Assembly: GCA_015061865.1 (NCBI GenBank)
Contig: SUVU01000008.1
Location: forward strand, 1-39,442
Reading direction: 5' to 3'
Length of the DNA: 39,442 bases
Source of the DNA: Lentisphaerota bacterium
GTDB taxonomy: Bacteria; Verrucomicrobiota; Lentisphaeria; Victivallales; Victivallaceae
The notes below the pieces were generated by a model. The model was not told the DNA's origin. It was given only the letters and a program-made list of their open reading frames with translations, and did not search any database. Of the stretch, positions 1 through 39,442 are shown piece by piece (position 1 is the first letter of the stretch; every line of letters starts with the position of its first letter). The position numbers and the translations under genes are program-made.

Positions 1-9
1 TTCCGATCT
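1..9. other. Residual sequencing adapter at left contig end
   Basis: The first nine bases, TTCCGATCT, are the 3' end of the standard Illumina adapter (GCTCTTCCGATCT). The reverse complement of the same adapter closes the window at 39431-39442. Having the two in inverted orientation at opposite ends is what untrimmed library adapters produce. These bases should not be read as genomic. Confidence 0.9.
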
Positions 10-196
10 GGAAAGTTATATCGTAAACAAAGACAACCACTCCGGTCACTCGCACATTAGTATGTTCGGTTTATGGCACAATCGCAGCGGCAACTACGTC
101 AATCTGGACGGCAGCGGCAAAAGTTTGAGCCATCAGGAAGTTTTGAACAAATATGCGAAATACCAAGATGTTTTAAGTTGGATGAAAGGAGAATAA
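10..196 (+). CDS. Prepilin-type (H-X9-DG / DUF1559-like) protein, 3' fragment
   Basis: An open frame enters from the left edge and ends at TAA (194-196), giving about 62 C-terminal residues. It contains the string HNRSGNYVNLDG: His (codon 77-79), exactly nine residues, then Asp-Gly (107-112). This is the spacing of the H-X9-DG domain at the C-terminus of prepilin-like secreted proteins that are greatly expanded in Lentisphaerota and Planctomycetota. The N-terminal methylation site and pilin helix lie outside the window, so the assignment rests on this motif alone. The stop is 2 bp before the next ATG, and the last codons of this gene (AAAGGAG) form the ribosome binding site of the downstream gene, so the two are probably cotranscribed and coupled. 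Confidence 0.6.
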
Positions 197-198
197 CG

Positions 199-981
199 AT
201 GAAAAAACTGTTGACTGTTTTGCTTGCTCTTGCCGGAGCTGTATCATACAGTACTGAAGTTCAGCAGCAGAAAATCAAATGCGGCGATACCGAAATACTT
301 CTGGTCAGCCGTCATTACTGGAATTTGAATTCCATTGACTATAAAGGCGTGAATTTATGCCGCCCCCGCAGTTTTTTCGGCAATGTCGTCCGCTTCAAAT
401 GCGGTTGGGTCGGCACCGGACATAAGGAAAACAAAATCGGGGAAACCGGACTTGATGTAAAATTTTTTGCTGACGGCAAAGAATTTGTCCCGGCAGGAAA
501 AACGCTTGACGTCAAAAAATTTGAAATGAAAAAAAGCTCTGTCCTGCTCGATTTGAAAATCGACTACACCATCAGTTTCAGTGCGAACAAACTGGTCGAA
601 CAGGCCAAAGTTACCGTTTTGAAAGATACTGAAGTCGCACAGTTTTACCTTTTCATGCACCCGTGGTGCGGAATTTTCACCCAAGCTGAATGTGTCAATG
701 CTGATGGCAGCATCGAATCGATCGATTTTTCCCGGATGGCAAAAAAACAAAGCCTTACCAAACGTGGAATTTCCCGGGTCAATTATTACGCTCCGGCAGA
801 AAAGATCACTGCCGTTTCCACGCTCCGCACCATCACCCCTGCCCCGGGCGGAAAAAGTGCATTTCTCTTTTGGAACCGCGGGGTTGACCGCAAATTATAT
901 TTCCAGCCGGTGCCGCGGATGAAGCTGTCTGCCGGCACGGTGTTTGAATATGAATTGACCACTGCCATCGAGGGAAAATAA
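199..981 (+). CDS. Secreted protein of unknown function
   Basis: A 260-residue protein. The open frame extends upstream to 73, but the ATG at 199 is preceded by AAAGGAG at good spacing and begins a classical signal peptide: MKK, then a hydrophobic stretch to about residue 17 with likely cleavage near SYS-TEV. The mature part is rich in alternating polar and hydrophobic residues, suggesting beta structure, and has only a few cysteines. No catalytic motif or known family is recognised. Its position directly after a prepilin-type gene, with the ribosome site inside that gene, suggests a jointly expressed envelope or secreted pair. No function is assigned. Confidence 0.75.
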   Translation: MKKLLTVLLALAGAVSYSTEVQQQKIKCGDTEILLVSRHYWNLNSIDYKGVNLCRPRSFFGNVVRFKCGWVGTGHKENKIGETGLDVKFFADGKEFVPAGKTLDVKKFEMKKSSVLLDLKIDYTISFSANKLVEQAKVTVLKDTEVAQFYLFMHPWCGIFTQAECVNADGSIESIDFSRMAKKQSLTKRGISRVNYYAPAEKITAVSTLRTITPAPGGKSAFLFWNRGVDRKLYFQPVPRMKLSAGTVFEYELTTAIEGK

Positions 982-1060
982 AAATGCTCGATAATGTCCC
1001 ATTTTCTGTAAAAAAATTTACCGTCCGTTTCCGTTGCACCGCGCCGTGACAAGTCGGTGA

Positions 1061-1108
1061 CTCCTTGCGGTCAGATCCAACCACCGGTTGGCTCTGACCG
1101 TTATGGAG
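1061..1108. repeat. Long imperfect inverted repeat upstream of the DUF4838 gene
   Basis: Bases 1068-1082 pair with 1086-1100 (15 bp, one T/C mismatch at 1076/1092) around a 3-base loop. CTCC (1061-1064) can add a further 4 bp with GGAG (1105-1108) across a small internal loop. No T-run follows on either strand, so it is a poor intrinsic terminator. It ends 3 bp before the -35 box at 1112, a position suited to an operator or an RNA structure ending the upstream transcript. Confidence 0.6.
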
Positions 1109-1111
1109 CAG

Positions 1112-1140
1112 TTGAAAAATCATAACGTGTGTGATATATT
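1112..1140 (+). promoter_or_regulatory. Sigma-70-type promoter for the DUF4838 gene
   Basis: TTGAAA (1112-1117) is followed after exactly 17 bp by TATATT (1135-1140). The same boxes and spacing occur before the aldolase gene in this window, which supports the call. Transcription would start near 1147, leaving a leader of about 62 nt. The leader contains a nine-codon reading frame (ATG 1177, stop 1204-1206) that ends 3 nt before the ATG of the DUF4838 gene. Confidence 0.65.
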
Positions 1141-1209
1141 TAGAAAGTTACAATAATCTCAACCAGCAACTTTTTAATGCAAGTATCACCAATTTTGGGA
1201 CAATAACCA

Positions 1210-2958
1210 ATGCTTACCTCTCCTACCGCAACTCTGGCAAAAAAAGAACTTAAACGCTTCGGCGGCGGCGCTGCTGAATTCAAACTGGTTCCGGAACTGC
1301 CGTCATTTGAAATTTCCCGCCAAAACGGCAAATGGCTTTTTGCCGCCCCCAATGATGTGGAACTGCTTTATGCGGTTTATGATTGTGCGGAACGCTTTTT
1401 AGGATATGATTTTTTTGAACCCGGAGTGGAAAATTTTGATCCGGCACAAGTTCAGCATGAACTGCCGCAGGGGGTGTTGGTTCCTGCCCGGCAAATCAAA
1501 ATCCGCCGGTGCGGTTTTATTCAGGAATTCCCCTTTGATCCGGTCGAAAGCCCGCTGATTTTTGATTTCATGGCGAAAAACAAGCTGAATTATCTGCTGG
1601 TGTGGATGAAATATTACGATGATTTGTCGCCGGAACTGAAAGAGTATGCTGCGATCCGGGGAATCACGATCGAAAGCGGTCACCACAATTTTGAATACCT
1701 TATTCCGGTCGATAAATACGGCAAAGATCACCCGGAATATTTCGCCACCCGCGCCCAGGATCATCTGGATAAGGAAATTCCCGGAGTCAACCACGTCAGC
1801 CGTCAACTCTGTACCACTGAACCGGGATTACGCCAAGAAGTTGCTAAACAACTGCTTGCTTATCAGCGCAAAAATCCGGAACTCACCCGGCTCGGTCTGA
1901 ACCCCAATGACGGTTTCGGCTGGTGCGAGTGTCCCCGCTGTTCGGCGTATTACACCGATGACGATGACCGCAAATTTCACCTGCCCTCTGCCCGCCGTTA
2001 CTTCTATGCGGAAAAAGCCTACAATGAATTTATCACGGCGGTAGCACAGGATATTCACCGGGAGAATCCGGATCTGGCACTGAATTTTTTCGGTTACGTC
2101 AACTACAGTTCCCCGGCTCCGGATTTCAAACTTACCCTGGGGATTGCGGTACAGTATGCACTGTACTGGCGGTGTGTCAAACACGATCTATTCTCGGATG
2201 ACTGCCCGACCAACCGGGGATTTCTGCGTGATTTTCTGGCGTGGGAAAAGAGTAAAGCCGGCGGCGAATTTATGATCTATGAGTATTACATGGGCATAAA
2301 TTTTTATATGTCACTGCCGTTATTGTTCTGGCAGCGGATGTTTGATGAGTTTGAATTTTATCATCAGCATCAGGTTGACGGCGTGCTGACCCAGTTCCAG
2401 TTCGGGCATTGGAGCAGTTACGGGAGCAATTACCGTTTTATGGCTCAAGCGGCGCGCGGCGAAAATTTTGCCGCTGCGTTGCAAAGATTTTACGAACGCC
2501 GTTTCGGGAAATACGCTGCAGAAGCGGAAAGCTTTTACAATATGGTCGCCGAAGTGATGAAATCGTTTGAGGATTGCCACATCCCCACTCCGGCATCGCT
2601 GTTCAGCCGTATTTCGGTGGAACAATTGGAGAAACTCCTGCCCCCCGCCCGCCGGTTGGCACGCAAACTGCCAAATATCCGTCCGGCGGCAGATCTGCCC
2701 TGCTGGGTGCGTTATCTGATCCGGTTCAAAAAACTTTATGATCTGGAAACAGCCCGCACGATCACGCCGGCAGACATGGAGCAGTTTATTACGTGGATAA
2801 AACGGCAAAGAAAGCACAAAGTGCTTGCGACCGAAAAAGTTCTGCATTACATCAAATTGTGGAAAGAGGACGTCGAAGCTCACCGCATCTGCCGCTTTTT
2901 TGACGTGGACTGGCCGGCTGAATTCCGCCGCAGACGGCAAAACATAAAGCTGTCATAA
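1210..2958 (+). CDS. DUF4838 / GH67-like glycosidase-family protein
   Basis: A 582-residue protein. Residues about 1-75 resemble the small alpha-glucuronidase-type N-terminal domain found before DUF4838 modules: degenerate AKKEL start, then LYAVYDCAERFLGYDFFEPG. Residues about 95-400 form the DUF4838 TIM-barrel-like domain, including the hallmark NDGFGWCECPRC near 233-244 (two CxxC-spaced cysteines). The remainder is helical. DUF4838 proteins are polysaccharide-utilisation enzymes related to alpha-glucuronidases, but no substrate can be assigned. Oddities: no signal peptide, although relatives are often exported; no Shine-Dalgarno before ATG 1210; and a stop (1204-1206) immediately upstream in frame, so the N-terminus cannot be extended. 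It may be cytoplasmic, or slightly N-terminally truncated. Confidence 0.75.
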   Translation: MLTSPTATLAKKELKRFGGGAAEFKLVPELPSFEISRQNGKWLFAAPNDVELLYAVYDCAERFLGYDFFEPGVENFDPAQVQHELPQGVLVPARQIKIRRCGFIQEFPFDPVESPLIFDFMAKNKLNYLLVWMKYYDDLSPELKEYAAIRGITIESGHHNFEYLIPVDKYGKDHPEYFATRAQDHLDKEIPGVNHVSRQLCTTEPGLRQEVAKQLLAYQRKNPELTRLGLNPNDGFGWCECPRCSAYYTDDDDRKFHLPSARRYFYAEKAYNEFITAVAQDIHRENPDLALNFFGYVNYSSPAPDFKLTLGIAVQYALYWRCVKHDLFSDDCPTNRGFLRDFLAWEKSKAGGEFMIYEYYMGINFYMSLPLLFWQRMFDEFEFYHQHQVDGVLTQFQFGHWSSYGSNYRFMAQAARGENFAAALQRFYERRFGKYAAEAESFYNMVAEVMKSFEDCHIPTPASLFSRISVEQLEKLLPPARRLARKLPNIRPAADLPCWVRYLIRFKKLYDLETARTITPADMEQFITWIKRQRKHKVLATEKVLHYIKLWKEDVEAHRICRFFDVDWPAEFRRRRQNIKLS

Positions 2959-2987
2959 CTGACACAGAGTAATCCATTTTACGATGC

Positions 2988-3020
2988 AACGCCGGAGCGA
3001 ATTTCAGCTCCGGCGTTTTC
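2988..3020. terminator. Intrinsic terminator between convergent genes
   Basis: An 11-bp perfect stem (2988-2998 with 3007-3017, AACGCCGGAGC) encloses an 8-base loop. It is followed on the + strand by TTTT (3016-3019), so it most likely ends the DUF4838 transcript. On the - strand it also lies 27 bp beyond the manC stop, with a weaker U-tract, and could help end the long exopolysaccharide operon. Confidence 0.75.
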
Positions 3021-3046
3021 AACTGGATCCGGCAAAGATTTACAGA

Positions 3047-4045
3047 TCACCATTTGGTAGTTATCAACAATGATTTACCCGATTTTATGATGGCACAATT
3101 TTTGATATTTTCCATACGGATCTCGGTATCATCATCACAGAAAATCAAATTTTGATCCGACTCCTCAAGCTGCAGTTTGCCTTTGGTACTGATGGCGTTT
3201 TCGTGAAAGTCTTTCATAGTGATTTCGTACAACGCCCCCAATGTACCTAAATCATTCCACTGGAAAGATGCCTGTTTTACCGCCACATGGTCAGCTTTTT
3301 CCATAATGGCATAATCAATGGAAATTTTTTCACAGTTTTCAAAATCTTTGCGGTAATCCCCGCCGTCTGCCCATGATGCAAATTTATCATACAATCCCGG
3401 GCAGTATTCCTTAAACGCCGCAGCTATCGCCGCCACCTGCCAGACAAAAATCCCGCAGTTCCACCAGTAATTGCCGTCCATCATATAGTGCTGGGCGGTG
3501 GCAAAATCCGGTTTTTCTTTGAACGCATTTACTTTGTAGATTCCAGGAGCGATCTTCTCCCCGGCATTGATATAACCATAGCCGGTCGCCGGTTTATCCG
3601 GAGTTACCCCTAAAATAGTCAAACTGCCTTTTTGAGCCTGTTCAATGCAGTCAAGCAAGTCTTCTTGAAACCGCTTTACCGGAGCAATACGGTGGTCAGC
3701 TGGCAAAATGATCATCGTCGCATCGGCACATTTGCGTTTGATCAAAGCTGCCGCCAGAGCGATACAGGGCGCAGTATTTCTGCGGCAGGGTTCGGCAATG
3801 ATGTTCTCTGCCGGCAGCATCAGGATTTCCCGGGCTTGAGCCGCAGATTTTTCATCGGTGATCACCAGAATATTTTCCGCATTCAACAGCGGAAACAATC
3901 TTTGCACCGTGTCTTCCAGCAGTGTCTGCTGACCGTTGAGAGAGATCAGCGGTTTGGGGCGTTCGTCGGTACTCAACGGCCACAATCTTTCCCCTTTGCC
4001 GCCCGCCATAATGACAGCAAAAATTTTATCTTTGGCAATACTCAT
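3047..4045 (-). CDS. manC: Mannose-1-phosphate guanylyltransferase
   Basis: Makes GDP-mannose from mannose 1-phosphate and GTP in the cytoplasm, supplying donor for the glycosyltransferases of this operon. The 332-residue protein carries the nucleotidyltransferase signature near residues 13-33 (MAGGKGERLWPLS, then ERPKPL), plus EPCRRNTAPCIALAA, ILPADHRI, FKEKPD and WNCGIFVW, in the order expected for the single-domain GMP family of about 350 residues. The fused phosphomannose isomerase of bifunctional ManC is absent. The open frame extends to 4096, but ATG 4045 has AGGAGGG at ideal spacing and overlaps the upstream stop as ATGA (4042-4045). It is the last gene of the operon. Confidence 0.93.
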   Translation of the reverse strand: MSIAKDKIFAVIMAGGKGERLWPLSTDERPKPLISLNGQQTLLEDTVQRLFPLLNAENILVITDEKSAAQAREILMLPAENIIAEPCRRNTAPCIALAAALIKRKCADATMIILPADHRIAPVKRFQEDLLDCIEQAQKGSLTILGVTPDKPATGYGYINAGEKIAPGIYKVNAFKEKPDFATAQHYMMDGNYWWNCGIFVWQVAAIAAAFKEYCPGLYDKFASWADGGDYRKDFENCEKISIDYAIMEKADHVAVKQASFQWNDLGTLGALYEITMKDFHENAISTKGKLQLEESDQNLIFCDDDTEIRMENIKNCAIIKSGKSLLITTKW

Positions 4046-4974
4046 TTTACCCTCCTGATTCCATGCAGTAATTTCGTATGCGGCAGCAAGCGGCACCGGA
4101 TATTCAATTTATGCGGCAAATGCACTTTTTTTCCGGCGATGGTATTGACCAGCTCCTGCACCAATTCTTTTTGCGGCGCTGCCAATTTCAGAAAAGCGTT
4201 ACGGACTTCAGCCGGTTCGATGGGATCATTCACCCAGAAATCCACATTTTCAGCCACGCTTTCAGCCGTATCGTCAGCATAGCGGACGGCGAATTCCGGC
4301 AAAAGTGTATCCCTGCCCCCCAGATTCCGGGTGTTTACCACCGGCACCCCGCAGAGCGAATACTCTCCGCAGGAAAACATCGCTCCTTCCACTGCCGAGA
4401 GCGCCAATCCGCAAGCGGCTTTGCAAATTTCCCGTCCGATCAAAAATGACGGCACTTTCCGACTCCACCGGGCATGGGGAAAGTGAGTCATCGTCTGCAA
4501 AAAATACTCTTTTTCTTTTTCGGAATAATTGCCGATCAAGTGAAGATTCCGGACTTTTGCGGCAAGCTCATGCCTTTTAAACGGCGTAATGCGGGCAATA
4601 TAAAGAGCATCAAAACGGGGTTTGCTTTTTTTTGCCAACGGATAATGTGACGGCTCCAGAAAAGCATTATGGCTGGCTAAATAAACCTCACTGAAATCTT
4701 TAATGATCTCCACCTCACCCGGTGCATTTGCCAAAATAATAAATCGTGCCTCCGGGAACGCATTTTTAGCTTCAGCAAGTCGTATTTTCAGTTCGGATGC
4801 CACTTCCGGCAACTCTGCCGACCACCCCAATTGCAAAAGCATGGTAAACTTTTCACCTTGCGGGATCGCCTGCTGAAATGCGGGTAAATTCCGCAAAAAA
4901 TCCATCTCAAACGCAGCGATGATTTCAGGTGAGTGATTCAAAATATAACACGGCAGGTAATCAAAAAAACTCAT
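4042..4974 (-). CDS. Glycosyltransferase, divergent GT4-like
   Basis: A 310-residue cytoplasmic protein. The C-terminal half resembles the GT-B donor-binding domain: ITPFKRHELA (129-138) matches the Lys/Arg loop after the first C-terminal strand. E196 and E204 form the E-x7-E pattern, followed by the usual ECSLCGVPVV-type stretch and a GGRD turn. The N-terminal domain is short and atypical, so the family is inferred from the C-terminal half. It probably adds one sugar, perhaps mannose given manC downstream, to the lipid-linked repeat. Its stop overlaps manC by 4 bp, and it starts 1 bp after the DUF3089 gene ends. Confidence 0.65.
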   Translation of the reverse strand: MSFFDYLPCYILNHSPEIIAAFEMDFLRNLPAFQQAIPQGEKFTMLLQLGWSAELPEVASELKIRLAEAKNAFPEARFIILANAPGEVEIIKDFSEVYLASHNAFLEPSHYPLAKKSKPRFDALYIARITPFKRHELAAKVRNLHLIGNYSEKEKEYFLQTMTHFPHARWSRKVPSFLIGREICKAACGLALSAVEGAMFSCGEYSLCGVPVVNTRNLGGRDTLLPEFAVRYADDTAESVAENVDFWVNDPIEPAEVRNAFLKLAAPQKELVQELVNTIAGKKVHLPHKLNIRCRLLPHTKLLHGIRRVK

Positions 4975-4975
4975 A

Positions 4976-5890
4976 TTAATTCGCTTTCTTCCATTCCCTG
5001 GCTTTGATCAGATTTTGTGTCCTCAGTCTGGCATTGGCGGCGATATTTCCGGCAAAGATCGAAATACAATTATTGGTAAATTTACCGTTGACAACATGCA
5101 GCAGCGGCAACGGACAATTCACGTTCAGCACCCCTTTTTCCGGATCAATGACCGCACTGCAAAAGTTTTTCACCTCGACTTTGCGCCAGAAAATATTTTT
5201 ATGCTCCGGCATATAAAATACCGCTTTGATGTTTTCCTTTGCAGTTCCGGGAGTGGCATCTGATTTCCAGTTTAACGGATTGATGCAGTAAATCCCTTTT
5301 TTCAGTGCCGGATCGGTCATTTTTTCATTATTGATACAGCTCGTCCAGCTGACGATCACTCCGTAATCAGCGGCACCGGTGGCGGCTTTCAGATCATCCC
5401 AGTAAAAATCATCAGCGATCTGTGCGGCACTTTTGGGCCGCATATCCGGTAAATAAGCGGCGATAAAACCGTTTTTCACCGTAAGTCCATCCACTTTTTG
5501 CATTGCGGCATAAAGCAGATCAGCGGCTTTGCCCTCGGCAAGCAGTACAAACGGATGTCCCGGCTCATGGAAGTTATTGAGATAATACTCCAATGCTTCG
5601 GAAACATTTTTCACATCCGGATTCTGGATTTCCGGAGCAAAAACTCTGACGCCGCGTCCGAAAATATCGTTGGTGTGAGTTTTAGTCCAATTGAACTGTA
5701 TATCATGGGTATCGCCGTAACCGGCGGGAGCTTTGCCAATGTAAAACAGATCAAATTCGGAATAATACTGCGGCACGTCATTCTCCCGGATCAGCCAGTT
5801 GGTACCGTAATCATAGGGCGAAGCAGAACTGCATCCTGCTAACATAAAAACCGCAACTGCCGCGGTCAGCACTGTTATAAATTTTTTCAT
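4976..5890 (-). CDS. DUF3089-like lipoprotein lacking the lipase nucleophile
   Basis: A 304-residue protein with a lipoprotein signal peptide: MKK, hydrophobic segment, LAGC with lipidated C20. The mature part follows the DUF3089 (alpha/beta-hydrolase-like) layout: FDLFYIG (46-52), VFAPEIQ (83-89), a paired-helix region, VIVSWTSC (178-185) and CINPLNW (202-208). In DUF3089 the nucleophile elbow reads GHSQG; here the corresponding segment is HPFVLLAEGKAADLL (112-126), with no serine, so the protein is probably a binding or structural relative. ATG 5890 was chosen over 5902 because GGAGGAG lies just upstream and it overlaps the upstream stop as ATGA. A cell-envelope role in polysaccharide handling is inferred from the operon. 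Confidence 0.7.
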   Translation of the reverse strand: MKKFITVLTAAVAVFMLAGCSSASPYDYGTNWLIRENDVPQYYSEFDLFYIGKAPAGYGDTHDIQFNWTKTHTNDIFGRGVRVFAPEIQNPDVKNVSEALEYYLNNFHEPGHPFVLLAEGKAADLLYAAMQKVDGLTVKNGFIAAYLPDMRPKSAAQIADDFYWDDLKAATGAADYGVIVSWTSCINNEKMTDPALKKGIYCINPLNWKSDATPGTAKENIKAVFYMPEHKNIFWRKVEVKNFCSAVIDPEKGVLNVNCPLPLLHVVNGKFTNNCISIFAGNIAANARLRTQNLIKAREWKKAN

Positions 5891-7671
5891 TTTCTCCTCC
5901 ATATCTTGCTCCAGTAAACCCGCAAAATAAATACGGGATTACCTATAATATACCGTTTAAATAACCTTACAGGCTCATTGTAAAGCCGGTAACACCACTC
6001 AATATTGCACTTGCGCATCCACAGCGGCGCCCGGGGGATACGCCCGGAAACGAAATCCAGCAATCCGCCGACGCCGATCGCCACACATCCGGGCAAGTCC
6101 GGCAAATGCTCACTTATCCACTCTTCCTGTTTGGGTACTCCCAGCGCCACCAACACGATATCCGGATGTAACGCTTTTATTTCGGCAAAAACTTCTTTTT
6201 CGCTCTTTTCCTGAAAAAATCCATCTGCACAACCGACAAATTCTGCTTCGCTCACCGCCTGCGCCTTTTCCGCCGCTTTTGCCGCTACGCCGGGCGCTCC
6301 GCCTAAAAGATAAATGCGATAAGATTTTTGAGCGAGCAATGGAAACATGTCAGTACCGTTGACATTGTCCTCTACCCGGCTGCCCAGGATTTTCGCTCCG
6401 ATTTTTGCCCCGATGCCATCAGCGAATACTGCCGGACAGGAATTGAGAATTTCTTTGTACGCTTCATTTTTATACGCAATATTCAGACAATGAGCATTGA
6501 TAAAGGCAACGTGGTGATTTTGTCTGTCTTTAACCAAATCGGCAATTTTCTCCAATGCTTCACTCATTGTTCCGCTGAAAAAACGAACTCCGAATACCGC
6601 CGCACTCCGGTTGCGGTAAATTTCGATCAAACCGTTGGCGGTATTTTGCCAGCTGAAGCGGGCGGCTTGCGCCCTGCCTTTGGCGATCAAAGTTTGCTTA
6701 TAATCCTCATCCGTAAGAATTTTCTGCATCGCAGCTGCAATATCCTCCACCGAAGCCGGATCAAAAAGTTCAGCTGCATTCGCCCCGAGTTCCCCCAGTG
6801 AAGAATTATTGGAACATGCACACGGCAATCCGGCATGCATAGCTTCCAGCAACGATAATCCGAATCCCTCAAAATAAGACGGAAATATATACATCGCACT
6901 CTGAGCATAGAGTTCCGGCAGCGTTGCGAAATCCACAAACCCGGTAAACTTGAATTGTCCGGCACAAGGCGAATTTTTGGCATACTCAAAAACCGTTTCC
7001 GCCCCGTTCCACGCCGCCCCCGGCATGACCAGAGTATATTCTTTGCGTAAATTTTCCGGCAGCAGTTCAAAGGCCTTCAGCAAATTCAAATGATTTTTTC
7101 CGGGATGCTCGATCCTGGAAATATAAAGAAGCTGTTTTTTCTTTGCAGTCTCAATTTTTTCCGGCGGAGTAAAACCGTTATATACCACATGGATTTTCTC
7201 TGCCGGAATGTGCCAATATTTGATCAAATCATTACGGGTCGATTGACTGATGGCAACGATGCTCCGGGCTTTGCGGACGTAGTGCGGCAATATTTTTTTG
7301 ATGTAAAACATCCGGAATTTATCGTATTTTACCGGCACATGATACTGCGACAGATCGTGAACGACCGCAATGGTAAATATGGGATAGCGGCAAAATACCC
7401 GCCGGTTGGCGGCAAGCATGATGCAGAAATCATATTTTTTCCAGTTGATCCGCCACGGCAGGATAAATAAACTGTACAGCATGGAAAAAAGAGCATTCCG
7501 TTTCTTTATCCGGATCAGATCAAAACGTTCAAACTCTTTTGCCCCGTCATCTTCCACGATCAAAGTCAACTGGTGTCCGGCACTTTCCAGAGCATTCACC
7601 ACCTCACGGATGTAGACAGAAATCCCCGATTTACCATTATCAAACGGAATTGCGGACAGTAATATTTTCAT
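5887..7671 (-). CDS. GT4 - WecB/TagA/CpsF (GT26) fusion glycosyltransferase
   Basis: A 594-residue fusion of two complete glycosyltransferases. Residues 1 to about 355 are a GT4 enzyme: N-terminal GKSGISVYIREV donor-side loop, LLYISRIEHPGKN (181-193), and EGFGLSLLE (268-276), the E-x7-E motif. Residues about 358-594 are a WecB/TagA/CpsF domain: INAHCLNIAY (391-400), ADGIGAK (417-423), NGTDMFP (438-444), LLGGAPGVA (455-463), and the C-terminal GVPKQEEWI and GVGGLLDFVSGR motifs. WecB-type enzymes use UDP-ManNAc or related donors on lipid-linked acceptors at the membrane. One polypeptide therefore probably performs two consecutive transfers. Both junctions with neighbours are ATGA overlaps. Confidence 0.88.
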   Translation of the reverse strand: MKILLSAIPFDNGKSGISVYIREVVNALESAGHQLTLIVEDDGAKEFERFDLIRIKKRNALFSMLYSLFILPWRINWKKYDFCIMLAANRRVFCRYPIFTIAVVHDLSQYHVPVKYDKFRMFYIKKILPHYVRKARSIVAISQSTRNDLIKYWHIPAEKIHVVYNGFTPPEKIETAKKKQLLYISRIEHPGKNHLNLLKAFELLPENLRKEYTLVMPGAAWNGAETVFEYAKNSPCAGQFKFTGFVDFATLPELYAQSAMYIFPSYFEGFGLSLLEAMHAGLPCACSNNSSLGELGANAAELFDPASVEDIAAAMQKILTDEDYKQTLIAKGRAQAARFSWQNTANGLIEIYRNRSAAVFGVRFFSGTMSEALEKIADLVKDRQNHHVAFINAHCLNIAYKNEAYKEILNSCPAVFADGIGAKIGAKILGSRVEDNVNGTDMFPLLAQKSYRIYLLGGAPGVAAKAAEKAQAVSEAEFVGCADGFFQEKSEKEVFAEIKALHPDIVLVALGVPKQEEWISEHLPDLPGCVAIGVGGLLDFVSGRIPRAPLWMRKCNIEWCYRLYNEPVRLFKRYIIGNPVFILRVYWSKIWRRK

Positions 7672-8750
7672 AACAGGAGCTCCGCAAGATTGTTAAATTT
7701 ATCCACAAAATTTTCCTCCGAAAATCTTTCTTTCACCACACTTCTGCCTCGATCACCCAATTCAGCCAAAAGCTCCGGATGCGCCCCCAACCAGTTCAAG
7801 TTTCCGGCAGCAGATGCAATATCTTTTTCCGCAATCAATCTCCCGCAGCCGCAATCAAGATACTCCCGCACCCCGCCAAGATCAAAAGCCACCACCGGTA
7901 CTCCATGTGCCATTGCTTCAAGCCCGACCAGTCCGAAAGGCTCCTGCCAGCGGATGGGAAAGAAAAACACATCACAATCTGCCCATAACCTCTCCGGTTC
8001 GCTGACAAATCCGGCAAAACATACTTTATCACGCAAGTTGAATTTTTCAACCATTTTTTCCAACATGTCACGATCTTTGCCGTCTCCGGCAATGGTGCAA
8101 TGAAACGGTACTTCCAAACGGGCAAGTGTTTTCAGCATCAGATCCGCCCCTTTGCCCCGGATAAGCTGTCCCAGAAAAAGTATCCGCAATACGCCATCGG
8201 GCATAACAGAGCGCACCGCATCGTCCGGGGTGATAAATGCCGGAAGTTTAAAGACCTTTTCAAAACCGTTTTTACGCAAATTTTCCTGCATAAAATCCGA
8301 CAGCACCAATGCCGGAAATTTACGGTATGCCGCCAGCGGCGGTGCCGGATTTCTGCCCAGCGAACAAAGTTTGCAGATAAACCTGTTATATGCCCGGTGG
8401 CAGTTTTTCCTGCCCAACGGGGTATAATAGTGATGGCGTTGACAGTAAATATTGTGATCGTGGGCAAAAAAGCAGGTCTTATCCGGCGGCAATTCTGCCA
8501 GATATTTCACCTCAATAATATTGTGAAGTATCACCATATCAGCAGACTTCAACGCTCCGTCGCCCGGCAAAAACGGCTTTACACTGTCAAATGCAGCGGC
8601 AAAAGCCGCCTGATCTTTGCCGCCATTTTCAATAAACCGGTAATGGACAGCAAAGCCGTTTTGACGCAAAAGCACGGCGCTTTTTTGCATATAACGCTCT
8701 ATTCCGCCGATAATACCGTTATATTTACCGATGTAAAGAATATTTTTCAT
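7668..8750 (-). CDS. GT4 family glycosyltransferase
   Basis: A 360-residue GT-B glycosyltransferase. The N-terminus has the glycine-rich acceptor loop (GKYNGIIGGIERYM). The C-terminal half contains ILFLGQLIRGKGADLM, the sugar-nucleotide strand TIAGDGKDR, and EPFGLVGLE with the E-x7-E motif, followed by AMAHGVPVVAFDLGG. A CxxC-rich insertion around residues 120-150 (CQRHHYYTPLGRKNC and CKLC) is seen in a subset of GT4 enzymes. It is expected to act on the cytoplasmic face during repeat-unit assembly; the sugar specificity cannot be read. It is joined to both neighbours by 4-bp ATGA overlaps. Confidence 0.88.
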   Translation of the reverse strand: MKNILYIGKYNGIIGGIERYMQKSAVLLRQNGFAVHYRFIENGGKDQAAFAAAFDSVKPFLPGDGALKSADMVILHNIIEVKYLAELPPDKTCFFAHDHNIYCQRHHYYTPLGRKNCHRAYNRFICKLCSLGRNPAPPLAAYRKFPALVLSDFMQENLRKNGFEKVFKLPAFITPDDAVRSVMPDGVLRILFLGQLIRGKGADLMLKTLARLEVPFHCTIAGDGKDRDMLEKMVEKFNLRDKVCFAGFVSEPERLWADCDVFFFPIRWQEPFGLVGLEAMAHGVPVVAFDLGGVREYLDCGCGRLIAEKDIASAAGNLNWLGAHPELLAELGDRGRSVVKERFSEENFVDKFNNLAELLL

Positions 8751-9943
8751 ACTTGAAGCTCCCGGTAAATATCAGTAAGTTTGCCGGCAATGCTCTGCCA
8801 GTTGTATTTTTGAGCAGTAACTGAGCCGCAGGCGATCAAATCATCACGCAAAAATTCAATTTTTTTATACGCTTCGAGCAGACTTGCCGAATTGTTATCT
8901 TCAAATAAAATGGCATTTTTACCGTCAACAAGAAAATCTCTCAAACCTCCGACTGCAGCCGCTATGACCGGCACTTGAGCATCCAGAGCTTCCAGTGCCG
9001 CGATCCCGAATGGCTCGTGACGGCTGGGCAGAATAAAACAGTATGCGGTTTTCAATGCCTGCAACAGCTCCACACTGTCAGGAGCTAAACCTGGGATGAT
9101 GGTCACACGCCCATAAACTCCGGATTTTTCCGCATGTTTAAGGATCTCATCATAATACCACGCCGCCGTTACCGGACCGATCAGCAGCAAATGAGTATCC
9201 GAGTGCGCCGTCAGCAATTCCAGCAGGATTTTCTGATTTTTCTGATAATCGATGCGGGAGATGCACAAAATAACTTTTTTATCCTCCGGAATGAGGTATT
9301 TTGCTCTGAAATTCCCAACATCCGGCAGCTCCCGGTGCAAAATACCATTGGGGAAAAGTTCCACTTTTTTCTCCGGATAACGTTTTTGCAGTTTCCCCAC
9401 CTCCTCCCGGCTCAATGCCAACAGCAAATCAGCACCACTTTCCGGGGCATGGCGCTGTTTGCAAATCCGGTCAACGATCCCGCCGTAAGAAAATTTGTGC
9501 TTCAACGGTTTCAGCATCAGCTTCATCTCCTGCTCCGGGATAACACAGGCGCCGCCGTGCAAACTCATAATGCACGGAGTACGCAATTTTTTTCCCAAGC
9601 GGATGGAATAATTGGCGATCCTGCCTCCGGCGTGGATATGAAATATATCAAAATCCCCATTTCTCAAATACCGCAACAGCTCCGGCGCAAAAGGATTGCC
9701 GCCTTTTTTATCCAATGCCAGTTTATCTTTTGCCGGCATGGGAAAATACGGATAAAAATACGGAAAACGTTTGACTGTGATCCCGTCAATGACTTCATTG
9801 CCGACTTTATCCAATGCGGCAGTACAGATTATTTCCGGGGTCAAGCCTTGAAATTTCTGCTGCAAAGCGATATTCCAGACCACACTTTCAGTGCCGCCCC
9901 ATTCCGAAAAGGTAAAACGGCGGACAATATGCGCTATTTTCAT
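8747..9943 (-). CDS. GT4 family glycosyltransferase
   Basis: A 398-residue GT-B glycosyltransferase with WGGTESVVWN in the N-terminal glycine loop, FHIHAGGRIANYSIR, ILCISRIDYQKNQ opening the C-terminal domain, and EPFGIAALE (E-x7-E) followed by ALDAQVPVIAAAVGG. The open frame continues to 10084, but that extension lies inside the preceding GT2 gene and has no family similarity. ATG 9943 sits 8 bp after GGGGG and overlaps the GT2 stop as ATGA. It probably adds a hexose to the lipid-linked oligosaccharide. Confidence 0.88.
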   Translation of the reverse strand: MKIAHIVRRFTFSEWGGTESVVWNIALQQKFQGLTPEIICTAALDKVGNEVIDGITVKRFPYFYPYFPMPAKDKLALDKKGGNPFAPELLRYLRNGDFDIFHIHAGGRIANYSIRLGKKLRTPCIMSLHGGACVIPEQEMKLMLKPLKHKFSYGGIVDRICKQRHAPESGADLLLALSREEVGKLQKRYPEKKVELFPNGILHRELPDVGNFRAKYLIPEDKKVILCISRIDYQKNQKILLELLTAHSDTHLLLIGPVTAAWYYDEILKHAEKSGVYGRVTIIPGLAPDSVELLQALKTAYCFILPSRHEPFGIAALEALDAQVPVIAAAVGGLRDFLVDGKNAILFEDNNSASLLEAYKKIEFLRDDLIACGSVTAQKYNWQSIAGKLTDIYRELQV

Positions 9944-10755
9944 CGCTTTGTCCCCCGGTAGTAATTCATTTTTTGCACATAACGGTAGACAGGAGCGTAA
10001 AAAAATTCTGTTACCGCTCCGTGTTTGGCAAGATAAAACCAATCCCGCAAAATTTCGGCGATCACCGATCGCATACAATGGCAAAATCCCGGCGGCACTT
10101 TACCCATTTGAGTATCTGCAACGCCTTCATTGAAAAAGCGTTTTCTGACCTCTTTCAACGTATAATTATGGGAGTGTTCCACTATGGCATCTGCCGCATA
10201 AACGATTTTGGCAGAATAGCGTTTGACCCAATCGGCATCTTCAGAATACTGGATATTTTCATCAAAAGGTTTGGCAAGCAAGTCACTTTTGCGGAATGCC
10301 GATGAAACCAGCGAAAAAAAGTTGTCCCATGCCGCAGATATTGAACCGTCACCGAATGCCCGTTCGTAATCTTTGCGCACGACATAATAAGCATCTTTTC
10401 TGGCGATCTGATTGCCGAAAACACAATCCACGCCGGGATCTTTCAGCGGCGAAGTAAGATTTTTCAAATATTCCCGATGCTGCGGAATGGCATCACTGTT
10501 GTTGAAAACAATAATATCCCCATAAGCCTGACGGATCATGTGATTCAACGTTTTACCGGGAACATATTTTCCTTCCGGCGGGGCGATCCGCCGCAGTTCC
10601 GGGACGGCGGCAAGATATTCAGCAGTACCGTCATCGGAACGGTCATCACAGGAGATGATTTCCACCGCATCATCCACCTCCTGAGCCAGCAGCGCTTCAA
10701 CCGTCCGGCGGATATATTTTATATCGTTATGAGAGCGCATCAATACCGAGATCAT
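9940..10755 (-). CDS. GT2 family glycosyltransferase
   Basis: A 271-residue GT-A enzyme. The start MISVLMRSHNDIKYI is the usual GT2 opening strand and loop. EIISCDDRSDDGTAEYL holds the nucleotide-binding acidic residues, and IIVFNNSDAIP corresponds to the metal-binding DxD region, here N-N-S-D. ENIQYSEDADWVKR contains the acidic acceptor motif (ED). It is soluble or peripheral, with no predicted membrane segments. It starts from ATG 10755, preceded by AGGAGG, inside the end of the STAS gene (ATGA overlap). Confidence 0.85.
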   Translation of the reverse strand: MISVLMRSHNDIKYIRRTVEALLAQEVDDAVEIISCDDRSDDGTAEYLAAVPELRRIAPPEGKYVPGKTLNHMIRQAYGDIIVFNNSDAIPQHREYLKNLTSPLKDPGVDCVFGNQIARKDAYYVVRKDYERAFGDGSISAAWDNFFSLVSSAFRKSDLLAKPFDENIQYSEDADWVKRYSAKIVYAADAIVEHSHNYTLKEVRKRFFNEGVADTQMGKVPPGFCHCMRSVIAEILRDWFYLAKHGAVTEFFYAPVYRYVQKMNYYRGTKR

Positions 10756-11096
10756 GCTTTATCCTCCTGACAGCTTGCCACGGCATCTTCGACCGTAGGA
10801 TAAATGTCAAATACCCGGTAAACTTTGGTTATATCCAATACGATTTTCATATCAGCACTGACTCTTGCCAGTTTGATGACTGAATTGTTTTCCAATGCCT
10901 TTTGCGCCATTGCCAACAGTGCATCAAGTCCGTAATTATCTATATTGACCAATTTTTCCAGATCAAGAACGATTTGTTCGCCCTCTTTCATCCGTTCGCT
11001 CAATACATATTTGAAGTTTTCCGCCCCGACATGATCGAGAAACATCTGCACATGGGCGACCATTACGCCGTGGATATACTCAAAACGCATTTCCAT
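10752..11096 (-). CDS. STAS-domain protein without a phosphorylatable serine
   Basis: A 114-residue single STAS domain, the anti-sigma-factor-antagonist (SpoIIAA) fold: VMVAHVQMFL first strand region, QIVLDLEKLVNIDNYGLDALL (41-61, the central strand-loop-helix), IKLARVSADMKIVLDIT, and a C-terminal helix. In regulated antagonists the loop reads D-S-x-G or D-S-S-G with a phosphorylated Ser. Here residues 53-56 are D-N-Y-G, so kinase-controlled switching in the usual way appears lost. It lies between the flippase (3 bp gap) and glycosyltransferase genes, suggesting a scaffold or regulator of the assembly machinery rather than a stress-sigma regulator. This role is inferred. Confidence 0.82.
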   Translation of the reverse strand: MEMRFEYIHGVMVAHVQMFLDHVGAENFKYVLSERMKEGEQIVLDLEKLVNIDNYGLDALLAMAQKALENNSVIKLARVSADMKIVLDITKVYRVFDIYPTVEDAVASCQEDKA

Positions 11097-11099
11097 AAT

Positions 11100-12641
11100 T
11101 TACCGTCTCCGCAATTTCGCCGTGAATTTTCCGATGATTTTTTTGGCACGGATTTTTTCGGCATGGTCAAACATCATATAATAGAGCGCCGGAAAATAAA
11201 TCAGCACCCCGGAAATCCCAGCCAGAGCCAACAGGGAAATTTCATGGATCTGACCCCGCAGCAAATAGTATTGCCAGTAACAAAACATCCCCACCGACAA
11301 AGCCAGCAGCGTCGGCTCAAAGAGCGAATATAAAACAAAATACCGCATTTTGATATTGGTTCTTTTGACCAGATGCGGCACGACAAAACCGGCGGTACCG
11401 ATCAATTTTGTCAGGATCATCGCCCCGACAACAACAAGTTCATGCGGCTTTATCAGCAGTCCGATAACCGAAATAACGATAAAAAACAGGCTCTCAAAAC
11501 TCTGAACCCGGGCCAGAAATTTATGCTCCTCCGCCATCGTCAGAAATTTTTCCGGAATGATCCGGCAAACCAGCAGAAAATAGACAAACAATATCATTAA
11601 ACGGCAGATAAATGCCGCTTCATCACTTACAACATTAAAGAGCAGTAAAATTATCCGCGGCGCATAGATCATCACCATCACCGTGGCTCCGGCGGCAAAA
11701 AAGTTCACCCACCGGATCGAACGCATCAATATTTGTGCCAGATGCATCGTGCGTTTGCGGCTGTGCAGCAACGCCGATATCGGTGAAATATTTTCCACAT
11801 AAGGCAAAGCGATCTGCTGCATGAGAAACGGAATACGGCTGCCCAGCTGAAAAATACCCACCGGCGCCAATCCGCAGAAAATGCTTATCAGCAGAAACAT
11901 TCCCCTTTCCCAGATCATGCGTCCGATGGAAATAATATACACTGCACTGGAAAAACGGAATACCCCCCGGAACACCTCGTGGTCAAAAGCCAGCCGGATC
12001 CGGAATCCGGGAATACTTTTCCACACCGAAATCAACATCGCCAACTGGGTAGCTCCCATCACCAGCATCACAAAAAACAACAGCTTAAAAAGCCCCCAAC
12101 CCAACGCAAAAATACAGATAACTCCGGCAAGTTCGATCAATTTGGAAACAACGATGATATAATTGCGCAAATAAAGTTTCTGCAATCCCACCAAAATTTC
12201 CGGGAACACGCCCAGCGGAAAAACGATCGTTGCCGCCAGTCCGCTTAACAGCAGCGCTTCCCGGCAAAAACGGATATATTCCGCCGTGGCATCTGCCGGC
12301 AGATGAAAAAGTTCCCGGATGTAATACATCCCCACCAATGTCAATGGCAAAATCATCAATGCCAGCGTCACATGACTGAAAAAAATACTGGAAACCGTGT
12401 GATTGTATTTTTCAATATCGCGTTTATAAAGTTCCGTAGCAGTAACTTTTTGAGCTGCCACCCCGAAACCGAGGTCAAGCAGCAGCGCATAACTGAAAAA
12501 ACTCCACAGCATGACCCACAAACCATACTGCGCTTCGCCCAGATGGCTGATGAGCCAGCGGGTGACGAGAATTCCCTGCACCAACCGGACAAACATGGAA
12601 AAATAGTTGGTTACGGTATTTTTGAAAAAAGGTATTTTCAT
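11100..12641 (-). CDS. Wzx-type polysaccharide flippase
   Basis: A 513-residue integral membrane protein of the MATE/polysaccharide transport superfamily, with about 12-14 hydrophobic segments. The N-terminus (VTNYFSMFVRLVQGILVTRWL, then the LGEAQYGLWVML loop and LDLGFG) is characteristic of oligosaccharide flippases. It is expected to turn undecaprenyl-pyrophosphate-linked repeats to the periplasmic face for the Wzy-like polymerase encoded at 16034-17362. Length is normal for the family. It starts at ATG 12641, overlapping the upstream phosphatase-like gene as ATGA. Confidence 0.87.
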   Translation of the reverse strand: MKIPFFKNTVTNYFSMFVRLVQGILVTRWLISHLGEAQYGLWVMLWSFFSYALLLDLGFGVAAQKVTATELYKRDIEKYNHTVSSIFFSHVTLALMILPLTLVGMYYIRELFHLPADATAEYIRFCREALLLSGLAATIVFPLGVFPEILVGLQKLYLRNYIIVVSKLIELAGVICIFALGWGLFKLLFFVMLVMGATQLAMLISVWKSIPGFRIRLAFDHEVFRGVFRFSSAVYIISIGRMIWERGMFLLISIFCGLAPVGIFQLGSRIPFLMQQIALPYVENISPISALLHSRKRTMHLAQILMRSIRWVNFFAAGATVMVMIYAPRIILLLFNVVSDEAAFICRLMILFVYFLLVCRIIPEKFLTMAEEHKFLARVQSFESLFFIVISVIGLLIKPHELVVVGAMILTKLIGTAGFVVPHLVKRTNIKMRYFVLYSLFEPTLLALSVGMFCYWQYYLLRGQIHEISLLALAGISGVLIYFPALYYMMFDHAEKIRAKKIIGKFTAKLRRR

Positions 12642-13786
12642 AACTTCCCAGCTCTTTCTATCATAAAATCAAAATAATCTGCAACCTGTTTCACTCTCTC
12701 CGGCAAAGCGGTATTGGAGAGTATTGCCGCAAACGAGTGTTCATTTTCCGGAGCAAATCCATGCATCCCGTTCAGCGGTTTATCCCCCATATCTGACGGA
12801 ACGATCTGAATTCCGGCATCCAATAGAAATATCCCATCGCCAAACAGCCGGTCGGCACGGTAAATTCCGTAGTTTATTTCTTCATCCTTACTCAAAAAAT
12901 GCCCGGGAAACTTTTTCATTATTTCCCAAATCACTCTTTCGGCATTTTCACTTAAATAATAAAATCTTGCCATCGTCGAGTCAAAACAAGCCCCGTAATC
13001 TTCACCAAAAACAAGGTTGCTTTCTTCCACGGCTTTCATAATATCCACCGCAGCAGCAAGCGGAGTCATTCCGTGGTCTGAAATTACCGTAAAATGCACA
13101 TTATCAGCGTATTTTTGAGCTTTATTATAAAGCCGTTCGATATGAGTTTTTATATTGTCAAGTTTGTTTTGCACCGCCGTAAAATCTTTTACTTTATCGT
13201 GCAATACTCCATCAAAACCTGCGGTATAAACAAAAAGAAAGTTCTTACCGTTTTCAATCGCTTTTTCTGCGGCGATATAATTTTCACTGTCGCTCAAATG
13301 CCAGTCCGAAATGTGAAACTCAACCGCTTTGGCACTCAATATATCGTGCAAATTGGCAATATTTTCCATGCCGTTGGCGATGAATAAATTCTTTTTTTCA
13401 CAGTAGTCCATGTATTTCAACTTCCAAACCGGCATCCGGTAAAGCTGAAAATATCCGGTAAAACCATAAATTTTTTTCAGCATTTTGGACAAATGGTGCC
13501 GCACCCGCCCCCGGTTCCAGAAACTTGCCGGTTTTAATGCCCACGAAAACCGGGACAGCCGTTGGAATGGCGACGTCTCCGGAGCAAACCGGAACAATCC
13601 CAAGTGTCCGTGTTCCGCCGGAGTTTTGCCCGACAGAATAGTGGGTATGGCACTGCTGGAATAACCGAACTGCATGGTGATTTTTTTGCGGTGCGGCAAA
13701 AATTCTGTCAAAAAGCGGTGATCGTTGACGATCTTCCATCCCAGCGCATCTATAAACAAAAATATTTCAATGGTTTTATGCTTCAT
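12638..13786 (-). CDS. Alkaline-phosphatase-superfamily phosphodiesterase-like enzyme
   Basis: A 382-residue protein with no signal peptide. It shows the metal and nucleophile elements of the type I phosphodiesterase/nucleotide pyrophosphatase group: FLFIDALG (D13), GYSSSAIPTILSGKTPAEHG (41-60, Ser/Thr nucleophile region), AGFDGVLHDK (Asp...His pair), VISDHGMTPL (DHG) and GMHGFAPENE (last His). It probably cleaves or transfers a phosphate ester on a sugar or lipid-linked intermediate, but the substrate is unknown. The open frame can begin at GTG 13792, but that GTG is part of the GAGGTG ribosome site, so ATG 13786 is preferred. Confidence 0.78.
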   Translation of the reverse strand: MKHKTIEIFLFIDALGWKIVNDHRFLTEFLPHRKKITMQFGYSSSAIPTILSGKTPAEHGHLGLFRFAPETSPFQRLSRFSWALKPASFWNRGRVRHHLSKMLKKIYGFTGYFQLYRMPVWKLKYMDYCEKKNLFIANGMENIANLHDILSAKAVEFHISDWHLSDSENYIAAEKAIENGKNFLFVYTAGFDGVLHDKVKDFTAVQNKLDNIKTHIERLYNKAQKYADNVHFTVISDHGMTPLAAAVDIMKAVEESNLVFGEDYGACFDSTMARFYYLSENAERVIWEIMKKFPGHFLSKDEEINYGIYRADRLFGDGIFLLDAGIQIVPSDMGDKPLNGMHGFAPENEHSFAAILSNTALPERVKQVADYFDFMIERAGKL

Positions 13787-13793
13787 ATTCACC

Positions 13794-16037
13794 TCACGGC
13801 AACGCCCGGTAACCGGGAAGTTTGCGGAAATCCGCTGCCGGTTTCCGGTTTTTCAATTCAGTTGACGGCAGCGCCGGTTTTTCAATCAAATATCCTGTGG
13901 TGACCGCCGCCGGAGCGATCGTTTCCCAGACCGAATACTCACTTGACGGCACACTCATAAACTCCAGATTGACATAGCGCCGGAATATTGGAAGTGTATC
14001 AGCACTGCTCCCATACACCATCTTTACCGCATTGCGGTCAAGCCCGAATGTGTTCCCGTAAGGGGTGATCCCCGGCACAAATTCCCCGATACCGTCAGCA
14101 TAACTTACCAGATCAAGAAATACTGCCGGATAAACTTTGCCCAGCCCGGAAGTCATACTTCTGCCCAACGGATTGGCACCATTATGGAAATCATTGGCTA
14201 TATACGCCCCGTCAAGATATTTTTGTTCACCGGTAAGTTTATGAGCTGCGATCAAAGTCACCGCCCGCCGCAACGGGTGATAATTTCCCCATGCCATCGC
14301 ATGGACCCACCCCGCATTATGAGCATGCCACAACGTGCGGTAAGGATAAGCGTTTTCCAAATCAACAACCATTTTATCAGCATTGCGCAAAATAATTTTC
14401 CGATATTCCTGCCGGAACCCGGTCAATTCTTTTACCGGATAAAGTTCCAGAGTCATCCAGCTCAGCACCGGCCATTTCCAGAAATCTCTGATCAATGCTT
14501 CTTTGATACGTTTGCGATCTTCCAATACCGGTTCGAGATATTTTTTATTTCCGGTCAGAATAAATAAATTCATTCCGGCTCTCAACAGATTTTGGGCAGC
14601 GAGCGTCATTCCCTCACAGTAATAAATCATTTTGCCATTATACATATATCCCCGGGCAAGAGTATTTTTGCTGTCAAGAGCAAATTGCCACGCTTTTTGT
14701 GCTGACATCAAATATTTTGCCGCTTCCGCCGGAAATCCAGCCTGTTTCATGGCAAGCGCCAGAGTACTGACTGCCGCCGCATATTCCAGAGAACCGTTCC
14801 GGGATGGGGCTGACACATAATAAACGTACTTATCTTTGTCCGGCAGCCCCTCCCCTGCCTGCGGGTGTCCGGTCGTTTCAAACCATGTTCCGACACCACC
14901 GTTATCCTGCTGCACCGCAAGGAGATGTTTCACTCCCCACGCCGCTTCATCCAGAATATCCGGTATTCTGTTGCCGCTTTCAGGAATCTGGAGCTGACCG
15001 TCAACAAAATTTTCCGGCTTCATCAGATAAACCGTCGCCAGATCGCTGACAATCCGCAAATGACAGGGGCGGCGGTCATAGTCTGCCGCATCGTGCCAGC
15101 CGCCGGGGGCGGTGTATTCTTTCAAATGAGACACCGGCAAAGTATTGCGTTTTATCAGGTCAAAATGTTTCACTTCAAGGCGTTGAAAATTACGGACAAA
15201 GCCTTCTTCGGTATTTTTCCCTTTGCGGTAATGTTCAGCGTTGCCGGGGAAAATCCCGGCGTAAACTTTTTCATGGCATGCCGGACTTACCCATGCTGTG
15301 AACGGCTGTTTTTTGGCAATGCCGCAGCGTTTGTGGTACAAGCCCCGGGCATGGATGTAAAAGGCTTCATTTACGGTTTCACTGCCGATGGCAAACTCCA
15401 TGCTTCTGCCGATACCGTCCACATAAAAATAATATTTCCCCGGAATGTTGAAGTTGGAATAATCCAGTTCCAGCACCTCTTCGCCGGTAAATGGCGTTTT
15501 GCCCTGATAAGCGGGGTCATCCCGCCGGAGTTTCAATACGCCGGCAAAGACCATTTTTCTATCAGAACTGCGGCGGATCTCAAACGTTTTCCCGGCAAGG
15601 TGTTTCAATGGCATTGCCCCATCCCTGCCCAGCCATGCGCCCATGTAAGCAAATTTCTTTTTCTGATTTACGCCGTTGCCCAGCTGATTGAGTTTGAAAA
15701 TATTGCTCGGTATTTCCGGATCGTACTGCACTGCGACCGTACCGATGATCCGTTTTTCGCCGGGAGCAAAAGGTTTATCAAGGACAAAGTATTGATAGTA
15801 AGTCACATCCGGTTTGCGAAGGATTTTACCCTTTTCATCCCGCAACAGGGCGTTTTCTTTTGCCCAGACTGCACGGTAATTATTGGAGATCACTCCGGCG
15901 GGATTCGGCGTATTTCCTTTCACGACCACCACTTGCGGAGTAAGAAACTCGTATTCGATCTCGACAGCGCGGCTCTCCTGCTTGCATCCGGTCAGGACAA
16001 GCAGCAGGAAGATACCGATATGTAAAATATTTTTCAT
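13794..16037 (-). CDS. Glycoside hydrolase family 9 lipoprotein
   Basis: A 747-residue exported lipoprotein (signal LLLVLTGC, lipidated C18). Residues about 130-225 form the Ig-like N-terminal domain common in GH9. From about 225 the (alpha/alpha)6 catalytic domain includes GGWHDAADY (312-320) with the nucleophile-activating aspartates D316 and D319. The C-terminal WHAHNAGWVHAMAWGN and NGANPLGRS segments follow, and then PSSEYSVWETIAPAA, containing the likely general acid Glu. GH9 enzymes cleave beta-1,4-glucans and related beta-glycans. Inside a polysaccharide export operon it probably trims or releases the nascent polymer, as endoglucanases do in cellulose secretion. It joins the polymerase gene by an ATGA overlap. 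Confidence 0.88.
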   Translation of the reverse strand: MKNILHIGIFLLLVLTGCKQESRAVEIEYEFLTPQVVVVKGNTPNPAGVISNNYRAVWAKENALLRDEKGKILRKPDVTYYQYFVLDKPFAPGEKRIIGTVAVQYDPEIPSNIFKLNQLGNGVNQKKKFAYMGAWLGRDGAMPLKHLAGKTFEIRRSSDRKMVFAGVLKLRRDDPAYQGKTPFTGEEVLELDYSNFNIPGKYYFYVDGIGRSMEFAIGSETVNEAFYIHARGLYHKRCGIAKKQPFTAWVSPACHEKVYAGIFPGNAEHYRKGKNTEEGFVRNFQRLEVKHFDLIKRNTLPVSHLKEYTAPGGWHDAADYDRRPCHLRIVSDLATVYLMKPENFVDGQLQIPESGNRIPDILDEAAWGVKHLLAVQQDNGGVGTWFETTGHPQAGEGLPDKDKYVYYVSAPSRNGSLEYAAAVSTLALAMKQAGFPAEAAKYLMSAQKAWQFALDSKNTLARGYMYNGKMIYYCEGMTLAAQNLLRAGMNLFILTGNKKYLEPVLEDRKRIKEALIRDFWKWPVLSWMTLELYPVKELTGFRQEYRKIILRNADKMVVDLENAYPYRTLWHAHNAGWVHAMAWGNYHPLRRAVTLIAAHKLTGEQKYLDGAYIANDFHNGANPLGRSMTSGLGKVYPAVFLDLVSYADGIGEFVPGITPYGNTFGLDRNAVKMVYGSSADTLPIFRRYVNLEFMSVPSSEYSVWETIAPAAVTTGYLIEKPALPSTELKNRKPAADFRKLPGYRALP

Positions 16038-17362
16038 GCCGCCACCTCAACTTTACCGGAAGTCAACTGCGTACTGTATTTATACAAAATACTCAATACG
16101 GCAAACAATATCATCATCTGAATAAAATTGACCTGCTGTTTCATCACCCATTCCAGAGTTGATTGCAGATAAACCGCCGTAAGCCCGCCGACGATTCCGG
16201 CAGGAATGTAAAAAAGCTCACTCCGCCGCAACCGCTTCACCAGTTTGCAAGCTGCGACATAATAATATCCCAGCCACGTCAAAAATGCCGCCAATGCCGG
16301 GAATCCGCACTCGGAGCCGACCAGCAGATAACTGGTTTCCACGATCCCCTCTTTGAAATCTTTGGCAATCCGTTTATTCTCATAGCGGTATTCGCAATAA
16401 GGGTACGGCGGATTGATTTTTATGCCCCAGTTATTCAAACCGACCCCGGCAAACGGTTTATCTTTCATCATATTCCACGCCGATGCCGCCAGATATTGCC
16501 GGGTCATCAGGGACTCTTTCGGAGCATTTTCAAATCGTTTGACAATATTGGGAAGCAACAGCAAAGCGCCGAAAAAGCAGACGAGAAAAATCGGCAGCAA
16601 TATCTGAACTTTGCGCATGTGAAACTGGTACCGCAACGAAAGCAACGCTGTTATTGCACAACCGAACGGCAGACAAACCATCGCCCCCCGGGAATATGTA
16701 CGCATACACGCCGCCGAAGCCATCAGAAAAAATCCGGCAAACAAAAACCGTTTCCAACCCTTATTGCGGTTGAAATAATAACCGAAAAACACCGGTGCGA
16801 TCAGGTTCATAAACATCCCCAAACTGTTCTGATGCGGAAACAATCCGTTGGCCTGATGAATACCTTTGACATGCTGAAATACCACCGAAAGAAACGTGAC
16901 CGCCGCCACGATCCCGAAACCGGTCATCACTGTATTGAAGTCTCTCGTGTAATACAGATAATAGTAGCAGCAGAGAAAAACGACATACATCATGATCATT
17001 TTCCACAACTCAAACCAGCTGAACAGCATATTATCCGCATTGATAAGCGACGGGATGCACAGCAGAAAATATATCCAATATATTTTGCTTCCCGCATCCG
17101 GCAAAAGCGGCTTTTTGCGGTACAATATCCACATTCCGATCAGCATTGCCAATGCGATCAGATAAACCAGCGATACTTCCATACCTCTGGAAGTTCCCCG
17201 GTAAGTTTCATGCGAAAAAAAGTTGATCGACACCTGATTGAACGCCATCACCGGCAGGAGTACCGCCAAAAACGCCAGGCGCATATACTTGCGATTCAAC
17301 GTAAGTATATACCCCAGCGGCAGTACACCCATAAAAGCGATGAGAAAAATCAGGTACTTCAT
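16034..17362 (-). CDS. O-antigen ligase/polymerase (Wzy-like) membrane protein
   Basis: A 442-residue membrane protein with about 11-12 hydrophobic segments and one large periplasmic loop in the second half. TYSRGAMVCLPFG matches the conserved SRG motif of the Wzy/WaaL family, and PFAGVGLNNWG resembles the Gly-rich (P)xxGxGxxxF/W motif that follows the loop. It is expected to polymerise or ligate flipped repeat units in the periplasm. Start ATG 17362 is preceded by AGGAG and lies 8 bp after the Wza-like gene. Confidence 0.85.
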   Translation of the reverse strand: MKYLIFLIAFMGVLPLGYILTLNRKYMRLAFLAVLLPVMAFNQVSINFFSHETYRGTSRGMEVSLVYLIALAMLIGMWILYRKKPLLPDAGSKIYWIYFLLCIPSLINADNMLFSWFELWKMIMMYVVFLCCYYYLYYTRDFNTVMTGFGIVAAVTFLSVVFQHVKGIHQANGLFPHQNSLGMFMNLIAPVFFGYYFNRNKGWKRFLFAGFFLMASAACMRTYSRGAMVCLPFGCAITALLSLRYQFHMRKVQILLPIFLVCFFGALLLLPNIVKRFENAPKESLMTRQYLAASAWNMMKDKPFAGVGLNNWGIKINPPYPYCEYRYENKRIAKDFKEGIVETSYLLVGSECGFPALAAFLTWLGYYYVAACKLVKRLRRSELFYIPAGIVGGLTAVYLQSTLEWVMKQQVNFIQMMILFAVLSILYKYSTQLTSGKVEVAA

Positions 17363-17370
17363 AACACTCC

Positions 17371-18420
17371 TTACTGGATGAAATTCAATGCCGGAAACGT
17401 GAATGTACTCAGGAATTGTGCCGTCGGCAGCAATTTGCGGACAAATACGTTGTATTCAGAGATATTGTCATGCGGCACATAAACCACATCCCCCGGCTGC
17501 AGCCGGACATTGGCACAGCGTCCCTGCAAAATGCCGTCGATATCCACCCGGTAAAAGCGGGGATTTTCCATGCCGCCGCGGATAACGACCCCGTATTGCC
17601 AATGCTCCTCTTTCAGACCGAGCCCGGAGGAGATAAGTTCCAAAATCCCCAAATTCTGATCCCACAACCGCTTGTGCGGACGGTGAATACTGCCGATAAT
17701 ACTGACCATCGCCTCGGAACGGACGGCGATGTAGATGTAGTCGCCTTTTTTAAGTTTGACATTGTGCCAGCGATCACCTTTTTCAATGGCGAGCGAAAAA
17801 TTCACCGGCAGGATTTTACCATCCCGGACCAGGATACTGTTCTGAAAATCCGCCGCATCGAGCATCTGATCGTCAAAGTCCCGGACTGCCGAACCGCCGG
17901 CTTTGGCAAAAAGATCAGCCAGACGCATACCGTTGGAAATCACAAACATGCCCGGATTATTGATCGCTCCGGCAATGGTGGCAGTCTGACTTCTGACGTC
18001 AATAGCAAAAACCCCCAGTTCCGGATTTTTAATGTATTGGGCATAAATTTTTTTGATCTTTTCGCTGGCCTCTTCCAATGTCAGTCCGGCGACCTGCACC
18101 TGACCGGCAAACATCACCCCGATCGCCCCGTCGGGAGTCACCAGAGATTCCATGATCAAATCCGGGTGATTGTAAACTCTGATGCTGATTTTGTCACCGG
18201 CATTGATCCGGTAAACCGGTTCTTTCTGCTCATCAAGTTTTTTCAGAAATTCCAGCTGCCGGCGCTTATCTTCATCGGTCAATCCCGCCTGATCGACCAC
18301 CCCGCTGGGCAGATTGTTGATATCAGGGTACTGATCAAAATTACCGGTATAGCGGTCATAACAACCGCAAAATGTCAACACTGTCAAAGACAACAACAAC
18401 AAATTCCACGTTTTTTTCAT
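17371..18420 (-). CDS. Wza-like polysaccharide export lipoprotein
   Basis: A 349-residue outer-membrane polysaccharide export (OPX) protein. A signal peptide ends at G19-C20, giving a lipoprotein. The poly_export domain begins at YRINAGDKISIRVYNHPDL, followed by SLVTPDGAIGVMFAGQVQVAGLT and a first SLBB domain (TATIAGAINNPGMFVISNG). A second SLBB-like unit (MVSIIGSIHRPHKRL) ends with LQPGDVVYVPHDN. These are the expected family features. It would form the export channel for the polymer across the outer membrane with the Wzz-like protein. Its ATG shares one base with the stop of the preceding wzz-like gene (TGATG). Confidence 0.92.
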   Translation of the reverse strand: MKKTWNLLLLSLTVLTFCGCYDRYTGNFDQYPDINNLPSGVVDQAGLTDEDKRRQLEFLKKLDEQKEPVYRINAGDKISIRVYNHPDLIMESLVTPDGAIGVMFAGQVQVAGLTLEEASEKIKKIYAQYIKNPELGVFAIDVRSQTATIAGAINNPGMFVISNGMRLADLFAKAGGSAVRDFDDQMLDAADFQNSILVRDGKILPVNFSLAIEKGDRWHNVKLKKGDYIYIAVRSEAMVSIIGSIHRPHKRLWDQNLGILELISSGLGLKEEHWQYGVVIRGGMENPRFYRVDIDGILQGRCANVRLQPGDVVYVPHDNISEYNVFVRKLLPTAQFLSTFTFPALNFIQ

Positions 18421-20501
18421 CAGATATAGTCTCCTGAAATAACTTTTGCGACGTCTGTAACTCCGGTCAGGATCGCAAAGACCTTGTGTTCTTCATCATG
18501 CAGTTTCAGCACCCGCCGCAATACGCTGCGGGGAGTTTGCTTTTTGCCGATATAAAGCAAAGTCGCATCGCAAATATCGTGGAGCTGCCGCACCAGAATA
18601 CAGGATGCGTCAAAAGGTTTTTCCCGGGATATACGGATAAGCTGATAGTGCTTTTTCAGCTCATTGACCACATTGAAAAGCATACTTATTTCGTCCGGCT
18701 CCAGCACCGACATATTCCGCACCGGGAAAAATGCGAACCCGTAACCATACCCGTAGCCTTTGCCGTCACCGGAAGAAAACCCATGCATATACTCAATATG
18801 GTGCTGCACGTTTTTATCCGTAAAATTCACCCCGACATTGCCATTGTCGGAGTAGTAAAAATCACCGATTTTCTGCATATTGCCGCAAATATTTTCCACG
18901 TCGCTCTCCGGGATCAGCCGCACCAGAATCGTATTGCGCTTGGCTTGGGAAAACTGTTCGTCAAATATCACCGAACTCAAAAATGAACCATCCAGCGAAC
19001 AGGAAAACAGTGTCCGGATATTTTTCAAACGCAGGATGAAACGGTAAAACATCTCGTTATTGAGAATTTTGCGCTGTTCCGGAGTGAAATCGGCTTTTTC
19101 ATGGGGAATAATGCCGACCGTATCGAAATAGTTTTTGTGAAATACCGCCTCCTCAATGCCGCTGAATTTGCCGTTGACGATATCGTAAGTAACAACTGCG
19201 GTGGCATAAATGCCGCTGACAAAAATTCCGGCGATAAATATGATCGCCCACACTTTGACCGGAAACATCGGAAACGCTTTGGTACTTACCACTTGCTCAT
19301 TGATGTTGATATCATTGGGGACATGGGAGATATTGCTCCGCACCCGGCTGAGTTCCTCCACCAGAAGCGAAATATTTTTGTTGGCAGTATCCATTAAACG
19401 CTCAAGCGATTCATGTTCCGGGATCATGTGCTGCAGTTTCACCTCTTTCTCTTTGACCAGAGCGATTTCCGCTTGAAGAGATTTCATACTCAACTCCAAC
19501 TGGCTGAGAGCAACTTCGGCCTCTTTATAACGGCTGATTGTGCCTTCGAGCCCCAGCAGCATATTCTCATCGAATTCGGTAATATGGTTTTTCGCTTTGA
19601 ATGAGTTGAACTCATTCAATGTCACCTTATAAGCTGTTTCAGCTTCGACGAAACGGGGGTTGCGCTCTGCAAACATCAGTTTGGCTTTTTCGTACTCTCT
19701 GGCACCTTTTCGCAAATCGGTGACAAACTCCCGCAATTTGGCACGGTGTTTTATCACGTTTTCAGGAATCGCTTTGTAATCCTTTTCCGCAACGGCGAAA
19801 CGATGGCGGGCATCGGCAAGTTTTACATTCAATTCGGCTTTTGCGGCATTCTGCTCCCCCTGGATCTTCTTGACGTTCTCCATCTCTTCTTTGGGGTGGA
19901 TTATGCCGTATTTCCGGTGTAAAGCGTGAAGCCTTTCGATCAAAGACTTCTGGTACGCCTGAAGTTCCACCAGACGCCGTTCGCGGGAATCCAGAAAATT
20001 CCGCAACTCCGCCGTCCGGTATTCCTCGTAATTACGGATGCCGAGATGAACAAATGTATTTACCAGCTGTTTGACATACTCATCGCTATCTCCGATACCG
20101 GTAATAACGAACATATCATGCTGATCTTTAAGCAGTTTCACCTCAATGCACTGTTTCAGCACACTTTTTTGCTTTTCGGTCAGGTGCATTTCCTCGACCA
20201 GCTGATGAAATATCTGCTGACGGGCAAAAACGCCCAGCACATGATTGATACTCAACGGTTTTACCTCTTCGCTGGCCCGCGGCGTATAAAAAAGCGTTAC
20301 ACTGCCCTCGTACTTGTGATGCGAGCGTTTGAACTGCACATAACGGCAGCAGATCCCGGCGATCACCGTCAACAGAAAAACGGTAATAATGCTCCATTTG
20401 AATTTCATCAGCGTAAAAAGCACCAATTTCTGATACATCTGCAATTTCTGCATCTGTTTAGTCTCTGCCTGTGCTGTCAGCTCATTGTCCAAATTATCCA
20501 T
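18420..20501 (-). CDS. Wzz/BY-kinase-like polysaccharide co-polymerase, kinase-dead
   Basis: A 693-residue protein. The first membrane segment is at about 35-55 and the Wzz domain at 60-160 (YEGSVTLFYTPRA). A long periplasmic coiled coil at about 160-395 precedes the second membrane segment at 417-440. The cytoplasmic part (about 450-693) is laid out like a bacterial tyrosine kinase: NNEMFYRFILRLKNIRT (481-497) at the EAYRTLR position and a Rossmann-like end (YQLIRISREKPFDASC, then ATLLYIGKKQTPRS). No Walker A, A' or B motif is visible. GYGYGYG (582-588) is a tyrosine-rich patch. It would control chain length with the Wza-like channel. The start has GAGGTG upstream. Confidence 0.82.
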   Translation of the reverse strand: MDNLDNELTAQAETKQMQKLQMYQKLVLFTLMKFKWSIITVFLLTVIAGICCRYVQFKRSHHKYEGSVTLFYTPRASEEVKPLSINHVLGVFARQQIFHQLVEEMHLTEKQKSVLKQCIEVKLLKDQHDMFVITGIGDSDEYVKQLVNTFVHLGIRNYEEYRTAELRNFLDSRERRLVELQAYQKSLIERLHALHRKYGIIHPKEEMENVKKIQGEQNAAKAELNVKLADARHRFAVAEKDYKAIPENVIKHRAKLREFVTDLRKGAREYEKAKLMFAERNPRFVEAETAYKVTLNEFNSFKAKNHITEFDENMLLGLEGTISRYKEAEVALSQLELSMKSLQAEIALVKEKEVKLQHMIPEHESLERLMDTANKNISLLVEELSRVRSNISHVPNDININEQVVSTKAFPMFPVKVWAIIFIAGIFVSGIYATAVVTYDIVNGKFSGIEEAVFHKNYFDTVGIIPHEKADFTPEQRKILNNEMFYRFILRLKNIRTLFSCSLDGSFLSSVIFDEQFSQAKRNTILVRLIPESDVENICGNMQKIGDFYYSDNGNVGVNFTDKNVQHHIEYMHGFSSGDGKGYGYGYGFAFFPVRNMSVLEPDEISMLFNVVNELKKHYQLIRISREKPFDASCILVRQLHDICDATLLYIGKKQTPRSVLRRVLKLHDEEHKVFAILTGVTDVAKVISGDYI

Positions 20502-20515
20502 AACACCTCACCCTG

Positions 20516-21535
20516 TCAATTAAAAATCAGCCACTGCTGATAAAGTCTGCTGTCTGAAACCGGTTTTTCCGGCATATTTTCCAATGTCCAATATACCTCA
20601 TTTGCCAATACTGCCACCGGCGGCATGGTGTAATGACGCCAATTTTTCAGCGGCACAGAATGGCTTTTGACACAATATTTTATAAAATTTTTCAGCGATA
20701 TTTCGCCGTGTTCGCGGCACTTTTCATAAGTATCGATGCACCAGTCGCCGCAGATTTCCGTCATACATTCCATAAAAACATCCCGTGCCGCCGCCCACCA
20801 GCTCTGCACGTCCTGCGGAATTTCCCGGCTGGGGGATTTTTTGAATTCCACCGCCTGACGGTAAAATTTTTTGCAGGCACTGCTCAAATCCGACCGGGCG
20901 ATCGCCGCCGCCCGTTCCGTTATTGTCCACTTATACTGCCGGCCGGCAATGAGTGCGGCATCACCGGCACCGAGCATTGCCTTATTGATATTGCGCAGGA
21001 TAAAATCCATATCCCGGGAATTATTGCGGATTTTTTCACCTGCCAGCAGCAACCCCATCCCCCGGTTGAGCAGCAAGCGGCACGCTTCGGAAAACGGCAG
21101 ATTTTCAGCCGGAATTTCCGGCAGATACCTTTCAAGCAGATCTTCGCCGCACACCAGACGGTAACCGCGTTTCAACTCCTGCATCATCAGGCGCTTGCGG
21201 TTTTTCTGTATATCTTTTTTGCTCATAACAGCACTGAAATCGACATCGACATTCAGCTCTTTTTCATATTTTTCAGCAATTTCTTTCAGTAATTTTTCAA
21301 CACCGGGACTTTTTTTTCCGGCAAAAACAAAAAAGTCCAGATCATTGTAGAGAATACCGTTTTCCCGATCCTGTCTGACCCCGCCGTCACCTCTGCCGTA
21401 ACTGCCGCCGAGCAGCACACAAAGCCCGGAACCGGAAAGAGCGTTGCCGATCTCCAGCACCACTTTATCCAGCAGCATTTCAGCGTCTTCAGCGCCTGAA
21501 GCTGTGAATTTTTCAGGATTTTTTGCGTTCAGCAT
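20516..21535 (-). CDS. Nucleotidyltransferase-fold protein
   Basis: A 339-residue cytoplasmic protein. GGSYGRGDGG (43-52) and NDLDFFVF (64-71, acidic pair D65/D67) are the glycine and DxD motifs of the polymerase-beta-like nucleotidyltransferase superfamily; the rest is helical. Substrate is unknown. The open frame reaches 21691, but ATG 21535 has AGAGGA upstream and begins at the end of the preceding gene (23-bp overlap); the extension has no family character. It may transfer a nucleotide to a protein, lipid or sugar in this pathway. Such proteins are not standard exopolysaccharide components. Confidence 0.7.
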   Translation of the reverse strand: MLNAKNPEKFTASGAEDAEMLLDKVVLEIGNALSGSGLCVLLGGSYGRGDGGVRQDRENGILYNDLDFFVFAGKKSPGVEKLLKEIAEKYEKELNVDVDFSAVMSKKDIQKNRKRLMMQELKRGYRLVCGEDLLERYLPEIPAENLPFSEACRLLLNRGMGLLLAGEKIRNNSRDMDFILRNINKAMLGAGDAALIAGRQYKWTITERAAAIARSDLSSACKKFYRQAVEFKKSPSREIPQDVQSWWAAARDVFMECMTEICGDWCIDTYEKCREHGEISLKNFIKYCVKSHSVPLKNWRHYTMPPVAVLANEVYWTLENMPEKPVSDSRLYQQWLIFN

Positions 21536-22742
21536 AAGTTGCAAATCCTCTTTTACCCAAACTGCGCAAAACCACCTGCAATGCCAGAAAACACGAGCAG
21601 TGATAATGATAATAATAGTCATAAATACGCCGTTGCGCCGGAGTATTCTGAAGTCCGTAAATCTCCCCCATCTGAAAAACAAAATGCTCATTGGCAGGGT
21701 GACTTTTCACCAGTTCTTTGCGAAAAAACAACACCGCCCAATACCCCGGATAGCGGTCCATCGACAGTTTCCAGCACCAATGCGATTTTTTATGCGTCAA
21801 ATAATACGGCATCAGCAGCAAATACGGCACCAATCCGGCAACCGCCAGTCCCAGAGCAATAAAATGCTCCCACAACCGCAAAACCCACGCCGAACGGTTC
21901 TGAATGGGCGAAAACGCATAACTGAAACTGTTCCGTTCCAATACTCCGCCGGTATATGGGTCGATTATCCGCCCCGGAGTAACGATTTTATCTTTTATTT
22001 CCAGATTTCCGGCGACGTAAGTCCGGTCAAAAATGATGGAATGTTCCACCGCACATCCTTTATCCACCAGCGCCCGTTCTCCAATCACAGCTGTACCGAT
22101 CACACTTTTTGCTTCAATAAAGGTATTGTCACCCAACACCAATGGTCCGGTCAAATGGCAGTCATTTTTTATAACCACGTTGGTACCGGTATGGATATTA
22201 TCGGTAATACTGTAACCGGGCAAATTATAAAAATCGTCGTTCAAAACCTGAAAATTCACCTCAAAGTAACTTTGCAGCGAGTCGATCAGGTAAAATTCGA
22301 TATTGCTTTTCAGCAATTTACCGTCTTTATAATAATATATGCCATCGGCGCTGCCGTCATCTTCGCAGGGGACAAAGGAATTTTGCAATTCCTCAAACGT
22401 ATGAGCTTTGGGCATCAGCATCCCGTGCAGGATCAGACAATCATCCCCGCATTCAGCAGCATACACTTCCAGCAAATGACGGACGGTATCATGCCCGCCG
22501 CCTTTGCGGTAGTCAAGCGCCAGTTCGCCATGCTGATATTCCTCCAGAAGTTCGGCAAGATGCTCGTTGTAAGTCGGCCCCAGCAGCAGCAATGCCCCGG
22601 CCTCACACCGCAGCGCCAGATCAATAAAATATTCCGCCGCACACCGTCCCGCCACCGGCATCATGCCCAAACTGCGGTCAGGGAAATAATCTTTGCACCA
22701 CTCCTGAGTTTGCGAGTAAGGATTTACCAACAGCTGTTTCAT
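21513..22742 (-). CDS. NDP-sugar pyrophosphorylase-like protein with left-handed beta-helix and membrane segment
   Basis: A 409-residue protein. Residues about 20-150 look like a partial sugar-nucleotidyltransferase Rossmann fold (PVAGRCAAEYFIDLALRCEA, then DDCLILHGML in the acidic strand), although the canonical GxGxRxxP-Lys loop is not intact. Residues about 180-265 are hexapeptide-like turns (TGTNVVIKNDCHL, LVLGDNTFIEAKSVIG). Residues about 295-320 are a hydrophobic membrane segment. The lost loop suggests it may not be an active pyrophosphorylase; an acyltransferase-like or scaffold role is possible. It lies between the initiating transferase (1 bp gap) and the nucleotidyltransferase. Confidence 0.65.
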   Translation of the reverse strand: MKQLLVNPYSQTQEWCKDYFPDRSLGMMPVAGRCAAEYFIDLALRCEAGALLLLGPTYNEHLAELLEEYQHGELALDYRKGGGHDTVRHLLEVYAAECGDDCLILHGMLMPKAHTFEELQNSFVPCEDDGSADGIYYYKDGKLLKSNIEFYLIDSLQSYFEVNFQVLNDDFYNLPGYSITDNIHTGTNVVIKNDCHLTGPLVLGDNTFIEAKSVIGTAVIGERALVDKGCAVEHSIIFDRTYVAGNLEIKDKIVTPGRIIDPYTGGVLERNSFSYAFSPIQNRSAWVLRLWEHFIALGLAVAGLVPYLLLMPYYLTHKKSHWCWKLSMDRYPGYWAVLFFRKELVKSHPANEHFVFQMGEIYGLQNTPAQRRIYDYYYHYHCSCFLALQVVLRSLGKRGFATYAERKKS

Positions 22743-22743
22743 C

Positions 22744-23457
22744 TTACCACGCTCCTTTTCCGGTCAGAATCGCCGGGACGGTTTTCAGCAATATCAAAAA
22801 ATCTTTCCAGACACTTTTGCTGGCGATATATTCTTTATCCAGTGCGATCTGCCTGGAAAACGGCAATTCACTGCGCCCGGAAACCTGCCACAAACAGGTG
22901 ATTCCCGGTGTGATATTCAACCGTTTGCGCTCTTCCAGAGAGTAAGTCCGTACCTCTGACGGCAGCGGCGGACGGGGACCGACCAAACTCATATCCCCCA
23001 GCAACACATTGAACAACTGCGGCAATTCGTCAATACTGAATTTGCGGATAAACCGACCGACCGGCGTGATCCGCGGATCGCGTTTCATTTTAAAAATCAC
23101 CCCGTCAGTGGATTCATTCTGCGACATCAACTCCGCTTTCCGTGCCTCGGCATCGATATACATACTGCGGAATTTGAAAAATTTAAAGTGTCTGCCGAAT
23201 CTGCCCACCCGGATCTGACTGAATATTATCGGCCCCGGACTGGTGACTTTTACCAGCAATGCCGTGAGCAAAAACACCGGACTGCCGATCACAATGGCAA
23301 GTATCGACAGGATTATATCCATAAAACGCTTGAAAAATGCAGAACTGCCGATCGTCAGGTGCCAAATCAGCATCCGCATCTGGATCCGGTTGTGCCGGAA
23401 TACCGACGGACGTTTCAATTCCCGGCGCAAAGCAGTTATTTCTTCATATCGTGTCAT
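22744..23457 (-). CDS. Initiating sugar-phosphate transferase (WcaJ/EpsL type)
   Basis: A 237-residue monotopic phosphoglycosyltransferase. One hydrophobic segment at about 42-68 (FMDIILSILAIVIGSPVFLL) is followed by the catalytic domain: SPGPIIFSQIRVG, FKFRSMYIDAE (the catalytic Asp-Glu follows R-S-M), DPRITPVGRFIRKFSIDELPQ, MSLVGPRP, and ITPGITCLWQVSGRS. It transfers a sugar phosphate from a UDP-sugar to undecaprenyl phosphate, the first committed step. The short form lacks the extra N-terminal membrane helices of WbaP. It overlaps the EpsI gene by ATGA. Confidence 0.92.
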   Translation of the reverse strand: MTRYEEITALRRELKRPSVFRHNRIQMRMLIWHLTIGSSAFFKRFMDIILSILAIVIGSPVFLLTALLVKVTSPGPIIFSQIRVGRFGRHFKFFKFRSMYIDAEARKAELMSQNESTDGVIFKMKRDPRITPVGRFIRKFSIDELPQLFNVLLGDMSLVGPRPPLPSEVRTYSLEERKRLNITPGITCLWQVSGRSELPFSRQIALDKEYIASKSVWKDFLILLKTVPAILTGKGAW

Positions 23458-24515
23458 TGCACCCTCTCGTGTTTCAGTGATTCAATAAAATTTTTCAACT
23501 CATTCCGGCTTTTTTCGATATTTTCATAAACCGGAATGGAAATCTGATAAGTATAATAATTGCCGCCGGGACGGAATTTCCTGCGGAATCCCAAAAATCC
23601 CGGAGTGGAGAAATCATCCCCGCTGAACCACACCCAGACCAGACAATGATAATCGTTTTTACAGGCATCGATTTCCGTCACCGCAAAATTATTCTGCAAA
23701 TAAAATATCCCCTCCGAATTCACCGTCCACATACTTGTACGCAAACAGTGGCTCGCCGGATGAATTTCATGGATATCGCGGCCGCACCGCACTGCCAACA
23801 CCGATATATCCGTGTCGTTTTTCGTATAACGGTATTGCGCCACCTCGCTGGTGGCAAAAAAGCGTCTGGTATTTTCATCAGTCTGGATCCGCCTGCCCCA
23901 GAATTCGCCGACGTGCGGAGGAAATTCAGGAATAAAACTGCGCCCCTCAAAATACAATTCTTCAGTATGCCGCCAGAGCAGGCAGCTTACCAGTGCCGCT
24001 GCCAGAAAACAAACCGTTCCGCACCTGACCTGCAAATCAAACCGCCGGTTGCACCATATCCATCCCAGACACAGCCCCGCAAGCACAAATTTCACTATCC
24101 ATGCCAGCCACACCGGACACATCAGCAACAGCGACAAATGATAACTCGAACTCGGTGTCCCCAACAATAAAATAACCGCTGCCGGCAGCACCCGGCTGGC
24201 AAAATGCCACGAATACAGCAGCCATGCCATTGCCCAAATCACTATTGCTCCGGCGGCAACACTCAACGCATTGATATGATGAAGCCCCGGCAGCACGGCT
24301 GCCGTCAGCATCGGGATCAGCACCAAAAGCGCCCGGTATTCATATTTTTCACCCGGCTTTTCCGGCCTCACCGCCCCAAGCGCCGCCGGGATACTCAACA
24401 GATAAAACACCCAATCCCAACGGTCAAGCCGGGAGCCTCCCCAAGCCTGCATCAGGTACGGCATCTGCCACCCCAGCGGCAAAAACGCCAGCAACATCAG
24501 TCCCCGTTTTATCAT
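23454..24515 (-). CDS. Membrane protein with C-terminal EpsI (DUF3485) domain
   Basis: A 353-residue protein. The first 170 or so residues hold about five to six hydrophobic segments. The C-terminal half (from about 195) is an exported EpsI-like domain: ELYFEGRSFIPEFP, then VRCGRDIHEIHPASHCLR, the conserved HPxxC-type motif, and the YQISIPVYENIEK end. EpsI/DUF3485 domains accompany exosortases, often fused to them or encoded beside them. Here the domain is fused to an extra membrane module and the exosortase is a separate upstream gene, with the two linked by ATGA. The role in protein sorting or glycan attachment is inferred. Confidence 0.75.
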   Translation of the reverse strand: MIKRGLMLLAFLPLGWQMPYLMQAWGGSRLDRWDWVFYLLSIPAALGAVRPEKPGEKYEYRALLVLIPMLTAAVLPGLHHINALSVAAGAIVIWAMAWLLYSWHFASRVLPAAVILLLGTPSSSYHLSLLLMCPVWLAWIVKFVLAGLCLGWIWCNRRFDLQVRCGTVCFLAAALVSCLLWRHTEELYFEGRSFIPEFPPHVGEFWGRRIQTDENTRRFFATSEVAQYRYTKNDTDISVLAVRCGRDIHEIHPASHCLRTSMWTVNSEGIFYLQNNFAVTEIDACKNDYHCLVWVWFSGDDFSTPGFLGFRRKFRPGGNYYTYQISIPVYENIEKSRNELKNFIESLKHERVQ

Positions 24516-25366
24516 GGTTTTTCCTCCGTTGCTGCGGCGGCAAACAATCTGCCGACCGCAATAAAAACCGCCAGTGCCAGAATTATCTGCACATACCCCA
24601 GAGCAATATGCCAGTTACCCAGCAAAACACATTCTCCCCATTGCCGGTACAGCAATACCGTCAGGACGATCCGCAAACTGTTGCCAATAATGATCGCCGG
24701 CATAATAAAAGCAAAATGCAGAATTTTCCACCCCGCTTTTTTGTGGAGTATCTGTACCATGACAAATGCGATCAATATAAACGCATCCAACTGATTGATA
24801 CCGCTGCAGGCATCGGTGATCGCAATATCCACCCCGGGCAGATTCAGCGAAGTTCCGGCATAAACCACCCCGATCCCGCATAATTTCAACAGCGACGCAC
24901 TCAACATGGTGGCACTCAAACGCAGCGGATAACTCAACATCAGCATGAATTCTTCGTGATACGGCATGAATACACCGCACCACAGCGCCGGAACAAGACA
25001 AATCAGGGCGATTTTTCTGCCGCTGAAATACAATACCGCCGCACCAATCAAAAGTGTAAACGCCAATGCGGTATTCAAACTGCCCGGAAAATTTTGAAAC
25101 GGCAGCACCGCCAGAATATTGGCAAAAAACAACAGCCCCCATGCCGCACATTTTTCCGGAACAGAGGCGCAACAGGAACTGCAAACCGTAAATTTTTTGA
25201 ACATTATGCCAATGAATATCGCCGCCAACGCCAAATCTACCAATGCCGCATCCCACATCCCGGAACCGAACATCGGAACTGCCGCAAATAAAGCAACGAT
25301 CCCCAGCAGCGCGCCATACAACGCTCCCAGGGGATGTTTGGTTATTTTTGTTATCAGCAGTTTCAT
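24512..25366 (-). CDS. Exosortase
   Basis: A 284-residue integral membrane transpeptidase with about eight hydrophobic segments. The catalytic triad motifs are all present: DACSGIN (Cys187), GNSLRI (Arg232) and NWHIALGY (His253). Exosortases cut C-terminal PEP-CTERM-type sorting signals during export. The ATG at 25366 is used; a GTG at 25369 would add one residue. Its probable substrates are the two GQPLPG-tailed proteins at the head of this operon. The neighbouring EpsI-domain gene and Wza/Wzz genes are the usual exosortase company. Confidence 0.9.
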   Translation of the reverse strand: MKLLITKITKHPLGALYGALLGIVALFAAVPMFGSGMWDAALVDLALAAIFIGIMFKKFTVCSSCCASVPEKCAAWGLLFFANILAVLPFQNFPGSLNTALAFTLLIGAAVLYFSGRKIALICLVPALWCGVFMPYHEEFMLMLSYPLRLSATMLSASLLKLCGIGVVYAGTSLNLPGVDIAITDACSGINQLDAFILIAFVMVQILHKKAGWKILHFAFIMPAIIIGNSLRIVLTVLLYRQWGECVLLGNWHIALGYVQIILALAVFIAVGRLFAAAATEEKP

Positions 25367-25370
25367 CACG

Positions 25371-27572
25371 TCATTCCCGGCGGTTTATTTTTTGCTGTTG
25401 GGGCGGCATTTTGTCCCACAACATCCGGTTGATTTTGGTATAATATGATATTGCCGTAGGATTGTGTTTATCTATCCGCAGCAGTTCTTCACAAAGATTG
25501 CGGAGCTTCACCGGAGATTTTTGAACATCTCCGGCTTTTATCCGGGCTTCCATACCGGCGATCCACAATTTTGTCAACTCTTGGCGGTAGCGCGGGGAAG
25601 AGATTTTGACCACATCAGGTATTTTGTCCACGTTACCGCTTTTCAGCAGCTTGTCGGCATAACAAAGCTGGGCTTCCGGTAATTCCGGTGCGATATTATA
25701 TGCCCGCCGGGCTGAATCCAGCGCCGGGATAAACTCACCTGTTTCGGCATAAATTTCAGCAGTATTCAGCAATACTGCCAGTTGGTACGGGGAATTTGCA
25801 GGAAACATGGCATATTTTTTCAACGCCGCCTGATGTCTGCCGTTTTCACCGAGAGTTTTCGCTGCAAAAAAGAGTAATTCCCAATTCCCGTGAGCATCGG
25901 CAGTTTCCAGCAGTCGGCATGCCGTTTTTTTGTCGCCTTTTTTCAAGCAGAGTTGAGCTTGACAGAATGGTGCATACCCCGGATCACGACTCAAAAACTG
26001 CAAATCTTTTTCCCGCAATACCGTACTGGCAAACCGCCAATACTCCGGAGCCAGTTCCGCAGAAAAGTTATCCATAAAAAGCTGTGATGCCCGGTCGAAA
26101 TTTCTGCTCCGCAGAGCCAGCATGATTTCATAACGCAGCATATCATTTTTTTGCGCTGGAAATTTTTTACGGAAAGCGGCGATCAATCCGTCCGCCACAG
26201 TCAAATCCCGGGTCAAATAATATTCAATTGCTATTTTGGCAACTCCCGGATCGTTACTGAATCTTGCTTGTGCATCTTTCAACAATGCCGCATCGATCGA
26301 ATTCCGCTGTTTTTGAACCAACAGAATAAATTTTGCCGTAAACGCCTCCGGCTGGCGCCCATAGAGCATTTTTGCCAATGCGAAAAGCGGCTCTTTTGAC
26401 TGTGCCGGAGCCGTCAGGGAGCGTTTAAGCAGCTCTGAAACCATCCCGTCGGCACGGCGTTGCAAATCCAGATAACTCCGGTGAGCCACCAGAGCAGTGT
26501 AACTTTCCAACACCGCCGCCGGATCATTTTCATAAACGTCGGCGCAGAAAAACATAAACGCCGCCAATGGCGTATTGATATTTTTCCGCAACGGCACCGT
26601 AAGTTCTTTCAACGCCGCCATCTCATTTTTTGCCAGTGCCGTCAGTGCATCAAAATAATAGCAGCACAACATGGCTGCATTTCCTGCATCCGCCTGATAT
26701 TGAGTGCGCAGCCGGGCGATCTCCTCCGGCCGGTTCAGCAGACAATATATTTCCGCAGTCTGCATTGCCACCGCCGGATCATGGTAAATTTTCAGATACG
26801 TTTCAAATACCTGCAATGCTTTGCCGAAATTGCGATAGTTCGCATAAAACCGTCCCAATGCCGGAGCGAAAGCGTACTGATTGAGTTCATACGCCTGAAG
26901 TAAATCCGCCTCCGTTTTATCCAAATCACCGCTGGCCAGATGCAATTCTGCCCGGGCGGCAATAAGCTCCTGCTGCAAAAACGCCTCATTTCCGGAAATT
27001 TTCTGCAATTCAGTCAACTTTTCCGCCGGGGACGACTGCCGGTCTTTAAAAAGCAAAAACGCCAGATGGTAAAAAGGCTTATCCGCATTATACCGAACCT
27101 TGTATTTATTGATGTTCCCATTGCGCCCGGCAGCATAAATCCTGATGCCGTCAAATTTTTCTCCAAGTTCCGGCTGCTGGGACAGAAAAATTTCCAAACG
27201 GTCAAAATAACGGGCAGCACACAAACTTGCAGCATACAGCTCCTTGTTTTCCAAACTCAAAGGATTGAGCCGGTACGCCATGTGGTAATAATAGACCTGT
27301 TCCGGATAAATTTTCTGCTTTCCGGCAATTTTGCCCAACATGATAAATGCCGCTTCGTTGTCGCTGTCCCGGCGGATAACCTGCAGTAACTGTGCTTCGG
27401 CAAGCTCCAGAGAATCCGCATCCCCGCGCTGAAAATTATCGCGCGCCTGTTTGAACAACCGGACGGTCTGGTAATTTGAAAAAAGCAAATACGCCGTCAT
27501 GCCGATACAACCGAGAAGTATCAGCACCGATACGCCAATCAGTATAAGATGGGATTTTTTCAAATTTTTCAT
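25371..27572 (-). CDS. Membrane-anchored TPR-repeat protein
   Basis: A 733-residue protein. The N-terminal membrane anchor at about 10-30 (LILIGVSVLILLGCIGM) is followed by a chain of helical TPR-like repeats, including AAFIMLGKIAGKQKIYPEQVY, LLQAYELNQYAFAPALGRFY and ALDSARRAYNIAPELPEAQL, across almost the whole length. TPR proteins such as PrsT/PEP-TPR are typical partners in exosortase/exopolysaccharide loci. They are thought to tether the secretion or processing machinery, but no enzymatic role is visible. ATG 27572 was chosen over TTG 27587; both have a purine-rich GGGGCGGG stretch nearby. The stop lies 4 bp before the exosortase ATG. Confidence 0.78.
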   Translation of the reverse strand: MKNLKKSHLILIGVSVLILLGCIGMTAYLLFSNYQTVRLFKQARDNFQRGDADSLELAEAQLLQVIRRDSDNEAAFIMLGKIAGKQKIYPEQVYYYHMAYRLNPLSLENKELYAASLCAARYFDRLEIFLSQQPELGEKFDGIRIYAAGRNGNINKYKVRYNADKPFYHLAFLLFKDRQSSPAEKLTELQKISGNEAFLQQELIAARAELHLASGDLDKTEADLLQAYELNQYAFAPALGRFYANYRNFGKALQVFETYLKIYHDPAVAMQTAEIYCLLNRPEEIARLRTQYQADAGNAAMLCCYYFDALTALAKNEMAALKELTVPLRKNINTPLAAFMFFCADVYENDPAAVLESYTALVAHRSYLDLQRRADGMVSELLKRSLTAPAQSKEPLFALAKMLYGRQPEAFTAKFILLVQKQRNSIDAALLKDAQARFSNDPGVAKIAIEYYLTRDLTVADGLIAAFRKKFPAQKNDMLRYEIMLALRSRNFDRASQLFMDNFSAELAPEYWRFASTVLREKDLQFLSRDPGYAPFCQAQLCLKKGDKKTACRLLETADAHGNWELLFFAAKTLGENGRHQAALKKYAMFPANSPYQLAVLLNTAEIYAETGEFIPALDSARRAYNIAPELPEAQLCYADKLLKSGNVDKIPDVVKISSPRYRQELTKLWIAGMEARIKAGDVQKSPVKLRNLCEELLRIDKHNPTAISYYTKINRMLWDKMPPQQQKINRRE

Positions 27573-27606
27573 ATCTGCCCGCCCCAAACGCTTTCCGGCG
27601 GAAATA

Positions 27607-28290
27607 TCATTTGGATGCGTAGAGTTTTTTACGTTTTTTCAGATAAACCACAGTTCCGCCGCCCACGATCAAAGTGGCAATGATCCCCGGCAGCGGCTGC
27701 CCCGAAGTCGGGTTGGGGTTATTGGTTGAAACCGCAAACTGAAATCCGGCAGGATTCACCGGATTCTGGGATTTTTTACCGTAATCGACACCGAAATCTC
27801 CCCAGTTGAAAACAATACTGTCGCCGGATTTACCCAACATCCAGATATCGTTGTCCTGCGAAGTCGGGCTGTACATCGTAAAGGTCTCTTTTTTGCCGTT
27901 TGCCGAGGTTGTTTCCACCCAAAGGACGATTTTATCTCCCGGCAAAAACTCACCCAATGCACCGGTTTTCATATCCCCGTAGTGAAGTTCGGGCGGATTG
28001 GCACTATTCTGCTGCCTGTCGCCTCGTCCGGGACGTCCGCCTTTATTACCACTGCGGTAACTGGCGACATCGTTGTAATTGTACCACCCGATATTGCTGA
28101 TGACCGAGTCACCGATGGCGACACTGGTGCCATCACTTTTTTTCACATCGACATAAACGGTCTGCTTGGAATCGACTGAAAACCACGCTTCACCGGTTCC
28201 GGTCTGCAAACTGTATTGGAGCGCCGCCGAAACAGAGATGCCACCGATCGCAGCCAGAGCGATGACCACAAATTTCAACGCCTTTTTCAT
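27607..28290 (-). CDS. Exosortase substrate, GQPLPG-tailed surface protein 2
   Basis: A 227-residue exported protein with an N-terminal signal peptide (MKKALKFVVIALAAIGGISVSA). The mature part is a beta-rich, Gly/Asn/Asp-rich domain related to the upstream gene's product (shared GWYN, G-x-F-x-x-x-D-x-I-x-LWV and W-G-x-F patterns). The C-terminus is a three-part sorting signal: SGQPLPG (196-202), a 14-residue hydrophobic stretch containing VGGG, and a basic tail (LKKRKK). This has the layout of PEP-CTERM but a different motif. Its ATG overlaps the upstream stop (ATGA), with GGAG as ribosome site. Confidence 0.82.
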   Translation of the reverse strand: MKKALKFVVIALAAIGGISVSAALQYSLQTGTGEAWFSVDSKQTVYVDVKKSDGTSVAIGDSVISNIGWYNYNDVASYRSGNKGGRPGRGDRQQNSANPPELHYGDMKTGALGEFLPGDKIVLWVETTSANGKKETFTMYSPTSQDNDIWMLGKSGDSIVFNWGDFGVDYGKKSQNPVNPAGFQFAVSTNNPNPTSGQPLPGIIATLIVGGGTVVYLKKRKKLYASK

Positions 28291-28886
28291 TTGTTTTTCT
28301 CCGCCTTTTTCTTATTATAAATTTTCTTTATACCGTAAGCAGCTCCACCGCCTACAGCCAAAACAGCCAGGAGCCCCGGCAACGGCTGACCGGAAGGATT
28401 TTTGCCGTTTGAATTCACACTGTTCACTTTGAACACATAATATTCCTGAGTACCATTGGAACCGAAATTCCCGCCGGCGACACTGAATCCGCCGTTGATT
28501 TCCCGTGATTTACCCCAGATAATGTTGGAGGGGGCATTTTTATCCGGTTTGGTTGAAACATAGACATCGCCGGTATTATCTTTCACCCACAATCCGATGC
28601 GGTCGTTTTCGGTGAACGAAGCGCTCATGCCGTTGCTGAATGAACCTTTGGCGCCGGTATCCAGATTATACCAGCCGTAATCGGCAACTCCCTGCCCGCG
28701 GTCGATGTAGTTATCCTGACCGTTATCTTTATCTTTGCGGCTGTCAAGTATCAAATCAAATGCCAGCGTGGTGTCACCATCAAATGTCAGGTATCCCTGA
28801 TTTCCTTTTACATTGTATTGGTAAGCCGCCATTGCTGCAGAAGCGGTGAACAAAATCAGTAAAGATGCCAATATACGTTTTTTCAT
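28287..28886 (-). CDS. Exosortase substrate, GQPLPG-tailed surface protein 1
   Basis: A 199-residue protein encoded by the first gene of the operon. The signal peptide (MKKRILASLLILFTASAAMA) precedes a beta-rich domain paralogous to the next gene's product. The C-terminal signal is GQPLPG (166-171), a 14-residue hydrophobic stretch with VGGG at the same spacing, and a long Lys-rich tail. A strong ribosome site (AGGAGG) stands 8 bp before ATG 28886. High expression is expected from its promoter-proximal position, suggesting a structural matrix or surface-layer protein. It would be processed by the exosortase encoded three genes downstream. Confidence 0.84.
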   Translation of the reverse strand: MKKRILASLLILFTASAAMAAYQYNVKGNQGYLTFDGDTTLAFDLILDSRKDKDNGQDNYIDRGQGVADYGWYNLDTGAKGSFSNGMSASFTENDRIGLWVKDNTGDVYVSTKPDKNAPSNIIWGKSREINGGFSVAGGNFGSNGTQEYYVFKVNSVNSNGKNPSGQPLPGLLAVLAVGGGAAYGIKKIYNKKKAEKNK

Positions 28887-28997
28887 AAAAAAGCCTCCTG
28901 AATAACGTCATTCTATGATGCCAGCCCCCTCAAATGATATGCCTGGATTTGCCTTCAAGCGCCCCCCGGCTCACATCACTGTACGACACTTTCGTGT

Positions 28998-29026
28998 AAT
29001 ATACATCAACAACAACGATTTTACAA
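28998..29026 (-). promoter_or_regulatory. Promoter of the exopolysaccharide/exosortase operon
   Basis: On the - strand, TTGTAA (29026-29021) and TATATT (29003-28998) are separated by exactly 17 bp. An A/T tract palindrome (29039-29055) lies about 13 bp upstream of the -35 box, where an UP element would sit. Transcription would begin near 28991, giving a leader of about 105 nt before ATG 28886. The leader starts with a small ACAC-GAAA-GTGT hairpin (28986-28997) overlapping the start region. Confidence 0.65.
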
Positions 29027-29119
29027 CATTTAAGGCAGAAAAAAACGTCTTTTTTCGGCACCGTTTTCAGTTACAACCAATGCACTGCTCCCGATTCAGA
29101 AATGGAAACAGAGTAAACC

Positions 29120-29165
29120 CAAAAAAAAAGAGAACTGCTGCAAAACATTTTGCAACAGCTCTCTT
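29120..29165 (-). terminator. Intrinsic terminator of the aldolase gene
   Basis: On the - strand, 29165-29149 pairs with 29145-29129 in a 17-position stem; the only two non-Watson-Crick positions are G-U wobbles. It is followed at once by a run of nine T. This is a strong terminator 33 bp after the aldolase stop. It insulates the downstream exopolysaccharide promoter from aldolase transcription. Confidence 0.92.
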
Positions 29166-29197
29166 GGTTTGACTTTTAACAGTTCAGAGAATTCTGA

Positions 29198-30175
29198 TTA
29201 TTTGTCAAAAGCGTGACCGGCACTGCCGAGCACTTCGCGGTTTTTGCGCATGTACAGCTCTTTGAGAGAGGTACGGGCGGGACCGAGATATTTGCGCGGG
29301 TCGAATTCTTCCGGTTTGTCGTTGAAAACTTTGCGGATCGCCGCAGTCATCGCCAGACGGCCGTCGGAGTCGATGTTGATTTTGCAAACAGCGCTTTTGG
29401 CAGCTTCACGGAGCTGATCTTCACCGATACCGATGGCGTCTTTGAGTTTGCCGCCGTTTTCGTTGATGATTTTGACCAGATCCTGCGGAACGCTGGAGGA
29501 ACCGTGCAGCACGATCGGGAAACCCGGGATGCGTTTTTCGATTTCCTGCAGGATGTCCAGACGGATTTTCGGATCATCGCCCGGTTTGAATTTGTAAGCA
29601 CCGTGGCTGGTACCGATAGCGATAGCCAGAGAATCCACGCCGGTACGTTTGACGAATTCTTCGACTTCTTCCGGACGGGTATAGGTGTGGTTTTCAGCTT
29701 TCACGTCGTCTTCGACACCGGCGAGCACGCCGAGTTCGCCCTCGACGGTGACGTCGAACTGATGGGCATATTCCACGACTTTTTTGGTTTCAGCGATGTT
29801 TTCTTCAAAAGAAAGATGGCTGCCGTCAATCATGACGCTGGAGAAACCGAAGTCGATGCAGCTTTTGCAGGTCTCAAAATCCGGACCGTGGTCGAGGTGC
29901 AGCACGATCGGAATCGCTTTGCCGTTATTGATTTCTTTGGAGTATTCGACCGCACCCTGCGCCATGTAGCGCAACAGAGTCTGGTTGGCGTATTCGCGGG
30001 CGCCTTTGGAAACCTGGAGGATCAGCGGGGATTCGGTTTCGACGCAAGCCTGGACGATCGCCTGGAGCTGTTCCATGTTGTTGAAGTTGTACGCCGGGAT
30101 AGCGTAGCCGCCTTTGACCGCTTTGGCGAAAAGCTCGCGCGTATTCACCAAGCCGAGAGATTTGTAACTGACCAT
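29198..30175 (-). CDS. fba: Class II fructose-1,6-bisphosphate aldolase
   Basis: Catalyses the reversible Zn-dependent cleavage of fructose 1,6-bisphosphate to dihydroxyacetone phosphate and glyceraldehyde 3-phosphate (a related tagatose substrate cannot be excluded). The 325-residue protein has AIPAYNFNNMEQLQA, the metal/catalytic segment VLHLDHGPDFETC, FSSVMIDGSHLSFEENI, VEGELGVLAGVEDD (metal Glu), IAIGTSHGAYKF and IVLHGSSSVP (metal His residues), and INIDSDGRLA. All expected residues are present. It starts at ATG 30175 with AAGGAG upstream. It is monocistronic, with its own promoter and terminator. Central metabolism adjoins, but is separate from, the polysaccharide operon. Confidence 0.96.
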   Translation of the reverse strand: MVSYKSLGLVNTRELFAKAVKGGYAIPAYNFNNMEQLQAIVQACVETESPLILQVSKGAREYANQTLLRYMAQGAVEYSKEINNGKAIPIVLHLDHGPDFETCKSCIDFGFSSVMIDGSHLSFEENIAETKKVVEYAHQFDVTVEGELGVLAGVEDDVKAENHTYTRPEEVEEFVKRTGVDSLAIAIGTSHGAYKFKPGDDPKIRLDILQEIEKRIPGFPIVLHGSSSVPQDLVKIINENGGKLKDAIGIGEDQLREAAKSAVCKINIDSDGRLAMTAAIRKVFNDKPEEFDPRKYLGPARTSLKELYMRKNREVLGSAGHAFDK

Positions 30176-30220
30176 TGTTTGACTCCTTAATTGGTTGGGT
30201 TGTCACGAAACATATCGCTT

Positions 30221-30249
30221 AATATAGCGCAACTTCACCGGATTTTCAA
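30221..30249 (-). promoter_or_regulatory. Promoter of the aldolase gene
   Basis: On the - strand, TTGAAA (30249-30244), a 17-bp spacer, then TATATT (30226-30221). The start of transcription would fall near 30214, giving a leader of about 39 nt. The boxes are identical to those before the DUF4838 gene. Confidence 0.72.
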
Positions 30250-30271
30250 GTCACACCAAATAAATATAAAG

Positions 30272-31288
30272 TCATTGCTCCTGTTCAAAGAGGTATTGGT
30301 TGGCGAGGTTGGCGACTTTCAGGGCGTGGAACTCTTTTTCGGTCACAAAACGGGCGGGAATATCCAGATGTTTGCGCCCGCCGCCGCCGCACTCGTCCAA
30401 AACCTGCCGGACGGCCTGACGCACGGAACTTTCCGCATCTTCCAGAATTATACCGCAAAGATTGAAATTCTGCGCCGCCGCCAGCGTCCACTCATTGTAA
30501 AAGCCGATCACATCCGGTTGGAATCCCTGCTCCATACACGCATCCATATAGACCCGCATGGAGTATTTGCCGTACAATATCACCGCCGGGAGCTTTTCCC
30601 CGACCAGAGCGACAGCCTGCATTTTTTCAGAATGGATCCGGAAATCCGCCGTTACGCCGCACTTTTCACAACTTTGCAGAAATACCTGTTTCGTCCGTTC
30701 ATTATCCGCGTTTTTGCCCTTGTAGAGTGCCAGGGTGATTTTTTCATGCCCCCGCTTTGCCAGATGCGCCACCGCTTCCGGCAGTGCGATGCTGTAATCC
30801 ACCGACACCGACGACAAATCATATTCACTGCGCCCGCAGAGAGTCAGCACCGGATATTTGCGCTGCACACAATTCGCCATCAACTCCGGTGGCAGTTGCG
30901 ATGACGTACACGAAGTTATCACCGCATCCATGCCCGACGCCTGAAAGTTTTTAAAAACCTCACCGGTCAGTTCCGGCGAAAACTTCACCACCTGCAACGC
31001 CACTTTGAAACCATGCCGGTCAGCTTCGTCGATCGCCGTTTCCGCCGCCGCCGCCAGAAACTGGTCGGTCAGAATATCCACCATAAAACCGATCGTCCGC
31101 ACACTGCCGCGGCGCAGTGACAGCGCCACTTCCGAGGGCTGATAACCGTAAGCGGCGGCGATTTCACGCACTTTTTCCGCCCGTTTGCGGGCATCACTGC
31201 GCTTATCTTTGGTCACTCCCGACAGTGCCCGTTCCGCCGTTTTGCGCGACACCCCGGCAAGTTCGGCGATCTCTTTTACCGTAATCAT
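30272..31288 (-). CDS. LacI-family transcriptional regulator
   Basis: A 338-residue repressor-type protein. The N-terminal helix-turn-helix is VKEIAELAGVSRKTAERALSG (4-24), with the hinge helix about 45-60 (YGYQPSEVALSLRRG). The periplasmic-binding-protein-like effector domain follows (TIGFMVDILTDQF, DAVITSCTSSQLP, GRSEYDLSSVSVDY, LAKRGHEKITL). It starts at ATG 31288 with AGGAA upstream. It is divergent from the Fe-S/glycosidase operon at 31438-38859 and is the obvious candidate to control it in response to a sugar; the ligand is unknown. Confidence 0.92.
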   Translation of the reverse strand: MITVKEIAELAGVSRKTAERALSGVTKDKRSDARKRAEKVREIAAAYGYQPSEVALSLRRGSVRTIGFMVDILTDQFLAAAAETAIDEADRHGFKVALQVVKFSPELTGEVFKNFQASGMDAVITSCTSSQLPPELMANCVQRKYPVLTLCGRSEYDLSSVSVDYSIALPEAVAHLAKRGHEKITLALYKGKNADNERTKQVFLQSCEKCGVTADFRIHSEKMQAVALVGEKLPAVILYGKYSMRVYMDACMEQGFQPDVIGFYNEWTLAAAQNFNLCGIILEDAESSVRQAVRQVLDECGGGGRKHLDIPARFVTEKEFHALKVANLANQYLFEQEQ

Positions 31289-31327
31289 AATAATTCCTGA
31301 TCATCCATTGTTTTTCATTCACTATAG

Positions 31328-31355
31328 AATATAGCATAAATCACTCGTTTTTCAA
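31328..31355 (-). promoter_or_regulatory. Promoter of the LacI-family gene
   Basis: On the - strand, TTGAAA (31355-31350), 16-bp spacer, TATATT (31333-31328). Its -35 box lies only 9 bp from the -35 box of the divergent operon promoter, so one bound regulator could affect both. Confidence 0.65.
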
Positions 31356-31364
31356 CAATTTCAC

Positions 31365-31393
31365 TTGACAAAACCGCAATATGGTGCTATCTT
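31365..31393 (+). promoter_or_regulatory. Promoter of the U32/QueG-like/glycosidase operon
   Basis: Consensus TTGACA (31365-31370), 17-bp spacer, TATCTT (31388-31393). The predicted start is near 31400, inside the inverted repeat at 31393-31415. It has the most consensus-like -35 box in the window, as expected for a strong promoter held by a repressor. Confidence 0.75.
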
Positions 31394-31415
31394 AACTGTA
31401 TAACGTGGACAGTTA
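31393..31415. promoter_or_regulatory. Operator-like inverted repeat at the transcription start
   Basis: TAACTGT (31393-31399) and ACAGTTA (31409-31415) form perfect 7-bp arms around a 9-bp centre (ATAACGTGG) containing CG, as in many LacI-family sites. It begins at the last base of the -10 box and covers the start site, a position where binding would block transcription. The link to the adjacent LacI-family gene is inferred. Confidence 0.6.
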
Positions 31416-31437
31416 CCGTCAAACAAGGACATTTGAG

Positions 31438-32463
31438 ATGAAATTTCACGTCGGTTATCAGGCGGATGAGCGATTCAAACAGGTTTTATTAACTCACGCC
31501 GCACAAATCGGTGAACTTTACTTTCCGTGGGATGATTTCACCACGGGCCGCGGTATCAACAGCCGGGAACAGCAGCGCCAGCTGGAAAACGATTTAACTG
31601 ACTTCGCCGCTGCGGGAATCAAATTTGACCTGCTGCTCAACGGCAACTGCTACGGCAGACAGGCGCTGTCACGCGCTTTTTATCAGCGCATCGGCGATAC
31701 CGTGGATATGCTCGGCAGTACCTACGGTTTGAACGCCGTCACGACCGCCAGCGTGGTCATCGCCAAATTTCTGAAAAACAATTTTCCGGAACTGAAAATC
31801 AGAGCTTCAGTAAACATGGAAATCGGTACACCGGAAGGTGTGGAATATCTGCTCGACCTTTTCGACAGTTTTTACCTCAAGCGTGAATACAATCAGGACT
31901 TGGCAGTTTTGACCAGAATGAAAAAGTTCTGTACCGATCACGGCAAACAGCTTTTTATCCTTGCCAACAGCGGCTGTCTGAATTTCTGTTCCGCCCGGAC
32001 ATTTCACGACAATCTGGTTGCCCATCAGCACGAAGTCAGCGAGATGGACAACGCTTTTGAATTCCCCGGCTTGTGCCACGAATTTCTGGCACAGGAAAGT
32101 GCGAAATCCCAACTGCTCAGCCACAGCAACTTCATCCGTCCGGAGGATGTCGCTCTTTATGAAAATCTCTGCGACGGCATGAAACTTGCCACCCGCACCA
32201 ACCCCAAACCGGCAGCAGTGGCTTCTGCGTATTTCAACGGCAGATGGCATGGCAACATTCTGGATTTGACCGAACCTGCCCACGCCAGACATTTCCTGCC
32301 GGAAATAATTTCCAACGACCTTTTCCCGGCGGATTACGCTTCCAAGCGTTTCAACTGCAGCAAAAAATGCGAAAGTTGTTCTTATTGCTGCGATATTCAA
32401 AAACAAGCAACTGTAAAATTAACAGATTTCTTAATCACTGAAGGAGCAAACGAAAAATGTTGA
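31438..32463 (+). CDS. U32-like cysteine-rich, probable [4Fe-4S] protein
   Basis: A 341-residue protein resembling the U32 'peptidase' family (UbiU/UbiV/TrhP-like TIM barrels) in LANSGCLNFCSARTFHDNLV (175-194) and FIRPEDVALYENLCDGMKLA (232-251). In UbiU/UbiV, cysteines at comparable places hold an oxygen-sensitive [4Fe-4S] cluster used in O2-independent hydroxylation. Here C180, C184, C213 and C245, plus a C-terminal set C307, C311, C314, C317, C318, could hold one or two clusters. ATG 31438, with AAGGA upstream, is preferred over GTG 31405, which lies inside the operator. The stop overlaps the next ATG by 7 bp. Substrate unknown. Confidence 0.65.
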   Translation: MKFHVGYQADERFKQVLLTHAAQIGELYFPWDDFTTGRGINSREQQRQLENDLTDFAAAGIKFDLLLNGNCYGRQALSRAFYQRIGDTVDMLGSTYGLNAVTTASVVIAKFLKNNFPELKIRASVNMEIGTPEGVEYLLDLFDSFYLKREYNQDLAVLTRMKKFCTDHGKQLFILANSGCLNFCSARTFHDNLVAHQHEVSEMDNAFEFPGLCHEFLAQESAKSQLLSHSNFIRPEDVALYENLCDGMKLATRTNPKPAAVASAYFNGRWHGNILDLTEPAHARHFLPEIISNDLFPADYASKRFNCSKKCESCSYCCDIQKQATVKLTDFLITEGANEKC

Positions 32464-33524
32464 CCAGTCAAATGATCAAAGAAGCTGCGCTCAATGCCGG
32501 TGCCGACCTGTGCGGTATCGGTGACATGGCGCGCTTCGAGGGCGCTCCGGCGGAAATGGACCCCCGGTACATTTTCCCCGAAGCAAAGTCGGTAATCGGT
32601 ATGGTTTTCCGTATTCCCCGCGGCGTACAGCGCGGGATCGAGGAAGGCACCCAGTTCTATCAGTACCCCTCCATGGCATACGGCGGCATCAATGAGATTT
32701 TTGCCCCAGCGGTGCTGTATCAGGTGGGCAAATTGATCGAAGATCACGGCTATGAAGCCGCCATCTACCGCAACACCGGCGCCAGAGGATGCGTTTCCGA
32801 CATGGACGGCTCCCCCGGCAACACCCTCTCTCCGGAAGAGCAGATCGAGGTCATCAATCAGGCGAAACGCAAAACCAACCACCACCGTTCCGTGCAGTTC
32901 ACCCGTGCAGTGCGTGATGGCCAGATGCCGCCGGATCTGCAGTTCCACTTCCGTCTGGCAGCGGTCGCCTGCGGTCTGGGCGAAATGGGCTGGAGCAAAA
33001 TGTTTCTGACCAAAGAATTCGGTCCCCTGCAGCGGGTGGCGTTTATTTTCACTGATGCCGAACTGGAACCGGATCCGCTTTACGACGGTCCCCCGATCTG
33101 CCGCCGCTGTATGGCGTGCGTGCGTGAATGTCCCGGCGGCTGCTTGAGCGCCACTGAAAGTATCAAAGTCAACGTCGGCGGCAAAGTTTGCGAATGGGGT
33201 AAACTCGATGAGTGGAAATGCTATGCTTTCTACACCCACGGCGGCAGACACTTCAACCCGTTTGTGCCGAAAGCCGTCTGGGACAAAAACGAAAACGGCG
33301 ACCTGGATCTGCTCGAAGGCAAAGCCGCAGCCAATGAAAAAGAGATCATGAAAGTCTACCGGGCGCTGGAAAAATACTTCCCGACCTGGGTGGGATACAA
33401 TATGGCAAAATGCGGCGGCTGTATCCGTGCCTGCGTCAGCATGCTGGAGAAAAAAGGCGGCTGTATGGAAGGACGCTTCAAAGAACCGCTGCGTACCGGC
33501 AAACCGTGGAAAATGGATCGCTGA
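32457..33524 (+). CDS. QueG-like double [4Fe-4S] protein, paralog 1
   Basis: A 355-residue protein related to epoxyqueuosine reductase (QueG) and similar double-cluster reductases: N-terminal AGADLCGIGDMARFEG, YIFPEAKSVIGMVFRIP, CGLGEMGWSKMFLTKEFGPLQRVAFI, then the ferredoxin-like C215-x2-C218-x2-C221-x3-C225-P. A second set of cysteines (C255, C319, C322, C326) would hold cluster 2. QueG itself uses cobalamin and reduces a modified tRNA base. Three tandem divergent copies beside a glycosidase argue against that job here. This copy has a longer middle region than the two that follow. Ribosome site AAGGAG. Confidence 0.75.
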   Translation: MLTSQMIKEAALNAGADLCGIGDMARFEGAPAEMDPRYIFPEAKSVIGMVFRIPRGVQRGIEEGTQFYQYPSMAYGGINEIFAPAVLYQVGKLIEDHGYEAAIYRNTGARGCVSDMDGSPGNTLSPEEQIEVINQAKRKTNHHRSVQFTRAVRDGQMPPDLQFHFRLAAVACGLGEMGWSKMFLTKEFGPLQRVAFIFTDAELEPDPLYDGPPICRRCMACVRECPGGCLSATESIKVNVGGKVCEWGKLDEWKCYAFYTHGGRHFNPFVPKAVWDKNENGDLDLLEGKAAANEKEIMKVYRALEKYFPTWVGYNMAKCGGCIRACVSMLEKKGGCMEGRFKEPLRTGKPWKMDR

Positions 33525-33545
33525 AACAATTTATGAGGATAAAAA

Positions 33546-34451
33546 ATGCTTACTGCTGAACTTATTAAACAAAAAGCCCGGGAACTCGGTGCCGCCGCTG
33601 TCGGCATTGCCGACATCTCCTGCTTTGCCGATGCGCCGCTGCAGCGCGACCCCAAAAGTATTCTCCCCAACGCCAAATGCGTGATCGGTTTCCTGTTCCG
33701 GGTGCCGCGTGCGCTTTACAAGGTCATGGCGGAGCAACGTCAGTTTTTCCAGTATACCCAGATCGGAGTCAAATATATTGACGAAGACCTCAGCGAAATC
33801 TTTTTGCTGAAAATGGGTGCTATGATCGAAAACGAGGGCTATGACGCCTGCTTGCAGCGCAATGTCTCCAACTTGCGGATCAAAGGCGACCACTCCACCA
33901 ACCCGGAACTGGTTGACACCTATGAACTTGAGCACGCCGAACCGGTTGCCCCCGGAAAACCGGCTCCGGATGTGATCATGGACTTCAATTTTGCGGCTCA
34001 GGCGTGCGGCCTGGGTGCGGTCGGCATGTCCGGACACTTTATTGCTCCGGAACTCGGCCCCTTTGTCCGCATGGCGTTTATCGTCACCGATGCGCCGCTT
34101 GCCTGCGACAAACCGTTCACCGGTACGCTCTGCGACAACTGCGGCGAATGTGTTTCCGCCTGCCCCGGTCATGCGATCAGTGAAAACGGCACGGACTCCT
34201 GGCAGTGCGCCGTCTACTATCGCGGTGCGCACAAATCCAACCCGTTTATGAAAGACGATTGTCTGAAAGACCGTCCGGATCGTGCCGCTATCATCTCCGG
34301 CGAAAAACACTTTTCCAGGGAAGAAGCCCGTGAGATTTACAAAGAACTGGACTTCCTGCCCAGCCGCCCGACCGGATATATCCCGTGCATTTGCGGCAAA
34401 GCGTGCGACATGGTCTGTTATAAACATCTGAAATCGAAAGGCATCTTATGA
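33546..34451 (+). CDS. QueG-like double [4Fe-4S] protein, paralog 2
   Basis: A 301-residue paralog of the preceding gene. AQACGLGAVGMSGHFIAPEL (151-170) and GPFVRMAFIVTDAPL match the QueG core. Cluster 1 is C196, C199, C202, C206 (CDNCGECVSACPG). Cluster 2 is probably formed by C221 with C283, C287, C291 (CICGKACDMVC). It is cytoplasmic, with no signal peptide. The ribosome site GAGGAT stands before ATG 33546, 21 bp after the previous stop. It is probably an electron-transfer or reductive enzyme; substrate unknown. Confidence 0.75.
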   Translation: MLTAELIKQKARELGAAAVGIADISCFADAPLQRDPKSILPNAKCVIGFLFRVPRALYKVMAEQRQFFQYTQIGVKYIDEDLSEIFLLKMGAMIENEGYDACLQRNVSNLRIKGDHSTNPELVDTYELEHAEPVAPGKPAPDVIMDFNFAAQACGLGAVGMSGHFIAPELGPFVRMAFIVTDAPLACDKPFTGTLCDNCGECVSACPGHAISENGTDSWQCAVYYRGAHKSNPFMKDDCLKDRPDRAAIISGEKHFSREEAREIYKELDFLPSRPTGYIPCICGKACDMVCYKHLKSKGIL

Positions 34452-35383
34452 ACGAGCTGAAAGCCAAACTCACTGCGGCGATGACCGCTGCAGGTGCCGA
34501 TATTGTGGTCTGCGGCAACGTTGAACGTTTCCGTGATCCGGCGGTCAAAAAACTTTTTCCCGAAACCAAAACCGTGATTTGTGCGGCGTTCCGCCAGTTG
34601 CGCGGCTCCCGTCGCGGCGTGGAAGACGGCACGACTTACTATCAGTATACCACGTCCGTGGAAACTCTGGAAGAGGTCGTCATGCCCCAGGCGCTGCTCC
34701 GCGGCTGTGCCGTGTTGGAGGAAGCCGGCTTCGATGCCATGCCCCAGCGCCGTCCCATGATGATCTCTGCTGATGAAAATGAGACCATTTTTGAAACGGA
34801 CTACGCCGAAGTTTACCGTGGTGTCAAAGCCGAAACGCTGTTGGATTTCGACCTTTGCGCCGTGGATGCCGGATTGGGAGAAAAAGGTTTCTCCGGCTCC
34901 ATTCTCACCGATGATTTCGGTCCCTGCCAGAGATGGGTATTTATCCTCACCGATGCCGAATTGCCCGCCGATCCGGTCGTAGAACCGCATTTGTGCGATA
35001 ACTGCAAAGAGTGTTTGCGTGCCTGCCCCGGTCATGCGCTGGATGAAAACGGCAAACGTGATTCCTGGCAGTGTGCGGCGTATTACAAAGGCGCCAACCG
35101 CAGCAAAAACCCCTTCATGCCTCCGAATGCGTTTGCTGACGATCCGGAGCGTTTGAAAATCATCGCCGGCGAAGCTGACCTGTCCATGGAACACGCCAAA
35201 GAGATCATTGATCAGATCCGCTTTTATCCGCCGATCAAACACGCATTTGTTGCCAGTATGTGCGGCAGAGCATGCGATACCGCCTGCTATGTCCATCTGG
35301 AAGAAAAAGGAGTTTTGAAACGGAAATTCAAAACTCCGTTCCGCAAACGTCCGGTCTGGTCACTCTCTCTGGAAGATAAATAA
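34448..35383 (+). CDS. QueG-like double [4Fe-4S] protein, paralog 3
   Basis: A 311-residue paralog of the two preceding genes. AGLGEKGFSGSILTDDFGPC (141-160) is the QueG-like core. Cluster 1 is C183, C186, C189, C193 (CDNCKECLRACPGHA). Cluster 2 is probably C209 with C272, C276, C280 (CGRACDTAC). It shares with copies 1 and 2 a Y-Q-Y motif near residue 65-70 and the SWQC-type link between clusters. It overlaps copy 2 as ATGA, indicating coupled translation and perhaps a complex. Confidence 0.75.
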   Translation: MNELKAKLTAAMTAAGADIVVCGNVERFRDPAVKKLFPETKTVICAAFRQLRGSRRGVEDGTTYYQYTTSVETLEEVVMPQALLRGCAVLEEAGFDAMPQRRPMMISADENETIFETDYAEVYRGVKAETLLDFDLCAVDAGLGEKGFSGSILTDDFGPCQRWVFILTDAELPADPVVEPHLCDNCKECLRACPGHALDENGKRDSWQCAAYYKGANRSKNPFMPPNAFADDPERLKIIAGEADLSMEHAKEIIDQIRFYPPIKHAFVASMCGRACDTACYVHLEEKGVLKRKFKTPFRKRPVWSLSLEDK

Positions 35384-35394
35384 GGTTTCCCCTG

Positions 35395-38300
35395 ATGAAA
35401 AATGCTGAAATAACCTGGAGTTTGATGCACCCTACTCCGTTGGATCCGGAGTACATGCATCAGCTCATTGCGAAGTCCAAAGAATACCGGGTGGACAGTT
35501 TTGAGATCTGCGCCCAGTGCCATACGCCTTACGGCGGCTTGGACGGCTTGATCAATTACCGTGAATATCCGCACGCTTTTGCGAACTGGGATCAGGAAAA
35601 AGTTGCTGACACCCAACAGCGCATGAATGAAGTGCTGAGGATCGCCCATGCCGCCGGCAAGCCGGTTTACTACTGGCACCGGGAAGTCATGGTGCCGCCG
35701 GGGTTGATCGAGGACATTCCGGAACTGCTGGATGAGAACGGTGAATTCAATCTGCTGGGCGAAGCATTTGCCGATTTGATCCGCTATAAAATCGACCGGG
35801 CATTCGCCGCCGCACCGGAACTGGATGGATTGGTATTGAGTTTGACCGAAGCGGATTTCTCTGCGATCCACAATTCCAATACCCGCAAATATCCGCCGGT
35901 GGAAGTGGTGAGTTTCATCATCAGCATTTTTGCATCGGAACTGGAGAAGCGCAACAAACGCTTTATCATGCGTTCATTCGGCTCGATTGCACAGGATTAT
36001 GAAGATATTCTCGCCGGGGCTGAAAAACTTGCCGGCAAACACAAATTTGAGATCGAGACCAAAATCACACCGTATGATTTTGATCCGTTTCTGCCGAAAA
36101 ATCCGTTTCTGCGCTCCAGCGCCAATTTCACCCTCTCTGCCGAGTGTGAAGTCGTCGGCGAATTCATGGGTCAGGGCAATATGCCGTTTGAACACGTCCA
36201 CAATCTGGTGCGTTATGTCCGGGAAGGTCAGGAAGCCGGAGTGGATCGTTTCGTCATCCGCATGGACAGACGCGGCAACTGCATTTTTGACATTTACGAG
36301 ATCAATTACTACGCTTACAGCCGGGCTTTGGAAAATCCGGACATCACCGCTGATGAGATCCGGCAGGAGTGGTATGATAAACATTATCCAGCCGCCGTCC
36401 GTGATGCCTATATCGAATTGGACAAAATCGGTTGGGAAATGGTTTGTAAAACCTATTTCATCGACAAACAAGTCCTCTTTCACGGCAATTATGCGATGAA
36501 ATATATCAAAGCCGGTTTCATTTTTGCACTGTTCCGCAATGGAGTTACGCTGGAAAACGGCAAAGACATCTGGTCCATCCTCACCGACCGCCCTGCTCCC
36601 GGCAGAGCTGCGATCCTGCGGGAAAAAGATGAAGCCGTCGCCTGTGCCGACCGGGGGTTGGAAATCTGCCGCAGCATCAACATGACCGACGACGATTTCA
36701 GGCTCCGGTTGTGGCAGAATGCGGTGGTCGTCACCCGCTGTGTAAGAGAACTGGTGCGCTGTATTGCAACATACTTTGATGAAATGGATAACTCCGGTGA
36801 CGGCACGCTCCTGAAACAGCAGGTTGCCGCCAGTTTGGCTGAATTTGACCGCCTTGCCGGACACAAAGTGGAAATCCGGAAACGCGAAGTCATCAACGGA
36901 CTTGAACACCGCTTGAAAGAATACCGCCGTTCCATTGAGGAAATCTGCATCGAACCGCTTGCGGCGATTTGTCAGGCGTTGCCGGAAGAATTTGCCGCAG
37001 AGTGCGCCGCCCGCAAAAAGTTTTTAACTGATTGCGTGGATGGCATCATCCTCGGCGGCATTTACGACGATTACCGGATGTACCGTTATATGCACGGTTC
37101 GCACTCGGTACTGCGGAACGGTTTGCCGGGACGGTGGGCAGGCAACCGGGTCTTCCCCAACGGCTTTATTGAGGTAACCGTCAAACGCGGCGATGATCTT
37201 TACATTTACGGTGATATTTCCGAAACCCGGGAATTTGTCGTCTGTATTGACGGCGATCATCGCATTTATGCCCGGTTCAATGACGAGGGCTGCTGGAAAC
37301 TGCCGGTCGGTGCCGATACTGAAACCATGACGCTCCGTCTGGAAAAAAGCGGCTCCGAATACCCGATGTTTTACGCCGTCGTCACCCGCAAAAATCCGGA
37401 ACTGGCAACATTCAGTTACTCGATCTGCGAAGACGAACTGGATGAAACCACCGTGCCGGAACCGGTGTTTGACGAAAAACCGGAATGGCTCGACCTCTAT
37501 TACGAAGCGTGGCAGGAGGCGTATGACCACATATTCCACTGCCCGGTGGCGCCGGTAAAAACCTACATGAATGAAGGCATCCGCATCCACAAAATCTGGA
37601 TTTGGGATACCTGTTTCATGGTGCAGTTCTGCCGTTACGCCGCTTCGGTTTTCCCCGGCTTGCAGAGTTTGGACAACTTCTACAAACTGATGCACGACGG
37701 TGAAAAATCGGTCATCAAAATCCATATCCCGGACAATCCGCCGTTGTTTGCGTGGACGGAGTATGAATACTTCAAACACACCGGCGATGTGGCACGGGTA
37801 AAAGAAATCCTGTTGGAAAAACGCTATCTGCAAAAACACTTTGAATGGCTCTACACCGTCAATCCGGGCGAGTTGTACGACTATTCAGACAGTCCGACGG
37901 CGGCAAAATTTGTCCCCGGCAAAGGATTTCTGTGGGGTTGCGGCAGAGCCGGCATGGACAACTCTCCCCGGGGTGAAGACGATCAGCGGTCGATTTATTT
38001 CGTTGACCTCACCGCCCAGCAGGGATTGAGTGCGCTTTACATTGCCAAACTGGCAGAGGCGATCGGTGAAAAAGCCCTTGCCGACGAATATTACGGCAAG
38101 TTTGAGGAGCTGAAAAAGTTTGTCAACGAGCGTTTCTGGTCGGACTCCGACCGGATGTATTTTGACCGCAAAGTCGATGAAAGCGGTTTCAGCAAAGTGC
38201 TGACTCCGGCATCCATGTGGCCGATGCTAGCGGAAATATGTTCTGATGAACAGAGTAAAGATCTGGCGGCGGCATTGGCAGACCCGAACCGTTTGGGCGG

Positions 38301-38859
38301 TGAAAGAGTTGTTCCCAGTGTCAGCCGGGATGACAACCGTTACTTTGATCCAACGGGCGGCTACTGGCGCGGCGGCATCTGGATGCCCAAAGTTTACATG
38401 ACCGTCAAAGGTTTGGAGAAATACGGTCATTGGAAACTGGCGGACGAGATCGCTGAAAAAATCATCCGCCAGCAGTACAATACCTGGCGCAATTTTGAAC
38501 CGCACACGATCTGGGAATGTTACTCCCCGACCGAAGACAAACCGTCTACGGATAAAAAAGGCCGTTATGCCCGTCAGGAATTCTGCGGCTGGTCAGCGTT
38601 GGGGCCGATTTCGCTGTTTATCGAGAATATTCTCGGCATCCGGGAAGTTAATGCCCTGAAAAACCGGATCGTCTGGACGCCGCGCCGAACGCAGCGCAAC
38701 GGTATCAAAAATCTGAAAATGGGCGGCAAAAACTTTTCGCTTATTGCTTATCCGGAACGCAACGAAGCGGAAATCGCTGCCGAACAGCCGTTTACCCTCT
38801 GTCTCAATGGCAAAGAAATCTCATTGCCGGCAGGCAAATCCATTGTTAAACTGGATTAA
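35395..38859 (+). CDS. Two-module glycoside hydrolase with C-terminal MGH1-like (alpha/alpha)6 domain
   Basis: An 1154-residue cytoplasmic protein without a signal peptide. The N-terminal 550 or so residues begin with a TIM-barrel-like part (VDSFEICAQCHTPYGGLDG, GKPVYYWHREVMVP, LDGLVLSLTEADFS) and continue as a helical region, resembling uncharacterised GH67/DUF4838-like domains. After a beta-rich linker, residues about 690-1130 form a GH63/mannosylglycerate-hydrolase-like domain: WIWDT (735-739, D738), GRAGMDNSPR (850-859, likely acid D855) and WECYSP (1040-1045, likely base E1041). Retaining both motifs suggests activity on an alpha-linked glucosyl or mannosyl substrate. It is the last gene of the LacI-adjacent operon, 11 bp after paralog 3, with a weak ribosome site. 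Confidence 0.78.
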   Translation: MKNAEITWSLMHPTPLDPEYMHQLIAKSKEYRVDSFEICAQCHTPYGGLDGLINYREYPHAFANWDQEKVADTQQRMNEVLRIAHAAGKPVYYWHREVMVPPGLIEDIPELLDENGEFNLLGEAFADLIRYKIDRAFAAAPELDGLVLSLTEADFSAIHNSNTRKYPPVEVVSFIISIFASELEKRNKRFIMRSFGSIAQDYEDILAGAEKLAGKHKFEIETKITPYDFDPFLPKNPFLRSSANFTLSAECEVVGEFMGQGNMPFEHVHNLVRYVREGQEAGVDRFVIRMDRRGNCIFDIYEINYYAYSRALENPDITADEIRQEWYDKHYPAAVRDAYIELDKIGWEMVCKTYFIDKQVLFHGNYAMKYIKAGFIFALFRNGVTLENGKDIWSILTDRPAPGRAAILREKDEAVACADRGLEICRSINMTDDDFRLRLWQNAVVVTRCVRELVRCIATYFDEMDNSGDGTLLKQQVAASLAEFDRLAGHKVEIRKREVINGLEHRLKEYRRSIEEICIEPLAAICQALPEEFAAECAARKKFLTDCVDGIILGGIYDDYRMYRYMHGSHSVLRNGLPGRWAGNRVFPNGFIEVTVKRGDDLYIYGDISETREFVVCIDGDHRIYARFNDEGCWKLPVGADTETMTLRLEKSGSEYPMFYAVVTRKNPELATFSYSICEDELDETTVPEPVFDEKPEWLDLYYEAWQEAYDHIFHCPVAPVKTYMNEGIRIHKIWIWDTCFMVQFCRYAASVFPGLQSLDNFYKLMHDGEKSVIKIHIPDNPPLFAWTEYEYFKHTGDVARVKEILLEKRYLQKHFEWLYTVNPGELYDYSDSPTAAKFVPGKGFLWGCGRAGMDNSPRGEDDQRSIYFVDLTAQQGLSALYIAKLAEAIGEKALADEYYGKFEELKKFVNERFWSDSDRMYFDRKVDESGFSKVLTPASMWPMLAEICSDEQSKDLAAALADPNRLGGERVVPSVSRDDNRYFDPTGGYWRGGIWMPKVYMTVKGLEKYGHWKLADEIAEKIIRQQYNTWRNFEPHTIWECYSPTEDKPSTDKKGRYARQEFCGWSALGPISLFIENILGIREVNALKNRIVWTPRRTQRNGIKNLKMGGKNFSLIAYPERNEAEIAAEQPFTLCLNGKEISLPAGKSIVKLD

Positions 38860-38877
38860 AGCATCACCAACACACGC

Positions 38878-38910
38878 CGGAGGCGGGAAAATTTCCCGCC
38901 TCCGTTTTTA
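38878..38910 (+). terminator. Strong intrinsic terminator of the glycosidase operon
   Basis: A perfect 13-bp stem (38878-38890 with 38892-38904, CGGAGGCGGGAAA) with a minimal central loop is followed by TTTTTA. It begins 18 bp after the glycosidase stop codon. Confidence 0.93.
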
Positions 38911-38924
38911 TCCCAAACGCCGCC

Positions 38925-38953
38925 TTGACTTTTTACGCCACTTGTGCTATATT
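38925..38953 (+). promoter_or_regulatory. Orphan promoter downstream of the glycosidase terminator
   Basis: TTGACT (38925-38930), 17-bp spacer, TATATT (38948-38953), with start expected near 38960. No convincing gene follows on this strand. The only reading frame is a 53-codon ORF at 39001-39162 that lies antisense to a phage-type remnant. Confidence 0.6.
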
Positions 38954-39000
38954 CTGCATCAGCCGTTTGCAACGCAGGAGGGGTTGAGTAAGGATTAGAA

Positions 39001-39162
39001 ATGACATCGGAGGTAGCGTTTCTTTTTGTTTGCCATCCCGACGGTCTACCTCCACTATTTTGCCAATCGCCGAACCACCGGATAAACGCCGGGGTTCGGA
39101 CAGCAATCCACAAGTCCTCCGAGAGATTGCTCGGCTCACCGTTCGGGGCTTTAAGCCATTGA
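39001..39162 (+). CDS. Small ORF of doubtful coding status
   Basis: A 53-codon frame starting MTSEVAFLFVCHPDG with AAGGA 8 bp before the ATG and a promoter about 48 bp upstream. No family is recognised, and it lies entirely opposite the degenerate WFGDW remnant, whose translation does match a known family. It may be a chance frame, or a small RNA or peptide from the orphan promoter. The 38911-39300 stretch otherwise holds only short inverted repeats, such as GGAGGTAG near 39010 with CTACCTCC near 39045. Confidence 0.2.
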   Translation: MTSEVAFLFVCHPDGLPPLFCQSPNHRINAGVRTAIHKSSERLLGSPFGALSH

Positions 39163-39310
39163 GAAGTGCTATTATACTTCGTTACAACGTCGGCTCTTTC
39201 GCCCTGCGTTTTGCCCCCCGACACAGCTCCGGTTTTGCGTAATAACTACCGGTATTCCCGGTATTCTTAATATTCCCAGCGCTCCCGGTTCGCTCTTGTG
39301 CATAGCTCAT
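39040..39310 (-). pseudogene. Frameshifted remnant of a phage/mobile-element 'WFGDW' protein
   Basis: On the - strand, one frame from ATG 39310 reads MSYAQERTGSAGNIKNTGN. Another then reads KTQGERADVVTKYNSTSQWL, followed by KAPNGEPSNLSEDLW and AVRTPAFIRWFGDWQ (the last ending near 39060). The string 'QWLxVRTPxFKxWFGDWE', preceded by a Ser/Gly-rich linker, is recurrent in large phage and mobile-element polyproteins (MuF/toxin-associated). Here it is short and needs a frame change near 39225. It then runs into the promoter and terminator of the + strand, so it is a decayed fragment. The apparent GTG start at 39224 is not a true start. Confidence 0.55.
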
Positions 39311-39347
39311 AAAAAACGGGACTGCCGTTTTTGCGGCAGTCCCGTTT
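39311..39347. terminator. Bidirectional intrinsic terminator
   Basis: A 13-bp stem (39315-39327 with 39334-39346, AACGGGACTGCCG) and a 6-base loop. The - strand continues into six T (39316-39311), and the + strand into TTTCTGTTTT. It lies 17 bp beyond the stop of the cut gene at the right end and most likely terminates that gene. Confidence 0.9.
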
Positions 39348-39363
39348 CTGTTTTGCAATATAC

Positions 39364-39430
39364 TTATTCAGTAAAAGCAGATTTCAACGCCCACAACCCG
39401 AGCGCAGGATTGCTGATGTAGAAAATTTCT
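39364..39430 (-). CDS. C-terminal fragment of a gene cut by the contig end
   Basis: An open frame enters from the right edge on the - strand, reads FYISNPALGLWALKSAFTE and ends at TAA (39366-39364). About 22 codons of genomic sequence are present before the adapter. The well-placed terminator just beyond the stop supports it being a real gene end. The family cannot be told from so short a piece. Confidence 0.5.
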
Positions 39431-39442
39431 AGATCGGAAGAG
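39431..39442. other. Residual sequencing adapter at right contig end
   Basis: AGATCGGAAGAG is the Illumina adapter read-through sequence and the reverse complement of the extended left-end adapter. It is not genomic. Confidence 0.93.

Follow-up and report, generated by a model that had tools for sequence, protein, structure and literature searches.

A LacI-associated operon of a gut Lentisphaerota bacterium carries a conserved four-gene cassette, a candidate for an undescribed enzyme system that would chemically modify plant-derived sugars in the absence of oxygen

The window analyzed here (the whole stretch of 39,442 nt) contains five open, same-stranded reading frames at 31438-38859 (+). 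The first encodes a 341-aa U32-like barrel protein (31438..32463, +, ATG start) and overlaps by 7 nt the gene for Q1, a 355-aa protein of the QueG/RdhA superfamily (32457..33524, +). Its paralogue Q2 (33546..34451, +; 301 aa) follows after a gap of 21 nt and overlaps by 4 nt the third paralogue, Q3 (34448..35383, +; 311 aa), and a two-module glycoside hydrolase of 1154 aa (35395..38859, +) begins 11 nt further on. Upstream lie a sigma-70-type promoter (TTGACA-17-TATCTT, 31365..31393, +), identified by consensus match only, and a LacI-type putative operator palindrome, TAACTGTATAACGTGGACAGTTA (31393..31415, +; arms AACTGT/ACAGTT), while an intrinsic-terminator-like hairpin with a 12-bp stem and a T tail follows the last gene (38878..38904, +). 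Promoter-like matches in the region numbered 10 versus 6.0 in shuffles, and terminator-like matches, at 8, did not exceed the shuffle mean of 11.9. Five same-strand genes with gaps of no more than 21 nt between these two signals support the single transcript proposed in an earlier, sequence-only reading of this DNA.

Divergent from the operon is a LacI-family regulator (30272..31288, −) that matches PF00532 at 29.3 bits (cut-off 22.2) and scores 25.2 bits against a cut-off of 27 for PF00356. Across seven LacI-U32 intergenic regions the 6-bp palindrome arms are exact in four and one mismatch off in three, and exact arms also occur 5' of the U32 gene in two loci (L041 and L048) that have no adjacent recognized LacI. 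A pattern derived from the palindrome and its orthologues (up to 3 mismatches) matched once in the window and in 1 of 100 shuffles. With a LacI-type gene and a conserved palindrome at the promoter, the operon has the features of a LacI-regulated one, and the LacI control already suggested for it gains a predicted operator.

Conservation was assessed in 82 loci chosen by Q1, of whose 200 relatives the best 80 were kept, and the cassette genes were located by stop-to-stop HMM search. Leaving aside loci cut by a contig end, Q2 accompanied Q1 in 80/80, Q3 did so in 76/76 (in one case as a fusion with Q2) and U32 did so in 75/80; the five loci with no same-strand U32 inside 4.5 kb include that of the isolate Oligosphaera ethanolica DSM 24202 (L104). 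The order U32-Q1-Q2-Q3 is kept in 67 of 68 complete sets, the exception (L094) having U32 last. The window's type of glycosidase is found near just 7 of the 82 loci (window counted), none of them in Bacillota, and a five-gene conserved set was rejected on this count. The conserved unit is four genes (U32-Q1-Q2-Q3), not five; the expectation that the genes would recur together elsewhere thus holds for these four, and fails for the glycosidase, which the sequence-only reading had treated as an essential member. Among the best 80 of 200 Q1 relatives, carriers are found in Lentisphaeria, in other PVC bacteria and in Clostridia. Q1, which is far more conserved than U32, has a median identity of 77% between PVC bacteria and Bacillota, and the four proteins diverge in parallel (correlation of pairwise distances, r 0.63-0.87, against at most 0.13 in 500 permutations; 67 complete loci). 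At fourfold third positions the window is 22-55% identical to eight PVC loci. Since it is just 16-47% identical at such positions to four Clostridia loci, a comparison that carries no saturation baseline, we attribute the cross-phylum identity of Q1 to conservation and not to recent transfer. No paper describing the cassette was found in a literature search that took in few subscription journals.

Q1, Q2 and Q3 each possess eight cysteines predicted to bind two [4Fe-4S] clusters. Seven of those in Q1 (C215, C218, C221, C225, C255, C319 and C322) are kept in 78/78 aligned rows and the eighth, C326, in 77/78; those of Q2 (C196, C199, C202, C206, C221, C283, C287 and C291) are each kept in 64-65 of 65 rows, with an additional C281 in 62/65; and all eight in Q3 (C183, C186, C189, C193, C209, C272, C276 and C280) are present in 72/72. 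Profile-profile scores against QueG were 90 for Q1 (maximum 24.5 in 30 shuffles, a control run for Q1 only), 100 for Q2 and 123 for Q3, upholding the label "QueG-like" at the superfamily level. A closer equation with QueG is not supported. All three share the GLG loop and the eight-cysteine double-cluster pattern with QueG, but fall well short of the 200-bit cut-off of TIGR00276 (24.1, 46.6 and 40.5 bits for Q1, Q2 and Q3), occur three together, and place the fifth and sixth ligands about 60 residues apart, against 25 in QueG. Because Q1, Q2 and Q3 end 29, 10 and 31 residues past the last cluster cysteine, they lack the C-terminal helical-repeat domain of QueG (domain bounds and Streptococcus thermophilus ligand positions as given in the accessible part of PMC4646009). 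The DYH of the QueG active site (DYH plus Asp) was not seen in any of them at the aligned positions, where the N-terminal alignment is weak.

Similarity to RdhA/PceA extends to the cluster module and to a GLGE motif in Q1 and Q3. TIGR02486 is the top NCBIfam match for all three paralogues, and dehalogenase chains come first in their PDB profile searches, in which Q1 matched both RdhA and QueG chains. A role in reductive dehalogenase-like detoxification or respiration would be in line with these matches, yet their scores (38.4, 50.3 and 41.9 bits) are far under the cut-off of 160.35, no membrane-anchor gene or Tat-type signal was noticed by eye, and sugar regulators adjoin the cassette; we regard this role as highly improbable. 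In N-terminal alignments that are weak or uncertain throughout, the conserved catalytic tyrosine of RdhA and other class III enzymes falls at columns without a conserved Tyr: the aligned Q1 column holds F47/Y28/H2/A1 in 78 rows, and its counterparts in Q2 and Q3 (65 and 72 rows) are not Tyr.

The U32-like protein scores below the gathering threshold of PF01136 (14.6 versus 22.4 bits), and of 35 homologues 6 match this family with E no higher than 0.01 (lowest 0.0012). Against known U32 proteins its profile scored 55.2, whereas 30 column shuffles reached at most 22.7 and the negative controls 18.8 (QueG) and 18.0 (Q1). A PDB profile search gave no significant match, with U32 chain 5d88 (E 0.29) behind an unrelated chain (0.17), and single-sequence comparison (Hhalign) was weak for UbiU and nil for UbiV. 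Judged by profile-profile comparison, the protein is a remote U32 relative, so that the U32 label given to it earlier is real but distant. Four of its cysteines (C71, C180, C184 and C213) are invariant in 73/73 aligned rows (rows of at least 270 bits), and an extra C-terminal C-x3-C-x2-C-x2-C has its four cysteines in 48-50 of 73; with Q1-Q3, conserved Fe-S-type cysteines are thus present in the alignments of all four proteins, as the sequence-only reading had it. The close equation with UbiU/UbiV is not sustained, given the sub-threshold family score and a spacing, C-x108-C-x3-C-x28-C, that fits neither CX6CX15CX3/4C nor the UbiV pattern CXnCX12CX3C (patterns from the accessible part of PMC6747719). 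UbiV likewise has one of its cysteines far upstream, and UbiU/UbiV, TrhP and RlhA all share remote profile homology with the U32-like protein, which differs from them in cysteine spacing, an optional second cysteine group and QueG-like partners. The U32 family is called largely uncharacterized in the available portion of a gut metalloenzyme review (PMC11574389).

Cobamide binding cannot be read from sequence, for which no motif exists according to the part of PMC4646009 that was accessible; the only class III cobalamin/[4Fe-4S] reactions named there are epoxide reduction and dehalogenation, and the same text allows that further class III families may exist that are not recognizable by motif. 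Genomes with the cassette do not encode the cobalamin adenosyltransferase BtuR more often than others do (11/34 carriers versus 74/163 others), and a positive link was rejected. BtuR is absent from 11/11 same-genus carriers. Cobamide is probably available to them nonetheless, because all 11 encode a B12-binding-domain protein; weak matches to the MetH activation domain (PF02965) in two of the 11 are uninformative. No cobalamin riboswitch was found near the cassette (7 sources, gathering threshold), and a candidate in the window's own genome was discarded at 25 bits, under the gathering score of 31.5 and with no adjoining B12 gene by eye. Among 20 loci whose U32-like genes are more remote (32-40% identical to that of the window), some on short contigs, a QueG-like gene is adjacent in two and 4.6 kb away in a third. 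Together with the lack of BtuR in same-genus carriers and with aligned columns that do not keep the class III tyrosine in Q1, Q2 or Q3, such mostly solitary U32-like genes would suit Q1-Q3 that hold no cobamide and serve as [4Fe-4S] electron-transfer or activating proteins, powering a U32-like enzyme as the sole site of chemistry. We consider this unlikely, if far from negligible: Q1 is far more conserved than U32, whereas the opposite would be expected if it were a generic electron donor, U32 is missing from the vicinity in 5 of 80 cassettes, and the B12-binding-domain proteins speak for available cobamide.

The frequent sugar context proposed earlier is supported by sugar-type regulators beside many cassette copies, with LacI-related genes near 20 of the 82 loci (all counted as PVC) and AraC near 34. 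Other neighbors include Gfo/Idh/MocA (17), cupin (14) and DUF5696 (10); aldose epimerase, GH28, GH116, heparinase-type, xylose-isomerase-type, DUF4838 and MFS genes each lie beside one or a few cassettes; many scanned neighbors have no Pfam match. A defence role was rejected, as PADLOC gave no match in five proteins. RNA-modifying enzymes belong to both superfamilies (QueG; U32 TrhP and RlhA), as the accessible parts of PMC4646009 and PMC11574389 indicate, and QueG exceeds its cut-off in just 6/197 class genomes, which leaves room for an RNA or tRNA modification system sitting in sugar loci by chance. The LacI/AraC neighbors, the conserved putative operator, the missing QueG helical-repeat domain and the patchy presence of the cassette (strong matches in 34/197 class genomes) make such a system very improbable.

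The C-terminal module of the glycosidase matches PF22422 (108.6 bits, E 6.7e-31, above the Pfam cut-off) and is of (alpha/alpha)6 type, and its PDB matches are GH63-type glucosidases and trehalase. The protein shares this catalytic-type module with GH63/GH37/MGH1-type enzymes and differs from them by a fused N-terminal module that has no significant Pfam or PDB match; a firm GH67 assignment for that module was rejected, a GH67C hint (E 0.044) appearing in one of six members. No signal peptide was evident by eye. DUF4838 proteins, a type tied to glucuronidases, occur near two cassettes (L052 and L062/L108), and at least 34 of the 80 record titles name the herbivore gut. Along with the GH67C hint, these observations raise the prospect that the module O-demethylates methylated sugars (e.g., 4-O-methyl-glucuronate) with a Co(I) or Fe-S acceptor, before or after glycoside cleavage. 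That seems improbable to us, as 68 neighbor scans, covering part of the neighbors, revealed no corrinoid protein or corrinoid methyltransferase, and we know of no class III enzyme that demethylates.

We tentatively favor, at somewhat less than even confidence, an O2-independent redox system, probably a complex, in which U32-Q1-Q2-Q3 act on a sugar, uronate or glycoside. In favor of this reading are the kept gene order, the correlated divergence, the cluster cysteines preserved in all three paralogues, the Q2-Q3 fusion and the sugar-type regulators near many copies; the tyrosine columns, the five loci lacking a nearby U32 and the missing BtuR enrichment speak against it. The reaction and cobamide content of the system are inferred, as is its substrate, since the commonest catabolic neighbor is found in just 17 of 82 loci. 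The four proteins would form a co-inherited cytoplasmic multi-[4Fe-4S] system in anaerobic plant-fibre degraders that carries out a redox step on an imported substrate and may modify or remove a sugar substituent. Q1, by far the most constrained, could be the catalytic subunit on a class III (QueG/RdhA) scaffold, perhaps with a base-off cobamide; Q2 and Q3 may be obligate partner subunits that feed electrons or complete composite active sites; and the U32-like barrel, if UbiU/UbiV are a guide, may contribute oxygen-transfer or substrate chemistry. The more specific proposal, that three obligate paralogues and a new U32 subfamily make up a sugar-acting class III cobamide complex adding or removing an oxygen substituent without O2, is doubtful, though with a real chance of being right. 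If true, it would give the QueG/RdhA scaffold a third chemistry, spread over PVC bacteria and Clostridia in herbivore guts and other anoxic sites. Three class III-like paralogues, inherited en bloc in different phyla and accompanied by sugar regulators and a divergent U32 protein, are a concrete candidate for a new class III family; the cassette would link anaerobic redox enzymology with plant-glycan breakdown in herbivore guts and offers a testable setting for U32 roles outside ubiquinone and RNA. In this genome the module lies beside a presumably cytoplasmic two-module glycosidase and might, for example, change a substituent that keeps the glycoside from being cleaved; this glycosidase, like the other neighbors, would be an interchangeable front-end enzyme that varies by substrate. 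Non-sugar neighbors also occur: gyrase (L041), argininosuccinate lyase (L116) and an LRR protein (L127). In the single genome behind L062/L108, Q2 and Q3 are fused.

The five genes at 31438-38859 lie on one strand with overlaps or gaps of no more than 21 nt between neighbors, running from a U32-like cysteine-rich barrel protein (U32, 31438-32463) through three QueG/RdhA-like paralogues (Q1, Q2, and Q3) to a two-module glycosidase (35395-38859). A sigma-70-type promoter (31365-31393) runs into an adjoining 23-bp palindrome (31393-31415), a terminator-like hairpin (38878-38904) follows the last gene, and a LacI-type gene is divergent from the operon. Across seven LacI-U32 intergenic regions examined, the palindrome arms were exact in four and carried one mismatch in three; the same palindrome occurs at L041 and L048, both without a recognized LacI beside U32. 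The source genome is a 2.35-Mb draft in 165 contigs, 76% complete, with the window as contig C114; among named relatives, the closest to it are metagenome genomes of Lentisphaeria.

We propose that U32-Q1-Q2-Q3 is most likely an O2-independent redox complex acting on a sugar or glycoside, in which Q1 would be the catalytic subunit with Q2 and Q3 as obligate partners; U32 would be a barrel enzyme working together with all three. Assembly and co-function of the four proteins are supported by gene order, one fusion, and co-inheritance. The reaction, cobamide, and substrate are those we infer for the module. Dehalogenation, RNA modification, demethylation, and pure electron transfer are the rival readings. 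A genome scan with Q1 returned 200 relatives; the best 80, by record title, came from Lentisphaeria, Opitutales, Kiritimatiellae, Planctomycetia, and Clostridia. A stop-to-stop HMM search of these 80 loci, the window, and L058 (82 nonindependent loci, selected via Q1) found, where no contig end intervened, Q2 in 80/80, Q3 in 76/76 (including one Q2-Q3 fusion), and U32 in 75/80. The fusion is a single 615-aa reading frame (L062:11183-13030, also L108). Four separate frames were present in 68 loci, with the order U32-Q1-Q2-Q3 in 67; the exception, L094 (also L049, 9362-13300), alone among the complete cassettes seen, placed U32 after Q3 rather than before Q1. Pairwise distances among the four proteins correlated at r 0.63-0.87 in 67 complete loci; 500 permutations gave no r above 0.13. 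A group II intron domain match lies downstream of one cassette (L063:9426-9566).

Searches with U32 matched 107 of 197 genomes of the class. In the 41 loci read (the window and 40 fetched, mostly best U32 matches, one an own-genome paralogue), the closer homologues were accompanied by Q1, Q2, and Q3. Eleven more distant ones (39-44% identity; L037, L067-L076) had a single QueG-like neighbor in 10 cases and none in L075; in four, an IclR-type gene separated the U32-like and QueG-like genes. The own-genome copy (L037:7904-10698, contig C113) is a second system, a U32-like gene and one QueG-like gene flanking an IclR regulator. At 32-40% identity, the U32-like genes of 20 further loci, some on short contigs, were mostly solitary or in tandem arrays, with a QueG-like gene adjacent in two (L179, L188); in L177 one lay at a distance of about 4.6 kb. 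Three or four tandem U32-like genes without QueG-like genes occur at L170:8295-14300, L171, and L172.

When 30 PVC loci were compared with 37 from Bacillota, median identity was 77% for Q1, 60% for Q2, 54% for Q3, and 46% for U32. At fourfold-degenerate third positions the window agreed with four Clostridia loci at only 16-47% and with eight PVC loci at 22-55% (raw values, with no saturation baseline); Q1 therefore appears to be under strong constraint rather than recently exchanged across phyla.

In the PDB, profiles of Q1-Q3 matched chains of RdhA and QueG, chiefly across the cluster module. Against a QueG profile built from TIGR00276 matches, mostly under the family cut-off, plus E. coli QueG, Q1, Q2, and Q3 scored 90, 100, and 123 (maximum of 30 shuffles, Q1 only, 24.5); none reached the QueG or RdhA family cut-offs. 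All eight cluster cysteines are preserved. Relative to QueG positions given in PMC4646009, Q1-Q3 lack the C-terminal repeat domain and have about 60 rather than 25 residues between the fifth and sixth ligands. The tyrosine common to QueG and RdhA is not conserved at the aligned column, where the alignment is weak. Class-wide, 172 of 197 genomes have some QueG match (E <=0.001), several with 10, but just six exceed the curated cut-off, pointing to an expansion of uncharacterized QueG-like proteins.

The U32-like protein scored 55.2 against a profile of known U32 proteins (shuffle maximum 22.7), fell under the Pfam cut-off, and gave no significant match in the PDB profile search. Four cysteines are invariant (73/73), spaced unlike the U32 patterns published in PMC6747719, and 48-50/73 carry another group of four cysteines at the C-terminus. 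The cassette components are divergent members of known superfamilies. No description of their combination was found in the literature searched, and novelty would rise if a new class III (QueG/RdhA-type) reaction were demonstrated.

Within the same genus, a B12-binding-domain protein was found in 11/11 cassette carriers and 21/23 other genomes, and the cobalamin adenosyltransferase BtuR in 0/11 versus 2/23. G160, one of the two BtuR-positive genomes, shows a cassette-type U32 gene where a contig ends and may be a carrier missed by the count. Class-wide, BtuR occurred in 11/34 strong carriers versus 74/163 others, among which are the two genomes whose Q1 showed 54-58% identity. These distributions are compatible with the module using a non-adenosylated cobamide, or none.

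From 4.5 kb before to 7.5 kb after Q1 on both strands, the 82 loci (41 PVC and 41 Bacillota by record title, L111 and L114 placed with PVC) contained LacI regulators in 20 (PVC), AraC in 34 (33 Bacillota), Gfo/Idh/MocA proteins in 17, a small cupin-like protein in 14, DUF5696 in 10, and the window's glycosidase in seven. Other neighbors included GH28, GH116, heparinase-type, aldose epimerase, xylose-isomerase-type, DUF4838, and MFS proteins, alongside unrelated proteins and many without a Pfam match. By these counts, the module often lies in carbohydrate loci, with a varying hydrolase. The cupin-like protein, so named by eye, occurs at L148:10062-10427 (a copy with no Pfam match) and 13 other Bacillota loci, between Q1 and Q2 in 12/14.

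Elsewhere in the window, 3047-28886 (-) resembles by eye an exopolysaccharide/exosortase cluster, including two small proteins with a terminal GQPLPG-hydrophobic-basic tail, and a 582-aa protein at 1210-2958 (+) resembles by eye DUF4838/glucuronidase-like proteins.
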